Part shown: in pieces, positions 1 through 64,000 of the stretch | Numbering within the stretch: the first letter of the stretch is position 1 | Layout: every line of letters starts with the position of its first letter | Notes under the pieces: model-generated | The model's database searches: none | What the model was told of the DNA's origin: nothing | Seen by the model: only the letters and a program-made list of their open reading frames with translations | Translations under genes and position numbers: made by a program | Assembly (NCBI RefSeq): GCF_015500095.1 | Contig: NZ_CP062983.1 | Coordinates: forward strand, 2,542,001 to 2,606,000 | DNA length: 64,000 nucleotides | Origin: Phototrophicus methaneseepsis | GTDB lineage: Bacteria; Chloroflexota; Anaerolineae; Aggregatilineales; Phototrophicaceae | Direction: 5' to 3'

Positions 1-1145
1 TAACCGCGGTCGCCGGATTCCACAACATATTCATGGGGCAGATAGCGAATGCGTACATTGGCTTCTGATTCGCCGCTGGTGATGGCTTCTTCTACGGCTA
101 GCTGGGCTTCATCAAACTCCAGGTAGCGAGGTTGTTCACTCTGGGCGAGTTCGCCATTGACCACGTTAATCAGATCCTGGAAGCGGTCTTCGCGCAGGGC
201 AAGGCCTGCTGGCCCAACGGCGAGCATCTGCGTCAGGTAATTTTTGTTGGTGCCCCACTGTTTGTATTCATCAATGAATGGATCATAGCCGGTGAGGATC
301 AAGCCATTGTTGATGAGGCGATAAGCGGCGTCAACGTAAGGGGTTGCGTCGAAGGAGGACGGCGCTGTCTGGTTAGTTTGCAGGTCAAGCTGGCCCTTCT
401 CGTAAATGGCGAGAGGGTCAAACTGGATCAAGTCCAGTGTAGCGCTGACGTCCAGTTCACGACTGGGCGTCCCACTCATGCTAATAAGGCGGTCATTTTC
501 CCAGGCAAAGCCTGCATCGTAAGGCGGAATGTAGACAGCATCAATCTGATTGAGCAGGTAGGCTTGTGTTGTGCCGGCATTGATTGATACGACAGGCTCT
601 ATGGAGACGCCAAAGGGGATGCCAGCGATGCCCTGTTCCTGCGCTTCTGCGACGATAGCTTCTGCATCGAGCTGTAAGCCGAGCTCGCTGGGGGCAACGC
701 GCGCAAAAGTTTCGCCATCGAGCCGGATGTTAATTTCTTCATTGGCCCATTTTTCTAGCAGGGCAGCCTGTGCTTCCTCAAGGCTGCGCCCGCCAAGCGG
801 CACTCCCATTGCCCAGACGTTGGGTGGAATCTGCCCACTGAATTGGGAGACCAGCCAGACAATCCCTAAAATGGCGATAATTACCAAAGGGATGAGCTTC
901 AATAGCGGGCTGCGATTAATGAGATGCCAGACGGTATCGCGAGCATAGGTGACTGCCTGCCCCAGATTACGACTCACGGGCTGCAAATTCAGGTCGTTTA
1001 AGGGTGTTTGCCGTATGCGCGATACGGATTCTTCTTGTAGTGTTGCCATAGCGTCATGGCGTGCTTCGCGCCGGGTGCGGCGTTTTTCTTGCCGCTGACG
1101 GGCCCGGCTGACACGCTTGCGCTGAGATGAAGAGTAGTTATCCAT
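1..1145 (-). CDS. Cell-wall-binding protein, PG_binding_4/LysM type (partial, runs off left edge)
   Basis: An open frame starts at ATG 1145 and stays open to the window edge, giving about 381 residues without a stop. The N-terminal 30 residues are very basic (SSQRKRVSRARQRQEKRR). A single membrane segment follows near residues 79-98 (LIPLVIIAILGIVWLV), so the rest is predicted to be outside the membrane. The region after it (PLGGRSLEEAQAALLEKWA, then SELGLQLDAEAI) resembles the YoaR-like putative peptidoglycan-binding domain PF12229, often found with VanW or L,D-transpeptidase domains. The last visible residues, YVVESGDRG, look like the start of a LysM repeat. The catalytic or terminal part lies outside the window, so the enzyme type is unknown. 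The basic N-terminus resembles that of the gene at 10611-11780. Confidence 0.75.
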   Translation of the reverse strand, partial: MDNYSSSQRKRVSRARQRQEKRRTRREARHDAMATLQEESVSRIRQTPLNDLNLQPVSRNLGQAVTYARDTVWHLINRSPLLKLIPLVIIAILGIVWLVSQFSGQIPPNVWAMGVPLGGRSLEEAQAALLEKWANEEINIRLDGETFARVAPSELGLQLDAEAIVAEAQEQGIAGIPFGVSIEPVVSINAGTTQAYLLNQIDAVYIPPYDAGFAWENDRLISMSGTPSRELDVSATLDLIQFDPLAIYEKGQLDLQTNQTAPSSFDATPYVDAAYRLINNGLILTGYDPFIDEYKQWGTNKNYLTQMLAVGPAGLALREDRFQDLINVVNGELAQSEQPRYLEFDEAQLAVEEAITSGESEANVRIRYLPHEYVVESGDRG

Positions 1146-1522
1146 GTTTAAACCCGTTAATATTACACGCTTCCAACAGGTGAATGAGGTTATGTGACCG
1201 CTATTTGCATGACTTGTCGCCAGCAGCGCGGTTAGAATGTTTAGGGATAGTTCCATTATACACGGGTCAGGGAGTCATCCAAATGAGGCTTGCGAAGAAG
1301 ACATTTGCCTAGGAACGGTTCTCATGTTAGGATGTGACGCCCCAGCTCTACCTTACAGCGTATAACAAATTTTAGGCTCCATATGTAATGTAAAAGCAAG
1401 GCATTACGTGTATATTGCAACTACGAGGTTGATTCATTAGACATTTGAAACCTCTAAATAGATTGTTTATTATCCTACGTTGCAAAGTATAGCCCGTTTA
1501 TGAAGGCCTCATAGGTATCAAC
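1146..1522. other. AT-rich intergenic region between divergent genes
   Basis: No gene is seen in these 377 bases between the divergent wall protein and the GH13 gene. It holds two weak inverted repeats: GTAATG/CATTAC (1385-1390 and 1402-1407) and GAGGTT/AACCTC (1425-1430 and 1449-1454). It probably carries both promoters, but no convincing -35/-10 pair was chosen. Confidence 0.4.
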
Positions 1523-3070
1523 ATGGCAAAGAATTGGCCATCAAATCCAAAGATTTACCAGATTAACACCTGGGTTTGGTTGGATTCGCTCAGTCAAAAG
1601 TATAACAAGCGTATCAAGCTCGGTAATGTGCCTGAAAGTGAAATCGACACGCTGGCGACGTATCACGTGGATGCGATATGGATGATGGGCGTTTGGCATC
1701 GCGGTCCTGCGACGCGGGCAAGCGCATTAAATTACATCCGCGAGTATCGTGGTGCCTTGCCGGATATTAAAAAGCGCGATGTCATTGGCTCCGCTTATGC
1801 GATCCATGATTATGAAGTGGATCCTGGCCTAGGTGGGCGCGGTGGCCTGGCGAAATTCCGCGAACAACTCCAACAGCATGGCCTCAAGCTCTTGCTGGAT
1901 TTTGTGCCGAATCATGTCTCGACAGATCATCATTGGATTACAGAACGCCCGGATTATTTTGTAAAGGGTACGCCGGAACTGTTGGATGTAGACCCCGGTA
2001 ACTTCTTCTCTGCGGAAGACCCGGTAGACGGACGCCAGATTATCGCCCATGGGCGCGACCCTTACTTCCCTGGTTGGATTGATACCGCGCAGTTAAATGC
2101 ATTTAGCCCCGGGTACCGGGAAGCGGCCATCGCCACGCTAAAAGATATTGCGGATCAGTGCGATGGTGTGCGCTGCGACATGGCGATGTTGATGATGAAT
2201 GACATCTTCAAAAATACATGGGGTTGGTTGGGCCTGAATGCACCACGTCAGGACTTCTGGCCTTATGTGATTCCCAAGGTGCTGCGTAAAAACCCAGATT
2301 TTCTCTTCATTGCGGAGACGTATTGGGGCCTGGATTATGCGTTACATGTGCAGGGTTTCGACTTCACCTATGATAAGACGCTATATGATCGCCTTGTGAT
2401 GGGGGATGTAGACGGTCTTTATGCCCATTTAATCGCAGATATTAACTTCCTGCGCAAGAACGTTCGCTTCATTGAAAATCATGATGAACCACGGGCGGCA
2501 TCCGAATTTGGCATTGAGCGCAGTAAACCCGCCGCTGTGATGATCTGCACGCTGCCAGGTGCGACCCTGCTGCATGATGGGCAATTCTGGGGGCGGCACG
2601 TCAAGTTACCGGTGCAGATCCGTCGCCAGCCTGACGAAGAGCTGGATATGGACCTCTTCGAGTTCTATCAGACGCTCCTGGCAGAGGCGAGTAACGATAT
2701 TTATCGCACGGGCGAGTGGCGTATGTTCCATCGTGGGCCGGTGACGGATAAAAAACAAACGGGTCATGAGCATGTTGTGGCGTATGGCTGGCAAAATGGC
2801 GAAGACTGCCGTTTGATTTTGCTGAATATGGCGGATGAAAATGTTTCAGCGATGATTGACCTGGATGGCTGGGGCGACGCGCTGTATCCATATCGTTGGC
2901 AGGCAGAAGATGCTCTGACAGGCACAACAATGAGTTTCAGCGGTGATGAAGTCAGTGAATTGGGCTTGCCCATTGAGATGGACCCCTACGATATGTATAT
3001 CTTCCGCTTGATGCCTGTCGGGCCATCGCCACAGCGCAAAAAGCGCAAGAAAAAACCCGTTAAGGCCTAG
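1523..3070 (+). CDS. GH13-family glycosidase, cytoplasmic
   Basis: This 515-residue protein belongs to the alpha-amylase (GH13) superfamily and should hydrolyse or transfer alpha-glucosidic bonds through a double-displacement mechanism. The (beta/alpha)8-barrel motifs are visible: DFVPNH (126-131), GVRCD with the nucleophile D219, FIAET with the acid/base E265, and ENHDE with D321. There is no signal peptide, so it is likely intracellular and may act on glycogen or maltodextrin-type stores. The C-terminus ends in a lysine/arginine-rich tail (RKKRKKKPVKA). A small membrane-protein gene follows after only 5 bases. It differs from the secreted GH13 enzyme at 52888. The exact substrate cannot be read from the sequence. 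Confidence 0.88.
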   Translation: MAKNWPSNPKIYQINTWVWLDSLSQKYNKRIKLGNVPESEIDTLATYHVDAIWMMGVWHRGPATRASALNYIREYRGALPDIKKRDVIGSAYAIHDYEVDPGLGGRGGLAKFREQLQQHGLKLLLDFVPNHVSTDHHWITERPDYFVKGTPELLDVDPGNFFSAEDPVDGRQIIAHGRDPYFPGWIDTAQLNAFSPGYREAAIATLKDIADQCDGVRCDMAMLMMNDIFKNTWGWLGLNAPRQDFWPYVIPKVLRKNPDFLFIAETYWGLDYALHVQGFDFTYDKTLYDRLVMGDVDGLYAHLIADINFLRKNVRFIENHDEPRAASEFGIERSKPAAVMICTLPGATLLHDGQFWGRHVKLPVQIRRQPDEELDMDLFEFYQTLLAEASNDIYRTGEWRMFHRGPVTDKKQTGHEHVVAYGWQNGEDCRLILLNMADENVSAMIDLDGWGDALYPYRWQAEDALTGTTMSFSGDEVSELGLPIEMDPYDMYIFRLMPVGPSPQRKKRKKKPVKA

Positions 3071-3075
3071 CAGTC

Positions 3076-3510
3076 ATGGTGCGTGTTCCGCAGATAACGC
3101 TCGGCTGGCGTCTGCTGACGCTGGCCTGGGGTGCTGTTATCTTTAGCTGGTTGATGGTCGAAGATGATCGTGTGGCGTCTGTGGTCGTGATTGGGCTGGG
3201 CGGCGTGCTTTTGGTGGTGGCAACGAATATGATGCAGCGTTATGGTGGGCAAATATTGCGCCAACGCGACTATGCCGCGCTTCTGACTGTGATGGGGTTG
3301 TTTGTAGGGGGCGGGAGTGCCGCCTCGGCAGCGGCGTTGATGTTCCTAAAGACTGCGCTGCATAGCCATATCTACCCGGATTATCCCGTGGGGCTGATGC
3401 TGGCTATGTTGGCGCGCATCCCTGCCTGGGGTGCTGCCGGGGCGTTATTGGGCTTCAGCGTGTGGTTGCTGCTGCTGACGCGCTATGGTGTCTCGTCGGA
3501 GAGCTTATAG
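3076..3510 (+). CDS. Small integral membrane protein, unknown function
   Basis: This 144-residue protein begins 5 bases after the GH13 stop codon, so the two are probably co-transcribed. Four hydrophobic segments are evident, near residues 12-28, 36-57, 69-95 and 117-137. No catalytic motif was recognised. Its last 28 bases overlap the end of the convergent DUF952 gene on the other strand. Confidence 0.7.
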   Translation: MVRVPQITLGWRLLTLAWGAVIFSWLMVEDDRVASVVVIGLGGVLLVVATNMMQRYGGQILRQRDYAALLTVMGLFVGGGSAASAAALMFLKTALHSHIYPDYPVGLMLAMLARIPAWGAAGALLGFSVWLLLLTRYGVSSESL

Positions 3511-3851
3511 TGACCTTCGGCGTCATAATGCAAGGGCACCATCGTAACCACGGCATCGACATTAATAGGGCCATATACGTGTGGGAACAGGGCCTCATCG
3601 GTCGGGCGTGATGTTGTGTCACCATTGGGGTGCGCAGGTGGCTCCCATTTGATTTCACTCGTCAAAATCGCTTCATCAATGCACAGCAAGACCAACTCCG
3701 GTATATCCAGGTAAAATGCATTGGCAACCTGGGGCACCTGCTCCCTGGTAGAGCAGTGGATAAACCCCTCGCTTTCCAGGGTCGGCGTCGTGTAAGCGCC
3801 TTTTTCCTCAGCTTTGAGCCATTCCGTCTCTGTGGTGATGTGATAAATCAT
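3483..3851 (-). CDS. DUF952 family protein
   Basis: A 122-residue protein starting MIYHITTETEW and containing SEGFIHCST and LFPHVYGPI, which match the DUF952 family (small cytoplasmic proteins with an ADP-ribosyltransferase-like fold; role unsettled). The ATG at 3851 is preferred over an upstream in-frame start at 3875 because it forms an ATGA overlap with the stop codon of the acetyltransferase gene, indicating translational coupling. The gene ends inside the 3' end of the convergent membrane-protein gene. Confidence 0.85.
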   Translation of the reverse strand: MIYHITTETEWLKAEEKGAYTTPTLESEGFIHCSTREQVPQVANAFYLDIPELVLLCIDEAILTSEIKWEPPAHPNGDTTSRPTDEALFPHVYGPINVDAVVTMVPLHYDAEGHYKLSDETP

Positions 3852-4975
3852 GTCTTTGCTCCAGCAATAGACCAATCTTGAGCGAGCATAGCATAAATAC
3901 GCGCGTCGAGGTGGGTATTACGGGCAAGGGTGGCCTGCCTCTGAACACCTTCTAATGTATAGCCCAGGCGTTGCGGTATCGCGGCGCTTTTTTCATTGCC
4001 TACGGCACACATGATCTCCACACGATTAAGCCCCAGGTTAACCAGTGCAAACTGCGTTAGGCAATGGACGACGCGCGTCATGATGCCGCTGCCCGTGACG
4101 TGTTGAGAAAGCCAGTAGCCAATCTCGGTCTTCTTCTGGTTGAAGTCCCAATAATGATATTCAACCGCGCCGACGAGCTCGCCTTTATACCAGATGCCCG
4201 CTGCAAAGCCGTTTTCCTGGGCATAGTTATTGAGCGTGCGCTCAATGAAAGCGGCTGTATCCTGGGCGGATTGTGTATCATCGACCCAGGGTAGCCATTG
4301 CCGCAGATGATCCCTGTTTTGGTCAACCAGATCGTAGAGCGCTGCCGTATGATGGCGTTCAAATAGGCGCAGCTCAATTTCTGCATCAACGGGCCACTTA
4401 ATCGCGGCATCTTCCAGGAAGGGCGTCCATTCGTCACGCAGCATGCTGTAGTACTGCAAGTCGATGATTGTGCGGTTATCGTCTTGATCGCTGATGTAAC
4501 CGCTCTGGCGGCCTGTCATCTCGTATTGATAGCCCGCTCGCTTAGCGACGTTCTGACTGGGAATATTTTCTGTCGCTGCGCGGATGAAGATGCGATTCAT
4601 CCCTAATGTGCGATAGCTAAAATCCGTCACCGCTTTGACAGCTCTGGTCATAATGCCCTTGCCTGTAAAGGGCTGCCCTAGCCAGTAGCCAATTTCTGCC
4701 GTATGCGCGACCTTATTCCGCTGATGTAGGCCGATGCCGCCTGCTAAACTCCCGTCGTATAGGATCGCAAAGCCATAATCCTGGCCTGCTGCGAGGCTCT
4801 GGCGCATCATGCGGACGAATTGCTGAGAATGAGCCAGCTCTGTCGAGGTCCAGGCCCAGGGTAACCATGTGCCGATATAGGCGCGGTTCGATGCAACCAG
4901 GGCAGTTTGCTGCTTGCTATGCAAATTGCTCAGAAGTTGCAGTTCGATATGCTCATCAACTTGGATGCCGAACAT
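3848..4975 (-). CDS. Tandem GNAT N-acetyltransferase (two RimJ/RimL-type domains)
   Basis: The 375-residue protein consists of two complete GNAT domains of the RimJ/RimL type, which transfer acetyl from acetyl-CoA to an amine, often a protein N-terminus. Domain 1 covers about residues 8-180 and domain 2 about 190-370. Both halves share the hallmark sequence EIGYWL followed by the acetyl-CoA loop (TGKGIMTR in the first, TGSGIMTR in the second), and each has an RxGY segment (KRAGYQYE, QRLGYTLE). RimL-type enzymes usually have a single domain of about 180 residues, so this is an internal duplication. The gene is coupled by ATGA to the DUF952 gene. The substrate is unknown. Confidence 0.87.
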   Translation of the reverse strand: MFGIQVDEHIELQLLSNLHSKQQTALVASNRAYIGTWLPWAWTSTELAHSQQFVRMMRQSLAAGQDYGFAILYDGSLAGGIGLHQRNKVAHTAEIGYWLGQPFTGKGIMTRAVKAVTDFSYRTLGMNRIFIRAATENIPSQNVAKRAGYQYEMTGRQSGYISDQDDNRTIIDLQYYSMLRDEWTPFLEDAAIKWPVDAEIELRLFERHHTAALYDLVDQNRDHLRQWLPWVDDTQSAQDTAAFIERTLNNYAQENGFAAGIWYKGELVGAVEYHYWDFNQKKTEIGYWLSQHVTGSGIMTRVVHCLTQFALVNLGLNRVEIMCAVGNEKSAAIPQRLGYTLEGVQRQATLARNTHLDARIYAMLAQDWSIAGAKT

Positions 4976-5029
4976 AAGTCACTCATTCTTTTGATTGGGT
5001 TCAACAGGCATTGCGATGAACTTGGTATT

Positions 5030-7273
5030 TTAGCGCTGCCAGATGCGGATATTCTGCCTCATTGTATCCATTTCTTGCGGGAGAATATGCCATAACGTCG
5101 CGCTAAGATGGTCCAGATCGCTTGTTATTGTGCCATTATGGGCCAAAAGGGAGAAATTTGCTAGCTGTGAATGCAGCGAGTTCGTGGGATCGTACTGGGG
5201 GATACGCAGCCGCTTAAGGATGCCTGCCTGTGCAAAGCTCTTGCCGCCTGCCTGGGAATGTGTAACCAGGGCGAAGTTAAAGGGTAGGCTGTTGAGGCAG
5301 GCAGCCAGATAGTGGGCTTCATCTTCGTTATCCAGGCCGACAAAGGGATGCATAGCCTGGTTGGTCATGACAGGATGGCCTTCATTTGGGCCGACGACCG
5401 CTGCTTGCATCGACTGGGCGCCTATGCCTTGCCAGACGACTTTGTAGGGAGCGAAAGTATAATGCCCGACATCGAACATGGTATAAAATGGCGCGCTTTG
5501 TTTAAAGTAGCGCTGGTAAGCGGCGCGCTTGATAAGCGTCTCTTTGAATTGAGCGAGATAAGCGTAGGTCAGGGGATAGTGAGCTTGAAGCCAATCTTCG
5601 TCGTAACCTCGCCGTGTTTGCGGGTCCTGGACCATGAGAATAGTGGTTGTCGGATAGGCTTGCCAACGGGTAACGTCGCTGCCACGCAGCAGCGGATAGA
5701 CGAGGGCACTTTCGATAGTTGCCTGCACTTGTTTAATGGACTTTTTGCCCGTGTCTGCCTGGTTGCGTATGGTCAGTGTTTCGCCATGATGAGCGAGCAC
5801 CTCCAACCAGTAAACGCCGTTTGCGCCGCCTGTATAGACCCCCGCGTGCGCTTCGTAGTCTGATGGGCCGAGTAGCTTGTGTAGACCACTAAGCGCCTGC
5901 TGAGGGGCGCTAATCCATGGGCTGCCTGTGTCGCTTGTGTCGATAGGTTGAGCGTGCATAGGATGGCGCGTCGTGGCCTTTAGAATCGTGCTGAGGCGGC
6001 TGTCCTCAAATTGTCGACGTCTGCCGGAGACATGCCACAGTGTATAGGATGCCATCGCATCAATCATGGGTTGATGTGAAAGGCTTTTATTCGCATAGAG
6101 CACGATTGTATCTAGCTTGCTGCCACCATAAGTGGTTAATCGGCTGACGTCATCAATGTGCGTGACCGTTAGCGGACCATGCTCAGCGAGGTAGCTGCGA
6201 AAGCCCGCCCCGGCCCCACCAGATTTGAGGGTGCTGCGGCTGAGCAGGAAGGCCAGCGTGCCGCCATCAGCCAGATAGCGATCCGCGACGACGCATGTAA
6301 ACAGCGTTGCCAGGTCTTTTTTACCTTTACCAAGGATGCTATCCATACCTGTATGGGAGAAAAGGCCATAAGACACCCACAAAGGGCGTGTTTGTTCTCG
6401 GTATTGTGTGGAAAGATGCTGCCAGTTCACCCAGGGTGGGTTACCGACGACAAAATCGAAAGTTGGTAGGTTAAGGTCATTGAACAGTGTATCAGCGTGG
6501 TAGATAGGCAGGTTCGTTTCTGGGGGCCATGTTGGCAGGCTGAGGATAAGCGCTGTTTTTGCGGTTAAGACGGCGATTTCGCTGTTATCAATCCCCGCTA
6601 TGCGCGCGAGGATATCGTCTGCATGGCCCATTTGTATGGCGCGTTGTATGGCTGCTGCCAGAAAGCTCCCACTACCGCACGCTGGGTCCAGCAGGGTGGT
6701 CGTGCCATCATAGCCGACCTGCTCTAAGACATGCTGCACCAGCCAATCTGGCGTGTAGTAAGCGCCCTGGGCATGTCGCACGGGGCGCGGTACAAGCTCA
6801 TGATACAGTCCCTTAAGCAGATCGCCCTGCGGGGCCTGTAAATCCATCTCCGGGTAGGTTGTTATATCAATCGCAGATAGAGCGGGTTGCATCCATTGTG
6901 GCGGGGCTACATTGAGCAGGCCATGCTGCCTGAAGAGATTGCCGTTACAAACGTCCATCCACTGCCAGGAGGTACCCGTTCGCTGGTGGATGGCTTCCGC
7001 AGCCAGCCAGAGGGCGACACTGGCGATATAAAGGTGCAGGCTGTTGAACAGCCTGCCCGGTTCTGCGTTGGGAATATGATACTGGCTACCGATTTGTGCC
7101 CAGTCTACATCGGAAGATGCGGCGGGGTGTGGTAAAGATGGGTCGCTCAGGGCTGCATAGAGCCCTGGGATTGCTGCTTGCGCGGGTTCCGATTGGCTGC
7201 CAAAAGCGAAGCGGATTTGCCGCGCGGTGACGAGCTTACTCATATAGGCGTGGCTGCTTCTGTAGCCATACAT
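5030..7273 (-). CDS. Class I DNA N6-adenine methyltransferase, TaqI/Eco57I-like
   Basis: This 747-residue protein should methylate adenine in a specific DNA site using S-adenosylmethionine. Motif X-like GAYYTP lies at 170-175, motif I DPACGSGSF at 196-204, and the catalytic motif IV NPPW at 278-281. The C-terminal 300 residues, with TGGANGVYWLE and PLLRGSDVTRW, resemble the target-recognition region of TaqI/Eco57I-type methylases. No nuclease motif or neighbouring restriction gene was recognised; the flanking genes are a GNAT and SufE. It may therefore be an orphan regulatory or epigenetic methylase, or a Type IIG enzyme whose nuclease part is not recognisable. The ATG at 7273 has no clear Shine-Dalgarno; an alternative start is M11 at 7243. 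Confidence 0.85.
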   Translation of the reverse strand: MYGYRSSHAYMSKLVTARQIRFAFGSQSEPAQAAIPGLYAALSDPSLPHPAASSDVDWAQIGSQYHIPNAEPGRLFNSLHLYIASVALWLAAEAIHQRTGTSWQWMDVCNGNLFRQHGLLNVAPPQWMQPALSAIDITTYPEMDLQAPQGDLLKGLYHELVPRPVRHAQGAYYTPDWLVQHVLEQVGYDGTTTLLDPACGSGSFLAAAIQRAIQMGHADDILARIAGIDNSEIAVLTAKTALILSLPTWPPETNLPIYHADTLFNDLNLPTFDFVVGNPPWVNWQHLSTQYREQTRPLWVSYGLFSHTGMDSILGKGKKDLATLFTCVVADRYLADGGTLAFLLSRSTLKSGGAGAGFRSYLAEHGPLTVTHIDDVSRLTTYGGSKLDTIVLYANKSLSHQPMIDAMASYTLWHVSGRRRQFEDSRLSTILKATTRHPMHAQPIDTSDTGSPWISAPQQALSGLHKLLGPSDYEAHAGVYTGGANGVYWLEVLAHHGETLTIRNQADTGKKSIKQVQATIESALVYPLLRGSDVTRWQAYPTTTILMVQDPQTRRGYDEDWLQAHYPLTYAYLAQFKETLIKRAAYQRYFKQSAPFYTMFDVGHYTFAPYKVVWQGIGAQSMQAAVVGPNEGHPVMTNQAMHPFVGLDNEDEAHYLAACLNSLPFNFALVTHSQAGGKSFAQAGILKRLRIPQYDPTNSLHSQLANFSLLAHNGTITSDLDHLSATLWHILPQEMDTMRQNIRIWQR

Positions 7274-7309
7274 AACAGGCTAGGCTGATTGACAGGGGAC
7301 GCCATACGG

Positions 7310-7756
7310 TTATTTACCCTGGCGGCGTTTGGCTTCCGCAACGACCATGTTGACAATGCCCATCAAGCCCTGGCCTTTGCCCATGGCGATATTCTTGCCG
7401 AAGAAGTCGAAGACAATATCGGCCTGCACGTTGGCGACCTGGTCCAGCGGTGCGCCGGAGAGCGCATCATCCAGGATGACGGCTATTGCCATCGCGCTCA
7501 GGCCCTGCGGGTTGAGCACATCAAACCAGTATTTCAGGGTGCCGTCTTCGTTTTCTTCGGCCCATACGAAGGCCTCAGATTCACACGAGGGGACGCGGTG
7601 CGACTCATCATAGGGTTGACTGGCGATGCGCTCCGGCACTTTGACCTCGTTGAAGCCATCGGCAAGCTGGATGAGGTATTCTTGCCGTTCCATACGATTG
7701 GTGATGAACGAGAAGTCTTCTCTGGTTTCTTCTAACTTAGTGGGAATATTGCTCAT
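7310..7756 (-). CDS. sufE: SufE-like Fe-S cluster assembly sulfur acceptor
   Basis: This 148-residue protein matches the SufE family, which accepts persulfide sulfur from cysteine desulfurase and passes it on for iron-sulfur cluster assembly. The conserved active-site cysteine is C58 in VPSCESEAF, the position expected for the SufE persulfide site. The ATG at 7756 was chosen because AAGGA lies just upstream and the family N-terminus begins there; an in-frame start at 7816 adds 20 unconserved residues. The rhodanese gene lies immediately upstream on the same strand, and this sufE-next-to-sseA arrangement is known from actinobacteria. No cysteine desulfurase gene is in the window. Confidence 0.87.
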   Translation of the reverse strand: MSNIPTKLEETREDFSFITNRMERQEYLIQLADGFNEVKVPERIASQPYDESHRVPSCESEAFVWAEENEDGTLKYWFDVLNPQGLSAMAIAVILDDALSGAPLDQVANVQADIVFDFFGKNIAMGKGQGLMGIVNMVVAEAKRRQGK

Positions 7757-7948
7757 TGGGTCCTTATCCTCATCGTCGGTCGAATTGCGACGTATTGTAG
7801 CATAGTTCTGGGGCAAGCTGATGCCCTGAATCCACTGGATAGATGCTATGTAGCTTGCCTGGCGGTGGGTGATGAATGCAAACGAGGGCAGTTACCCGCC
7901 CTCGCTTTTGATCCATGGTGGTGCTTGCAAAATGGCGCTTATAGCTGC

Positions 7949-8812
7949 CTATTTTTCAATCGGCACACCCACGCTGTTGCCCCATTCCGTCCAGGAACCA
8001 TCGTAGTTGCGGACGTTATCGAAGCCGAGCAGGTAATTCAGGACGAACCAGCTATGGCTGCTGCGCTCACCAATACGGCAGTAAGAAACTGTCGGTTTGT
8101 TGGGGTCCAGGCCCTGTTCATCTTCGTAGATGGCCTTCAGTTCTTCAGCATTTTTGAAGGTGCCATCTTCATTGGCGGCACGGCTCCAGGGGATATTCTT
8201 CGCGCCGGGGATATGGCCGCCGCGTAATGCACCCTCCTGCGGGTAGCCTTCCATGTGCAGCTTTTCGCCGCTGTATTCGGCTGGGCTGCGGACGTCCACG
8301 AGCTGGCCTTTACCCTGTACATGCTTGAGCACGTCTTCGCGCAGGGCACGGATGCTCTTGTCATCGCGGTCTTGCGGCGCCTTGTATTCTGTTTCTGAGT
8401 AGGTCGGCACGTCGCGGGTGAGATCGCGGCCTTCCGCAACCCACTTGGTACGGCCACCATCCATGACTTTGGTATTGGTATGGCCGAACAGGTTAAACAC
8501 CCAGAAGGCGTAAGTGGCCCACCAGTTGCCCTTATCACCATAGAAGACAACGGTTGTTTCTGGCGTGATGCCGATGCGGCTGGCGAGCGCTTCAAAGGCA
8601 TCTTTGCCGATGTAATCGCGCACGATGGGGTCATTCAGGTCGTTGGTCCAGTCGACTTCGACCGCGCCGGGGATGTGCCCTGACGGGTACAGCAGCGGGT
8701 CTTCGTTGGATTCCACGATGCGTACGTTTTCGTTGTTCAGGTTTTCAGCAACCCACTCCGTAGAAACGAGTACATCTGGGCTGGTATAACCGCGTTCATT
8801 GATGTCTGCCAT
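7949..8812 (-). CDS. sseA: Thiosulfate/3-mercaptopyruvate sulfurtransferase, tandem rhodanese
   Basis: A 287-residue, two-domain rhodanese that moves sulfane sulfur from thiosulfate or 3-mercaptopyruvate to acceptors. The N-terminal domain (about 10-135) has YGDKGNWWA in place of an active-site loop and lacks the cysteine, as expected for the inactive structural half. The C-terminal domain carries the catalytic loop CRIGERSSH with C245. A strong ribosome-binding site (GGAGGAG, 8819-8825) precedes ATG 8812. The downstream sufE gene suggests a shared role in sulfur trafficking. Two small inverted repeats lie directly upstream of the ribosome-binding site. Confidence 0.92.
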
Positions 8813-8837
8813 TGTATCTCCTCCTCAATTCTGGTTA

Positions 8838-8878
8838 TTGCAATAGTTTGATTGCAAAGTGATTCTAGATAGTCACTT
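8838..8878 (-). promoter_or_regulatory. Two adjacent inverted repeats in the sseA leader
   Basis: TTGCAAT (8838-8844) pairs with ATTGCAA (8851-8857) across a 6-base loop. Next to it, AAGTGA (8857-8862) pairs with TCACTT (8873-8878). The first hairpin sits about 12 bases upstream of the sseA ribosome-binding site. It could be an operator or a leader hairpin; no known riboswitch was recognised. Confidence 0.45.
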
Positions 8879-8980
8879 GAATTCACACGAATTCTATTTG
8901 GGAACGATTTTATCGATAACAACCGCTGCTACACAATTTTCTGATGATCTGCATAGCCTCCTTTGTATTTAAAGGATAAA

Positions 8981-9007
8981 AAAAGCCAACCGGTTGGGTT
9001 GGCTTTT
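8981..9007 (-). terminator. Rho-independent terminator, strongest on minus strand
   Basis: A perfect 11-base stem (8981-8991 with 8997-9007) with a 5-base loop. On the minus strand the stem runs into seven T residues. It lies about 210 bases beyond the stop of the gene ending at 9217 and about 165 bases upstream of the sseA start, so it either ends that upstream transcript or attenuates a leader. Confidence 0.8.
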
Positions 9008-9216
9008 GATTCGCAAAATGGTGCACATTTTAGTGCAGCAGAAATACAGTCACCAACCTCATGGTTTTGGTGCGCATACAACACATTTGGGGGCCAGTCA
9101 CTGTAATCATACTGTAACCATAACACGCAGGACACAGTTATGCAACGTTCTACTTATAGATTTGCATAAGTAATTGATTATTATATCCTGTGTGGCTGAT
9201 AGGTCATCCTCAGATA

Positions 9217-9687
9217 TTAGCCTGTCTGCTCTGGCAAGGTCGGCGTCGGCAAGGCCTGTGTCATCACAGAAGCCGATTGGCTACTAGCAGGATTGCCACT
9301 GGCTGGCAGTTCGTATGTGCCGTTCAGGTTGTTAAAGGTCACGCTGCAATGTTCCAGACGCAGTACCAGGTTCGTATCTTGCGGAATCCGTGCGATGAAC
9401 TTAGCCTGAGCTAATGCGCCAACAACTGCCAGCCGCTTGGCAACGATATAGACGCCATAAGCATCCTGGTCTGCTTTAAAGCGCCAGCCAAACCCTGCCT
9501 GGAATTCGGTCACGAGTTCAATTTCCGGCTGTTGCCAATAATCGAACGTGATGTGTGTTGCTTGCAGGTGAAGATAGAGCGTGACAGGGGGCTGAACGGG
9601 GTAATGATAAATTTTGCGCTCCACGGCCATATCGCGCACATTGGAGGCCACATTGACGAGTTTCCATAAGTTGTCTAAGTGCTGCAT
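9217..9687 (-). CDS. Hypothetical protein
   Basis: A 156-residue protein not recognised. It has no signal peptide or membrane segment. The central part alternates hydrophobic and polar residues (IVAKRLAVVGALAQAKFIARI), suggesting a beta-rich fold, and the last 30 residues are rich in Ser, Pro and Thr and probably disordered. ATG 9687 is preferred because GAGGG lies 7 bases upstream; the alternative ATG at 9705 has its ribosome-binding site too close. It lies 71 bases downstream of the aminotransferase gene and may share its transcript. Confidence 0.6.
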   Translation of the reverse strand: MQHLDNLWKLVNVASNVRDMAVERKIYHYPVQPPVTLYLHLQATHITFDYWQQPEIELVTEFQAGFGWRFKADQDAYGVYIVAKRLAVVGALAQAKFIARIPQDTNLVLRLEHCSVTFNNLNGTYELPASGNPASSQSASVMTQALPTPTLPEQTG

Positions 9688-9758
9688 TGGCTGACCCTCG
9701 CTCATTTCCTAAGTGACAGACAGGATTATAGCGCGTCTTTATGATGATTCGCTTAGGC

Positions 9759-10589
9759 TTACAGCTCTTCCAGATGGGTATGAACCCAGCGCTGATAAGC
9801 ATCACGTAGGGCGAGTGTGTTCGGGCCCGGCTTGCCATCGCCGATGATGATGCCATCAATCTCCACGACAGGGATAATGCCCCGGCTGCTGCTGGTTAAA
9901 AAGGCTTCTGTAAAGCGGCTGATCTGCGTTTTGTGGACGGCTTTGGCATTCACATGGATAATAGCTGGGGCGACTTCCAGCACGATTTGACGTGAGATGC
10001 CCTGCAAGACGCCGCTGTTTGCTGTGCGCAGTTCGTCTTTGAAGATGGCGTAAAAGTTGGCTCCCAACCCTTCCATGATGTAGCCATTGACGTCTAGCAG
10101 GAAGGTGTCATAAATATCGGAAGGCATGGCCTCCTGTAAGGCTTTGCGGGCGTGCATCCAATGGGTGGATTTGGTCTCCGCAGATTCACGGGCGCTGTTG
10201 GGGGCTGTGATGCAGCGTACACCTTGTTCGATAAGGGCTGTGTTCGGCGGTGCAAAGGGCTCTATCGAAAGAATGAATGTCCCTGGCGATTGCGCACTGA
10301 CTGTCACACGGAATCGCACATCGCCAAAGTTAGCCTCTAAGATCATCTGGCGCAGGGCACTGCGCAAATGCTGCCGATCAAGCTGTAAGGGAATATTTGC
10401 TCGTCTGGCGGAGTCTTCCAGGCGGTCTAGGTGTGCATCTATCTTCAAGACCTGGGTTTTATTAAAGCTGTTGGCGACGGTATAAACGCCATTATCGGGC
10501 TCATATTGGGCGGCCTCTGCCAGGGAATCCGCTTCGTAATTCACAGGTTGCAAGCCGTCTGGCGTTAGGCGGCGGATGTAACATGGCAT
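9759..10589 (-). CDS. Class IV PLP-dependent aminotransferase
   Basis: A 276-residue member of the fold-type IV aminotransferases (branched-chain aminotransferase, D-amino-acid aminotransferase, aminodeoxychorismate lyase group). The likely PLP lysine is K140 in AETKSTHW, and the conserved Glu is E173 in IMEGLGANFYAI; the later TSSSRGIIPVVEID matches the family's phosphate-binding region. Its length is typical. The sequence alone does not separate ilvE-like, D-amino-acid or pabC-like function. It sits 21 bases downstream of an anchored glycosidase-like gene on the same strand. Confidence 0.85.
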   Translation of the reverse strand: MPCYIRRLTPDGLQPVNYEADSLAEAAQYEPDNGVYTVANSFNKTQVLKIDAHLDRLEDSARRANIPLQLDRQHLRSALRQMILEANFGDVRFRVTVSAQSPGTFILSIEPFAPPNTALIEQGVRCITAPNSARESAETKSTHWMHARKALQEAMPSDIYDTFLLDVNGYIMEGLGANFYAIFKDELRTANSGVLQGISRQIVLEVAPAIIHVNAKAVHKTQISRFTEAFLTSSSRGIIPVVEIDGIIIGDGKPGPNTLALRDAYQRWVHTHLEEL

Positions 10590-10610
10590 GGATTGCTCCT
10601 ATCGAGTTGG

Positions 10611-11780
10611 TTAATCGCGCGGCCAACGCTGGTCGTAAGCTTGCCATTCAGCATTGGATAGTGGATCGTCACTATAGATGGCGACACCCTGTAACTTAGC
10701 AATTTCGGAATCGGTCATCTGTGGGATGGCGTGGTTAACACCATCGAGGGCGGCGGCAATGCTTTCAATATCGCTGGCATGGGCGGGTGTCATATCGGCA
10801 TAGCTAGGGATGCTGATGAGTACCTGTGCGCCACCATCAATCAAGGTGAGTGCTTCCGTATAGGCCTGCACCTGATGCGTCACCCAGTTGATATAATCGA
10901 CAGGGTCTGTCAGGTAGCTGTTATAAGCTGTGACGATCATACGGTCTGCCTGGAGGGCGATACGCTGCTTGTACTCCGTGGACCACATCGTATCTGGGGC
11001 GATTTGCTCTGCAACGGTGATGCCTGCGTCTGAAGGTGTCAGGTCCGGTGCTGCGACGACAGCCAGGATATTATCCAGGCCAATTTCTGCCCGGATAGCC
11101 CGCAGCAGGACTGTCAGATCATCATTATCTGTGAAGACAGGTTTGACGTCCAAGAGCACGCCATCAATGCCTAACGAGCGCATAGCCCGCCCACTGAATT
11201 CTGCTACCGTCGTGTGTAGTTGCGGATCACTCAGACGGTAACCTGAGGGCGTGGTTGCGACGACTTCAATCCAGCCATAAAGATCGGCTTCTGGATAAGC
11301 CGCATCCAATTGTTCAATAAATGCATTCACATTTGGCTCGACTTCGCTATAGCGATCTCTCAGGCCGGGTTCTCCGGCCCATGTGCCATCTGTCTTTAGC
11401 GAACTGAGATAGATGTAAAGCTGGTCAATTCTGTGCTCTTTTAAGCGATTGACCAGATCATTGATCGATGCTTCGTCCTGCGGTTGGTAGGTCCAGGCCC
11501 GCGTGAGCCAATAGGCATTACCCAGTGCAGAATCATCTTCTGGCTTGAGGACGCCCAATGCAGCAATCACCAGCAAGACCACGCCAACAGCGGGTATCAA
11601 GAGCAGCAATCTGTTCCGAGGGACGCTCCCAAGGGCGCTGATGCGCTCGGTGATCTGTGTACCCACTTTTGTAATGGTCCCCGTCTGGGGCGGTTTTGTT
11701 TGGTCGACTGTGCTGAGTCGTCGGTTGACAGCATGCTGGCGAGCACGCCGCTTTTCTATCCGTTCACGTGCTTTGGACAT
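10611..11780 (-). CDS. Membrane-anchored GH18-like TIM-barrel protein
   Basis: About 389 residues. A basic N-terminus (MSKARERIEKRRARQ) precedes a single membrane segment near residues 57-78 (LLLLIPAVGVVLLVIAALGVL), so the large C-terminal domain is extracytoplasmic. That domain contains LYIYLSSL, DLYGWIEVV and SLGIDGVLLDVKP, an order of strands resembling GH18-like glycosidases, where GIDGVLLD would be the catalytic strand; the canonical DxxDxDxE motif is not present, so activity is uncertain. ATG 11780 was chosen over 11819 because it starts the basic, alanine/arginine-rich segment shared with the protein at 1-1145. Confidence 0.6.
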   Translation of the reverse strand: MSKARERIEKRRARQHAVNRRLSTVDQTKPPQTGTITKVGTQITERISALGSVPRNRLLLLIPAVGVVLLVIAALGVLKPEDDSALGNAYWLTRAWTYQPQDEASINDLVNRLKEHRIDQLYIYLSSLKTDGTWAGEPGLRDRYSEVEPNVNAFIEQLDAAYPEADLYGWIEVVATTPSGYRLSDPQLHTTVAEFSGRAMRSLGIDGVLLDVKPVFTDNDDLTVLLRAIRAEIGLDNILAVVAAPDLTPSDAGITVAEQIAPDTMWSTEYKQRIALQADRMIVTAYNSYLTDPVDYINWVTHQVQAYTEALTLIDGGAQVLISIPSYADMTPAHASDIESIAAALDGVNHAIPQMTDSEIAKLQGVAIYSDDPLSNAEWQAYDQRWPRD

Positions 11781-11868
11781 GGCCTTACCCGTGTTGTCAA
11801 ATCGGTTTGTTTCTTGCAATACGTCTATTATAGGCTGTGCGTTGTTGCGATGCGAGGGACGTAGGGGA

Positions 11869-12318
11869 TCAGGTGGGTGCGGCGATGATATTCAGGCGTT
11901 CCAGCACATGGGGGCCTAAAACCAGTATGCCGACCAGGATAGATGCAATGACCCCCAGTAAGACCGCTGCTGAGGCGACATCTTTACCCACCTGTGCCAG
12001 AGGGTGGAAATCTGGCGAGGCAAGGTCCACGGCAGCTTCAATGCCTGCATTGAGGAATTCCGTCAGCCAGACGATGGTGATGGCAAGGATGATAATCGCC
12101 AGTTCAAGGCGGTCAATTTGCAGCCATAAGCTGAGTGCCATGACCACGATAGAAGCAATCGTCATGATGCGCGTGTTCTTCTGGCGGCGCAGCATATAAA
12201 TCCAGCCTGCCAGGGAATAGCCTAAACTTCGAAAGCGATTCGGGCTGATCTGGGCGGCGTAATCATTCGGGTCGATGCGAGATGTGCCCATGAGCGTATC
12301 CATCAAGCGTCTAAACAT
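11869..12318 (-). CDS. dgkA: Diacylglycerol kinase / undecaprenol kinase family
   Basis: A 149-residue protein of the prokaryotic DgkA family, a small membrane kinase phosphorylating diacylglycerol or undecaprenol in lipid recycling. The signature TEFLNAGIEAAVDL (86-99) includes the conserved catalytic and metal-binding glutamates E87 and E94. Three hydrophobic helices follow the family pattern (about 52-66, 70-88, 112-135). The ATG at 12318 overlaps the end of ybeY by 8 bases and has GAGGAAG upstream. The ybeY-dgkA adjacency supports the call, as in many Gram-positive bacteria. The N-terminal 25 residues are longer than usual. Confidence 0.88.
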   Translation of the reverse strand: MFRRLMDTLMGTSRIDPNDYAAQISPNRFRSLGYSLAGWIYMLRRQKNTRIMTIASIVVMALSLWLQIDRLELAIIILAITIVWLTEFLNAGIEAAVDLASPDFHPLAQVGKDVASAAVLLGVIASILVGILVLGPHVLERLNIIAAPT

Positions 12319-12814
12319 GATGATCTTCCTCAAGGGTCGGCACAATACGCGTATCAATGCCAAGGGTATTCAATGCTTTTTCCTGGGCGTCCCACATGAT
12401 TGCGCGGTTTTCCAGCGTATCGTGATCATAGCCGAGTAGGTGCAGGGTGCCATGGACGACCAGCAGCATGAAGCTCTCGCGGACGGGATGCTTAAGGCGT
12501 ACAGCTTGTTGTGAGGCATACGGGTAAGCGATCACGAGGTCACCTAAGTAGCGCCCTTCGTCATCAGCAAGTTCAGGCGGTAGCTGCTCCGCAGAAAAGG
12601 AGAGCACATCTGTCGGCGCGTCTATATCCCGATACTGTAGGTTTAGCTCCTGGACAGCTTCATTGGTCGTGATGACAATGCTCAGACCTGCGTCGAGAGC
12701 ATCATGCATATCCAGTACGGTGGTGACAGCCTCTCTCAGACTATCTTCATCGACAGGGTAGCCTTCTTCATTTTGGAACATAACTTCAGGCGATGCGTTT
12801 GGGGTGCTGCTCAT
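12311..12814 (-). CDS. ybeY: Endoribonuclease YbeY (rRNA maturation factor)
   Basis: A 167-residue YbeY, a zinc-dependent single-strand endoribonuclease involved in 16S rRNA 3'-end processing and ribosome quality control. The zinc motif is HGTLHLLGYDH with H121, H125 and H131. Upstream TDVLSFS is also characteristic. The start codon overlaps the stop of the upstream 7TM-HD gene as ATGA, and the end overlaps dgkA by 8 bases, so the three genes form a translationally coupled operon. Confidence 0.95.
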   Translation of the reverse strand: MSSTPNASPEVMFQNEEGYPVDEDSLREAVTTVLDMHDALDAGLSIVITTNEAVQELNLQYRDIDAPTDVLSFSAEQLPPELADDEGRYLGDLVIAYPYASQQAVRLKHPVRESFMLLVVHGTLHLLGYDHDTLENRAIMWDAQEKALNTLGIDTRIVPTLEEDHHV

Positions 12815-15444
12815 GCCTCATCCGTTTCAGGCGCGTGATCTTCTTCCGATGCATTTTCATCTGCATTTTCGGTTTTGTTTTGTGCTTTAGCTTCGGTGTC
12901 AATATCGTCTGCAACATCGTCCTGGGCGTTTGCACTGCCATGAATGTTTGCATTGACGTTTGTATCAGCCTCCGAGTCAACATCCGATGATTTATCGGAT
13001 GCGTTGGGCCGGGCTGTTTCTTCTTCGTTGATTTCCACACGTTTGAGGTTTTGTGTGGTTTTGCGCTCATTGAGCGAGGGCAGGCGCGGTACCTCGGTCA
13101 TGGGTGCTTCTTCGAGCGCTTCAGTTTCTTCTGGCTCTGCTGTGTAGCGCTCTTCTACCACTGGCGATTTGGCGACAGGCATTTCCTTGGCTTTTGGCGC
13201 TGTGGGTGCTGCTGTGCCATTTTTCGGCTGTGGTTCCTCTGGCTGCTCCGGCGTATGGGCACGCGGCAGGATGATTGTCTCTTTGGCCTTGGGTTTAGGT
13301 TTATTCTGAGCAGGCTGCTGCTGGATTGCTTCCCGGTAGTTGATACGCGGATGAAACATGCTTTGCAGGATGTTCAGAAAAATCGTCTCAATGGTATAGA
13401 GATCGTTTAGCGTCAGCCCAGATTCATCCAATTGGCCCGTTTCGCGCTTGTCGTTGAAGATGGCTTTCACGATCTGGCTAATCTGGCCTTTGCTTTCCGG
13501 CTTGGCACTGCGCACAGCCGCTTCGCAGCTATCCGCCAGCATGAGAATGCCCGTTTCTTTGCTCTGCGGGCGTGGACCAGGATAGCGGAAATCGCTTTTA
13601 TCAAGCTGGCTTTCGTCACCATTGACCTGTTGTAAAGCACGTTGATAGAAGACATAGACCATCGTTGTCCCGTGATGCTCGCGGATGAAATCGCGCATAC
13701 GCTGTGGCAAGCGGTTCTGGCGCGCCATCTCGTCGCCCTCGATGACGTGATTGATGATAATATCTGCACTACGAGCCGGGTCATTCAGGGTATCGTGCGG
13801 GTTGCCGATATGCTCCTGCTGGTTCTCCGTGAAGTACAACGGATTGCTCATCTTGCCGATGTCATGATAGAGCGCAGAAACATGGGTTAGCTGCGAATCC
13901 GCACCAATCGCGCTGGCGGCTTGTTCCGCCAAATTGGCGACCTGCAATGAATGCTGGTATGTGCCAGGTGCTTCGCGCATCAGGCGTTGGAGCAAGGGCT
14001 TATTCGGCTGGCTGAGTTCCATCAGGCGGAGTGCCGTCGGCAAATTAAAGAGCGTCGTCAAGACGTACATGACGGCAATCGCCGCAGCAGGTACCAGCAG
14101 CATCCCACTTAAGAATGTAATCGCGATGTTGCCGATGATCTGGCCATTAGCGTTTGTCTGGGAAGAAGTCGCCAGGGCGAAAAGCGAGATCGTCGCGGCG
14201 TTGACGAGACCTACCAGGAAGCCAGAGATGAAAAACGCATTCAAACGGCCTGGATTGCGTAGGGCCAGGGCGCCAGTCAGGCTGCCGGCTGTGACCAGTG
14301 TGGCAACTTCAAGGGAGCTGTTGTGGGCGACGCCCGTTAATAAGCCCAACGCTAAACTGGCGACAATGGCAACATGGACATCCGCAATAGCAACGTAAAT
14401 CAGTGCCAGGGCCGCAACCGGGAAAAGATACATATTGCCATCAATGCCCAGGAAGCGCGTCGCTAACAGCATCAACAAGAATACGCCCAACTGGATGGCA
14501 ATCTGGCCGGGGCTGTTGTTGACGATCTGGGGCGTCAGGCGCGAGAAGTAGAGATTGGCAATGACCATGACAATGATCGTTGCCAGCATGGCCCGGAACA
14601 GGTCCATAGCGCGGCGGTCATCGGTGCGTAAGAGGCCCAATTTCTCCAGCGCTTCATAATCAGAAGCGGAGATCGTGCTGCCTGCTTCGACAATGCGTTC
14701 CCCTGTGACGAAGCTGCGTGGCACTGGCGAAACAGACGCCGCTGCTGCGTCACGCGCATCCTCTGTAGCTTCTAAGTTGATGAGACGGTTGGCGATCACA
14801 AGGTCTTCGATGATGGCGACGATGACGCGACGCTCATTGGCATTAAAGCGCACAGCGACTTGTGTCGGGAGTTGCTCTCTTACAGCGGCGACTTCGCTCT
14901 CACGGACGGACCGCATGACGCGTGGCAGGACCGTAAGCACTTCATTTTCAATATCGGCCCACGTTTCTTCGTCGAAGCGTAATATTTCTTCGCTGACGCC
15001 ACTATCCAGGTCTAAGGCCTGGATGGCGTTAATATCCTCGATTTTTTGCTCGGTCGTGTCATACGTTGCGCGGCGAACATCACGCATGTACGTCAGGATT
15101 TCGCTGGCGAGTTCCGTCTGCTGCTGGACGCGTTCCGGGTCCGGCGGGGAGAGAACAGGCTCGACATTATCCCGTGCACGCTGACGCTCGGCATCGGTGA
15201 GGATATCGCTGGTAAAGGTGCTGTTATTGGGGGCGACGATATCGCGCGGGGCAACAGCGCCGACTCGCAAAGAGGAGACGCCGCTGATGCCCGGTACAAT
15301 GCTATCTGCCGCGATGATGAAGGACGTACTGAGCCAGAATGTCAAGCCCGCCAGCGCGATTAAAACGCGCCGGAGATTCAGGGCTGTACGCTCTGGTGAG
15401 AAGTTGTAGCGGTCCTCTAAAAAAGCGGCCAGACGTGCGATCAT
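12811..15444 (-). CDS. pgpH: 7TM-HD family cyclic-di-AMP phosphodiesterase-like protein with acidic tail
   Basis: An 877-residue 7TMR-HD protein. A first membrane segment (about 26-46) is followed by a large extracytoplasmic sensor region (about 50-282), a cluster of membrane helices (about 283-465), and a cytoplasmic HD hydrolase domain with TYQHSLQVANLA (H498) and ALYHDIGKM (H527, D528). Characterised PgpH proteins hydrolyse c-di-AMP to pApA. The operon with ybeY and dgkA is the conserved one. Unusually, residues about 700-877 form a long low-complexity tail rich in Pro, Glu, Ala and Asp that typical PgpH proteins lack. Function in this organism is inferred from the family. Confidence 0.9.
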   Translation of the reverse strand: MIARLAAFLEDRYNFSPERTALNLRRVLIALAGLTFWLSTSFIIAADSIVPGISGVSSLRVGAVAPRDIVAPNNSTFTSDILTDAERQRARDNVEPVLSPPDPERVQQQTELASEILTYMRDVRRATYDTTEQKIEDINAIQALDLDSGVSEEILRFDEETWADIENEVLTVLPRVMRSVRESEVAAVREQLPTQVAVRFNANERRVIVAIIEDLVIANRLINLEATEDARDAAAASVSPVPRSFVTGERIVEAGSTISASDYEALEKLGLLRTDDRRAMDLFRAMLATIIVMVIANLYFSRLTPQIVNNSPGQIAIQLGVFLLMLLATRFLGIDGNMYLFPVAALALIYVAIADVHVAIVASLALGLLTGVAHNSSLEVATLVTAGSLTGALALRNPGRLNAFFISGFLVGLVNAATISLFALATSSQTNANGQIIGNIAITFLSGMLLVPAAAIAVMYVLTTLFNLPTALRLMELSQPNKPLLQRLMREAPGTYQHSLQVANLAEQAASAIGADSQLTHVSALYHDIGKMSNPLYFTENQQEHIGNPHDTLNDPARSADIIINHVIEGDEMARQNRLPQRMRDFIREHHGTTMVYVFYQRALQQVNGDESQLDKSDFRYPGPRPQSKETGILMLADSCEAAVRSAKPESKGQISQIVKAIFNDKRETGQLDESGLTLNDLYTIETIFLNILQSMFHPRINYREAIQQQPAQNKPKPKAKETIILPRAHTPEQPEEPQPKNGTAAPTAPKAKEMPVAKSPVVEERYTAEPEETEALEEAPMTEVPRLPSLNERKTTQNLKRVEINEEETARPNASDKSSDVDSEADTNVNANIHGSANAQDDVADDIDTEAKAQNKTENADENASEEDHAPETDEA

Positions 15445-15459
15445 GATTATGCCTAACGG

Positions 15460-15912
15460 CTATTGACTCAAAAGCTCACGGACGACGGTGCTCACCATTT
15501 TACCATCGGCGCGGCCTTTTGTTTTGGGTGACATGATGCCCATTACTTTACCCATTTCTTTGGGAGAACTAGCACCTGTTTCAGCGATGGCTTCTTTCGC
15601 CATCACTTCGATTTCTTCGCGCGTCATCTGCTTGGGCAAAAAGTCCATGATGACTTCTAGCTCGAATGCTTCTGCAGCAGCTTGTTCTTCCCGGCCTGCG
15701 CTTTGCAATTCTTCGATGCTTTCGCGGCGTTTTTTGGCTTCTTTTTGCAGCACATCCGTGACTTCTTCGTCGCTCAGTTCGTGCTGTTCATCGACTTCAA
15801 CCTGTTTGATAGCGCTCTGTAGCAGGCGGATCACATTGCGACGTTCCGTCTCTTTGTTGCGCATGGCCTCTTTTAAGGCGACAGTGAGTTGTTCTTTGGC
15901 GTTTTCTGCCAT
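15460..15912 (-). CDS. yqeY: GatB/YqeY domain protein
   Basis: A 150-residue protein entirely made of the GatB/YqeY domain, related to the tRNA-binding tail of the amidotransferase subunit GatB. Diagnostic segments are VIRLLQSAIKQVEVD, MDFLPKQMTREEIE and MGKVMGIMSPKTKGRADGK. Its role is not settled; binding to tRNA or an aminoacyl-tRNA enzyme is inferred from homology. AGAGGAAAC precedes ATG 15912. It lies 15 bases upstream of the 7TM-HD gene on the same strand, in the order seen in Bacillus. Confidence 0.92.
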   Translation of the reverse strand: MAENAKEQLTVALKEAMRNKETERRNVIRLLQSAIKQVEVDEQHELSDEEVTDVLQKEAKKRRESIEELQSAGREEQAAAEAFELEVIMDFLPKQMTREEIEVMAKEAIAETGASSPKEMGKVMGIMSPKTKGRADGKMVSTVVRELLSQ

Positions 15913-15994
15913 TTGGATGTTTCCTCTGTTTTTATAGCAATGGTTATAGCAATTGATGTGACGTGTTTATCAGGGTATCCCTATTCAATGCTGC

Positions 15995-17281
15995 TTATTC
16001 TATCACAGGTGTGGCATTTACCATGCCGTTTTCATAGGTGCCCAGGATGGCAGGCGTGATGTGATTGGTCAATGGTCGCGGATAGATGGCCTGTACACGA
16101 ATGTAATTATCGGTGTAGCCCGTGTTGATAAAGCCTGTGTCGTTGGCCCCTGTGACTTGCTCCCATAGAATCGGGCGGCTCTGATGTGCGAATTGCTGTG
16201 CAAATGTGGCTTCCGCCGATTGAGCGTGATCGCGCAGGGCTTCGCTGCGAGCTTTCTTCTTTGCTTTGGAGACGTGGTTCTTCATACGGGCGGCTGGCGT
16301 GCCCGGGCGGACGCTGTAGCGGAACACATGCAGCCCTGCAAAGGCCATCTCGTGGATGAAGGCTTCGCTCACTGCGAATTCTTCGTCTGTTTCCCCAGGG
16401 AAGCCGACAATAACATCCGACGTGATGCGCACATCCGGAATTTTATCCCGCGCTTCTTGCACGATAGCGCGGAAAGCCGCTTGATTGGTATGACGTCGCA
16501 TACGTTTTAGCGTCGCGTCGCAGCCGCTTTGCAAGGGCAGGTGCAGATGGGGGCATAGTCGGCTATCTTGCCACAGGTCAAAGAAGCCCGTGCTCAGGTC
16601 CCATGGTTCCAGCGAAGAAAGGCGCACACGCGGGACATCTGTTTCTGCTAGAATGCGTTCGACCAGATGCATCAGACCATCCTGGTCGCCTTGATCGTAA
16701 CCGTAGCTGCCCAGGTGCACGCCCGTCAGCACGATTTCTTGGTAGCCTGAGGCGTACAAAGCGTTGATTTCTGCCAGGACACCATCCGCATCGCGAGAGC
16801 GGCCCGCGCCGCGTGCCACGGTCGTCACACAGAAGGTGCAGGCATTATCACAGCCATCCTGTACTTTGACGAAGGCGCGGGTGTGGTGGCTGGCACCGGG
16901 TCGTGTTTCATCGAGTTCCAGCGGTTCACGATCATAATTGGGGATGGGCTGGCCCGTAATCATGGGGACGATGCCCATCTTGGCTTCATTATCCACAACA
17001 TGCGCCACGCCTGGGAGTACGGCGATCTGGTCCGGCGCGATCTGGGCATGGCAGCCTGTGACGGTAATCTCGGCATTCGGGTTGGTCCGGTTGATGCCGC
17101 GGATCATCTGGCGGCCAGCCCGGACAGCTTCCGCAGTGACGGCGCAGGTATTCACAATGACCTGGTCCGCTTCATCCGGCGATTCGACAATTTCGTGGCC
17201 TTGCTGTTGTAGCTGCCGCGCCATCGTGTCGATTTCGCTCTGGTTCAGGCGGCAGCCTAACATTCTGAGGTGTACTTTCAT
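15995..17281 (-). CDS. mtaB: tRNA t6A37 methylthiotransferase MtaB
   Basis: A 428-residue radical-SAM methylthiotransferase that converts t6A at tRNA position 37 to ms2t6A. The N-terminal UPF0004 domain carries the auxiliary-cluster cysteines C10, C46 and C77. The radical-SAM cluster motif is CDNACTFC (C144, C148, C151), and a TRAM-like C-terminal part follows. MLGCRLNQSE at the N-terminus distinguishes MtaB from MiaB and RimO. It starts the minus-strand series mtaB-yqeY-pgpH-ybeY-dgkA. Length is normal. Confidence 0.93.
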   Translation of the reverse strand: MKVHLRMLGCRLNQSEIDTMARQLQQQGHEIVESPDEADQVIVNTCAVTAEAVRAGRQMIRGINRTNPNAEITVTGCHAQIAPDQIAVLPGVAHVVDNEAKMGIVPMITGQPIPNYDREPLELDETRPGASHHTRAFVKVQDGCDNACTFCVTTVARGAGRSRDADGVLAEINALYASGYQEIVLTGVHLGSYGYDQGDQDGLMHLVERILAETDVPRVRLSSLEPWDLSTGFFDLWQDSRLCPHLHLPLQSGCDATLKRMRRHTNQAAFRAIVQEARDKIPDVRITSDVIVGFPGETDEEFAVSEAFIHEMAFAGLHVFRYSVRPGTPAARMKNHVSKAKKKARSEALRDHAQSAEATFAQQFAHQSRPILWEQVTGANDTGFINTGYTDNYIRVQAIYPRPLTNHITPAILGTYENGMVNATPVIE

Positions 17282-17428
17282 GGCTCAGCGATCACTTACA
17301 TATATATGACAACAACGGATAGCAAATGCTCTATAACAGATGCATTATGGCGGACGTTTTATACTTTTATACCAAAGATTTTAAACGAAAGATTTAAACC
17401 AAAGGTTCGGCACTCGGTGATCGTACCA

Positions 17429-18364
17429 TCACGCGCTCTCTGCATTATCGCTCAAACCAGGGCTGTAGACGACAAAGGCGTCAAAGGCGATGACTGAACC
17501 AGGGTAACGGTCTGTATTGACGACAACGCCGAGCTTCCCTGTTGGGGCGATGTCTGTTGCATGCCAGACCTGGGTTTCTTCGCCCTGGCAATCGGTCGCA
17601 CTGCCTGTTGGCTGTTCACCGGGGTTCGGTACACAGAGCGTGACTTGCTCTCCATTGATGAAGAAACGGAAGTCGTTACCTATGCCAACGACGCGCACGC
17701 GGTTTGTTGCATCCAGACCTTCATTAATGAGGCCATCGCTATAATGCCAGATCGTCGCTTTGACGGCCTGCCCGCTTTCGTCCGTATGCCAGAGGGAATA
17801 ATAGCCATCATTGCTGATGAGGAATACGGCGTAGCTGGTTGGCGTGCTGCTCGTCGGTGGGAAGAGCAAATTCAACGTGCTGAAGATACCCACTGTGCTG
17901 ATGTCACAGAGAATCCGCAAAGGCATATTGCAGGTGGTTGCAGGCTCCTGCAAGCGGAAGACGATACCGTAGCCTTCGTTGGCTTCGCTGCCGTCGATAG
18001 GCGTTGCATCCACACTGACATCAAAATCGGCGAAAGTCGGGTCTACGGCGGAATAGATGGTTGCGCTGCTTTCCACGCTGATTTGCATCGCGCCATCAAT
18101 GATTTCTTTGGCATCGCGCCCGGTGGATTGCTGCCATTCATCCTCAAAGCCATCGAACCCGGCAGCATAGAGTAAGTTCCCTGGTTCCCCTGCCAGCACA
18201 GTTGTCTGTTGGTTGAGCGACGTATAGAAGGCATCCAAGAGGAACAGCACCACGATGAGGCCAATGAGTAACGCGATATTGAGCCAGAGGCGGTTTCGCC
18301 TACGAGCACGGATGTCGGGTTGTGTTTCTGTGTTCAAGGCCGGTGCCTTTACTCTGCTGAACAA
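17429..18364 (-). CDS. Membrane-anchored extracellular protein, LamG-like fold suspected
   Basis: A 311-residue protein beginning at TTG 18364; no in-frame ATG exists upstream before a stop, and another TTG lies at 18337. A basic stretch (RARRRNR) precedes one membrane helix (about 28-46, LWLNIALLIGLIVVLFLLDAF), so the rest is extracellular. The outer part reads like a concanavalin/LamG or 3-keto-disaccharide-hydrolase-type jelly roll (LLYAAGFDGF, GYGIVFRL, YYSLWHTDESG, VRVVGIGNDFRFFINGEQV). It contains several cysteines. It probably binds carbohydrate or protein at the surface, but this is inference. Confidence 0.6.
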   Translation of the reverse strand: MFSRVKAPALNTETQPDIRARRRNRLWLNIALLIGLIVVLFLLDAFYTSLNQQTTVLAGEPGNLLYAAGFDGFEDEWQQSTGRDAKEIIDGAMQISVESSATIYSAVDPTFADFDVSVDATPIDGSEANEGYGIVFRLQEPATTCNMPLRILCDISTVGIFSTLNLLFPPTSSTPTSYAVFLISNDGYYSLWHTDESGQAVKATIWHYSDGLINEGLDATNRVRVVGIGNDFRFFINGEQVTLCVPNPGEQPTGSATDCQGEETQVWHATDIAPTGKLGVVVNTDRYPGSVIAFDAFVVYSPGLSDNAESA

Positions 18365-18434
18365 GCAGGACGATTCTAGACAAAGAACGGCTTATTGTGA
18401 AGCGTTTGCGGTATGACGTGGGGCAGGCGGTGAC

Positions 18435-19814
18435 TTAGCGCAGTGCGTTCAGGTCAGCCTGAGCCAATTCAGAGATAGGATCTTCGGTGCTGGCGATGAG
18501 TTCGTAGAGCGCCAGCGCTTCGTCAAGCTCACCCAGGATGTAGTGGGCGCGTGCCTTAAGGAAGGCGATACGCATATCGTCGTTGGCATTGAGGTAAGCG
18601 GCATCAATGAGCGTCATGCCACCTTCTGCTTTGCCCTCTTCCAACAAGGCCCAACCATAAACGGCTCGCATCCATTGGTCGTCTGGCTCTGTTTCGACAA
18701 TATCCGCCAAGTTATTCATCCCATCTTCACTGAGCCCCATGCCGGGGTCATAGGTGGGGATGGACACTTCTTCGCTGTCATCGTCTGAACTGCTTGCCTG
18801 GTCTGGCGGGGTATCCACTGTGCCGATCCCCTGGAGCAAGCGGCTGACCACACTCCAATAGTTGGCTTCGTCATATAAGCCCAGTCCGGAATAGGTGAGA
18901 GATAGCTCGCTGTAGAACACAGGATCTGTCGGTTCTAGGGCGAGCGCCTGATAAATAGCGGCTAAGCTGGCTTCGTAATCCTGGTAAATGCGTCGTTCGA
19001 TGCCTGCAATCATACGGATCGTGCTGCTATCTGGTGCCAGCGCGAGCGCCTGGGCTATATTCGCCTGGGCGCTTTTGTTTTGCATGGCACGCATCAGCCC
19101 TGCGTAGGCGAGCGCGTCGGGGTAAGGCGCGTAATTTTCTGCGACGTTCTGGAAGGCATATTCTGCCAGGGGCCATAATCTGCGGCTGGCATAGAGCGCT
19201 GCGACATCGCTTTGGATGATGAACGCATCTTGCCCACTGTTGAGGATGGAGTACAGGTCTTGCATCAGGGTGCCGTATGCATTGTGCAGTAGAAGCGGAT
19301 GTGCATAGGTGAGCGCTTCTTCGGGTGATGTCGGCGCGAGGATCAGGGCTGTGTAGTAGAGGGCCCAGTTATCGTCTGGCAGCAAGGCTTGTAATTGGGA
19401 GAGTGTTGCTAAAGCCGTCTGGAAGTGCTGTTCGTTGATATAAGCTAATGTCAGTTGGCGGAGCGTGTCTTCATCTGGGGTGAGCGCGACAGCACGCTCC
19501 CAGTAGGCAATAGCGCGTGTTTCGTCACCCACTGCTTCCCATAAATACCCGACTCTTTGCAACTGTTCAGCGCTCCAACCACTGAGGGCCGCTGTGCGTT
19601 CGAGTTCAGCTATTTGGATGAGGAGATCATGACGGAACGCATCCACATCGGCAGATGCTTGTTGGGGCAGGCGGGTGTTGATTGCATGAGAGGGAAAGTG
19701 GACGAATAGCAGGCCGAACAGGCATGTACTCGCCAGAAATGTCTTTATAGCCCAGCGCATGCTTAAGCGCTCAGCAAGGATTCTGCGTGAACGACGATCA
19801 GACACCCAGTACAT
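18435..19814 (-). CDS. TPR-repeat exported protein
   Basis: A 459-residue protein (from ATG 19814) built of tetratricopeptide-like helical repeats through most of its length, for example AYWERAVALTPDEDTLRQL and AAIYQALALEPTDPVFYSEL. Near the N-terminus is a hydrophobic segment ending SHA (FLASTCLFGLLFVHFPSHA), a good signal-peptide candidate if translation starts at the internal ATG 19760 (MRWAIKTF). The longer start overlaps the response-regulator gene by 17 bases. A Ser/Asp-rich linker (SSSDDDSEE) lies near residue 345. It likely acts as an extracytoplasmic scaffold; the partner is unknown. Confidence 0.7.
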   Translation of the reverse strand: MYWVSDRRSRRILAERLSMRWAIKTFLASTCLFGLLFVHFPSHAINTRLPQQASADVDAFRHDLLIQIAELERTAALSGWSAEQLQRVGYLWEAVGDETRAIAYWERAVALTPDEDTLRQLTLAYINEQHFQTALATLSQLQALLPDDNWALYYTALILAPTSPEEALTYAHPLLLHNAYGTLMQDLYSILNSGQDAFIIQSDVAALYASRRLWPLAEYAFQNVAENYAPYPDALAYAGLMRAMQNKSAQANIAQALALAPDSSTIRMIAGIERRIYQDYEASLAAIYQALALEPTDPVFYSELSLTYSGLGLYDEANYWSVVSRLLQGIGTVDTPPDQASSSDDDSEEVSIPTYDPGMGLSEDGMNNLADIVETEPDDQWMRAVYGWALLEEGKAEGGMTLIDAAYLNANDDMRIAFLKARAHYILGELDEALALYELIASTEDPISELAQADLNALR

Positions 19815-20457
19815 CTGAAACAGCCTGTTCCACCTGGGCAGGTGTGACGGGCTTAATCAGATAGCTGTGAATATTTTGCAATTTACCGATGACCCGGTTT
19901 GGCGCATCGTCATAGGCGGTGACGATAACGACTTTGGGCAGTGGTGTCTGTGTATCTGCACAATAAGCTTTGACGTCTTCTAACATCTTCCAACCGCTCG
20001 TATCCGGCAGACCAAGGTCCATGAGCAGCAGGCCAGGGTGTGCATCTTTGAGCTGCTTCATGCCTGCTTTGCCCGTTGTAGCAATGGTCGCCGTAAGGCC
20101 CATACGTTCCAGGGTTGCCTGCATGACTTCTGCCAGTTCAACGGTGTCTTCAACGATGAGAACACGATTCATATCTAGACGAGGGCCTCTCTGATAGGCA
20201 GCTTCAGGGTTAGGAGCGTGCAGCTCCTCATGATGGTGTGGTGCGTCTTGCTTATCTGCCAGGATATCTTGTGACTCTGCATTGAGCACGATCGCTTTCA
20301 TCACACCTGTTTCACTGATCGCCAGAGGCGGGAATACAGGTGCTTCGCCTATTAGATTTTCCACATGGAACTGATAGGCAATAGGGGCGAATGCTGCGTT
20401 GTCTGGTTCACCTTCTGCAACCAGGTGATTAACAGGAATCACTTCGGTCACTGGCAT
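19798..20457 (-). CDS. Response regulator receiver protein with N-terminal extension
   Basis: A 219-residue protein whose residues 96-219 are a standard receiver domain: acidic pair in VLIVEDT, phospho-acceptor D147 in LLLMDLGLPD, and the conserved lysine in YLIKPVTP. There is no output domain. The first 95 residues are unrelated to known receiver domains and contain a His-rich spot (DAPHHHEELH). ATG 20457 has AAGGAA at good distance, so the extension is probably translated; a shorter start at 20175 would give a plain CheY-like protein. No histidine kinase is adjacent. It overlaps the TPR gene. Confidence 0.8.
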   Translation of the reverse strand: MPVTEVIPVNHLVAEGEPDNAAFAPIAYQFHVENLIGEAPVFPPLAISETGVMKAIVLNAESQDILADKQDAPHHHEELHAPNPEAAYQRGPRLDMNRVLIVEDTVELAEVMQATLERMGLTATIATTGKAGMKQLKDAHPGLLLMDLGLPDTSGWKMLEDVKAYCADTQTPLPKVVIVTAYDDAPNRVIGKLQNIHSYLIKPVTPAQVEQAVSDVLGV

Positions 20458-20566
20458 AATCTGTTCCTTGAAAACTCAACATGCCTGAAATAATTAACTT
20501 TTATTTCATTTTAGCACAATATATGCTGAACTGTGTATGGTGTCTCGCACTATTGTTACGATTTTG

Positions 20567-20596
20567 TATAATTTGCGTACCCATTTGATAGGGTAC
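20567..20596 (+). promoter_or_regulatory. Putative -10 box and dyad upstream of the 20703 gene
   Basis: TATAAT at 20567-20572 is a perfect -10 sequence, though no good -35 was found. Five bases downstream is an inverted repeat, GTACCC (20577-20582) and GGGTAC (20591-20596), with an 8-base spacer. The position suits a repressor operator in the intergenic region between two divergent genes. Confidence 0.4.
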
Positions 20597-20702
20597 AACG
20601 GACTTTTTACAAAGGGCATCCAACGTCATGCTAAGATACATGGCTTAAACTGCCAGCATGATTCTTATGATGTCATTGGCTGATGCATAAGCTGCAGAGA
20701 CG

Positions 20703-21434
20703 ATGGAACAAACAACACATTCACTACAGAAGCTGAACACCCAAGCCGTAGCAACTGGTGAGACGTGCTCTTTGGTCGGTCTGGCACCAGCGACGGAGCA
20801 TATATTCTTTGAAGTTGTGAATGATGATCGCGCCAACTTCTATGAATATGCCTTGTCAGGCCAACAATTGCAACAATCTGGGGACAATTTACTGCCATCT
20901 GATGCGAACTTACCGCATGATCTCATCACGCCATCGCCGCCTAAAGCGACGACCTGGCTGAATCATACCGGGCTGCGCTGGCGGGGTATGCGCGAGACGG
21001 ACCGCGTTACGGAATGGGCCCAACCGCTGACGATCATGGAAAAGATGCAGATTTTGCCGCACCTGGGACGTCAATTATCCCCTATGCAGGTGTTGGGCGT
21101 TGCAGAAAGTTATGTGCTGAGTGAGGCGGCTGTTGGGGATGGTGAAACCTATCTCGTTTGCCGACGGTTGCGGCTGGCTTACGCCCTGCCGACTGTACAG
21201 CGAGATGAAAATGGCGACTATGATTATGATACGCTGCTATGCCATGTGGCACATTGGGTGCGGGGCGATGCAGAGCCATCATGGGAGCACGTTTTTACCG
21301 ATTTTGACCGCGCCCAGATACAGGCCCCGCTCGATTGTCTGATTCATGAGGGCCAGCTTTACATGGCGGATTCCGGCACAGCTTCTACAATTGAAGCGGC
21401 CATGTGTTACCTGCATATTTGGCAATTATCATGA
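20703..21434 (+). CDS. Hypothetical protein, cytoplasmic
   Basis: A 243-residue protein not recognised. There is no signal peptide or membrane helix. A segment at about residues 119-160 (LGRQLSPMQVLGVAESYVLSEAAVGDGETYLVCRRLRLAYAL) suggests a mixed alpha/beta fold. Its stop overlaps the start of the downstream propeller gene as ATGA, so the two are translationally coupled. It heads a plus-strand group of five genes up to 26265. Confidence 0.65.
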   Translation: MEQTTHSLQKLNTQAVATGETCSLVGLAPATEHIFFEVVNDDRANFYEYALSGQQLQQSGDNLLPSDANLPHDLITPSPPKATTWLNHTGLRWRGMRETDRVTEWAQPLTIMEKMQILPHLGRQLSPMQVLGVAESYVLSEAAVGDGETYLVCRRLRLAYALPTVQRDENGDYDYDTLLCHVAHWVRGDAEPSWEHVFTDFDRAQIQAPLDCLIHEGQLYMADSGTASTIEAAMCYLHIWQLS

Positions 21435-22585
21435 AAATAAATCGTTTCCTGGCTTTCCCTTTATTGGGGCTTTTACTATTTTTGGGCATTGGGCAAGCTG
21501 ATGCTCAGCAGCAGATTGAACAGCGCTGCCAGCAGAACATCGCAGCGCGCCCAGCGACCTTCGAGCCGGGGGGGATCATCCTGACCTCGTTCGATGGCGA
21601 TAGCTTGTGGGTCTATGACATTGATAATGCGACACGCTACCCCCTGCCGGAAACGCGGCCCTGTTTAGCGAACTGTCATCTTTCGCCAGATGCCAACTGG
21701 TTGACCTATTTAAATGCGCAGACGGGCGTCTTTGGTATGATGCGCGTGGATGGCACCCAGCGCACCCCCCTTGTCGCGGGTGCTGCTTCTGATGTGCAAT
21801 GGTGGTCCGCGGACGAAATCCTTGTGTGGACCCCAGATCATCGGGCTTACTTGCGATCCCTTGATGCACTTGATGTAGAAGAATCGCGCGAGTATCTCCC
21901 GGCTTCATCCGCGATAGCCATTCAGCCCGGCGGGACATATGCGCTCACATTGAGTTCCATCAACGGTACGATTAGCCGCGCCCTGGTGAACCTGGAAGAC
22001 GATGAATCAACGCCTATCTTGCTGGCTCCGGATCGGCCTTATTTCAATGCGGCGAGCTGGTCGCCGGATGGGCGTCAACTGGCTTATGTGGGGCGTGGCG
22101 CTCTGGACCCAGAGGTAAACCTCGTCGGAGCGGAATTGTTCGTCATCCAGCCTGGGAGCGCGATTCCGCGACAATTGACTTATTTTTCTTCTGCTTATGG
22201 GGCTGTACGCATCAATGGGTTTGTCCCGGATAGTTTGAGCTGGTCGCCGGATGGGACGCAGATTGCTTTCTGGGTGATTGAACTATTAGGCGCTGATGTG
22301 GAGGCCAATACAGGCACCGCTGAAATCCATGTGGTGGATGTAACGACAGGGCAGGTTACGGCATACTGTGGCTTTGTCACCAATGAACATACGCCGAATC
22401 CATCACGGCTGGTATGGTCGCCAGACGGTACGCATCTAGCCTTGGCCGGGAATGTGCCAGGGGATGACCGGGGCTATTTACTGTTGGCCCTCAACCTGGA
22501 GAATGGCGTCTTCACTGAATTGAGTGAGGGTATCTTCCCGGCGTTAGGACGGCCAGATGTAGTCGCATGGGGCTTACGGCCTTGA
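21431..22585 (+). CDS. Secreted TolB-like (PD40) beta-propeller protein
   Basis: A 384-residue exported protein. The N-terminus MKINRFLAFPLLGLLLFLG followed by QADAQQ is a classical signal peptide with probable cleavage after ADA. PD40/WD40-like repeats recur as ASWSPDGRQLAYVG, LSWSPDGTQIAFW and LVWSPDGTHLALAG, indicating a propeller that binds partners. No enzymatic motif was seen. ATG 21431 overlaps the stop of the gene before it, and the next gene begins 3 bases after its end, so it lies in a tight operon with membrane proteins. Confidence 0.8.
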   Translation: MKINRFLAFPLLGLLLFLGIGQADAQQQIEQRCQQNIAARPATFEPGGIILTSFDGDSLWVYDIDNATRYPLPETRPCLANCHLSPDANWLTYLNAQTGVFGMMRVDGTQRTPLVAGAASDVQWWSADEILVWTPDHRAYLRSLDALDVEESREYLPASSAIAIQPGGTYALTLSSINGTISRALVNLEDDESTPILLAPDRPYFNAASWSPDGRQLAYVGRGALDPEVNLVGAELFVIQPGSAIPRQLTYFSSAYGAVRINGFVPDSLSWSPDGTQIAFWVIELLGADVEANTGTAEIHVVDVTTGQVTAYCGFVTNEHTPNPSRLVWSPDGTHLALAGNVPGDDRGYLLLALNLENGVFTELSEGIFPALGRPDVVAWGLRP

Positions 22586-22588
22586 TCT

Positions 22589-23515
22589 ATGCCTATTGAA
22601 CGGCTCGATATGCGCCCTTTGCTGATGACCTGGGCTTTATGGCGGCACATGTGGCAGCCTGATTTTGAGCATCCCATGTTCCGCTACTATCGGCAGACGC
22701 GCGATTCAGGGCGGGCCTATCCGGGTTGGTTGTGGGCCGGAGGTGTGGGCCTGCTTGTGATAGCGCTGTTCGCCCTGGTATTGAACCCTTCTGCGACATT
22801 GTTCCTTGTGATGACGCTGGCTGTAAGCGCGCCCTTGTTATTGCTGGCGATGAACGGCCTTGTCTTCGGGGGCCTGTTTACACTGAGCGTCACCAGTGGC
22901 CTGTTGTCTTATAATCGCCTTGCTGCGTCTGATTTAATGCAGATCACACCCCTCGGCACTTTAGGCTTTGCGCTATTCGTTGCCAGCGCGCGGTTACATC
23001 GTGGTAAACGTCTCTATACGCTCAATCGTTTTTTACGCTTGTGTGTGGGCGTGGGATTGCTGGCCTGTGCCCTGGTTGCGCTTATCCTTGGTGTGACGAT
23101 CTTCAGCACGGAGCGTTTTTTGGCTGATGAATGGCGCTGGTTGATGACACTCCTGCCGATTGCCTGCCTCTTCGTGGTTATTTACCTGGACCATGTGCAG
23201 TCAACAGTTCTGGCTGTCTTGAGTGGTTTGATTGCCACCCGTGTGATCCATGACCGGATGCAGGCACGCATTGCAGCGATGGCCTTATTCCTGAACTTAT
23301 ATTTGCTGCCGGGTATTGCTGTGGTGATGATAGCTGTCCTGCTGCGGTTCGCATTAGCTGCCTATTGGCATTTGACCAGTGTTCAGATGCTGGTTGCTAT
23401 AGGGACTATGCTGGAATTGTATTTGCTGCGCGAAGGCCTCGTGGCCGCTTGCTGGCGCTTTATCCTCGTACAGCATCAGGTAACACCGGGCGAAACCATA
23501 ACCAACACCCATTGA
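22589..23515 (+). CDS. Polytopic membrane protein (paralogue of the gene at 25375)
   Basis: A 308-residue protein with about 7-8 membrane helices and a short cytoplasmic N-terminus. It resembles the protein at 25375-26265: both share the patterns LDHVQSTVLAVLSGLIA / FDHFYSIVTAVLVGIIAP and ELYLLREGLVAACW / GVYLLQREALIRWLW, as well as an early WRxM-type N-terminal helix. No ATPase gene accompanies them. ABC-2-type permease ancestry is possible but unproven. It starts 3 bases after the propeller gene. Confidence 0.75.
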   Translation: MPIERLDMRPLLMTWALWRHMWQPDFEHPMFRYYRQTRDSGRAYPGWLWAGGVGLLVIALFALVLNPSATLFLVMTLAVSAPLLLLAMNGLVFGGLFTLSVTSGLLSYNRLAASDLMQITPLGTLGFALFVASARLHRGKRLYTLNRFLRLCVGVGLLACALVALILGVTIFSTERFLADEWRWLMTLLPIACLFVVIYLDHVQSTVLAVLSGLIATRVIHDRMQARIAAMALFLNLYLLPGIAVVMIAVLLRFALAAYWHLTSVQMLVAIGTMLELYLLREGLVAACWRFILVQHQVTPGETITNTH

Positions 23516-23581
23516 TCCGATGCATACATGGCGTAACTGTGCTAGAGTATGCGCTGTCGTTGGAGAATGGTGAATATAAGT

Positions 23582-25297
23582 ATGCGTGACCTCAGGATAC
23601 TAGGCCTGTCGGTTGTGATGCTGTTTCTGTTGAGCTATACCGTCTACAGCAGCAGCCGAGAAGACCTTTCAGGTAAGGCCCTCCCCCCGATTATCTTCGT
23701 GAAGCAAGTCCCCGTTGACCATACGGGCGGGACAATTGCCGATATTTTTACGAATATCCAGGGTGCGAACCCGGCAGCCGACCAGCCTATTGGAGGCGGC
23801 TTATTCCGATTAGACCCTGATGGCACGCTGACGGACCTGACGCCCTATGATCATGTGGCCGTGCGCGACCCGGAGATTAGTTATGATGGGACGCATGTGA
23901 TGTTTGCGATGAAGCGGGGCGCACGCGCCAAGTGGAAAATCTATGAGATGACTGTTGATGGGCAAGACCTGCGGGTACTGCGCGCCAATGATGATGCTAA
24001 TTATTGGGACCCGGCTTATTTGCCCGATGGGGGCATTTTGTTTTTGTCGGATCGCCTGGAGCTAATCGCCCGCGCCAATGACAATATCCCGGAGAACAAA
24101 CTGCCGGAAGGGCAGCTTTTTGTCATGGATGCTGATGGTAATAATATCCAGACAATTAATGCCAATCCACATGGTACCTTTAACCCTCAGTTGAGCCAAT
24201 CGGGTCAGATTGTCTTTACACAGTGGGACCTTGTTGATCTCCGCGAGAATGCCAGTTTGCCGCCGGATGGTATGTCTTACAGCCGCTTTTTGATCTGGGA
24301 AGCATATATTGATGGCAGCCGCGAAGGCCACCCTATCTTTGGGGCGCATCTGGTGCAGGACTTCGCCGGGGGCTTTACGGAAATGCGCGAGCTGCCAGAT
24401 GGCGATATGATCGCGACATTTACCAAGCCGGAATTTAGCTATGGGGCGGGGAGCATTGTGCGCTTTACGCCACGTGGCATGCAAGATGAGCAGAGTTATA
24501 CTTGGCTGACCCCCGAAGAACACTATACTCGTGAGGTCAGCAATACCGCCGGACGCTATCGCTCCCCTTATGCATCGTTGGATGGCCGGATTATCGCCAG
24601 CTATGCCCCTGGCATGGTATGGGATAATGGCAGTGGTGATGTGCCTGACTTCGATCTTGTGCTGTTGGATGAAACTGGCGAGCACACGGTCCTCTATAGT
24701 GACCCGGATTTTTGGGATTGGCAGGCTGTCTTTGTGGAGCCCAAAGAAGCACCACAAATCGCGGAGCCGCTGACCATTGAGGGCTATGAACGCTACGGGA
24801 TCATCAATACGTATGATGTGACGGTGCGTAACCGTAATGTGGACCAGGTCGTGAACGGCGATGCGCAGCCGGATACGGGCCTTGATGAAGCTGTGGCTGT
24901 GCGTGTCTTTGAATTGGGGCGGCCTATTGCGCCTTATGCAGGTGGCAGCGGTGACCAGGAGTTGCAGTTCCGCTATGTGGGCGAGGCCCCGGTGTGGGAA
25001 GATGGTTCATTTGCAGCGGTTGTGAGTGCACGCACCCTGATCTTATGGGAACTCATTGACGAAGAAGGTAACGTCCTGGTACGAGAACGCGCGCTCTCGG
25101 AATTAGCACCTGGGGAAGTGCGTTCTTGTGGTGGCTGCCATACGCCGGATAACTTTGAAGGCCGGGTGAGCAATATGGCGCTCCAGAACCCAACAAACCT
25201 AACGATGTTGGATGTAGACCGGGATGATGATGGCATTGTGGACCTGATTGCGGATTATTTGGGTGGTTCTGAGCAGATCGTCACAGGAAAACCATAA
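23582..25297 (+). CDS. Secreted propeller protein with one c-type haem motif (HzsA-like)
   Basis: A 571-residue exported protein. An N-terminal hydrophobic helix (ILGLSVVMLFLLSYTVYSS) serves as signal or anchor. The first 370 residues form PD40-type propeller repeats (LFRLDPDGTL, PEISYDGTHVMFAM, PAYLPDGGILFLSD). The C-terminal part ends with LAPGEVRSCGGCHTPD: one CxxCH haem c site (C516-H520), placed as in proteins with the hydrazine-synthase alpha-subunit middle domain. After it lies DRDDDGIVDLIAD, an EF-hand-like calcium loop. Hydrazine synthase activity is not implied; other catalytic haems are absent. ATG 23582 was chosen because the signal helix begins there. Confidence 0.8.
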   Translation: MRDLRILGLSVVMLFLLSYTVYSSSREDLSGKALPPIIFVKQVPVDHTGGTIADIFTNIQGANPAADQPIGGGLFRLDPDGTLTDLTPYDHVAVRDPEISYDGTHVMFAMKRGARAKWKIYEMTVDGQDLRVLRANDDANYWDPAYLPDGGILFLSDRLELIARANDNIPENKLPEGQLFVMDADGNNIQTINANPHGTFNPQLSQSGQIVFTQWDLVDLRENASLPPDGMSYSRFLIWEAYIDGSREGHPIFGAHLVQDFAGGFTEMRELPDGDMIATFTKPEFSYGAGSIVRFTPRGMQDEQSYTWLTPEEHYTREVSNTAGRYRSPYASLDGRIIASYAPGMVWDNGSGDVPDFDLVLLDETGEHTVLYSDPDFWDWQAVFVEPKEAPQIAEPLTIEGYERYGIINTYDVTVRNRNVDQVVNGDAQPDTGLDEAVAVRVFELGRPIAPYAGGSGDQELQFRYVGEAPVWEDGSFAAVVSARTLILWELIDEEGNVLVRERALSELAPGEVRSCGGCHTPDNFEGRVSNMALQNPTNLTMLDVDRDDDGIVDLIADYLGGSEQIVTGKP

Positions 25298-25374
25298 TTT
25301 TTTGTGTAAATAGGGGTGTCTGCTAATCTGATGAGGCAGCCTTTAATGACATTGCACAAGATGTGGGGAACGAT

Positions 25375-26265
25375 ATGCTGCTCTGGCGAATCTGGCGCTC
25401 AATGACGCATCCACCGCGTCAGGACCCCGTCTTTCAGCGTGTATTTTCCGCACCTCGTTTACAGGAACCTCGCATCACAGGCCTGTTCATCCCGTGGATG
25501 ATGATGTTTGCGGGGGGCGGGCTTTGTTGGGCGTTGACCTTTGACTGGTTGCCGACTTTGCTCATTGTGGCGTTGCTCTCAGCGAATACGATCTTCGGCT
25601 TGTGGGGCGGTACCGCTGTCAGCCAGGTCATAGTCGCTGAAAAAGAGAGCAGCCGCTATTCGCTATTGGCGACCTTACCGGGTGGCACGTTGATGACGAG
25701 TTGGGCTATGGGGCTTGCACTGCTGCATCGGCGGCCCGCTTTTGTATGGATGCCTTTCCTGGTGCGATTGGGGGCGTTCATCATCGGGCTAACACTTGCT
25801 TTGATGGCCTGCATGACTTTCTTCCTCGTGACATATGGCCCCGGTCCTGAATCTTCAATTGTCGCGAATTATCGGGTTATCCAGCAGACTATTGCCGCCT
25901 GTGGGCTGGTGGCGATCTTCTTCTTCGATCACTTTTATAGCATCGTCACGGCTGTGCTGGTTGGGATTATCGCCCCGGTGGATGTCATCAATCGGTATGA
26001 GGCACAGTCCCGGACGATCATGCTATTTTTAGGGACTCAGATCACTGTCTATGTGGTGACGCTGCTGGTGTTCATCGCTGCCGCACCCCTGGCCAGTACG
26101 ATCTCCGATGGCATTATGGGGGCGGGTTTCCGCGTCTTGCTGACGGTTGGCGTGTATCTACTCCAGAGAGAAGCGCTGATCCGCTGGTTATGGTCTGTCA
26201 TGTGCCAGCGCCTAAACGCGGGGACGCCGGAAGTTGACGACCTCTTGGCTATAACAATCGGGTAG
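25375..26265 (+). CDS. Polytopic membrane protein (paralogue of the gene at 22589)
   Basis: A 296-residue protein with about 7 membrane helices. It shares layout and motifs with the protein at 22589 (see that entry). ATG 25375 has GGGGA 5 bases upstream, which favours it over an in-frame GTG at 25363. It follows the haem-propeller gene by 77 bases on the same strand, so each of the two membrane paralogues follows an exported propeller protein. The function is unknown. Confidence 0.75.
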   Translation: MLLWRIWRSMTHPPRQDPVFQRVFSAPRLQEPRITGLFIPWMMMFAGGGLCWALTFDWLPTLLIVALLSANTIFGLWGGTAVSQVIVAEKESSRYSLLATLPGGTLMTSWAMGLALLHRRPAFVWMPFLVRLGAFIIGLTLALMACMTFFLVTYGPGPESSIVANYRVIQQTIAACGLVAIFFFDHFYSIVTAVLVGIIAPVDVINRYEAQSRTIMLFLGTQITVYVVTLLVFIAAAPLASTISDGIMGAGFRVLLTVGVYLLQREALIRWLWSVMCQRLNAGTPEVDDLLAITIG

Positions 26266-26371
26266 ATTGAACCTGCTTAATTACAGATTGAATGAGACTG
26301 GCCTTAATGCCAGTAGAATTCACCTCTCCTCAGGCTATAATGGGGGCGGAGTTATACGTTAAGGTACCGGT

Positions 26372-27376
26372 ATGGTGCCCGATATATGGAGTATAGACGT
26401 GTCTGATACGATTAACCCGGAGGCAATTCCGGTAACAGACGCGGCGGATTGGCAACCTGATCCCAAGCATCCGCGCCGCCGCCCGCCCTGGATTCGCGTC
26501 AAAGCGCCCAGTGGCGACACATACGAGAATGTACGGGGTCTCATGCGCAGCAAAGCGCTGCATACTGTTTGTGAAGAAGCGCAATGCCCGAACCTTGGCG
26601 AATGTTGGGGGGCTGGTACAGCGACTTTCTTGATGATGGGTGATACCTGTACGCGTTCCTGTGGTTTCTGCGATATTAAAACCGGGCGGCCTAGCCCGCT
26701 GGATTGGGCAGAGCCGAACCGCATCGCCCAGAGCGTGCGTGCAATGAATTTGCAACATGTCGTTATCACGAGCGTGAACCGTGATGATCGCCCAGATGGG
26801 GGTGCACCCCTGTTTGCAATGGTCATTCGTCGTATTCGCCAGTTGCAGCCCGGTTGCAGCATTGAGGTGCTCATCCCGGACTTCAAAGGCAGCGAAGTGG
26901 CCTTGAAGATCGTCATGGATGCTCAGCCGGAAATCTTGAACCATAATGTGGAGACCGTGAAACGCCTCTTCAAGAAGGTTCAACCCCAGGATAACTGGGA
27001 ATGGGCCATGGCAACGCTCAGCAATGCCAAAAAGATGGACCCGCTGGTACTCACCAAGAGTGGTATTATGCTGGGCCTTGGCGAGACATTCGACGAAGTT
27101 GTCGAGACAATGCAGGCCCTGGCGGATATTAACGTCGATATCCTGACCCTGGGGCAGTATTTGCAGCCCAGCAATAAGCATCTGCCGATTGAGCGTTACT
27201 ATACCCTGGAAGAGTTCGAAGAACTGCGCCGCATCGGCCTGGAAATGGGCTTTAAGTGGGTGGAAAGCGGCCCGCTGGTACGCAGTAGCTACCATGCTGA
27301 CCAGCAGGTACGTGCCCTGAGTAAGCTGAACTTTATCCAGTTACACAGTGAGCGCGAAGCGCCTTCTGGCGATTAA
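26372..27376 (+). CDS. lipA: Lipoyl synthase
   Basis: A 334-residue radical-SAM enzyme that inserts two sulfurs into protein-bound octanoyl groups to make the lipoyl cofactor. Both cluster motifs are present: the auxiliary CX4CX5C (C67, C72, C78 in [13 protein letters not shown]) and the radical-SAM CX3CX2C (C93, C97, C100 in TCTRSCGFC). The C-terminal RSSY signature that supports the auxiliary cluster is visible (VRSSYHAD). No lipB gene is nearby. A strong bidirectional terminator follows at 27402-27431. Confidence 0.95.
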
Positions 27377-27401
27377 GAGCTCGGTCGTGCTGTCATAATC
27401 A

Positions 27402-27431
27402 AAAAAGCCGCATCAGATGATGCGGCTTTTT
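27402..27431. terminator. Bidirectional Rho-independent terminator
   Basis: A 13-base perfect stem (27402-27414 with 27419-27431) with loop AGAT and A/T tracts on both sides. It lies between the convergent lipA and DnaB-like genes and serves both. Confidence 0.92.
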
Positions 27432-27460
27432 GTTTCACAGATTGATTCACGCTGGATGGC

Positions 27461-28636
27461 TTAGGTTTCGATCACTTTATCGTCGATGAGCTGCTGCTGG
27501 ACGCGCTGCCCACGTGGATTAAATGCGAAGTGCTGCCCATGGAGCTGGAACTCGACATCTACCATCGCCCGGCCTGCACGATTCTTCTCGACAGTGAAGA
27601 CGACCCAGTTGCGGTAGGCCTTTGCATTGTACGGGTTAAAGGCAACGTGGTCTTTAGCCAGAATTTGATATTTGTTGTTCATGATGATGGCAATATCGGA
27701 TTCATAATCCAGGGCGCTACTACCACGCAGATGATACAGGTGAATGCGCTTGCTCTTAAGGCCTTCACGGTCAGCCGCCACGATGGAGAACACCGGGACA
27801 TCGAGCGAGAGAGCAATATCTTTCAGCCCTTCGACGATGATGGTGACTTTATCATTTTCGTCACGCGGACGCTCCGGGTGGACGGCGATTTTCTGCAAGT
27901 AATCAACAAAGACGGTGACATTGCCGCCTGTCGCATCTGCCAGACGAGCCGTCATCTCTTTGATAGCGCGCAAGTTGGTGACTGCGGGGCTTGCTTTGAG
28001 CATGATGAGGCGGTCGCTGTAACGCAGCACACGCTTGAGCGGCTCAATCGTCTTGGGATGATCGCGCAGAATAGCCTGCAAAGAGCCACTGCCATCATTG
28101 CGGCCCATGAACTTCTTGGCACGCTGAGAGACGATAATATTGTAAAGATCGCGCAGTTTGAGGCTGTTCGCCATTTCCATCTCTGGTGGGTTCACACTCT
28201 CCAGGCAGAGCAGGCGATGCATCAGATGCGCTTCTGTATGCTCGTAAGAAAGGTAGAAAGCGTATTGATCTGGCCGCATAGCAATGTTGCGCGCAATTTG
28301 CAGGGTGGCGATTGTTTTGCCGATGCCCTGCGCGCCGCCAAGGAGCGTCAGTTCTGTCTTGCGTAGACCACCGCCGATTAGCCCATCAAGCGGATCGAAG
28401 CTCGTTGCTAATGGCACGTAATCAACAAGATCACCCTGCATGACCTTTTCATCGGCTTCATTGATGACCTGCGTCAGGGTGCGAGGAAGATGAGCGCCTT
28501 CTCTCTTGGTGGCCTGTGTCCGCCGCCCTGGGGCGGGCTGGATCGCTGGCGACCTCGGTGCGCTTGCCGTCTGATTGTTGTCCGATGCAGGCTGCATGGG
28601 ATCGGGTAGCTCGTCAGTGAAGCGTCTGGTAGACAT
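27461..28636 (-). CDS. Stand-alone DnaB C-terminal-like (RecA-fold) ATPase
   Basis: A 391-residue protein with a RecA-like core as in the C-terminal half of replicative helicase DnaB: Walker A GGAQGIGKT (100-108), Walker B-type VFVDYLQKI, and later HLRGSSALDYESDIAIIM, matching the DnaB SGS-like loop. The family's N-terminal primase-binding domain is absent; instead the first 75 residues are Pro/Ala/Gln-rich and likely disordered. At 391 residues it is shorter than DnaB (about 450). It may be a KaiC/DnaB-like ATPase of unknown job rather than the main helicase. Its upstream region is the long AT-rich intergenic region. Confidence 0.75.
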   Translation of the reverse strand: MSTRRFTDELPDPMQPASDNNQTASAPRSPAIQPAPGRRTQATKREGAHLPRTLTQVINEADEKVMQGDLVDYVPLATSFDPLDGLIGGGLRKTELTLLGGAQGIGKTIATLQIARNIAMRPDQYAFYLSYEHTEAHLMHRLLCLESVNPPEMEMANSLKLRDLYNIIVSQRAKKFMGRNDGSGSLQAILRDHPKTIEPLKRVLRYSDRLIMLKASPAVTNLRAIKEMTARLADATGGNVTVFVDYLQKIAVHPERPRDENDKVTIIVEGLKDIALSLDVPVFSIVAADREGLKSKRIHLYHLRGSSALDYESDIAIIMNNKYQILAKDHVAFNPYNAKAYRNWVVFTVEKNRAGRAMVDVEFQLHGQHFAFNPRGQRVQQQLIDDKVIET

Positions 28637-28830
28637 CAGATATCCTTATTTGCCGCAGTTTGTGGCCGGGTTCTGTGGCCTGATGCGATTGATCGTGCCT
28701 GTAATTATTTATTGTCGTATACAATCCAAACAAATGCAAACGCAAACACTTGGATCATGTTGTGGACTGTTTTATTGGTTATCTGCAGCGGTAACTACCT
28801 AAATTTATATCGCTGCCTAGCTGCTCATTC

Positions 28831-28866
28831 AGTTGCAAGTTTAATTGCAAGCTTAAGTGCAATTTT
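28831..28866. repeat. Three tandem 12-base near-repeats
   Basis: Units agttgcaagttt (28831), aattgcaagctt (28843) and aagtgcaatttt (28855) follow one another with no spacer. The shared core is TGCAA. An iteron-like or regulator-binding role is possible. Confidence 0.5.
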
Positions 28867-29181
28867 ATATGCGATTTCGTGTACAGTCTCATGACTCTAT
28901 ATAGTGTAATGGCATAATGCTAATTTTGAAAAAAGAAATTTTCTTTATGTGTGAGAGCTTATTATTTATAGGAAGCGTTACTTGTCAAATAGAATCAGTA
29001 CTGTCTCGTTTCGTTTTGGCCTGGATATTGTGGAAGTGTTGTTTTTTTGCGTTACAGCATGTAATTTAAAATCGTATGTTTATTAAATTCCACGCTTATT
29101 GTATGCTAAACTCATCTAGGACACAGCAGAAACATTTCTGAAATGGAATGCCCTCTAAACTCAAAAACGGCCTATACTAAC

Positions 29182-29226
29182 TTGTGCAGATTAACGTTCT
29201 GTGTATAGTGAGTTAAGACACTATAC
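29182..29226 (+). promoter_or_regulatory. Putative promoter and operator dyad of the sigma factor gene
   Basis: TTGTGC (29182-29187), 16 bases, then TATAGT (29204-29209) resembles a vegetative promoter. An 8-base inverted repeat, GTATAGTG (29203-29210) and CACTATAC (29219-29226), overlaps the -10 element. A bound protein there would block the promoter. Confidence 0.45.
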
Positions 29227-29361
29227 GTTACTACACATGTGGCGAGCGATAAGGGGCTTCCCAAAGATTTGAGACATAACCTGTGGACCAAGGATCAACC
29301 GAATATCAAGCTTCGCAACGACGTGAAAGTCTTAACCGTTTAGCAGCCAGGGGAAGATGAC

Positions 29362-30528
29362 GTGATTCAGGAACTCATTAACCGAGCGGATCAACGTGGC
29401 TACCTAACGTATGATGATGTGATCGAAGTTCTGGAAGAGGACAACGATGACCTCGTCTCATTAGAAACCATACTTTATGAGTTGGACGAGATGGGTATAG
29501 AGCTTCAAAAAGAAGGTGAGGACAATACACTGCCATCTTCAGAAGAAGATCTATCTGCTGATTACAATATTAACGAACTCGTTCAAGATCCAGAAATCGG
29601 TGACATTACCGCTATATCCTCCGACGACCCCGTTGGGTTGTACTTCCGCCAGATGGCGCAAGAACCTCTCTTAAATGCCCAGGAAGAAATTGACCTTGCT
29701 AAGCGTATTGAGCGCGGCAAGAAAGCCCAGGAACGCCTGCAATACCCCGATGCAAAAGATCGCAGCGAACGCTGGTATCGTCATATGGAACGCATTATGT
29801 ATGACGGACAACTGGCTCGCGAGCATCTTGGGCGGGCAAATACACGCCTCGTTGTGAGTATCGCCAAGCGCTATATGGGCCAGGGATTGCCCTTCCCAGA
29901 TTTGATCCAGGAAGGCAATGTTGGCTTGATGCGTGCAGTCGATAAATATGATTATCGGCGTGGGAATCGCTTCAGTACGTATGCAACATGGTGGATTCGT
30001 CAGGCGATTACGCGGGCCCTGGCCCAGAAAACGCGCACCATCCGCATTCCGCTGCATATGACGGAGCGTATCCGCCAGATGTATCGTATTGCGCAGAGCC
30101 TTGAACAGCAAATGGGACGCCGCCCAGCCGTTGAAGAAATCGCTGCTGAGATGGACCTCCCGGCGGATACCATCCGGGGGATGATGGATGCCAGCCAGCA
30201 CGCGATTGCGCTGGAACGGCCCGTCGGCGATGATGGCGACAGTGAATTTGGCGATTTCATTGAAGATCAAGATACCCCCAGCCCCGTAGAATCCGCAACA
30301 CAACACCTGCTTGAAGAAACAATCGAAGAAGTTCTGAGTGAACTGACCCCACGCCAGAGCCATATTTTGCGGCTGCGTTTCGGCCTGGGCGGGGGCGAAC
30401 CTCACACATTAGAAGAGATTGCGAACAAGTTTGGGCTTTCTCGGGAGCGTATTCGTCAATTAGAGAAAGAAGCATTGCGTCGTCTGCGCCATCCGCGCCT
30501 GGCACACAATTTGCGGGATTATCTCTAA
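29362..30528 (+). CDS. rpoD: RNA polymerase primary sigma factor (RpoD/SigA)
   Basis: A 388-residue sigma-70 factor that directs RNA polymerase to housekeeping promoters. Region 1.1-like sequence opens the protein (about 1-50), followed by region 1.2 (DPVGLYFRQMAQEPLL), region 2 with QEGNVGLMRAVDKYDYRRGNRFSTYATWWIRQAI, region 3, and region 4 with LSRERIRQLEKEALRRLRHP. This set is the primary-sigma pattern. The start is GTG 29362, preceded by GGGGA; an in-frame stop at 29341 rules out anything further upstream. A clear terminator follows. Confidence 0.93.
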   Translation: MIQELINRADQRGYLTYDDVIEVLEEDNDDLVSLETILYELDEMGIELQKEGEDNTLPSSEEDLSADYNINELVQDPEIGDITAISSDDPVGLYFRQMAQEPLLNAQEEIDLAKRIERGKKAQERLQYPDAKDRSERWYRHMERIMYDGQLAREHLGRANTRLVVSIAKRYMGQGLPFPDLIQEGNVGLMRAVDKYDYRRGNRFSTYATWWIRQAITRALAQKTRTIRIPLHMTERIRQMYRIAQSLEQQMGRRPAVEEIAAEMDLPADTIRGMMDASQHAIALERPVGDDGDSEFGDFIEDQDTPSPVESATQHLLEETIEEVLSELTPRQSHILRLRFGLGGGEPHTLEEIANKFGLSRERIRQLEKEALRRLRHPRLAHNLRDYL

Positions 30529-30577
30529 GCTAACTGTTGTCGACGATCGAAAACGACTTTCATCAATTTGCGAAATG

Positions 30578-30605
30578 GCCGGGTGTTTATACATCCGGCT
30601 TTTTT
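30578..30605 (+). terminator. Rho-independent terminator after rpoD
   Basis: A 9-base stem (30578-30586 with 30591-30599, one G-U pair) with loop TTAT followed by six T residues. Confidence 0.88.
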
Positions 30606-30798
30606 GTTGCACGATCAAGGTTAATTCGAGGCTGATTAGTGAATAGTGACGATAAGAAGCTGCCTTGAGATGTGACAAACTACCAGTTAGTGGACGATAG
30701 AGCGCACTACAGAATGCCTATTTTTTGTCATATTGTGGATAACAAATAAAGATGTCGCAAATATAGATATAGAAAATTGTTTTTTTGGAGGTTGTCAT

Positions 30799-31338
30799 AT
30801 GTTAAAGCATGTCTTAGTGACGTTGGATGGATCTGAACTATCAGAACAAGCCCTGCAGTATGCTGAGAACCTCGTAACCCCAGATGGCAAGTTAACGCTG
30901 CTGAGCGTGGTTGATGTGCCGGATATGCAAGTCTATTCCATGTACGACCTGCCGTTGATTGTGCAGGAAATGGATTACGATCACTTCGTCAATAAAGTTG
31001 AATCTAGCATGCGAGAGTATCTAAACGGGATTGTCGCGAGTTTGCAGCGGCGCGGTTTGCAAGCTGTGCCCCTGGTAACGACAGGTGATCCGGCGAAGAT
31101 GATCATTGAGCAGGCAGAGAAGCTCTCTGTTGATACGATTGTGATGTGCACACATGGGCGCTCTGGCCTCAGCCGCTGGTTGTTTGGTAGCGTGACCCAA
31201 AAAGTCTTGAATACGATGCCGTGCCCAGTATTGGTTATCCCCGGGACTGTGGTGAAGAAAGAATCAACTCGCGGGACAGTTGAGTCCTCAGTGGCAGGCG
31301 ATACCCCGGCTAATACGACGTCAGCAGTGCCTGTATAA
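30799..31338 (+). CDS. Universal stress protein (UspA family)
   Basis: A 179-residue single-domain Usp protein. The ATP-binding motif GDPAKMI with the later G-2X-G-9X-G(S/T) stretch (HGRSGLSRWLFGSV) is intact, so it is predicted to bind ATP. ATG 30799 is set by a strong GGAGG (30787-30791). The last 20 residues after VIPGTVVKK are a Thr/Ser-rich tail. It forms its own transcription unit between two terminators. Confidence 0.9.
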   Translation: MLKHVLVTLDGSELSEQALQYAENLVTPDGKLTLLSVVDVPDMQVYSMYDLPLIVQEMDYDHFVNKVESSMREYLNGIVASLQRRGLQAVPLVTTGDPAKMIIEQAEKLSVDTIVMCTHGRSGLSRWLFGSVTQKVLNTMPCPVLVIPGTVVKKESTRGTVESSVAGDTPANTTSAVPV

Positions 31339-31372
31339 GCGCTGTTACGTGATGTTAGCGGCTTTAGTCAAG

Positions 31373-31398
31373 AGAGCGCCCTATACAGGGCGCTCTTT
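31373..31398 (+). terminator. Terminator after the Usp gene
   Basis: Perfect 10-base stem (31373-31382 with 31387-31396), loop ATAC, followed by TTTCTATTT. Confidence 0.85.
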
Positions 31399-31553
31399 CT
31401 ATTTGGCAATTTATCCAGCCTGGTGCTTACTTCTGCACGAAGGCTTGATTCACGAATGCTTGATTGATGATGTTGATTAAATACTTGCTTATGGCTTCTT
31501 TAGCGATGCTTCCCAGATGGTGCCCCGCGCGCTAAGATTGGCTGACGAATTGA

Positions 31554-33059
<1,506 letters not shown>

Positions 33060-33234
33060 TCTTCCAGGTTTAAACTTCTAAGTTTTATGTGCGTGATAGG
33101 CGGTTGATAGGACAATGTCCTACGCTGGCTAAAGTTTAACTGAACGATGCATTGTTATGGGGCTACAATCATGGTAGCGTACGGCATCAATAACCTGTTA
33201 AACGATCTGTAAATGAGACGCAACAAGAGGTGTT

Positions 33235-35100
33235 ATGTTCACCAGTGCTTGGTGGATGCGCCGGCCTAATTGGGTTTACTTTGCTCAACGTTGGGTCGTA
33301 TTAATTGGATTTTGTATTCTGATTATCCTGGTGCAGGAACGGCGTATTGAATCCCTTGAATCGATCCGCGACTTGATCATTGCCTTTGGCATTGGTGCAA
33401 TTGCAACGCTTCTACTTGGCGGCTTCGGCCTGGTCAAATCGCTGCAACCTTATACGCCCTTAATTGCTTCCCCAGGCGATTGGGTGATTGTAGGTGTCTT
33501 CGCTTATCTGGGCGCTGGGGATCCACTCGTGATTGTAGCAATCGCAGCTGTTGTGATTGTGAGTGGGATTTTGCGCTTTGGTGTGGCCTGGGGTGTGGTT
33601 CATACCCTGGGCACAGTGCTTGCTGTGACTTTGGCGCTGGCTATCAGCGCGACAGCAGGGCAGGCATTCAATATACGATTGCTGCCAGATACCTTAGTAA
33701 GCATCTTACCCGCGGTGGTTGGCTTGGTGCTGGTGGCGATTGTTACCTCACTGTGGGCTGGTGCACTGGATGAATCTAACTCTCGTAAAAACCGCCAGAT
33801 TAAGAAGAACCTCGCCCAGAATGAAGAATTGATGCAGGGCATGATCCAACGGGCGCATGCTGTTTCTGAGATGGGGGCGGCACTGATTGAATCGCGCAAT
33901 TTTGACCGCGTGCTCAATGCGACGATGGACATCGGGCGGCTTTGCGTGCGCCAGAACTTGAAGCAGCGCGTGGTCAGCATGGTGTTGCTGGTCGATGATG
34001 ATGATTCGCTTTATGTGGCGACGGCGCGCGGTCTATCCCATACGGACGAGAATAAGCGCTTTGGTGGGATGAAGGGCATTATCGCTGAGACTATCGAGAC
34101 GGGGAACCCGGTCATTGCTGGCTCGGCTCGCCTGGACCCTGAACTGCGTAACATGGTGTCTTTCCAGTACATCGAATCGCTGTTATGTGTGCCTTTGCGT
34201 GCCCATTATGATAACTATGGTGTGCTCTTGTTCGGCAGTGGGGAAGCGGATGCTTTCTACGAAGAGCTTATCGACACATTGCGGGCTGTCGGCATTCAGG
34301 CAACGCTGGCAATCCAGAATGCGGTGCTCTTTAGCACCTTGATGGAAGAGAAAGAACGTATCATCGAGATCGAAGAGAGTGCACGTAAAGCGCTTGTGCG
34401 TGATCTGCACGATGTCCCGACGCAGACTGTTTCTGCTGTGGCGATGCGGCTTTCTCTGCTGCCGAAGATTGCTGAAAAAGCGCCTGACCAACTCAATGAT
34501 GAAGTTGAAAAAATCCGTGAGATGGCTCTACGGGCCACAGCAGAGATCCGCCATGTGATGTTTACATTACGGCCTCTCTCGTTGGAGACACAAGGCCTTG
34601 GCGAAGCTTTGCGGCAGCTTGCTGAAAAGACCGAGAAAACCTATGGTCAGCGTATCGCGCTGGATGTAGACCAAACTGCTGTGATGCAGCTTGAGCAAAA
34701 GCAAGAAGGTGCGTTGTTCTACCTCATCGAAGAAGCCGTCAATAACGGTCGTAAGTATGCCAATGCCTCTTTGATCCGCGTGCGTATTACGCTGGAAGGC
34801 AGCTATGTTATCGTGCGCGTCATTGATAATGGCGTCGGGTTCGATATGCACAGCGTGGGCACAAATTATGAAAATCGCGGCAGCTTTGGCATGGTGAACA
34901 TGCGGGAACGCGCTGAACTTATCGGTGGTATGTTTGATCTGCAAAGTAAGCCCGGCGTTGGTACGACAGTGATCGTCAGCGTGCCAGTTGAGATGATCAC
35001 GCGCCCTGTCAAGCCAGAGCGTGCCGATGCGACCCCTCGCAAATCCTTCCACAAACGCTTGTCTCGTGAATTCAGTGGGCCGTTGTCACCTAGCTCATAG
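33235..35100 (+). CDS. Membrane GAF histidine kinase (HisKA_3, NarL-partner type)
   Basis: A 621-residue sensor kinase. About six membrane helices (roughly 20-180) are followed by a GAF sensor (about 205-365) and a HisKA_3/HATPase pair: phospho-acceptor H392 in VRDLHDVPTQTVS, N-box EEAVNNGRKYA (500-510) and G-box DNGVGF. This type phosphorylates NarL/LuxR-family response regulators, but none is adjacent; the only one in the window is at 43738. AGAGG precedes ATG 33235. A terminator-like hairpin follows. Confidence 0.88.
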   Translation: MFTSAWWMRRPNWVYFAQRWVVLIGFCILIILVQERRIESLESIRDLIIAFGIGAIATLLLGGFGLVKSLQPYTPLIASPGDWVIVGVFAYLGAGDPLVIVAIAAVVIVSGILRFGVAWGVVHTLGTVLAVTLALAISATAGQAFNIRLLPDTLVSILPAVVGLVLVAIVTSLWAGALDESNSRKNRQIKKNLAQNEELMQGMIQRAHAVSEMGAALIESRNFDRVLNATMDIGRLCVRQNLKQRVVSMVLLVDDDDSLYVATARGLSHTDENKRFGGMKGIIAETIETGNPVIAGSARLDPELRNMVSFQYIESLLCVPLRAHYDNYGVLLFGSGEADAFYEELIDTLRAVGIQATLAIQNAVLFSTLMEEKERIIEIEESARKALVRDLHDVPTQTVSAVAMRLSLLPKIAEKAPDQLNDEVEKIREMALRATAEIRHVMFTLRPLSLETQGLGEALRQLAEKTEKTYGQRIALDVDQTAVMQLEQKQEGALFYLIEEAVNNGRKYANASLIRVRITLEGSYVIVRVIDNGVGFDMHSVGTNYENRGSFGMVNMRERAELIGGMFDLQSKPGVGTTVIVSVPVEMITRPVKPERADATPRKSFHKRLSREFSGPLSPSS

Positions 35101-35154
35101 TCAGGCATAATGCGCCACGCAATCAGCGTGTCACACGGGAAAACGTAGGACAGA

Positions 35155-35180
35155 AGAGGGACCTGAGTGCCCTCTTTTTT
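35155..35180 (+). terminator. Terminator after the histidine kinase gene
   Basis: AGAGGG (35155-35160) pairs with CCCTCT (35170-35175) across a short loop and runs into a T tract to 35180. Confidence 0.8.
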
Positions 35181-35209
35181 GACGAGATGTACACAGGGAA
35201 CGACTGATT

Positions 35210-35938
35210 ATGTCAAAAGGCGAATTAGCGGCATTACGCGGCGTGCCGAGCTACGTCTGGCGCGATGGGCAGGAACGCCGTTTGCAGTTAATCGCACATT
35301 GGGCCAAGCTTGATGAAGCGACCGTACTGGAAGCAGGCGGCGGTGTGGGTATGTATGCGTCGCAGATTGGTCGGCGCTATACGGCACGTGTGGAATTATT
35401 CGATATTGAGCTGCCATTTGCTCAGCAGGCCGCCGTCGAGACGCCTCATGCGATTGTCGCCGCAGGCGAGGCACTGCCCTATGCCAGCAACAGCTTCGAT
35501 ACGATTCTTTCGCACGAGGTGATCGAACATGTGGCAGATGATCGGCAGAGCGCCCAAGAGATGGTGCGTGTCCTCAAGCCGGGTGGTCGTATCGTCTTGT
35601 TCTGCCCGAACCGCTGGTATCCCTTCGAAACGCACGGTCATTATTGGAAGGGCACATATCACTTCGGCAATACCCCTCTGATTAATTATTTACCGGATCA
35701 CTGGCGTAACCAACTGGCTCCTCATGTGCGGGCCTATACCTGGCGCGGCATCGAAGCGCTGTTTACAGATCAACCTGTGAAAATCGTTCATCATCGCCGT
35801 GTTTATGGCGCATACGATAACCTGATTTATCGTTTTGGTAAGCCCATGGCCGCAGCGCGTGACCTGCTGCAGCGCCTGGATGGCACGCCCTTCGACGTTT
35901 GGGGCTTATCACATTTTATGGTGGTAGAAAAAGTTTAA
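35210..35938 (+). CDS. Class I SAM-dependent methyltransferase
   Basis: A 242-residue Methyltransf_11/25-type enzyme. Motif I VLEAGGGVGMY, the acidic end of strand 2 (VELFDIELPF), and the post-motif stretch LSHEVIEHVADD with VRVLKPGGRIVLF are typical of small-molecule methyltransferases. The substrate cannot be read. It is preceded by a terminator and followed 78 bases later by the MutS-like gene on the same strand. Confidence 0.85.
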   Translation: MSKGELAALRGVPSYVWRDGQERRLQLIAHWAKLDEATVLEAGGGVGMYASQIGRRYTARVELFDIELPFAQQAAVETPHAIVAAGEALPYASNSFDTILSHEVIEHVADDRQSAQEMVRVLKPGGRIVLFCPNRWYPFETHGHYWKGTYHFGNTPLINYLPDHWRNQLAPHVRAYTWRGIEALFTDQPVKIVHHRRVYGAYDNLIYRFGKPMAAARDLLQRLDGTPFDVWGLSHFMVVEKV

Positions 35939-36016
35939 ATTAAGCGCCAAACAGTTATTCGCACAAACGCGATGGTAACAGTAATATTGGGGTAGATTGA
36001 TAGAAAGATACCCTTT

Positions 36017-37714
36017 ATGTTGCCATCTGATGCTGCCCTGAGCCTGCTCTGGCCGCCTGGCTGTGAGCAGGCGTTTCATTATCATGATTCGACAGATTTG
36101 ATCAATGACCTCAATTTACGTTTATTGATCCGCCGCCTGAGCTATAACCCCAGTTATGAACGATTTGTGCGCGACCTCCTGCTGACGCTCGTCACGGACG
36201 AACAGATTATTCACTATCGACAGGCCATACTGGCGGATTTGCTCTCCAATGAAGCGCTTGTCTTGCATTTGCAGGTCGTCCTAGAGACGATTCTGGACCT
36301 GGAACGTTACCTGGGAGCGCCACAGTGGGTGGAGAATCCATTGCGGCAAGTAGCGTGGCGTTTGAGCGAACTCGATAATTACGTTACGTGCATGGTGCAA
36401 TTTGATGAGATTTTGCAGGCAGCCAGCGAACAACTGCAATCTGATGGGTTGCGACGCCTGCGAGATATGATTCACGAGATCGTGCAGGCAGAGAGCTTTA
36501 TTGAGTTGCAGCAATCCCTGCCGGATTTACTGCCTAAGATACGCGCAATCCGCAGCATAACGATTGGCATCAATTTGGATGAACAGCTCCGGCCTGTTTC
36601 CGCGACATTGCTGGATGCCAATATTCAGCCTGTGACGGGGTCGTCTATTTTAAATAGGCTGCTGCGCCGGGAAAAAACGCCAGAGGAAGGTGCAGGACCG
36701 CTGCATAATGCGCGTGATTTAAATACGGGTGGGGCACACTTCCAGGTGGAGCTAGAAGATCGTAACAGCCCTTTTATGCCGCAGTTATTCAAAGACTTAT
36801 CGGAATTGATGGAAGCGACGAGCCGCCCGATTGCGCAGGCCCTGCGCCGCTATACGCATATCAATACGCGCTTCCTCATTGCTTTGAAGGATGAAATCGC
36901 TTTTTACCTGGGTGCCGTTAAGATGATACAGTCTTTGCAGCAGGCTGGGCTGCCGATGTGCGCTCCTGAGGTTGCCCCCATGCCATCCCGCATCATGCAC
37001 ATGACAGACCTTTACAACGTCAACCTGGCGCTGCAATTGCAAAATCGTCAACGGCCAGCGGGTGAGGTCGTCGTACGCAATGATGCCATCTTCGATGATG
37101 ATATTGGGCGCATCTATATCCTGACAGGGCCAAATCAGGGTGGGAAGACGACCTATACACAGGCCGTCGGGCTGGCCTATCTCTTGATGCAGGCCGGGCT
37201 GCATGTGCCAGCCGTGCGGGCTACGCTCAGCGCTGTTGATGGGATTTATACGCACTTCGCCACGGAAGAACGCCCAGAGCAGGAAGCAGGCCGCCTAGGC
37301 GAAGAGGCACGCCGCTTGAGTCGCATCTTCGAACAAGCAACGCGCTATAGCCTGGTGCTGTTGAATGAGTCGCTCGCCAGTACAGCAGCGGATGAAAGCC
37401 TGTTCATCGCGCAGGATGTGGTCCGTGTATTGCGGAAGTTGGGGGCGCGCGCTGTCTTTGCGACGCATTTACACAATCTGGCGGCTGAATGCGAGCAGCT
37501 CAACGCCCAGACAGAAGGTGACAGCCGCGTTGTGAGCATTGTCTCTCATGTGGCATTAGAAGAAGGGCCAGATGGGCAGGTGGTCCGTCGCACCTATGAA
37601 ATCAAACCAGGGCCGCCCGTTAGTCGCAGTTATGCCGTTGAACTTGCCGCTCGGTATGGCATCAGCTATGAGCAGCTTATGGATGTGCTGCGCCAACGGC
37701 AGCTATTAGATTAA
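36017..37714 (+). CDS. MutS-like ABC-class ATPase without mismatch-binding domains
   Basis: A 565-residue protein whose C-terminal third is a MutS-type ATPase: Walker A GPNQGGKTT (371-379), a signature-like region EEARRLSRIFEQATRYSLVLLNESLAST, and FATHLHNLA for the switch histidine. The N-terminal part is helical, like the MutS lever/core, and lacks the mismatch-recognition FxE domain. There is no C-terminal Smr nuclease as in MutS2. It probably binds branched or special DNA structures; family-level function is uncertain. Confidence 0.85.
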   Translation: MLPSDAALSLLWPPGCEQAFHYHDSTDLINDLNLRLLIRRLSYNPSYERFVRDLLLTLVTDEQIIHYRQAILADLLSNEALVLHLQVVLETILDLERYLGAPQWVENPLRQVAWRLSELDNYVTCMVQFDEILQAASEQLQSDGLRRLRDMIHEIVQAESFIELQQSLPDLLPKIRAIRSITIGINLDEQLRPVSATLLDANIQPVTGSSILNRLLRREKTPEEGAGPLHNARDLNTGGAHFQVELEDRNSPFMPQLFKDLSELMEATSRPIAQALRRYTHINTRFLIALKDEIAFYLGAVKMIQSLQQAGLPMCAPEVAPMPSRIMHMTDLYNVNLALQLQNRQRPAGEVVVRNDAIFDDDIGRIYILTGPNQGGKTTYTQAVGLAYLLMQAGLHVPAVRATLSAVDGIYTHFATEERPEQEAGRLGEEARRLSRIFEQATRYSLVLLNESLASTAADESLFIAQDVVRVLRKLGARAVFATHLHNLAAECEQLNAQTEGDSRVVSIVSHVALEEGPDGQVVRRTYEIKPGPPVSRSYAVELAARYGISYEQLMDVLRQRQLLD

Positions 37715-37753
37715 GCGGTTTGTGGGTGCTTATGATGGTTGTTCAAGCAGAAT

Positions 37754-37776
37754 AAGGGCGCACTCGTTGCGCCCTT
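37754..37776. terminator. Hairpin between convergent genes
   Basis: A 9-base perfect stem (37754-37762 with 37768-37776), loop CTCGT. T tracts on either side are weak, but it lies between the convergent MutS-like and phosphoribosyltransferase genes. Confidence 0.6.
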
Positions 37777-37808
37777 GTTCAAAAACGAGTATGACTCAAA
37801 ATGGTGCT

Positions 37809-38363
37809 TTATTCATCAACCCAGACGGGCAGATGGCCCAGGGCGATGATGTTGTGCCATTGTGCGCGGTCCCCTTCGGTTAAGATGGCTGCTTCTGCTA
37901 CAATTTCCGCCCCTGCTTTTTCCGTGATGAGGCGCATGCCTTGTAAGGTGCTGCCTGTGGAGATGACATCATCGACCAGGACCACACGGGCATCCTTGAT
38001 GCTGGCACGGTCTTTTTCATCCAGGAAGAGCGTTTGCGGCTTGCCTGTGGTGATGCTCAGCGTCTCTGATTGGAGCGCTTCGCCCATATAGGGCTTGTAG
38101 CTTTTGCGCAGGACGATATAGGGCTTGCCCATCTCCGCACTGATCGCATGGGCCAACGGAATTGATTTGGCTTCCGCAGTGACGAGATAGTCGAAGGTCT
38201 GCGTCGATAATTTTTGAGCCAGTTCCTTGGCCGCAGCATTGACCAGTTCTGTATCGCCCAGGATGTTCAGAATTGCGATGCGGACGCCTGGCTTGATCTC
38301 GAACAGGCGCAGATCGCGCTGCACACCGGCAATATCGATGGCATAGGTTTCTTGTTGGCTCAT
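37809..38363 (-). CDS. Adenine phosphoribosyltransferase-like protein
   Basis: A 184-residue type I phosphoribosyltransferase that would join a purine base to PRPP. The PRPP-binding loop is VVLVDDVISTGSTL; the N-terminal part with YLVTAEAKSIPLAHAIS and the YKPYM segment resembles apt/xpt-type enzymes. ATG 38363 (GAGAGGG upstream) is favoured over an in-frame start at 38564. It lies 76 bases downstream of the vWA-FHA gene on the same strand. The base specificity is not certain. Confidence 0.85.
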   Translation of the reverse strand: MSQQETYAIDIAGVQRDLRLFEIKPGVRIAILNILGDTELVNAAAKELAQKLSTQTFDYLVTAEAKSIPLAHAISAEMGKPYIVLRKSYKPYMGEALQSETLSITTGKPQTLFLDEKDRASIKDARVVLVDDVISTGSTLQGMRLITEKAGAEIVAEAAILTEGDRAQWHNIIALGHLPVWVDE

Positions 38364-38439
38364 GATTCCCTCTCGTGGTGACTTTCTCTGTGATGATGAT
38401 TGAAGAATGCGTGTGACGATGTGGACATGCTGGATGCTG

Positions 38440-40056
38440 TTATGTGCTTTCGTGGGTGAATACCAGCTTTTCTTCGCACAGGTAGACTTCATCCCCTGCC
38501 CGGATGATAGTCGGTGTGTTGATGAGCTGCCCGTGCAAGAAGGTGCCGTTGGTGCTGCCGACATCTTCTAACAATAGTGTATCGCCTTCGCGCTTGAGTT
38601 GACAGTGAAAGCGTGATATTCCGCCCCCATCAATCATGATTTCGTTATGAATCGAACGCCCCATGCGGATGAGATCGCCCACCAGGGGGAAGGACTTGTC
38701 ACGCCACTGTAGATGTGTGGGCGCGGGGCGATTGGGTGGGGCTGTTGGTGCATGGGCCTGTTCTTCTCGCACTTTGCGTAAGAGTTCCCGCGTGCGCAGC
38801 ATGACTGTTGCATCATGGCGATCTGTGCGCGTGTAATAAGCCTGAGTGGACATGGTTTTGCGCTGATAAGGATTATAGGCTGGCCGTCCCTGCGTCATTT
38901 CTTCCGCCTGGGCGAGCAGGGCGTTTCGTTCTTCGTCCAATGTCGGGTCATTGACGTGGGATTCTTCAATTTGATCTGCCATGGCCTTAAGCACACGCGA
39001 AGCCTGTTCATAATTGCCCTGGTCTGCTGCTTCGATGGCTTGTTCACGCGCAGTCGCCGCTTGTAGCAGCAGTACAGAGTGCGCAACCTGCGGCTTAGGT
39101 AGCAGGGGTTGTGCTTCTTCAGGGCGTATATTCACCCTGACGGGCATTTCATCGCTGTGATGATGCGTGCCATTATCGTTAATTTCGTCGTATTCAAAGC
39201 GAAGCGTGGCAATCTGGCGCTCCCCAAGCTGCTTAAGGGCGGGGATACTCATCTCAATGACGAGCGTTTTGATTTCATCGGCGTAAATATCTCCCAATAG
39301 AAATGTCGTTGCGTTGCTTTGCATTCGCTTCGGGTAAGCATTGAGCTGTTGAACGGCACTGACTTCTGGCGCGGGATTGATCGTAATCTGTAGGTTCTGC
39401 CCGACAGTGTTCAAGAGGCCGCGTAATTCTTCATTGAAGATACCGGGTGTAACTTCTGGACTTTCGATGAAGTAGAAAGCTCCGCCGCCAGCTTCCGCCA
39501 TAGCCATCATCAGGCTCTCGTTAAAGTCATCCCCCAGGCCCATCGTGGTTGTAGAAATGCCTTCTTTATGCTTCTGGCGCGTCATTTCTACCAACTGGCT
39601 GTAATCTGTGACGCCGCGATTGGCGAGCCCATCCGTCATGAGGATGACGCGGTTAAGCTGCTGTGCGGAATAATTCTGTGCGACATGCTGGCAGCCTTGT
39701 AACCATCCGCCGCTCAGATTGGTGGTGCTGCTAACATTGATCTGGTCCAGACGTTGGATGACCTCGTCTTTATTCTGGATGTGTTGCGGTGCAAGGAGCG
39801 TATTCACGGTGTTGTTGTAGAGCACAATAGAGAGCGTATCCCGTACGCCCAGATGCTGGACCAGGAATTGTGCTGCCTGCTGTGTGTAATCAATTTTGGA
39901 GCCGGCCATGCTGCCGCTCTGGTCAATGACGAGGCTGAGGTTCAGGTCTGGGCGTGCTGAATCGCTGGGGCCTGCAATGAGGCGCGCCATGAGGAAGAGC
40001 TTATGTGCTTTGGCAACAGTTAATACATCGTAGTCTAGGGAAAAGTCAGTTCGCAT
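38440..40056 (-). CDS. vWA-FHA protein
   Basis: A 538-residue cytoplasmic protein. The N-terminal von Willebrand A domain has an intact MIDAS site DQSGS (D45, S47, S49), a threonine-containing loop SSTTNLSGGW, and MTDGLANRG. A middle helical region follows, then a C-terminal FHA domain (about 455-530) with RMGRS, GGGISRFHCQL and DVGSTNGTF, the phosphothreonine-binding signature. It probably scaffolds a phosphorylation-dependent complex. No Ser/Thr kinase is adjacent, though RIO1-type and APH-type kinases lie about 8 kb away. Confidence 0.92.
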   Translation of the reverse strand: MRTDFSLDYDVLTVAKAHKLFLMARLIAGPSDSARPDLNLSLVIDQSGSMAGSKIDYTQQAAQFLVQHLGVRDTLSIVLYNNTVNTLLAPQHIQNKDEVIQRLDQINVSSTTNLSGGWLQGCQHVAQNYSAQQLNRVILMTDGLANRGVTDYSQLVEMTRQKHKEGISTTTMGLGDDFNESLMMAMAEAGGGAFYFIESPEVTPGIFNEELRGLLNTVGQNLQITINPAPEVSAVQQLNAYPKRMQSNATTFLLGDIYADEIKTLVIEMSIPALKQLGERQIATLRFEYDEINDNGTHHHSDEMPVRVNIRPEEAQPLLPKPQVAHSVLLLQAATAREQAIEAADQGNYEQASRVLKAMADQIEESHVNDPTLDEERNALLAQAEEMTQGRPAYNPYQRKTMSTQAYYTRTDRHDATVMLRTRELLRKVREEQAHAPTAPPNRPAPTHLQWRDKSFPLVGDLIRMGRSIHNEIMIDGGGISRFHCQLKREGDTLLLEDVGSTNGTFLHGQLINTPTIIRAGDEVYLCEEKLVFTHEST

Positions 40057-40184
40057 TCGGGACGCCGCACAGCCTGGAATTTGAGCAAAGATGTGCTTAT
40101 TTTAGCATACAAAGGGCCGCTTCACCTGTAGAATGGCCCTTGCTGAACTGGCTGTAGAGTATCCTGGCGCTTATCGAGGTTGCA

Positions 40185-40889
40185 TTAGCGATAAGGTACA
40201 GCGTTTACCTTCTCGTTTACGATACGGCCATCGACCAGCGTCAGCACGCGATCGCCGCGTTCAGCGAGTTCTGCGTCATGGGTGACGAGAATAATGGTAG
40301 TATTTGCCGTTCTGCGGATACTTTGCAGCGCGCGCAGGACGTTATCGCTGGATTCCGTATCCAGGTTGCCAGTGGGTTCATCGGCCAGGATGAACGCCGG
40401 GTTATTCGCCAGAGCACGCGCAATGGCGACACGCTGCTGCTGCCCGCCTGAAAGCTGCGTTGGCAGGTGATTCAGACGATCTCCAAGGCCGAGTAAATCC
40501 AGCAGTTCGCGGGCACGCTTGCGCGGTTTGTACTGGCGATTTTTAGCAAACTCAATCGGCAGGGCCACATTTTCGATCGCTGTTAGGGTGGGGATCAAGT
40601 TGAAGAACTGGAAGATAAAGCCGATTTTCTCGTTACGGATTTCCGTCAGCTTGCCTTCGCTCATACGTGTTACGTCAATGCCATCGATCGTTAACCGTCC
40701 AGATGTAGCTGTATCCAGACCGCCAATGATACCCAACAAGGTACTTTTACCACTGCCGGATGGCCCGACGATGCTCACCATCTCTCCGGCGTAAACTTCG
40801 AACGAGACGCCGCGTAAGATATGAACTGTCTGGGAACCCATCTTGAGGTCTTTGGTGATGTTTTGCACGCTGATGACAGCATTGTTCAT
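40185..40889 (-). CDS. ABC transporter ATP-binding protein, MacB/LolD type
   Basis: A 234-residue ATPase with Walker A GPSGSGKST, Q-loop, signature LSGGQQQRVAIARALA and Walker B FILADEPTGNLD, the pattern of the MacB/LolD/FtsE group, which works with a FtsX-type permease. No such permease is adjacent. A weak hairpin (40112-40141) lies downstream. The start is ATG 40889; the leader carries a 10-base dyad at 40978-41013. Confidence 0.88.
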   Translation of the reverse strand: MNNAVISVQNITKDLKMGSQTVHILRGVSFEVYAGEMVSIVGPSGSGKSTLLGIIGGLDTATSGRLTIDGIDVTRMSEGKLTEIRNEKIGFIFQFFNLIPTLTAIENVALPIEFAKNRQYKPRKRARELLDLLGLGDRLNHLPTQLSGGQQQRVAIARALANNPAFILADEPTGNLDTESSDNVLRALQSIRRTANTTIILVTHDAELAERGDRVLTLVDGRIVNEKVNAVPYR

Positions 40890-40977
40890 AACAGACTACA
40901 TCCTTGGTCAAACGAGAAATTGGCAGCCACCTGAGTGTATTGTGTAGGGTAACTGTGTACGTCAACATGGTATACGC

Positions 40978-41013
40978 AATTGATAGCCGTGTGTTGCGTA
41001 AATGCTATCAATT
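40978..41013 (-). promoter_or_regulatory. 10-base inverted repeat upstream of the ABC gene
   Basis: AATTGATAGC (40978-40987) is mirrored by GCTATCAATT (41004-41013) across 16 bases, with no T tract. It fits an operator about 90 bases upstream of the ABC gene start rather than a terminator. Confidence 0.45.
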
Positions 41014-41127
41014 ACAGCTTGCTCACCAGTTTAAAGCAACTTACTGCCCTTGTCAGGGCGCAGGTCGCTATGTGGCGCTGAGCGATCTTATGGCGTGCCG
41101 TTGCTAGCGTCATTATTGAGAAAGCAA

Positions 41128-41150
41128 ATGCTCCCCATAAGGAGAGCATT
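41128..41150 (-). terminator. Terminator after the first CBS gene
   Basis: A 9-base near-perfect stem (41128-41136 with 41141-41149) whose minus-strand side is followed by TTTGCTTTC. It lies just downstream of the CBS gene ending at 41185. Confidence 0.65.
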
Positions 41151-41184
41151 CGCTGTTGGATGAGGTGTTACGTACGAGATGAAG

Positions 41185-41637
41185 TTAAATGCCAGAGTTT
41201 GACCGTTTAATGGGGATTGCTTCGTCACGCTGCAGAAGCGTCATAAAGGCAATCAGGATGTCTGACCGAGTGATGATGCCGACGAGCGTCTCTGCTCTCA
41301 TGACAGGTAAACAGCCAATCCGATGTGTGAGCATCAGTTCTGCCGCCATCTTAGCGGGCGCTTGTGGCTCCACAATAATGGGTGCGGCGGTCATCACCTG
41401 GCTGATTTTCGTATTGCGTACATGCTGATGGTTGGACCAATCCGTATCCAGTGTATACGGTGATTCCAACGCATAGCGGATATCTCGATCACTGATCACA
41501 CCAACAAGGTGATGGCTGCGGCTCATGACGGGCAAATGTTTGCACGTATGCGAAGCCATCAGCGCCAGGGCTGTGCCCAACGGTTGATCCGACATCACCG
41601 TTATTGGATTGTGCGTCATGATATCAACAACATTCAT
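41185..41637 (-). CDS. CBS-pair domain protein
   Basis: A 150-residue protein made of two CBS motifs (about 5-60 and 75-140) that together form one Bateman module, expected to bind adenine nucleotides and act as an energy or ligand sensor. PITVMSDQPLGTALALM and IGCLPVMRAETLVGIITRSDIL are typical. A second, related CBS protein lies 84 bases further right on the same strand. The partner is not known. Confidence 0.88.
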   Translation of the reverse strand: MNVVDIMTHNPITVMSDQPLGTALALMASHTCKHLPVMSRSHHLVGVISDRDIRYALESPYTLDTDWSNHQHVRNTKISQVMTAAPIIVEPQAPAKMAAELMLTHRIGCLPVMRAETLVGIITRSDILIAFMTLLQRDEAIPIKRSNSGI

Positions 41638-41721
41638 GGGGTTCCTTCACCCTCAGCGCTGTTTCCAAATCGTTATGTGTTTGATGATTACCGTCGGTTA
41701 ACGGCATGTGATGACACGATA

Positions 41722-42156
41722 CTAGTCCGGCGTTGCGACTCTTGACCGCACCAGAAGTCTAAAAATGTCTGATTCTGTAATGATGCCTTCCAGGTGGCCG
41801 CCTTTGCCAACAACTGGCAACCCACTGATTTTATTTTCCAGCATCATCTCAGCGGCATCCAAAATAGGCGTATCTGCCTTTACCGTGAGCACATTTTTAG
41901 ACATAATTTTGCCAACAGTAAGTTGAGCCCATAAATAATTCAGTTCCCAGATGCTCAAGGTCGTCGCGTCGGAAGGACTTGCCTCTCTTACATCGCCAAT
42001 TGTGACAATACCAACGAGCTTTTCATGCTCTACAACTGGCAAACGACGGATGCCACGTTCTTTCATAATTTGATGAGCATCACTGATTGGCATATCCGGA
42101 GATGCGGTTAGCACATCATGGGTCATCCAATCTTTAACAATAATATTTTCAAACAT
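41722..42156 (-). CDS. CBS-pair domain protein
   Basis: A 144-residue two-CBS (Bateman) protein, paralogous in layout to the one at 41185. RRLPVVEHEKLVGIVTIGDV and KISGLPVVGKGGHLEGIITESDIFRLL are the two diagnostic segments. ATG 42156 has GAGGAAAAT just upstream, favoured over an in-frame start at 42192. Likely co-transcribed with the CBS gene that follows it. Confidence 0.88.
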   Translation of the reverse strand: MFENIIVKDWMTHDVLTASPDMPISDAHQIMKERGIRRLPVVEHEKLVGIVTIGDVREASPSDATTLSIWELNYLWAQLTVGKIMSKNVLTVKADTPILDAAEMMLENKISGLPVVGKGGHLEGIITESDIFRLLVRSRVATPD

Positions 42157-42328
42157 ATTTTCCTCGCTTTCGCACCATTGGCCTAAAGGCAATCGTACAA
42201 AGGCTATTATTTTTACTAAGAGGTTAAGGCGTAAAGGGACTTTATCCTACTGCGGATATTACCGCTCTTGTGGTGATGATTGTCATTCAGATATTTCATA
42301 ATCTATAAAACATACATGAATATATAAA

Positions 42329-42351
42329 AACAGGCTGTGGATCAGCCTGTT
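42329..42351 (-). terminator. Terminator after the GAF kinase gene
   Basis: A 9-base perfect stem (42329-42337 with 42343-42351) followed on the minus strand by five T residues. Confidence 0.85.
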
Positions 42352-42407
42352 GGTATTTCTATTTATAGGATATGGGGTGAACGGTGCTGCTGGCTTATTT
42401 GTGCAGA

Positions 42408-43532
42408 TTATATCTGCAGAGGGATGGTAACCGTTACAGTCGTGCCCTGGCCCGCAATGGTATCGACATCAATGTTCCCACCATAGAGCCGTGCCCGGTA
42501 GCGCATATTACGTAAGCCCAGGCCCGTGCTCCCGCTGTTTGTGCCAACATCCTGGGGAGCAAAGCCGATCCCATTATCTTTGATGATAATGATGAACGTA
42601 TCATCCGTTTCCTGTGTTTCTATGTAGATCGACGTCGCCTGAGCGTGGCGTACAGCGTTGCTCAGTGCCTCGTTGATGATCAAACCAATAGATTCAAAAA
42701 CATTGAACGGGAACGGTGGTACTGTATCCGGCGCATTGATGATGACATCGACAGTTTCTGGTACGAGGAGCCGCTTTTTAATATGTTCGATCCGCTGGCG
42801 GATGGTCTGACGTTTTTCTGTGGCGCGCAACTTCATGATATAGCTGCGGATGTCTTCGATGGTATCGTTCAGGCCATCAATGACAGTATCCAGCTCGCTG
42901 CCTTCGATGGTGTCGCGCTGGCGCATAATCTCAACCTGCATACCCAGGCCATACAGGGACTGAATAATGCCATCGTGGAGCTCCATGCCGATTGTTTCGC
43001 GCTGTTCCAGCAATTTAAGGCGTTGATGCTGGGTGCTCATTTCTACATTTGCGATGGTGAGGGCGGCATAGCCTGCCAGTGTTTCGATCAGCATGCGGTC
43101 GTTACTATCGAAAGGCATGCCATCAATGCGATCACACAAATACATCATGCCAAACATCTGTTGGCCCAGGATGACAGGCACCCCCAGGAACGTCACCATT
43201 TCTGGGTGATGTTGGGGGAAGCCAACCGAGCTTGGATGTGTGCTCATATCTTCCAGCATGAGGGTCTGGCGCTGGCGCATAATTTCGCCAATGAGGCCGT
43301 GGCCGTGTGGTAAATGGCCGATATGAGCGATGGTGGCGGCATCCATACCATCTGTCATAAAATAGCGTAAGCTGCCTGAGCCATCTGGTACGCCGAGGGC
43401 TGCATAACGGCATTTGACCAGGTCACGCCCAACAGAGGCGATCTGTTGCAGCGTGTCTTCGACATCGGAGGCTTCCGCAGCGGTAAGGACTGCATGTGCA
43501 ATATCGTTGAGTTGGTGCAAAATTTCAGTCAT
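42408..43532 (-). CDS. Soluble GAF histidine kinase (HisKA_3 type)
   Basis: About 374 residues from ATG 43532: a GAF domain (about 20-165) with HGLIGEIMRQRQTLMLEDM, then a HisKA_3 domain with H186 in GMELHDGIIQSLYGLG, and a HATPase_c domain ending DNGIGFAP and GLGLRNMRYRA. No membrane helix, so it senses a cytoplasmic signal. The layout resembles DevS/NreB-type kinases; the GAF ligand is unknown. Longer in-frame starts reach 43685 but lack ribosome-binding sites. It is divergent from the NarL-type regulator gene, its likely partner. Confidence 0.88.
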   Translation of the reverse strand: MTEILHQLNDIAHAVLTAAEASDVEDTLQQIASVGRDLVKCRYAALGVPDGSGSLRYFMTDGMDAATIAHIGHLPHGHGLIGEIMRQRQTLMLEDMSTHPSSVGFPQHHPEMVTFLGVPVILGQQMFGMMYLCDRIDGMPFDSNDRMLIETLAGYAALTIANVEMSTQHQRLKLLEQRETIGMELHDGIIQSLYGLGMQVEIMRQRDTIEGSELDTVIDGLNDTIEDIRSYIMKLRATEKRQTIRQRIEHIKKRLLVPETVDVIINAPDTVPPFPFNVFESIGLIINEALSNAVRHAQATSIYIETQETDDTFIIIIKDNGIGFAPQDVGTNSGSTGLGLRNMRYRARLYGGNIDVDTIAGQGTTVTVTIPLQI

Positions 43533-43737
43533 AGTCGTGATATGATGGATTTCCCTGAAGCGTATGTCATATGTCATGCATTGTGATATGACGTTCATTG
43601 TAGCATTATTATAAGCATTGCAGAATTGCGCGTTTTTGCGCTTGTGATGTGTCGTTGGCAGATATACGAGTACAAGATACGACAAACGACAAGTATACCA
43701 AACGCGGAATTGCCATTTTGAGAGAGGGACAAGCCGA

Positions 43738-44409
43738 ATGCAAAAACCGGTGCGTATTTTAATTGCAGACGATCATATGGTCGTCCGTGCGGGATTGCGT
43801 GCATTGCTTGAGCGCAATACGCACTTCAACGTAGTTGCGGAAGCCAGCACGGGTGAAGAAGCTGTGCGGCAGGCGATTGATATTCAACCTGATGTGGCTG
43901 TGCTGGATATTCGTATGCCAGGTATTTCTGGCATTGAGGCGTGCCGCCAGATCGTTGAGAATGTGCCTCAGTGTCGCGTCGTGATGCTGACTTCTTATGC
44001 TGAAGATGAACTGCTGATGGCTGCCATCCAGGCCGGGGCATCTGGTTACGTGCTTAAGCGCATTGGTAGCCAGGAGTTGATCCAGGCTGTGGAGCGCGTC
44101 AGCCGTGGTGAGGGCATGTTGGACCCTGCAATGACTGCCAGCGTTTTCGCTGAAGTGCGCAAGGCAAGCCAGGCCCAACACGCCGCTGCATTTTCTGAGT
44201 TAACAGCCCAGGAAATGGCAGTACTCGCCCTTGTTGCTGAAGGTATGACCAACCGTCAGATTGCTGTGAAGCTTTATCTGGGTGAGGGCACTGTACGTAA
44301 CTACGTCAGCAGTGTTCTTTCCAAAATTGGGGCATCCAACCGTGCCGAAGCAGCTGCTTTCGCCGTCAAGCACAATATCAGTGAGTTTGTGCCGCCGCTG
44401 GAAGAGTAA
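43738..44409 (+). CDS. NarL/LuxR-family response regulator
   Basis: A 223-residue regulator with a receiver domain (acidic DD at 11-12, phospho-acceptor D57) and a C-terminal LuxR-type helix-turn-helix (SELTAQEMAVLALVAEGMTNRQIA). Phosphorylation should control DNA binding. The divergently encoded GAF/HisKA_3 kinase at 42408 is the likely kinase; about 205 bases between the starts hold both promoters. A terminator hairpin follows at 44449. Confidence 0.92.
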   Translation: MQKPVRILIADDHMVVRAGLRALLERNTHFNVVAEASTGEEAVRQAIDIQPDVAVLDIRMPGISGIEACRQIVENVPQCRVVMLTSYAEDELLMAAIQAGASGYVLKRIGSQELIQAVERVSRGEGMLDPAMTASVFAEVRKASQAQHAAAFSELTAQEMAVLALVAEGMTNRQIAVKLYLGEGTVRNYVSSVLSKIGASNRAEAAAFAVKHNISEFVPPLEE

Positions 44410-44448
44410 GCGCTTTCTCGGTTTGATGACAGTGAGATAGATTCATTA

Positions 44449-44477
44449 ACGGGCATATGACATCATGTGCCCGTTTT
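44449..44477 (+). terminator. Terminator after the NarL-type regulator
   Basis: ACGGGCA (44449-44455) pairs with TGCCCGT (44468-44474) and is followed by TTTT. Confidence 0.75.
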
Positions 44478-44607
44478 GCTTTTATAACGGGTTTCGACCT
44501 ATCTTCAGTCCGCTCATGATCATTGGCTGTGGCTATTCAATTAGCGCCTCTGTGGTTAGAATGCAATTCATTGATGAACAGATTATGTTGGATTAGAGAG
44601 TGTCATC

Positions 44608-45132
44608 GTGCGACGCTGGGTACCTTTTTTGCTGATCGTCTTAGCCGTGCTGTTGTTGGATCAATTGTCAAAGCAATGGGTCCTGGAGAATATTGCCCTG
44701 GGAGAGACTTATCTCGTCATTCCCCAACTGCACCCGTACTTCCAATTTACATATAGCGCGAATACGGGGGCCGCGTTTGGTATCTTCCCTGAAGCAGGCG
44801 CGCTCTTTCAATTTCTGCCACTTGTGATTGTGGTTGTGATGCTTTACTTCGTCTATCGGTCCGGCGCAACAGATGACATCATGCGCATTGGCTTTGGCCT
44901 GGCTGTAGGGGGTGCTTTAGGCAACGTCATTGATCGTTTGCAACACGGCCACGTCATTGATTTCTTCCACGTATATATTCCACAGATCAACCTCTCGAAC
45001 GTCTCAAACTTTGCGGATCACGCGATTGTGTTAGGTGTGATGATTCTGCTTGTCGATAACCTGTGGCAGGAGCGTAAAAATAAAACAGAAGCCCAGGTCA
45101 GCCCTGATGAAGTTTCATCAGGCGATGCCTGA
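44608..45132 (+). CDS. lspA: Lipoprotein signal peptidase (prolipoprotein, type II)
   Basis: A 174-residue inner-membrane aspartic protease that removes the signal peptide from lipoproteins. The catalytic aspartates are D109 in GNVIDR and D137 in NFADHAI; NTGAAFGIF is another family signature. Four membrane helices follow the usual plan. The start is GTG 44608, preceded by AGAGAG. Its stop codon lies inside the stem of the terminator at 45130. Confidence 0.94.
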   Translation: MRRWVPFLLIVLAVLLLDQLSKQWVLENIALGETYLVIPQLHPYFQFTYSANTGAAFGIFPEAGALFQFLPLVIVVVMLYFVYRSGATDDIMRIGFGLAVGGALGNVIDRLQHGHVIDFFHVYIPQINLSNVSNFADHAIVLGVMILLVDNLWQERKNKTEAQVSPDEVSSGDA

Positions 45133-45164
45133 GCCTATGCTCGCTTTTGTTGAGGCTCATTTTT
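45130..45164 (+). terminator. Terminator overlapping the lspA stop codon
   Basis: TGAGCCT (45130-45136) pairs with AGGCTCA (45153-45159), followed by five T residues. The stem includes the stop codon. Confidence 0.78.
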
Positions 45165-45189
45165 ATTCATTGAGCGAAAACAATTTGGG

Positions 45190-45726
45190 TTAGAGGTTAT
45201 ATTCCAATTCAATTTCGTCCCGTATCGGGATGCCATCCTGGCCGATGATGGGGATTTGTGGCTTAATGCGGCGCGATTCCTGAATGGCATCACGGTGAAT
45301 GGTCACGAGGGTGAATTCTCGTTTTTGCCAGAAGCGCAGCGCATTCAAGTTATCGTTTGTGGTGATGAGCCAGATACGACGAATCCCGCCTAGTTCTTTG
45401 ATGGTTGCAATGAGCGCTTCGACCAGGGCAGACCCGACACCTCTATGTTCATCCAGGCTGTTGAGCGTCGTGATTTCACACGCATCACCAACGATATGAT
45501 AAGTAATGAGTCCAAGCGGTTCTGCGGCATCGTCTGCGGCTTCATCTTCGCCCTCGTCAGACTGATTGCCTGTGCGCTCTGCGACCAGCCCCGGCAGCAG
45601 ATGACCGTAATGCGTTTGCCCGCGGGAGACAATCTGGGTCGTGCCCCAGTACTCATCCATGAAGTGGGCAACCCACTCGCGATCCTCTCGCTCCAACGGG
45701 CGTATCGTAAAATCAACCTCTGACAT
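45190..45726 (-). CDS. GNAT family N-acetyltransferase
   Basis: A 178-residue acetyltransferase with the acetyl-CoA loop HRGVGSALVEAL and the following strand IRRIWLITTNDN. An acidic insert (SDEGEDEAADDAAE, about 56-69) interrupts the N-terminal half. The substrate is unknown. It lies beside an MFS transporter on the same strand but with over 100 bases between them. Confidence 0.85.
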   Translation of the reverse strand: MSEVDFTIRPLEREDREWVAHFMDEYWGTTQIVSRGQTHYGHLLPGLVAERTGNQSDEGEDEAADDAAEPLGLITYHIVGDACEITTLNSLDEHRGVGSALVEALIATIKELGGIRRIWLITTNDNLNALRFWQKREFTLVTIHRDAIQESRRIKPQIPIIGQDGIPIRDEIELEYNL

Positions 45727-45842
45727 CTTGTAGGCCCTTTGTCATAGACGTGGCTAACGTGCGATAAGTATAGCGGGTTCTCGTAATGTTGGAAAATCAC
45801 ACGTTTATGATGTCTTTAAAGGGCCTAAAGCAAGCTAGATTG

Positions 45843-47084
45843 TCACGGTGTTGTGACCACGTCTGCGCGGTTTGGGTTGTAGATGCGGCGTGTTCTTGTA
45901 ATCAGCCAGACGACAGGCAGCAAAGCAATTCCCCCAATTGTCAGGGCTGTGCGCAAGCCAGCGACGAGGCCAATAGTGCCGATAGCGGGGCCAATGACAA
46001 TCTGTCCGAAAGCGTTGGCCTGGGCCGCGATAGAGTGGACCGTTGCCCGTACGCTGCTCTCTGTATGCTGGTTTAACCAGGCCGGGAAGAGTGGCCCGGC
46101 TGCTGCCCTGGCTGTCGCAGTCACCAGGTAGAATATGACCGCCACCCAAAAAGACCCTGTCAGCGCAAAGGCGATAGAACCCAGCGCCGTCAGGCCATAA
46201 AGCAGGCCAAGCAGGCCTGCCAATGTGTGGCTGTGCCCCATATTGACGCGTCGCCGGATGATTTCTGCGGCGATGATGCCCAGTACAGACAGCACAATAC
46301 TGATGCCACCGAACCAGAACACTTCCGGGATTTGTGCCGCAAAGGGAAAGTTGAACGAGAGCAGGTGAGGCGTCCATAGGCGATCAAAGCTCTCGCTATA
46401 GAGGCCATATCCCAGGGAAATGAGCAAAATCATCACCAGGACGCGCTGGCTGCGAATCAGGCGGATGCCCTCACTGAGGGTCTGGAATAAATCACGCCAG
46501 CTTGTGCGCTCCTGACGTGGAACAGGCGAGAAACCATCTTCAGGCATGATGAAGATCAGGGTGATACCGAGCAGGATAAAGCCAATGCCACCCAGTACTA
46601 TGGGCAGTTGTAAGTTGAGGCTGCCTAATCCAACGCTGAAGATAATTGCAATGATGCTGACGAACTGGCCGACCTGGGCGCCACGAATATAGAGCGGGGT
46701 GGCGCTCTCATTGCCGATTTCATCCGCAATCCAGGCGTCCTGGGCCCCGCTGATGAACGTGCTGCCAATGCCCCAGACGACCTGAGAAAGCAGTACCATG
46801 CCGAAGGTCGGCACACCTTCGATGATGAAGCCTGCGCCAATCAGAAACATACCGATGATGACAGATAACCGTCGGCTGTAGACATCTGCGACGACGCCCG
46901 TAGGAATTTCAAAGAATAATGCAGAAATCTCCAGTACGGTACCTACCAGGACGAGCTGTAATGGATTCAGCCCGACGATCTGGGCCTGATAGATCATGTT
47001 GACTGTGAAAACAAGCGTGAAGAAGAGCGAACTTGCACCGCAAATGAGCAGATAAACACGGTTTGCTTGCCAGGTTTTGCCCAA
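45843..47084 (-). CDS. Major facilitator superfamily transporter
   Basis: A 413-residue, 12-helix membrane transporter. The MFS motif A-like loop GVVADVYSRRLSVIIG lies between helices 2 and 3. Substrate unknown, possibly drug or metabolite efflux. The start is TTG 47084, supported by GGAG about 8 bases upstream and the absence of an ATG before the first membrane helix. The upstream APH-kinase gene ends 16 bases away on the same strand. Confidence 0.85.
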   Translation of the reverse strand: MGKTWQANRVYLLICGASSLFFTLVFTVNMIYQAQIVGLNPLQLVLVGTVLEISALFFEIPTGVVADVYSRRLSVIIGMFLIGAGFIIEGVPTFGMVLLSQVVWGIGSTFISGAQDAWIADEIGNESATPLYIRGAQVGQFVSIIAIIFSVGLGSLNLQLPIVLGGIGFILLGITLIFIMPEDGFSPVPRQERTSWRDLFQTLSEGIRLIRSQRVLVMILLISLGYGLYSESFDRLWTPHLLSFNFPFAAQIPEVFWFGGISIVLSVLGIIAAEIIRRRVNMGHSHTLAGLLGLLYGLTALGSIAFALTGSFWVAVIFYLVTATARAAAGPLFPAWLNQHTESSVRATVHSIAAQANAFGQIVIGPAIGTIGLVAGLRTALTIGGIALLPVVWLITRTRRIYNPNRADVVTTP

Positions 47085-47100
47085 AGGCTGTCTCCGTAAA

Positions 47101-48147
47101 CTAGAGTGTGATTGAGTGGCGGTTTAGAATGCCGGATTGCAAAAAGCCTTCAAGCTCTGTTGTGCGCTGTGCGATAAGTAATTCAGCATTGTCCCTTACG
47201 GTGGGCAGCGTCATATTGCTGGCGAGCCAGCGCATGCTGGCGACCTGCCGCGCAGCGATAAACGTCTCTAGCAAGGCTTTATGACGTGCTGAAAGTGGGC
47301 GCTTGCTGGTGTAGCTGTTCCACAGTGCCTCTGCTAGCGTGCTATAGTTGGCCTGTGCCTTAAGCTGCCACAGCAGAGGGGTAAGATCATAGAGATAGTA
47401 GCCCCAGCCGCTATATTCAAAGTCAATAGCACGCAAGTTGCCCTCATGGAACAGGATGTTCTTGCTGAGCAAATCGCCATGGATAAGGCCATATTCCGAG
47501 CGTGATTTGCCTAATTCGGTCATCGCTGTGCGGACGTGTTCTGTCACGGCTTGCATCACGGCGTTCTGCTGGGCTGTGAAGACTGCAACCCCTTCCCCCG
47601 GATGATAGATACCATCTGGCCCGAACAGGCCCTCGTAATCCAGGTGTGGACGTACAAAATTTGGGATCGGCGTGTAACGCGCTGAAAAATCGTGCAGCTC
47701 AGCCAGGAAGTCGCCAATTAAAGACATCTGTGCTGGTGTGAGGTTGGCTGGTGCGACGGGTTCCCCAGCGAGATATTGCCGTATAGCGCCCTGGATGAGC
47801 TGCTGGGTTTGTTCGTCTCTCACTTGGATCAGCTTAAGGTACTGGCTGACCGTGAGGTGCGTTCCCATAGAGATGGCGCGCAGCCATTCCCACTCAGAGA
47901 GCAGCATGTCAAAATCAACGCCATGCTCATAAAGATAGAGCACGGCGTTTTTAGCTTCGTTTTCGACAAGGAAGACGGCGTTATGTGTATGGGCCAGCCA
48001 GGTGACGCTTGCATTGGCATAACCTGGCTGGCTGGTGATCGCTTGCTGCGCAAGAGTGAGCCAATAGGCTTCATCGTTGGGTACGGGTTCTGTCTGTGAT
48101 GGATCGTTTGGCAATGGATTATCCCGATATGTATACGGTTTATTCAT
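47101..48147 (-). CDS. APH-family phosphotransferase (kinase-like fold)
   Basis: A 348-residue protein of the aminoglycoside/homoserine/choline-kinase (APH) superfamily. The catalytic loop is GLIHGDLLSKN with D225 and the metal site IDFEYSG with D242. In the N-terminal lobe, the usual basic residue in the ATP-binding strand is not obvious (NAVLYLYEHG). ATG 48147 overlaps the end of the RIO1-kinase gene by 8 bases, so the two kinases are translationally coupled. Resistance function should not be assumed; the substrate may be a metabolite or a protein. Confidence 0.82.
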   Translation of the reverse strand: MNKPYTYRDNPLPNDPSQTEPVPNDEAYWLTLAQQAITSQPGYANASVTWLAHTHNAVFLVENEAKNAVLYLYEHGVDFDMLLSEWEWLRAISMGTHLTVSQYLKLIQVRDEQTQQLIQGAIRQYLAGEPVAPANLTPAQMSLIGDFLAELHDFSARYTPIPNFVRPHLDYEGLFGPDGIYHPGEGVAVFTAQQNAVMQAVTEHVRTAMTELGKSRSEYGLIHGDLLSKNILFHEGNLRAIDFEYSGWGYYLYDLTPLLWQLKAQANYSTLAEALWNSYTSKRPLSARHKALLETFIAARQVASMRWLASNMTLPTVRDNAELLIAQRTTELEGFLQSGILNRHSITL

Positions 48148-49129
48148 TGTAGTTGATCGTATCACGAACAGGCCCATATGCCTCCCATAGATCCCGTGAA
48201 AGCTGGTCGGCATCACAGTCAACGCCCTGCTTGATGAAGTAGTCACAAACGCGTGTGATATCGCGCTGTAAGATGAATTCCGCGTTGGGATTGCTCTCTA
48301 CCTGCGAAACCTGCGGGAAGTCAATCAGCGTGATCTGCCCATCCCAATACAGGATGTTGTATGCAGAAAGATCCCCATGGACGATACCCTGCGATAGCAT
48401 AATCTTGATGTTGCGCATGGCCTCATCAAATAGCTCGTAGGCCTCGTCCTGCTCTAGCAAGACGTCGTTGAGAGGTGGCGCTGGCATATTTTCGTCACCG
48501 ATATAGCTCATCAGCAGGGCGTTCATAGCGCTGGCATAAGGCTTCGGTACGGCAGCCCCGGCTGCATACAGGGATTCCAACGTGTTTAACTCGTACATCA
48601 ACCAGCTTGTATGGGACATTTGCTGGCCGAAGCCGGATTTTACTTTCATGGCACGCATTTCGCGCTTATCACGATCAGTGATCTCTTTGCCATCGGCATT
48701 GAGCAGCGTACGGCCCTCGCGGTACATGGCATCATTGCGTAACTGCCGGAACATGCGCGGGCGGTAGACTTTGGCCGCGAGATAGGTCTTTTCGACGCTA
48801 TCATGCGCGAGGCAGCGGTAAACGCTGGCTTCTTTGCCACCTTTGACCTTTGAGACCACATCTGTGATCAGGGCCTGCTCATAAAAGCTGCGGACACTAT
48901 CCAGCAGCCAGCCTTCTTCGTAGCGGCTGGGCTGATATGTTGTTTCGAAACCGCCTTCCAGCGTGCCGCTGGTATCTGCGATTTCTTCGATTATGGCTTG
49001 TTCAGCCTTCTTTGGTTGGTGACGAGGCTTGGCCTTACGCTTGCGGCGAGCCTGCCGATCATTCTGCATTGGGTCGAATTGCTCGAGATAGTCGTCGTAT
49101 TCGTCCAGATAGTTGTTCATGTTAGGCAT
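48140..49129 (-). CDS. RIO1-family atypical serine kinase
   Basis: A 329-residue RIO-type kinase. After an acidic N-terminal stretch and a basic patch (RRKRKAKPRHQPKK, 28-41), the kinase domain shows the nucleotide loop GGKEASV, the ATP-binding lysine K120 in AAKVYR, catalytic D253 in VHGDLSAYN and metal-binding D270 in LIDFPQ. Eukaryotic RIO1 acts in 18S rRNA maturation; the bacterial role is little known. ATG 49129 is chosen because upstream residues look unconserved; M at 49120 is an alternative. It heads an overlapping pair with the APH kinase. Confidence 0.88.
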   Translation of the reverse strand: MPNMNNYLDEYDDYLEQFDPMQNDRQARRKRKAKPRHQPKKAEQAIIEEIADTSGTLEGGFETTYQPSRYEEGWLLDSVRSFYEQALITDVVSKVKGGKEASVYRCLAHDSVEKTYLAAKVYRPRMFRQLRNDAMYREGRTLLNADGKEITDRDKREMRAMKVKSGFGQQMSHTSWLMYELNTLESLYAAGAAVPKPYASAMNALLMSYIGDENMPAPPLNDVLLEQDEAYELFDEAMRNIKIMLSQGIVHGDLSAYNILYWDGQITLIDFPQVSQVESNPNAEFILQRDITRVCDYFIKQGVDCDADQLSRDLWEAYGPVRDTINYNE

Positions 49130-49747
49130 GGGTTTTAGTCGCCTTATTGTCTTGAATTTTCGAAAGTTGGTTTGTTGAAAACGGATTTGCCGATAATTGG
49201 GCGGCGGGAACGGACACACAGGCACGCACAGTATCCCTGTGGGTGCTGGCATCTGTCTGAAGCGTTCCATAAACGGGCCATACGGCCATTTTCAAACGCG
49301 CTTGTCTTAGGCGTTGAGATATCTGTTTGTATGAGTGGGGCATTCTTGCTCCGACTTGTGAAATAAAAAAGCCATGCACGGCGGCATGACTGAATGGGAT
49401 CAGCCACGACGCAAACAGAACCGCATCTAAAATAAGCGCGGCTTGCTCATAACGCCGTTGGCTGGCTTAAATCACAAATCGAAACGTGGTTAAGACGTCA
49501 TTGTGGTTAAGCAGCCTCAGGCGCTGAGAACACAGGAACAACTTTTGCGACTGTCATCAAACGCCTCCAGGTTACTTGATAAACGAACTTTTGAGAGTGT
49601 AGCACGGGTCAGGGCGGTTCGTCAAGTCGTTTGGGGCTTAGGGAGGGGTATCTGGCTGTCTGAGAACGCTATATCGTTTCTATCGCAGACAGGGTAAGAT
49701 GGGAGGCCTATGGTGCCAGATTGCGTTCTGATACAGGAGAAAGTTAT
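49130..49747. other. 618-base intergenic region between divergent genes
   Basis: No credible protein gene. A long hairpin lies at 49656-49692, and a short hairpin with a minus-strand T tract lies near 49364-49386. A small RNA is possible but not shown. Confidence 0.4.
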
Positions 49748-50374
49748 ATGAGTGCCCCGTTGACGCTTTATATGCTCCGTCACGGAGAAGTCTTTAACCC
49801 TCAGCGGATTTTGTATGGTCGTATGCCCGGCTTCTACCTTAGTGATGTAGGCCGGCATCAGGCCATCATGGCGGGTCGTGCGCTAAAAGATAAGCCTATT
49901 TCAGCAATGTACAGCAGCCCGATGGAGCGCGCCCAGGAGACGGCGACACTCGTGTTGGGGCAGCGCCCAGGCAACCAGCTTGCAGTGCAGGTTGACCCCC
50001 GGCTGAATGAATGCCATACGCCTTTTGACGGGACCCCGCATGAAAAGCTGGAAAAGGTCATGTTCGATATTTATACAGGGAATGAGCCACCGCATGAGTG
50101 CCCGGCGGATTTGCGCGTGCGTGCGCTGGAATTCATCGCGGAGATGCGCACGAAACATGCTCATGAGCAGATTGCTTTTGTGACGCACGGCGATATTGTG
50201 GTGACGCTGTTCTTACATGCGATGGGGCAGGAGCTGAATGATATCGGTCGTGGGAAGCTGGAAGACCTGGGTTTGCCAGAGCGTTACCCTATGACGGCCT
50301 CTATCAATACCCTGACGTATCATACCGATGACCCTGACGAAGTGCCTGAGTATCATTATTTGAGGCCCTACTAG
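49748..50374 (+). CDS. Histidine phosphatase / phosphoglycerate-mutase-like protein
   Basis: A 208-residue member of histidine phosphatase clan 1. The catalytic RHG is in LRHGEV, with SSPMERAQETA and the second histidine in FVTHGDIV. The family includes phosphoglycerate mutases, cobalamin (CobC) and sugar phosphatases; specificity is not readable. ATG 49748 has GGAG upstream; a TTG at 49721 is in frame but less likely. Confidence 0.88.
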   Translation: MSAPLTLYMLRHGEVFNPQRILYGRMPGFYLSDVGRHQAIMAGRALKDKPISAMYSSPMERAQETATLVLGQRPGNQLAVQVDPRLNECHTPFDGTPHEKLEKVMFDIYTGNEPPHECPADLRVRALEFIAEMRTKHAHEQIAFVTHGDIVVTLFLHAMGQELNDIGRGKLEDLGLPERYPMTASINTLTYHTDDPDEVPEYHYLRPY

Positions 50375-50419
50375 ACGTTAATGCCTGCGGATGTCGTTGC
50401 CATAGCATCGCAAGAGAGA

Positions 50420-50959
50420 CTATCTATCGTTCAGCAGGTTATTGCGGGTACTCTGCTTTTTGAACTCGTTAAGCCAGTCCTGTGCATTGGTGATGTGTTT
50501 CTTTTCCCCACGCTGACCATAAGCTTTGATAGCGCGCTGCATCCAATCGGCGGCGCGCTCATAATCTCGTAGGCGGTAAGCGACCATTGCCAGGTAATAA
50601 AGCGTCTCAGCACGATCTGGCGCGGCAGCCCAGGCCGCCAGAAAATATTGTGATGCGCCTTCCCAATCTTTGTCCTTATAAGCGATAACGCCTTTGCCAT
50701 AGTTGGCGAGCATCTCATACTTACTAATTTGCAGCGCCTGATCGAAGTCTTCCGCAGCTTTTTCTATAACACCGTCTTCCAGATGGAAGAAGCCCCGTGC
50801 CGCGTAATATTCCGCCCGGTATGGCAACAGGTTGAGGGCATGATTCATATTGAGGATAGCTTCTGCCAGATTGTTCTTCTGGAATGCTTTAAGGGCTAAT
50901 TTATAGTATTCATCCGCATCGAAGCGTGTCAGGCCAAAGCGGGCGACCAGGCGGGCCAT
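50420..50959 (-). CDS. TPR-repeat protein
   Basis: A 179-residue soluble protein made of about four tetratricopeptide repeats, e.g. AILNMNHALNLLPYRAEYYAARG and AEDFDQALQISKYEMLANYG, forming a small binding scaffold. ATG 50959 has GGAG 7 bases upstream. It reads toward the histidine phosphatase gene, and the two ends converge. Confidence 0.85.
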   Translation of the reverse strand: MARLVARFGLTRFDADEYYKLALKAFQKNNLAEAILNMNHALNLLPYRAEYYAARGFFHLEDGVIEKAAEDFDQALQISKYEMLANYGKGVIAYKDKDWEGASQYFLAAWAAAPDRAETLYYLAMVAYRLRDYERAADWMQRAIKAYGQRGEKKHITNAQDWLNEFKKQSTRNNLLNDR

Positions 50960-51101
50960 AGGATGCTCCACAAGTCATGCTGGTAGAAATCGTTTAGAAT
51001 AAGAGAGCATACATCATCATCTTCAAAACCATACTACCAGTGTGCATAAAAAGTGTTCAGGTTGCAAATAGATCGTCAAATAGGTTGTTAGGAATTCAAA
51101 A

Positions 51102-52274
51102 ATGGATTTTGATTTAAGTGATGAACTCAAAATGTTCCAGCGGGCCGTCCGTGATTTTTGTGAGAAGGAAATCAAGCCTCATGCGGCCCACGCCGATGAA
51201 ACAGGCGAACTGCCCTGGGATGCGATCCATAAGATGCCTGATATGGGGTTAGTTGGCCTGCAAGTCGATGAGGATTATGGTGGGATCGGCCTGGATACCC
51301 TGGGCGCGGCCATCGCCGTTGAGGAGCTTGGGCGTGTGTGTGGCTCTACCGGGCTTTCTGTCAGCGCCCATAATGGGCTGGGATGTGGCCCAATTATGCG
51401 ATGGGGCACAGATGAACAGAAGTCTAAATGGTTGCCTCTCCTGACCAGTGGTGAGTATCTTGGGGCGCTGGCACTAACGGAGCCACAGGCAGGCTCCGAC
51501 TTGCTCAATGGGGCCCAGACATCCGCTGTCCGTGATGGGGATTCGTGGGTTATCAATGGTAGCAAAGCGTGGATTACAAATGTGCGATTCGCGCCTGTCG
51601 TCAGCGTGCTGCTGCGCACAGATAAAGAGGCCGGATCACGTGGGTTTAGCATGTTCTTGGTCGAGCCAGACCGTGAAGGTGTGACTGTGCACCCACCTGA
51701 GAAGAAAATGGGGCTGAAAGCTTCTCCCACGCAGATGATTACCTTTGAAAATGTGCGTGTTCCGGCCAGTAACTTGCTCGGTGAAGAGGGCAAAGGCTTC
51801 TATATGACCATGCAGTCCTTAGATGCAGGGCGTGTGAGTATTGGCGCGCTGAGCGTGGGGCTGGCACAGGGAGCCTATGAAGAGATGGTTCGCTATGCTC
51901 AGGATCGGCAGGCTTTTGGGGAGCCTATCGCCAATAAGCAGCTCATCCAGAAGAAAATCGCAGATGCGGCGATGGAGCTAGAAGCTGCCCGCCTGCTGGT
52001 CTATAAAGCGGCATGGATGAAAGACCAGGGACGCGATTACAGCAAATGGGCGGCTATTGCCAAGCTCAAGGCCAGCGAAGTCGCTGAGAAAGTGTGCTTT
52101 GAGGCGCTCCAGATTCATGGGAGCTATGGCTATAGTCGTGAATATCCTGTGGAGCGTATTTATCGTGATCAGCGCCTGATGCAGATCGGTGAGGGCACGA
52201 GCGAAATCCTTCGGATTGTGATTGCGCGCCGTGTGGTGCAGGAATTCGAAAAGGGTATTTTGCTACCAGCATAG
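51102..52274 (+). CDS. Acyl-CoA dehydrogenase
   Basis: A 390-residue FAD-dependent dehydrogenase that introduces a trans-2,3 double bond into acyl-CoA and passes electrons to ETF. The family signatures ALTEPQAGSD, the FAD segment DRQAFGEPIAN, and IHGSYGYSREYPVERIYRD are present; the catalytic base is probably E364 in IGEGTSEIL. Chain-length specificity is unknown; short-chain or branched-chain enzymes are most similar in layout. A strong terminator follows. Confidence 0.93.
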   Translation: MDFDLSDELKMFQRAVRDFCEKEIKPHAAHADETGELPWDAIHKMPDMGLVGLQVDEDYGGIGLDTLGAAIAVEELGRVCGSTGLSVSAHNGLGCGPIMRWGTDEQKSKWLPLLTSGEYLGALALTEPQAGSDLLNGAQTSAVRDGDSWVINGSKAWITNVRFAPVVSVLLRTDKEAGSRGFSMFLVEPDREGVTVHPPEKKMGLKASPTQMITFENVRVPASNLLGEEGKGFYMTMQSLDAGRVSIGALSVGLAQGAYEEMVRYAQDRQAFGEPIANKQLIQKKIADAAMELEAARLLVYKAAWMKDQGRDYSKWAAIAKLKASEVAEKVCFEALQIHGSYGYSREYPVERIYRDQRLMQIGEGTSEILRIVIARRVVQEFEKGILLPA

Positions 52275-52338
52275 GCGTATTTTTAAGTCATTATTGAGTT
52301 GGCAGCGCCTGCGGTTATAGGGTGAAAATAGGGCTTTG

Positions 52339-52373
52339 AAAAGGTGTTTTGCGCTCTGTGCAAACACCTTTTT
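52339..52373 (+). terminator. Terminator after acyl-CoA dehydrogenase
   Basis: AAAAGGTGTTT and AAACACCTTTTT form the stem around a GC-containing loop, with T residues after it. Confidence 0.85.
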
Positions 52374-52410
52374 CTTATGTTTAAAAGCCCCTGAAAAACG
52401 CGTGATGTGA

Positions 52411-52439
52411 TTGACTTTTTAGAATATTTGTTCTAAAAT
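52411..52439 (+). promoter_or_regulatory. Promoter with perfect palindrome in the spacer
   Basis: TTGACT (52411-52416), exactly 17 bases, then TAAAAT (52434-52439): a near-consensus vegetative promoter. An 8-base perfect inverted repeat, TTTTAGAA (52417-52424) and TTCTAAAA (52431-52438), fills the spacer and touches the -10. This is a classic position for a repressor operator. The core GAATATTTGTTC loosely resembles the Gram-positive LexA box. Confidence 0.7.
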
Positions 52440-52490
52440 ATAAGTCCCTCAAACGAACAAAAGTCAGTCAAAAACAGAAGAAAAACCATC

Positions 52491-52775
52491 ATGAATCCAT
52501 CACCTAAGTTGACTGGCCGGGCGATGCAGTCCGTGCTGAGACATGCTGGTATTCCAGTCCAAAAAGTAACGCGTAAACGGCAGTCGGGCTATTACGTCGC
52601 AGATTTTTATACGCCCGAATTGAACAAAGCTGTGCCATCCTCACACGTCTGGGAGCGTTGGCTTGTCTCATCCTTCCCGGACCAATTTGAAGTCATTGAT
52701 CGCCATGATACGGTTGCTACATGGCGGCAGGGTAAACCGACAATTTCCGCTTCTGTGACGTTCCGCTTACGTTAA
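52491..52775 (+). CDS. Small hypothetical protein (94 aa) under a regulated promoter
   Basis: A 94-residue protein not recognised, with no signal peptide. It starts MNPSPKLTGR and contains a central GYYVADFYTPEL and a basic stretch KVTRKRQSG. The predicted transcript start lies about 45 bases upstream, with an AGAAG-type weak ribosome-binding site. The promoter palindrome makes this a candidate for an inducible gene, but no damage-repair motif is visible. Confidence 0.6.
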   Translation: MNPSPKLTGRAMQSVLRHAGIPVQKVTRKRQSGYYVADFYTPELNKAVPSSHVWERWLVSSFPDQFEVIDRHDTVATWRQGKPTISASVTFRLR

Positions 52776-52887
52776 AACACGCGCTTGAGCTGCTCATTTT
52801 GGGCAGCTTACCTAACAGCCAGGATAGGCAACACGTATAGCAGCCGCTATCATAACCGGACTGTTGTTAAGAAAAAGGTTATGATTG

Positions 52888-54534
52888 ATGCGAAAACGCT
52901 TGTTACTGGTTGGCTTGTTGCTGCTTGTCCTGGTGTCAGTCGTCAGCGCCCAGGAAACCCAGGTTGAAGAAACTGTGGTCGCTGACGATGTCAGCGTCGA
53001 ATGGTGGGACGAAACTGTCTGGTATTTGCTGTTCGTCCGTAGCTTTTACGACAGCGACGGCGACGGCATCGGCGATTTGCAGGGCATCACGGAGAAATTG
53101 GATTACCTCAATGATGGCGACCCCACAACGACGGATGACTTGGGCATCACGGGTATCTGGTTGATGCCGATTACGGATGCTGCCAGCTATCATGGCTACG
53201 ACACGATTGATTATCGAGCGATTGACCCCGACTACGGCACAATTGAAGATTTAGAAGTCCTGCTCGATGCTGCCCATGAGCGTGGTATCCGCGTCATCAT
53301 GGACCTCGTGATGAATCATACATCCAGCCAGCATCCTTGGTTCATACAATCCGCAGCAGGTGATGCTGAGTATGCTGACTGGTATATCTGGCGTGATGAA
53401 AACCCTGGCTATCTTGGGCCATGGGGTGCGAACGCATGGTATGCGCTCAATGGCCGCTGGTACTATGCGCCTTTCTGGAGCGAGATGCCAGATTTGAATT
53501 ATGATAACCCTGATGTATTGGCTGAAATGTTCGATGTCGCAACCATGTGGGTTGAGGATGTCGGCGTAGATGGTTATCGGCTGGATGCGGTGCGCTACCT
53601 GCTGGAAGATGAAGTCGACGGGCGGCCTGTTCTGGCGGACGCGCCGATTAACCGGGCGCTGCTGACTGATCTCAATGAGACCATCAAAGAGACCAACCCG
53701 GAAGCCGTGACAATTGGTGAAATCTGGACGAGTAGTAATGCCGTTCGCCGTTATGTGGATGAAGGCTCTGTTGATATGGCCTTTGAATTTGACCTGGCAG
53801 ATGCGATTGTTTCCAGCGCCAGCGCAGGCAACCAACGTAACATCTATAACCGCATGCGGAGCATCCTCCCAACCTATGAGTATGGTCAATGGGCGAGCTT
53901 CACGACGAATCATGACCAGGCTCGCTTATTATCGCAGCTCAACGGCAATATAGAGGCCAATAAAATGGCAGCGAGTATGCTGCTGTTGGGTCAGGGCTCA
54001 CCTTTTATCTACTATGGCGAAGAAATTGGCATGCAGGGGAATAAGCCGGATGAACTGATACGTACCCCAATGCAGTGGGACGAAACAGCAGAGACTGGCG
54101 GCTTTACGCAAGGGACGCCCTGGGAGCCGCTCACGGCTGGTTTTGAACAAGCTACTGTCGCGGGTGAGACGGATGACCCCGCTTCACTGCTGAGCCATTA
54201 CCGTGCCCTTGTGCATCTACGCAATGAAACGCCCGCACTCAGTATCGGGCAGACGGCGCTGGTTGAGAGTAACTATCGCAGTGTATACAGTTTTGTTCGC
54301 TACACAGCCGATGAAACCGTACTCGTCATCCTGAACCTTGATAATGAAGAAACGCGCGACTTCTCTCTGACACTGGAAGAGGGGCCGCTCTCAGAGTTGA
54401 CATCGGCGGAGGTGCTCTTTGGCGACATGGAGCCTGCGCTGCCAGAGATGAATGAAGCAGGTGGCTTTAGTGAATATGTGCCGTTTGATGAGCCGATGCC
54501 GCCTTATACGACGGTGGTTATCCGCTTAAACTAA
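52888..54534 (+). CDS. Secreted GH13 alpha-amylase
   Basis: A 548-residue alpha-amylase family enzyme for extracellular alpha-glucan breakdown. Signal peptide MRKRLLLVGLLLLVLVSVVSA is followed by a predicted cut after SA. GH13 motifs: DLVMNH, GYRLDAVRY with the nucleophile D233, IGEIW with acid/base E278, and TTNHDQ with D343. The DSDGDGIGDLQGI stretch (56-68) resembles a calcium site common in GH13 subfamily enzymes. ATG 52888 is chosen; a TTG at 52885 adds one residue. A bidirectional terminator follows. Confidence 0.93.
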   Translation: MRKRLLLVGLLLLVLVSVVSAQETQVEETVVADDVSVEWWDETVWYLLFVRSFYDSDGDGIGDLQGITEKLDYLNDGDPTTTDDLGITGIWLMPITDAASYHGYDTIDYRAIDPDYGTIEDLEVLLDAAHERGIRVIMDLVMNHTSSQHPWFIQSAAGDAEYADWYIWRDENPGYLGPWGANAWYALNGRWYYAPFWSEMPDLNYDNPDVLAEMFDVATMWVEDVGVDGYRLDAVRYLLEDEVDGRPVLADAPINRALLTDLNETIKETNPEAVTIGEIWTSSNAVRRYVDEGSVDMAFEFDLADAIVSSASAGNQRNIYNRMRSILPTYEYGQWASFTTNHDQARLLSQLNGNIEANKMAASMLLLGQGSPFIYYGEEIGMQGNKPDELIRTPMQWDETAETGGFTQGTPWEPLTAGFEQATVAGETDDPASLLSHYRALVHLRNETPALSIGQTALVESNYRSVYSFVRYTADETVLVILNLDNEETRDFSLTLEEGPLSELTSAEVLFGDMEPALPEMNEAGGFSEYVPFDEPMPPYTTVVIRLN

Positions 54535-54568
54535 CCCTGACATCGTTCGCCTTCGCATAGCCAAAAAT

Positions 54569-54601
54569 AAAACGAGGTCGCTGTTGTGCGACCTCGTTTT
54601 T
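54569..54601. terminator. Bidirectional terminator between amylase and PHP genes
   Basis: A 13-base perfect stem (54569-54581 with 54588-54600) with A and T tracts on either side. Confidence 0.92.
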
Positions 54602-54623
54602 AATATCAGCCTTGCGGTGATTA

Positions 54624-56399
54624 TCAGTTATTGTTGTTATCTTCGTCATCGGGTGCCATGAACATTTCCCAGGGACCTGTCATGCCGCTGTCGGTGACGC
54701 CATAGTAAATGCGGATTGTGCCATTATCGCGCTGGACGAGATCATAGCGTGTCTGGCCCGCTTTCTGGTAACGTCGCCAGAGGCCAATGTTGTTATACCA
54801 CTGTACCTTGGCTTCTTTAACCGGGTTGCCTTCGTACTGCCGGATGGCATAATGCCACAGACGTCGCGCACTATCCCGCGTCACGTTTTTGACGATGTTC
54901 CCATTACGCAGGTCGCGGATTGTATAGTAACGCGTATCATTGCGATTCTCGACGGAGGCGATTTCTGCGCCGGCACGAGGTGGCGTAACCTCATCTTCGC
55001 TGATGGCAACTTCTGCCGGCAGCGGTTCTTCAGCGAGCTTCTCCGCAGGCACTGGCATCCCATTATCAATTTCGATAGGCGCTTCTGTGCGCATAAAGAC
55101 CAGCCCCTGACGCACCAGATTCACGATTTCATCGCGTACAGCGAGGCTTGTTTCGGCCTCATCACGCACGTAAATCTGGTTATCATTGATGGCATAGGGG
55201 CGATCTTCACCATAAGGGACCAGTACGCGAATAATGCTCTTGCCCTGCGTTTCCTGGGTATCGATATCGACATCAAGCGAGGGCGTCAGGACGCGGCTGA
55301 TTTCTTTTTGTAGCGTCCGGGTGGCATCATTGATATCTTTAATGCCCTCAATGGGCTTGTTTTTGTCTTTGCTCAAACCAATGTAGATGGTCCCCCCATT
55401 GGTATTGGCAAAGGCACACACATCCGCGATGACATTATTCAGCTTGCCGCCTTTACGCTCCATGCCTTCATGGAAAGATTGCACAAGGCTGGGGCCTTCG
55501 TCGCGGGCTGCCAGGATGTAATCGTAGGGCTTCTTATCCGGGTTGTAGGGGCGTGTCCGGCTGAAATCGGTGCTGGCGAATAAATCTTTGATCGCCTCAA
55601 AGGAGCGATCTCGCAGCAGCATCTCCGTGACGCGCTCGCCAATGCCATAACGCGTGTTTTTGCCTTCTAAGAAGGTATCCAGGCTGTGTGCATCCGAGCC
55701 CTGGATTAAATGCATCCGGCGCGGATACTCCGGCTTGGTGCCATCAAAGAAGCGACGTGTCGAAGCACGTCCCCGACGATTGAGGTCCGTCAGCTCCAGG
55801 GCGTGCAAATAGCGGTCCTGCGTATAGGCGATACGGGTTTGCCCGCCAAAGTTAAGGCCCCGCATCATCACGCCATGAGCGCTGTTAATATGTGCCGCGA
55901 TGGCGATCCCGCCTGCTTCTGCAATCAGTCGGTAAGCTTCAAGCACATCTGCTGTGGAGCCTGCCGCTGCGTCACCGCGTTCGAGCACATCCGGGGGCAC
56001 GTTCAAGCTCAGCAAGACGTGCTCAATATAACGGATGGAGGTCGACGGTGAAAAAATACCCAGGATGTGAAAGCCAAATGTCGCGGAAAATTCAAAACCG
56101 GGCAGAACGAGGACCTTATCTAAAAGCCGACGATACTCTGCTAAAAGTCGCAGTTCGTCGGCCATAGCGCGCCCGGTTTGTTCCAGGAATTGCAGGCGTT
56201 CAATTTCATTCATCATGGCGACGTAGCCACCGACGGTGTTATGGTCGGTAAAGGCGATAATATCGACACCACGACGTTCTGCACGCCTGAGAATATCAAT
56301 ATAAGGGGCATCTGCATCTTTATAGTCCATACTGGCGGGCGTATGGACGTGTAAATCGACACGGTACCACTGCATGCGTGTTGCGTTTTTACTTGCCAC
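54624..56399 (-). CDS. PHP phosphoesterase fused to an AlbA_2 (Schlafen-type) domain
   Basis: A 591-residue fusion. The N-terminal PHP domain (about 11-245) has DLHVHT with H17 and H19, FTDHNT with D52 and H53, AAHIN, and GSDAH, the metal-binding set of active PHP phosphoesterases. Residues about 300-425 match an AlbA_2 putative nucleic-acid-binding domain (VCAFANTNGGTIYIGLSKD). The last 110 residues are a less conserved region ending in an acidic DDEDNNNN tail. GTG 56399 has GGGA upstream. A receiver protein lies upstream on the same strand. A role in nucleic-acid processing or stress is plausible but unproven. Confidence 0.88.
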   Translation of the reverse strand: MASKNATRMQWYRVDLHVHTPASMDYKDADAPYIDILRRAERRGVDIIAFTDHNTVGGYVAMMNEIERLQFLEQTGRAMADELRLLAEYRRLLDKVLVLPGFEFSATFGFHILGIFSPSTSIRYIEHVLLSLNVPPDVLERGDAAAGSTADVLEAYRLIAEAGGIAIAAHINSAHGVMMRGLNFGGQTRIAYTQDRYLHALELTDLNRRGRASTRRFFDGTKPEYPRRMHLIQGSDAHSLDTFLEGKNTRYGIGERVTEMLLRDRSFEAIKDLFASTDFSRTRPYNPDKKPYDYILAARDEGPSLVQSFHEGMERKGGKLNNVIADVCAFANTNGGTIYIGLSKDKNKPIEGIKDINDATRTLQKEISRVLTPSLDVDIDTQETQGKSIIRVLVPYGEDRPYAINDNQIYVRDEAETSLAVRDEIVNLVRQGLVFMRTEAPIEIDNGMPVPAEKLAEEPLPAEVAISEDEVTPPRAGAEIASVENRNDTRYYTIRDLRNGNIVKNVTRDSARRLWHYAIRQYEGNPVKEAKVQWYNNIGLWRRYQKAGQTRYDLVQRDNGTIRIYYGVTDSGMTGPWEMFMAPDDEDNNNN

Positions 56400-56431
56400 G
56401 TTGCATTCCCACGGGGTAATAAAAAATAGTC

Positions 56432-56788
56432 TTATTCACCAATATATTGCCTGAAAAGCTCCGGGAGCTCTCCGGGTTCAAATGGCTTTACTAGAAAGGC
56501 ATCTGCGCCTGCTGCCATCACCTCGTCAGAGACGTCCATCCCGGACGTAATAATAACCGGGGTGTGGGCGATAGTCGGGTGTGCGCGTAAAGCCTTTAAG
56601 ACGGTCACACCATCTGTATCTGCCAGATGATAATCCATCAAAATAGCGTCTGGTGTTCTCTGTTCCGCCGTGTTGACGACTTCTGTACCCTTCGCTACGA
56701 CAATAACGTCATACCCATCTAATTCCAACAGGGTTTGCAGTAGCGAGACGGTCGTGTGATCATCATCCACGATCATGATCTTGCTCAT
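56432..56788 (-). CDS. CheY-like receiver protein
   Basis: A 118-residue receiver-only response regulator with acidic cluster VDDD, phospho-acceptor D52 in ILMDYHLADTDG, and FLVKPFEPG. ATG 56788 is favoured because AAGGA lies at a proper distance; an ATG at 56794 is too close to it. It lies 32 bases upstream of the PHP-AlbA_2 gene on the same strand and probably shares its transcript. No kinase is adjacent. Confidence 0.88.
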   Translation of the reverse strand: MSKIMIVDDDHTTVSLLQTLLELDGYDVIVVAKGTEVVNTAEQRTPDAILMDYHLADTDGVTVLKALRAHPTIAHTPVIITSGMDVSDEVMAAGADAFLVKPFEPGELPELFRQYIGE

Positions 56789-56807
56789 AGACATTCCTTA
56801 TTATAGT

Positions 56808-56834
56808 AAAGCCGATAGCAATACTATCGGCTTT
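56808..56834 (-). terminator. Hairpin after lon
   Basis: An 11-base perfect stem (56808-56818 with 56824-56834), loop CAATA. The minus-strand tail has only three T residues, so it may be a weak terminator. Confidence 0.65.
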
Positions 56835-56892
56835 GATTATAGGTGATTTTCGATAGCTTGACGACCCGCCCCGACACTTATTGTGGCGGGGA

Positions 56893-59361
56893 TTATGCAA
56901 CTGTCTGATCTAGCGCAACTTCAAACGCTTTATCGACATGATCGATCAGGACGAACGTCATCTGATCGCGGACTTCGTCCGGCAACTCTTCCAGGTCAGG
57001 TTCGTTTTTCTTCGGCAGGATGACGGTATCCACGCCGATGCGGTGTGCAGCCAACACTTTATCTTTGATGCCGCCTACAGGCAGAACCTGCCCGTTGAGG
57101 GTTAACTCGCCGGTCATGGCGACATTATGCCGCGTTGGGCGGTGTGTTAGCAAGGAAGCCAGGGCCACAGCCATGGTGACGCCAGCAGATGGGCCATCTT
57201 TTGGCGTAGCACCTGCCGGGACGTGAAGGTGGAGTTCATTCTCTTTGAAGAACTGATTCTCCACGTTGAAATCCGCGGCTTTGGACCGAATATAGCTGAG
57301 GGCGATACGGGCGCTCTCCTGCATGACGTCGCCAAGTTGGCCTGTATACTGGAAGGCTTTATCACCCGGCATTGATGTCGCCTCGATAAAGAGGACATCA
57401 CCACCGACGGGCGTCCACGCAAGACCCGTCGCCACACCTGGGAGATCCGTCCGATCTTCCAGTTCTGTACGATAGCCAAAGCGGGGTTTGCCCAACAGGT
57501 CCCGGACTTCTTCCGGGTCGATCTCCACGGTGTCATTGGTGCCTTCCGCAATGCGGGTGACGACCTTACGAGCCGCACGACCAATTTCACGTTCCAGGTT
57601 ACGGACGCCAGCTTCGCGTGTGAAGTCACGGATAATCGTCAGCAGGGCCTCATCGTCGAAGTCAATTTCTTCTTCGCGCAGGCCATTTTCACGGATCTGA
57701 CGGGGCACGAGATACTGGCTGGCGATAGCGAGCTTTTCTTGCTCGGTATAGCCGCTGAGCTGGATAAGCTCCATACGATCAAGCAGCGGCCCAGGGATTG
57801 TATCCAGCGAGTTGGCTGTCGTGATGAAGAAGACTTCGCTCAGGTCGAAAGGCACGTCCAGGTAGGTATCACGGAATTCCGCGTTCTGTTCCGGGTCGAG
57901 CAATTCCAACAAGGCAGAAGCCGGGTCACCACGGAAGTCACGACCCAGTTTGTCGACTTCATCCAGCATGATCAGCGGATTGCGTGATTCTGCACGGCGC
58001 AGTGTCTGCACAATACGTCCAGGCATCGCACCAATATATGTACGGCGGAAACCGCGAATTTCAGCTTCATCACGCACGCCACCCAGGCTCAGCCGGATGA
58101 ACTTGCGACCCATTGCACGAGCAATGCTAGCACCAAGAGACGTTTTACCAACCCCTGGCGGGCCAACGAAGCAGAGAATGGCGCCCTGGCGTTCGCGCCG
58201 GACCTGGCTCAGGGGCGTTTCTTCCAATTCATCGGAGCGCTCCGAGCGCAATTTACGCACAGCCAGGAATTCCAGAATGCGCTCTTTGATGTCCTTCAGG
58301 CCATAGTGGTCTTCATTGAGCACCTGACGTGCATGGCTAATATCGAGATTGTCGTCTGTTCGCTTGTTCCACGGCATGTTCACCAACCAATCCAGGTAGG
58401 TGCGGATTACGCCGTACTCCGCGGAGGCAACAGAAAGCTTACTCAGGCGGTCGAGTTCGCGCTCGGCTTCGCCACGAGCTTCTTCGCTCATGCCTGCTTC
58501 TTCAATGGCTTTGCGGAATTGGCCGACTTCTTCTGTCTGGTCATCACCTTCAGCGAGTTCACGTTGAATCGCCTTGAGCTGTTCGCGTAGATAATATTCG
58601 CGTTGGCTCTTTTCCATCTCAGATTGGGCTTCGCTCTGGATTTTACGGCCCAGTTCCAGCACTTCCACTTCTTTATTGAGCAGCTCGAGCAGGTAACGTA
58701 GTTTTTCCTGCGTGCTTTCCAGCTCCAGTAGTTCCTGTGCTTTTTCCAGGTCGATACGAATATAGGTCGCAACGGAATAGGCGAGCTGCAGCGGGTCATC
58801 TGTGGCGAGCGCTGTCGTTACCAGTTCCGGCGGGATGCTGGGCATGAGGTCCGCCAGGTGACGGAACTGATCCATGACATTGCGTTCTAATGCTTCAACT
58901 TCCAGCTCGCTCTCGACGGATTCCGGAATTTCGCTGATGGAAGCCTTGAGATATGGTTCTTCTGAGGTGTATTCGTTGATACGAATCCGCTTGAGGCCCT
59001 GTACCAGCAGGCGAATGGTGCCATCTGGGGCGCGGAATAAGCGGTGAATGGCTGCTAATGTACCGACACGGTAAATATCATCTGGTCCTGGTGTTTCCAT
59101 ATCAGGATCAAACGCTGTGACCAGGCCAACCAGACGATTTCCCTCGATGACATCGTCAACGAGCTTCAGGCTGCGCTGCTGGCCAACAGTCAGCGGAATC
59201 GCTGTATGCGGATAAACCACCAGTCCACGTAGGGGCAGAATAGGGACTTCTGCGGGGAACTCGTTGGTATCGCGTGCTTTGTCTTCTTCAGTAATGGCAT
59301 GGGGCGAGCCGTTGCCAGAAGACATTAAATCCGCGATTAAACGTTCGAGATCGTTACTCAT
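56893..59361 (-). CDS. lon: ATP-dependent protease Lon
   Basis: An 822-residue Lon protease for degrading misfolded and regulatory proteins. The N-terminal substrate-binding (LAN) domain spans roughly 35-235, followed by the AAA+ module (Walker A GPPGVGKT) and the serine-lysine proteolytic domain: S725 in DGPSAG and K768 in [12 protein letters not shown], spaced 43 residues apart as in E. coli Lon. ATG 59361 is preferred over a GTG at 59391. No other protease genes are near. Confidence 0.96.
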
Positions 59362-59822
59362 ATTTATTGTATCCTTAACCAGTGGTCTCACTGTTTGTGT
59401 AGCATGTCTGGGGTCAGGGGACTTACCAGACGTGGATCATTTCACGTGTGTATAAAACATGTGTGTATGACGGCGAGACGAACAGACTTCTTTAAAATGC
59501 ATTGCTTGTGACGCGTACATCTGCTGAATCGCCATTGTGATAGATTGTTTGCCAGTTTGATAGACAATACCCTGATGTGTAGTTTAGCGTGTCCAAATAA
59601 AAAGTATGTAAGATTCTCATGTCTCTTGTGCGCTTCTAACAAAGCGCTGACGATTGGTGCCTTCGCTCACTCGATTAATATGAGTTTTGGGTCGTATGCT
59701 GGCTTGCCAGAGAGCCGCCTTCACCCTGGATTCATGAAACTGCAACAGGAATCTGCAATTAGAAGATGCATCTAAGAATCGTGCTTAAGCACTTCACACG
59801 AAGGCCGTCTCTCAAACGTATG
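59362..59822. other. 461-base intergenic region upstream of lon
   Basis: No credible protein gene. A direct repeat of GTGTGTAT (59446-59453 and 59461-59468) lies about 85-105 bases upstream of the lon start, possibly an activator or stress-regulator site. Confidence 0.4.
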
Positions 59823-60581
59823 CTAGAACTCGTAAATGTCGAAGTCTTTGCACAGCGTGATGGGGCCATCGTAGCGTTGAGCGGCTTCATCTACCAATGG
59901 CGCCGGGTCAACATTCCACACCGGGTAATGGATGAGGTAGAGCGACTTTGACCCTGATTCCTGAGCGATTTGGGCCGCCTGGGTTGCTGTACTATGACCG
60001 GGAGGCGCACCTGCTGCTTCATGGATGAGCATATCGACGCCATCGGCGATTTTATAGACGGCTTCGCACGGTTCTGTATCACAACTATAGCCCAGGACGC
60101 GCCCATTCCGTTTATTCGTGATGCGTAAGCCGATAGTCGGCACAAAATGCTTGACGGGATAGGCGACCATATAAAAATCATCGTTATCCAGGATGACGAC
60201 CTCATCTCGCTCCCTCAGCCGATGAAACGTAATCGGGAAGAAATTAGGCCAGTCCTGCCAGTTATAGGCTTCCATTGTGTCTTCAATGCGGTTGATGCAA
60301 TGGTGGAGGCCATGGACGCGCATACTGGTCTGGCGGCCTATCAACCACATGTGCATGAGCATATTCGGTACGCCACCCACATGATCAGGGTGGAAGTGCG
60401 TGAGGATGACATCTTGCATCGCGTCGTCATCTATGCCCAGGTATTTGAGCTTACCAAGCGGGTTAGAGCCTGCATCGACGAGAATCGGATGCCCATCATC
60501 GCCAATCAGTAGAAAGTGCGTATAGTCATGTGTGGCATCATTGACGGCGGCTGCCGAACCAAGTATGACGATTTTAGCCAT
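59823..60581 (-). CDS. MBL-fold hydrolase, RNase Z-like
   Basis: A 252-residue metallo-beta-lactamase-fold protein. The zinc motif THFHPDHVGG (H62, H64, D66, H67) is intact. The later HEAAGAPPGHSTATQAAQIA resembles the RNase Z/ElaC group, but the RNase Z exosite arm is not evident. It may be a phosphodiesterase of unknown substrate. It stands alone between intergenic gaps. Confidence 0.85.
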   Translation of the reverse strand: MAKIVILGSAAAVNDATHDYTHFLLIGDDGHPILVDAGSNPLGKLKYLGIDDDAMQDVILTHFHPDHVGGVPNMLMHMWLIGRQTSMRVHGLHHCINRIEDTMEAYNWQDWPNFFPITFHRLRERDEVVILDNDDFYMVAYPVKHFVPTIGLRITNKRNGRVLGYSCDTEPCEAVYKIADGVDMLIHEAAGAPPGHSTATQAAQIAQESGSKSLYLIHYPVWNVDPAPLVDEAAQRYDGPITLCKDFDIYEF

Positions 60582-60783
60582 GGAATCGTCCCGCTGTGAA
60601 GGCGGCGCAGCAAAGCCAGAGCAGCGCCAAAGAATAAATCATTACGAACGCTTATCGAATACAATGCTTATTGTATAAAGAATTAAACACTTGTGCAGAT
60701 CAAACGCATTCCAGAAACGTAATAAAGCCTATCCTCGACCTCATCACCTGAAAACACCATCCTAAAAGGCGTGCCACTACATA

Positions 60784-62307
60784 TTAGCTCACCATGCTGG
60801 CGACCACCAGCGGCGTCAGGTAGGCTTCCAGGATAGCGGCCAAAATCAGCAGTGGGATAACCAACCCGAACGCGATTTTGATCGTCTCGCCGAGGGCCAT
60901 GGTCCAGGCTGCACCCAATGTCATACCCTGGGGTGGCTTGGTGACAATGACGCCCAGGCGGAACATGGTCGCGGTCGCCAATAAAATCATTGGGATTTCG
61001 ACAATGCCATGTGGAAGCAGGGCCGCGGCGAAGAGAGAAAGTCCATAATTGGCGATGAGTAGCTGGCCCATCAAGAAGCCCAGGATGGTATAGACAACGG
61101 GTGGGATGATAAATGCAGCAATCCCCAGGGTAAATATAGACAGCACCAGCGCAATGAGTAACACACGTCCATTCTGCCAGATGATGAGCGCGAGCGTTTG
61201 CTGCTGTGTGGGGACTTTCATCAGCAGGCTGAAGCTATCGCTTATATCGTCATAGGAGGGCGTCTCTGGCAGGGGAATACGCCAGGCCGGGTTTTGGCTG
61301 AGCACAAGGCCCAGTATAAAGGCGGCGATAAAGACAATGAGCGTGATGAACAAGGCCGGCTTTAGCTTGCTCAGGGTATAGGGGATTGCACGCCGATACC
61401 AATCTATGAGGTTACGCGCGGGTGTGCCTGCGTCATCCACAGCAACCGTCCAACTCATGATGTTCTTGAACATCGCCTTGAGGTTGACGCTGTCAATTGT
61501 GCGGCCAAGCAGCGCTTCGCGGTTAAATAAGCTGCTTCCGACGCGCATCAGCAAGATAGCCACAACGACCATGGCAATGATGATTTCCCACAGGGCAATA
61601 ATCCCCGTCGCAGATTCTGAATCTGGCGCGATGAACATGATAACGCTCTCCGCATTGATGAGAATCGTCATCGGGATGATGATGAAGCTGGCGAGCAGGT
61701 TTGCCGCGCGGGTACTGGTCGTCTGGCTGCTGACGACAACGGCCCCCGTCACCATCACCAATGCCTGGACGATGGTCAACAGCATGATTTGCACAATCAA
61801 CATCGGTTGGGGCCGCCATGCGAACTCGCCCCCTATGATGATAATGAGGTAGAAAATCATGCCGCCGAAGCTCGCTAACAAGGGTGGGATCATGGCAGCG
61901 AAGGTCTTGCCTACGTAGAGCTCTGTGTTGGTCAGCGGTGTGCTGAGGAGTGGCTCCAGGCTGCGGCGCTCTTTTTCCCCGACGAATGTTTCCAGGGCGA
62001 TGACGAGCGATATGGAGATCGGGAAGAAGCCAACAATCATCAGGAAGAAGGGCACTGTGCGCTCACCGATCAGCGAAGCGCCATAGCCAGCCACAAACCC
62101 TGAGACTTGTTGCGCGATGAATTGGGCAATAGCTGGGAAAACCAACGTCAGCACGATAATCGGCGTCAGGATGCGCCAATCTCGGAAGCTATCACGGACT
62201 TCTCGGCGCGTGATGATGAGCGCATTTCGTAACGATGAACGCCGGGTCGAGCTAGTAGCATCCTGGGCCAGCATAGGTTCTGTAGGTTGGTAGGATAGAT
62301 GCGTCAT
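60784..62307 (-). CDS. ABC-2-type permease with fused SpoIIM-like domain
   Basis: A 507-residue membrane protein. The first half resembles an ABC-2/NatB permease (RREVRDSFRDWRILTPIIV, GEKERRSLEPLLSTPL). The C-terminal part, about 300-500, with FAAALLPHGIVEIPMILLATATMF, matches the stage II sporulation protein M family. Such a fusion is uncommon. ATG 62307 is the real start; an in-frame start at 62571 would overlap the ATPase gene. It lies 22 bases from the ATPase gene, its partner. Confidence 0.82.
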   Translation of the reverse strand: MTHLSYQPTEPMLAQDATSSTRRSSLRNALIITRREVRDSFRDWRILTPIIVLTLVFPAIAQFIAQQVSGFVAGYGASLIGERTVPFFLMIVGFFPISISLVIALETFVGEKERRSLEPLLSTPLTNTELYVGKTFAAMIPPLLASFGGMIFYLIIIIGGEFAWRPQPMLIVQIMLLTIVQALVMVTGAVVVSSQTTSTRAANLLASFIIIPMTILINAESVIMFIAPDSESATGIIALWEIIIAMVVVAILLMRVGSSLFNREALLGRTIDSVNLKAMFKNIMSWTVAVDDAGTPARNLIDWYRRAIPYTLSKLKPALFITLIVFIAAFILGLVLSQNPAWRIPLPETPSYDDISDSFSLLMKVPTQQQTLALIIWQNGRVLLIALVLSIFTLGIAAFIIPPVVYTILGFLMGQLLIANYGLSLFAAALLPHGIVEIPMILLATATMFRLGVIVTKPPQGMTLGAAWTMALGETIKIAFGLVIPLLILAAILEAYLTPLVVASMVS

Positions 62308-62329
62308 AGTGGCTGTGTGATCGTCTCTT

Positions 62330-63283
62330 TTATTCAGTCGCTGATGGGTCTGGTTGATGAAGCTGGGCTTCGTCTTCTGCGACGACTTGCAGATAAATAT
62401 CTTCGAGCGTCTGGGTGAGGGGCGAGAGTGTGACGACTGCGACACCCAGGGCCGCACAGCGTGCCAATACCTGCGGATTCGCTGTGTAAGGGTCCGGGGT
62501 ATGGTATTGCAGCCAGTTGGGGCCGCTGCTCGCAACATCAACCAGATCTGTGAGATCTGAGGCAAGGCCATTTAAGCTGCCGTTGATGCGCAGCTCCATG
62601 CGTGGTTGACCGATGAAATGCTGGGCCAGCTCATCAATGGTGCCATTTGCGATGATGCGCCCACGTCGAATAATGGCGATACGATCTGCAAGGAGTTGTG
62701 CTTCCGTCAGGTTATGTGTGGTAATGAGGAAGGTTCGCTCACCTTTTTGCAGGTCGATGATGGCATCTCGCACCTGTTTTGCGCTCTGGGGGTCCATTGC
62801 GGAAGTCGGCTCGTCGAGTAAGAGAACGCGCGGGTCATGTATCATAGCGCGGACGAGGGCTAGCTTTTGTTTCATCCCCTTACTGTATTCACCAATGCGG
62901 CGATCAAGCGCATCTTCCAGGCCAAAACGCGCCATCAGGTCAAGTGCGCGTCGCTGACGTAAATCGCGCGGCATATGGTACACCTGGCCGAAGAAGTCAA
63001 GATAATCTAGGCCCTTCATGCGTTCGTATAAGCCGTGCTGTTCTGTCAGTACGCCCACGTGCTCTCGCACGCGCTCCGGTTGTTTGACGACATCAAAGCC
63101 CGCGATCTGTGCACTGCCGGATGTCGGGGCCAGGATGGACGTCATCATGCGGACGGTGGTCGTTTTGCCTGCACCATTTGGCCCTAGCATCGCCAGGACT
63201 TCGCCCGGTTCCACATGCAGGGTTACGCGGTCGACCGCGCGGAAATCATCAAAATATTTGGTTAGCTGCTCTGTCTCGATCAA
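62330..63283 (-). CDS. ABC transporter ATP-binding protein (NatA/CcmA type)
   Basis: A 317-residue ATPase with Walker A GPNGAGKTT, Q-loop, signature YSKGMKQKLALVRAMI and Walker B LLLDEPTSAMD, plus a C-terminal extension typical of DrrA/NatA subunits. A TTG start at 63283 fits the domain start (IETEQLTKYF); an ATG at 63463 would add 60 residues that look unrelated to the family. The permease-SpoIIM gene follows 22 bases later. Confidence 0.85.
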   Translation of the reverse strand: MIETEQLTKYFDDFRAVDRVTLHVEPGEVLAMLGPNGAGKTTTVRMMTSILAPTSGSAQIAGFDVVKQPERVREHVGVLTEQHGLYERMKGLDYLDFFGQVYHMPRDLRQRRALDLMARFGLEDALDRRIGEYSKGMKQKLALVRAMIHDPRVLLLDEPTSAMDPQSAKQVRDAIIDLQKGERTFLITTHNLTEAQLLADRIAIIRRGRIIANGTIDELAQHFIGQPRMELRINGSLNGLASDLTDLVDVASSGPNWLQYHTPDPYTANPQVLARCAALGVAVVTLSPLTQTLEDIYLQVVAEDEAQLHQPDPSATE

Positions 63284-63527
63284 GTTTATACGCTTAAAAG
63301 CTATTCGCGGTCGGCTGATGATACTATGCCCATTATGGCATAGCCTGGGGTTTGTGTTCCTAAATATTCGTGAAGTTTTCCACAACTTTTTAGGTCTCAG
63401 GAGCATACTGATTTGAGGCTGGATGAGTGTTAATACGGAACTTCGAGCGGACCAGAGTGCCATTAACGCTCAGGTCGAACGCTTATAAACTACAATTTGT
63501 GTATGAGTCTCATTCGGGAGCAGTATC

Positions 63528-63890
63528 ATGAATAAGCGCATTTTGATCGTTGATGATAACCCATGGAATACGCAGCTCGTGGCAGAGGTTCTGACTCGGC
63601 AAGATTTTGTTGTAGAGACGGCTTTGCGAGGGGATGTTGCGCTGGGTATGATCGCTGCAGATCGCCCGGACATGGTATTGCTGGATATTATGCTGCCCGA
63701 TGTGAACGGCATGGATATCGCGAAAGAACTGCGCGAGACTTATACGCCGGAGGAATTGCCCATCGTGGCGATGACGGCCCTTAACAACACGACCACAAAG
63801 CGGCAGTGTAAAGAGATCGGCTTTAATGAGATTATCGTCAAGCCTGTGACGAACCGTGAAGTCGTCGAATGTGTGAAACGTTACGTTTAA
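63528..63890 (+). CDS. CheY-like receiver protein
   Basis: A 120-residue receiver-only regulator with VDDN acidic site, phospho-acceptor D53 in LLDIMLPDVNG, and IIVKPVTN. It has no output domain and no adjacent kinase. GGGAG precedes ATG 63528. A strong terminator follows. Confidence 0.88.
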   Translation: MNKRILIVDDNPWNTQLVAEVLTRQDFVVETALRGDVALGMIAADRPDMVLLDIMLPDVNGMDIAKELRETYTPEELPIVAMTALNNTTTKRQCKEIGFNEIIVKPVTNREVVECVKRYV

Positions 63891-63925
63891 CCCTGGCGCT
63901 ACTGGGAATTGGAAGTTAGAGAATA

Positions 63926-63955
63926 AAAAAGCCTCTCACTGCTGAGAGGCTTTTT
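63926..63955 (+). terminator. Terminator after the last receiver gene
   Basis: A 13-base perfect stem (63926-63938 with 63943-63955), loop CTGC, with five T residues at its 3' end. Confidence 0.93.
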
Positions 63956-64000
63956 ACTTTCTTAGGATGCAGCTCTGCCGAGTGGCTTCTGCTAGGCCTT

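Follow-up and report, generated by a model that had tools for sequence, protein, structure and literature searches.

What would a protein do that joins a PHP phosphoesterase domain to a Schlafen-type AlbA_2 domain, and why does its gene so often lie behind that of the Lon protease? The question is raised by a locus of Phototrophicus methaneseepsis (Chloroflexota; Anaerolineae), which we analyzed within a stretch of 64,000 nucleotides (contig NZ_CP062983.1, positions 2,542,001 to 2,606,000), hereafter called the window.

Architecture of the protein

The ORF lies at window positions 54624-56399 on the minus strand, begins with GTG and encodes 591 amino acids. The first-pass annotation, made from the sequence alone, had proposed a PHP/AlbA_2 fusion here with an uncharacterised C-terminal part. 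The ORF and the fusion were confirmed at exactly these coordinates, and both Pfam matches exceeded their cut-offs: PHP (PF02811) at aa 15-70, with 30.2 bits against 26.4, and SLFN_AlbA_2 (PF04326) at aa 319-417, with 72.6 bits against 25.3, beginning at position 19 of the 118 positions of the profile. Behind the PHP domain come a single AlbA_2 domain, a disordered linker and a C-terminal domain that has no Pfam family; the Pfam scan of the window protein returned no C-terminal match. The features are as follows.

54624..56399, minus strand: PHP-AlbA_2-C-terminal-domain protein, 591 aa (ORF, Pfam, aligned relatives)
55530..56372, minus strand: PHP domain, TrlF/Ppl-like, nine conserved metal-ligand positions (aa 10-290)
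55086..55508, minus strand: AlbA_2 domain without the Schlafen EFK-type glutamate (aa 298-438, bounds set by us)
54645..54992, minus strand: unnamed C-terminal domain (aa 470-585), two halves, each of three or four strands and a helix

The AlphaFold model of the protein had a mean pLDDT of 86.5 and a pTM of 0.63, with low confidence at aa 440-467; because of this pattern, we trusted the folds of the single parts over their relative placement.

Distribution and gene tree

The window ORF is a real gene: matches at E ≤ 1e-20 occur in 257 of 396 class genomes, from 159 of 222 genera, with at least one match (in G361) confined to the C-terminal tail, and 39 relatives align with it at 37-83% identity. 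These relatives and the window formed a 40-row alignment, from which the divergent L072, L073 and L074 were left out. At E ≤ 1e-10, matches were found in 70 of 400 genomes drawn from the phylum, some of them weak and confined to the PHP part or the tail. A scan of genome contigs with the single protein returned three loci, all from Chloroflexota. The window's own family has the gene in 12 of 28 genomes, and 11 of the 16 misses belong to one genus (g230). A mobile element was considered and rejected, with no full copy in plasmid or phage records: 17 plasmid records matched, all in the PHP part and none covering more than 80% of the query, and no phage record matched.

Loci were collected around the first matches (43 loci, L034-L076) and around matches in class genomes (35 loci, mostly on long contigs). 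After removal of the duplicates L036 and L139 and of L072, the case with an NYN domain described below, the tree contained 76 rows including the window. Midpoint rooting separated 57 rows, with the window among them, from 19 others. The gene tree mostly tracks family labels, except that families f25 and f61 mix.

Conservation of the PHP domain

Nine positions (H17, H19, D52, H53, E103, H111, H170, D236 and H238) were identical in all 40 aligned rows, and we take them to be the metal ligands known from the PHP superfamily (HxH, DH, E, H, H, DxH). The "active-looking" metal sites of the first-pass annotation thus held at nine of nine ligand positions. The same nine were invariant in a seven-row alignment that included one TrlF (Halapricum) and one Ppl (E. 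coli plasmid).

TrlF, Ppl and Spaf_1101, in which a PHP domain is fused to an AAA-like ATPase, share this domain with the window protein, and hhalign matched it to one TrlF with a probability of 99.3. The NCBIfam scores of the PHP part were 92.1 bits for TrlF (cut-off, 350), 78.3 for Ppl (cut-off, 1000) and 60.1 for Spaf_1101, all far below the cut-offs, and the PADLOC Ppl model scored 60.5 bits. The NCBIfam model for RNase RNM gave 24.2 bits against a cut-off of 375, and the equivalog score was not reached. Both the aligned TrlF and the aligned Ppl have a P-loop after the PHP domain, whereas the 591-aa window protein has no Walker A motif; the place of the ATPase is therefore occupied by AlbA_2 and a further, new domain. 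The window protein also differs from this group in being chromosomal in a large share of one class. Ppl is annotated as an anti-phage family. The one relevant TrlF paper found concerns a Photorhabdus temperature-restriction operon and does not contain the word "PHP" (PMC7554251).

Two relatives from one genus, L073 (G142, 4890-7106) and L074 (G385, 755-2476), have kept AlbA_2 and the tail, but most of their PHP ligands are gone. Each retains a single one of the nine positions in the alignment (H17 and D52, respectively) and has a histidine one residue off H170; since this histidine may be that ligand, we put the loss at seven or more of the nine. The long branch that bears both was flagged by the tree program. 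In these two proteins, binding alone may be enough.

The AlbA_2 domain

The assignment as Schlafen-type AlbA_2 was borne out by the Pfam score and by fold matches to DIP2311 (Z 12.5), SLFN14 (Z 10.6) and the tRNase domain of SAMD9 (Z 10.4). A profile built from A1 matched all 76 tree proteins, with A1 members matching by construction. In Schlafen proteins, the glutamate of the EFK motif is catalytic. The SLFN11 EFK glutamate aligns with S308 of the window protein, and the 40 rows contain no glutamate in this column (S10 V10 A8 I5 D3 G2 L2); we therefore took AlbA_2 as a binding part. The window protein shares the AlbA_2 fold with the Schlafen and SAMD9 RNases (Z about 10) but differs from them in the single AlbA_2 found here and in the absence of the EFK glutamate in 40 of 40 rows. 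AlbA_2 also occurs with HATPase_c_4, in COG2865-like proteins; all six that were scanned carry HATPase_c_4 and none has a Pfam PHP match. The window protein has neither a HATPase nor an HTH regulator part in Pfam (HATPase_c_4 without a match at E ≤ 0.1), which argues against its AlbA_2 region being only a generic transcription-factor module.

The C-terminal domain and its occurrence with NYN

The part that had been called uncharacterised proved to be a compact domain. Modelled alone, aa 470-585 reached a mean pLDDT of 94.6. No Pfam family was found for it among 51 members scanned (best E, 0.015), and the structural searches gave no convincing solved relative (Foldseek best E, 0.064; VIA-align best Z, 4.4 over 46 residues). 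Among known folds, chromodomain, polo box and PUR repeat each matched one half only, and PilT and SsgB matched more weakly; none was convincing. An AP2-like match in 3 of the 51 members (best E, 0.03) was not significant.

Of 400 genomes from the phylum, 63 had a match to the tail, as did 191 of 298 from the class. All 57 proteins on the window's side of the tree contain one full copy, and 18 of the 19 on the other side contain two, most with a half copy between them; the nineteenth (L074) is broken by a run of N. In four f109 genomes, a second gene (L224:943-3243, L217 and L219 among the loci) carries the repeated tail that characterizes the other side. The only one of these genes whose frame was read is again PHP/AlbA_2, with its PHP match just under the Pfam cut-off.

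Among the frames read, the tail accompanies AlbA_2 and a PHP or decayed PHP domain, with G361 as the sole exception. In this genome (L072:4789-6318), the tail follows an NYN domain (PF01936, 112 bits). The window protein matches there in the tail only, and the PHP/AlbA_2 form, present in four relatives of the same family, was not found in G361. Two further ideas on this gene were dropped: a position at the locus of the PHP gene, as it has no synteny with the four family relatives, and a LOTUS-like middle part, which had no Pfam match.

Gene neighborhood

The first-pass annotation had noted a receiver protein upstream of the gene and suggested that it might control the enzyme. The receiver gene lies directly upstream, with a gap of 32 bp, and is preceded by lon.

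56432..56794, minus strand: stand-alone response-regulator receiver, conserved neighbor (Pfam, loci comparison)
56893..59391, minus strand: Lon protease, 832 aa, conserved upstream neighbor (Pfam, loci comparison)
56836..56864, minus strand: sigma-70-like promoter match, 10/12, between lon and the receiver gene (consensus match only)
56808..56834, minus strand: 12-pair hairpin between lon and the receiver gene
54569..54600, minus strand: terminator-like hairpin with T tail after the PHP/AlbA_2 gene (consensus match only)

Of the 57 loci that group with the window in the tree, 31 encode Lon directly upstream on the same strand, 23 encode HSP20 before Lon (Lon and HSP20 together, 23) and 23 encode a receiver within 1.5 kb upstream, of which 16 have Lon as well and 7 do not; some loci end at contig ends, so these counts are lower bounds. 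On the other side, neither Lon nor a receiver was found at any of the 19 loci, indicating that the link is not needed for function. The receiver is thus a conserved neighbor on one side of the tree. Lon adjacency requires at least nine changes on the tree and the receiver six. Linked receivers scored 65-158 bits against the window's receiver, compared with 34-55 bits for other receivers at these loci, and D54 and K103, the phospho-Asp and Lys positions, were kept in 24 of 24 rows, one of which is a duplicate. Control of the PHP/AlbA_2 enzyme by the receiver is plausible from this arrangement.

The hairpin and the promoter-like match between lon and the receiver gene suggest, as the simplest reading, that the receiver and PHP/AlbA_2 genes of the window share a transcript separate from that of lon. 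The intergenic stretch between lon and the receiver gene had a fold z-score of -3.0. The region contains seven promoter-like matches against 2.8 expected in shuffles and two terminator-like matches against 2.9 expected, so single matches mean little.

Two other genes of the window were noted. A gene with a metallo-beta-lactamase fold lies upstream of lon (59823-60581), as such genes do in L034, L037 and L045, one of them confirmed by Pfam. A 94-aa ORF without a Pfam match (52491-52775) lies between the genes for an acyl-CoA dehydrogenase and an alpha-amylase.

Pairing of Lon with AlbA_2 genes across the order

Across 61 genomes from the order, the full set of 118 AlbA_2 rows was compared with the best 107 Lon rows (bits >230); an edge row at 219 bits and all weaker or partial Lon rows were left out. 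An AlbA_2 match lay downstream on the same strand for 66 of the best 107 Lon rows, at 1.1-2.1 kb in 45 cases and at 135-246 bp in 21. For the same 107 rows, no AlbA_2 match was found upstream within 6 kb and none on the opposite strand within 4 kb. The unlinked remainder comprised 41 of these Lon rows and 52 of the 118 AlbA_2 rows. Among the best 107 Lon rows, either pairing occurred in 48 of the 61 genomes and both in 18; as the genomes of the order are related, these counts are not independent events.

The 45 distant pairs were called PHP type by distance, and the contexts were read for seven of them (the window, L037 and L139-L143). The close pairing, a Lon gene followed by an AlbA_2 gene 135-246 bp downstream, was found in 21 of the 61 genomes and differs from PHP/AlbA_2: in all three of the 21 that were scanned with Pfam, the downstream protein contained AlbA_2 and HATPase_c_4. 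In the window's genome, an AlbA_2-HATPase_c_4 gene (G000:C1:2944029-2945144; L002, L159) follows a second Lon gene by 36 bp. Schlafen RNases with a minimal histidine-kinase-type part and a wHTH have been reported beside BREX loci (PMC12839542). This architecture resembles the AlbA_2-HATPase protein of the second Lon pairing, so a defence link may hold for that second type.

Candidate functions

The predicted model matched the PHP barrel of the enzymes compared with Z of 8.5-19.7. The best match was EndoQ (Z 19.7, 3.4 Å, 228 residues), with a second EndoQ entry at 19.4, followed by PsfC (16.9), TM0559 (16.5), 3e38 (16.1) and RNase AM (15.8); the PHP domains of PolIII scored about 11-14 and 2yb1, with AMP bound, 13.4. 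The matches are a mixture of nucleases and proteins of other or no known function. EndoQ acts on deaminated bases in DNA and cleaves 5' of them. RNase AM and Endonuclease Q, which have the PHP fold in common with the window protein, are not known to contain an AlbA_2 domain. RNase AM (YciV) is described as a three-metal PHP 5'-3' exoribonuclease (PMC9410882).

Three observations suggest a nuclease, namely the PHP positions, the top fold match and the NYN case. The last of these, like the AlbA_2 relatives, leans to RNA, and the Lon and HSP20 neighbors lean to a stress role. We therefore tentatively prefer to see the protein as a metal-dependent PHP phosphodiesterase that would cleave nucleic acid, most likely RNA, within the stress and protein-quality-control machinery of Chloroflexota; every functional step past the conservation of the ligands is one that we infer. 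The PHP domain, with its conserved ligands and predicted fold, would be the catalytic part, and the single AlbA_2 would join with the C-terminal domain in holding the substrate and selecting it. In many relatives, hsp20, lon, the receiver gene (where present) and the PHP/AlbA_2 gene form an array on one strand with the PHP/AlbA_2 gene last; because it closes this array, the protein is probably made together with Lon under heat or proteotoxic stress. The stand-alone receiver would be a phosphorylation-dependent partner, and Lon may limit the level of the enzyme. Against this reading, however, PsfC, TM0559 and 3e38, which stand between EndoQ and RNase AM in fold Z, are not known as nucleases or lack any known function, the NYN fusion is a single case at a locus without synteny to the four relatives, and the gene is present in only 12 of 28 genomes of the window's own family. 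The 19 loci that have neither Lon nor a receiver, the two relatives with a decayed PHP domain and the signs of a transcript separate from lon in the window also count against it.

An unlikely alternative is a DNA repair endonuclease, whose PHP domain would nick damaged DNA as EndoQ does while AlbA_2 and the tail bind DNA, with the stress operon serving damage repair. When the PHP domain is compared over its full length, the two EndoQ entries are indeed its best structural matches, but Z differences among PHP enzymes do not settle the substrate, and the PolIII PHP domains also reach about 11-14. In addition, the NYN case leans to RNA, and no repair gene was found among ten scanned neighbor proteins.

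Slightly less probable is a nucleic-acid-binding regulator that cuts no polymer and whose PHP domain would dephosphorylate or sense a small phosphorylated metabolite, for example pAp or a nucleotide. Small phosphates are the substrates of several PHP relatives. The match to AMP-bound 2yb1 is consistent with such a role, as are the relatives that have lost most PHP ligands and keep AlbA_2 and the tail, whereas the lack of an HTH or HATPase regulator domain, the nuclease as top fold match and the NYN case argue against it.

The least likely of these readings, a TrlF/Ppl-related effector of anti-phage defence or abortive infection in which AlbA_2 would be the sensor in place of the ATPase, is consistent with the TrlF/Ppl-like scores and ligands of the PHP domain, the patchy presence in the window's own family and the BREX-adjacent Schlafen RNases, but it fits poorly with matches in 257 of 396 class genomes, a tree that mostly tracks family labels, the lack of full copies among plasmid and phage records, and recurrent neighbors that are HSP20 and Lon, not defence genes. 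A defence setting among the neighbors, which the first-pass annotation had proposed to look for, did not emerge. The strongest neighbor is Lon, often with HSP20, and PADLOC, run on 14 window proteins including the PHP protein, showed no complete system, so a defence island was rejected. Its neighbor matches appear to reflect shared domains: Lon matched BrxL, DolB, IetA and TRIP13; the alpha-amylase matched C3a214 (243 bits); receivers matched SduA and PD-T4-6; and an ABC ATPase matched mad3, AriA and others. A defence role is not favored.

Returning to the preferred reading of a stress-linked nuclease, the pairings across the order might extend it to an undescribed Chloroflexota module, although we consider this wider proposal doubtful. 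Lon would be paired with AlbA_2 effectors, namely a PHP/AlbA_2 nuclease with a receiver switch and, with the second Lon, an AlbA_2-HATPase protein. The effector would be regulated through proteolysis by Lon or would come into play once Lon is overloaded, so that protein-folding stress would be linked to RNA decay or processing; the tail would be an RNA-recognition part that can also be mounted on an NYN nuclease.

Implications

Our literature search, which left most subscription journals and bioRxiv outside its scope, found no paper joining a PHP domain with AlbA_2 or Schlafen, and none joining Lon protease and AlbA_2. For PHP domain, Chloroflexi and Lon protease, no such system appeared in the titles or abstract beginnings among the matches listed. 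A protein with matches in 257 of 396 class genomes, a complete-looking PHP site, an unnamed domain and a recurrent link to Lon thus lacks a described function in the literature searched. If the Lon link is functional, stress proteolysis would be tied to nucleic-acid cleavage, and there would be a case of an AlbA_2 domain that binds the substrate for a PHP enzyme. How the domains divide the labor can be tested directly with the two decayed-PHP relatives and the NYN-bearing one.
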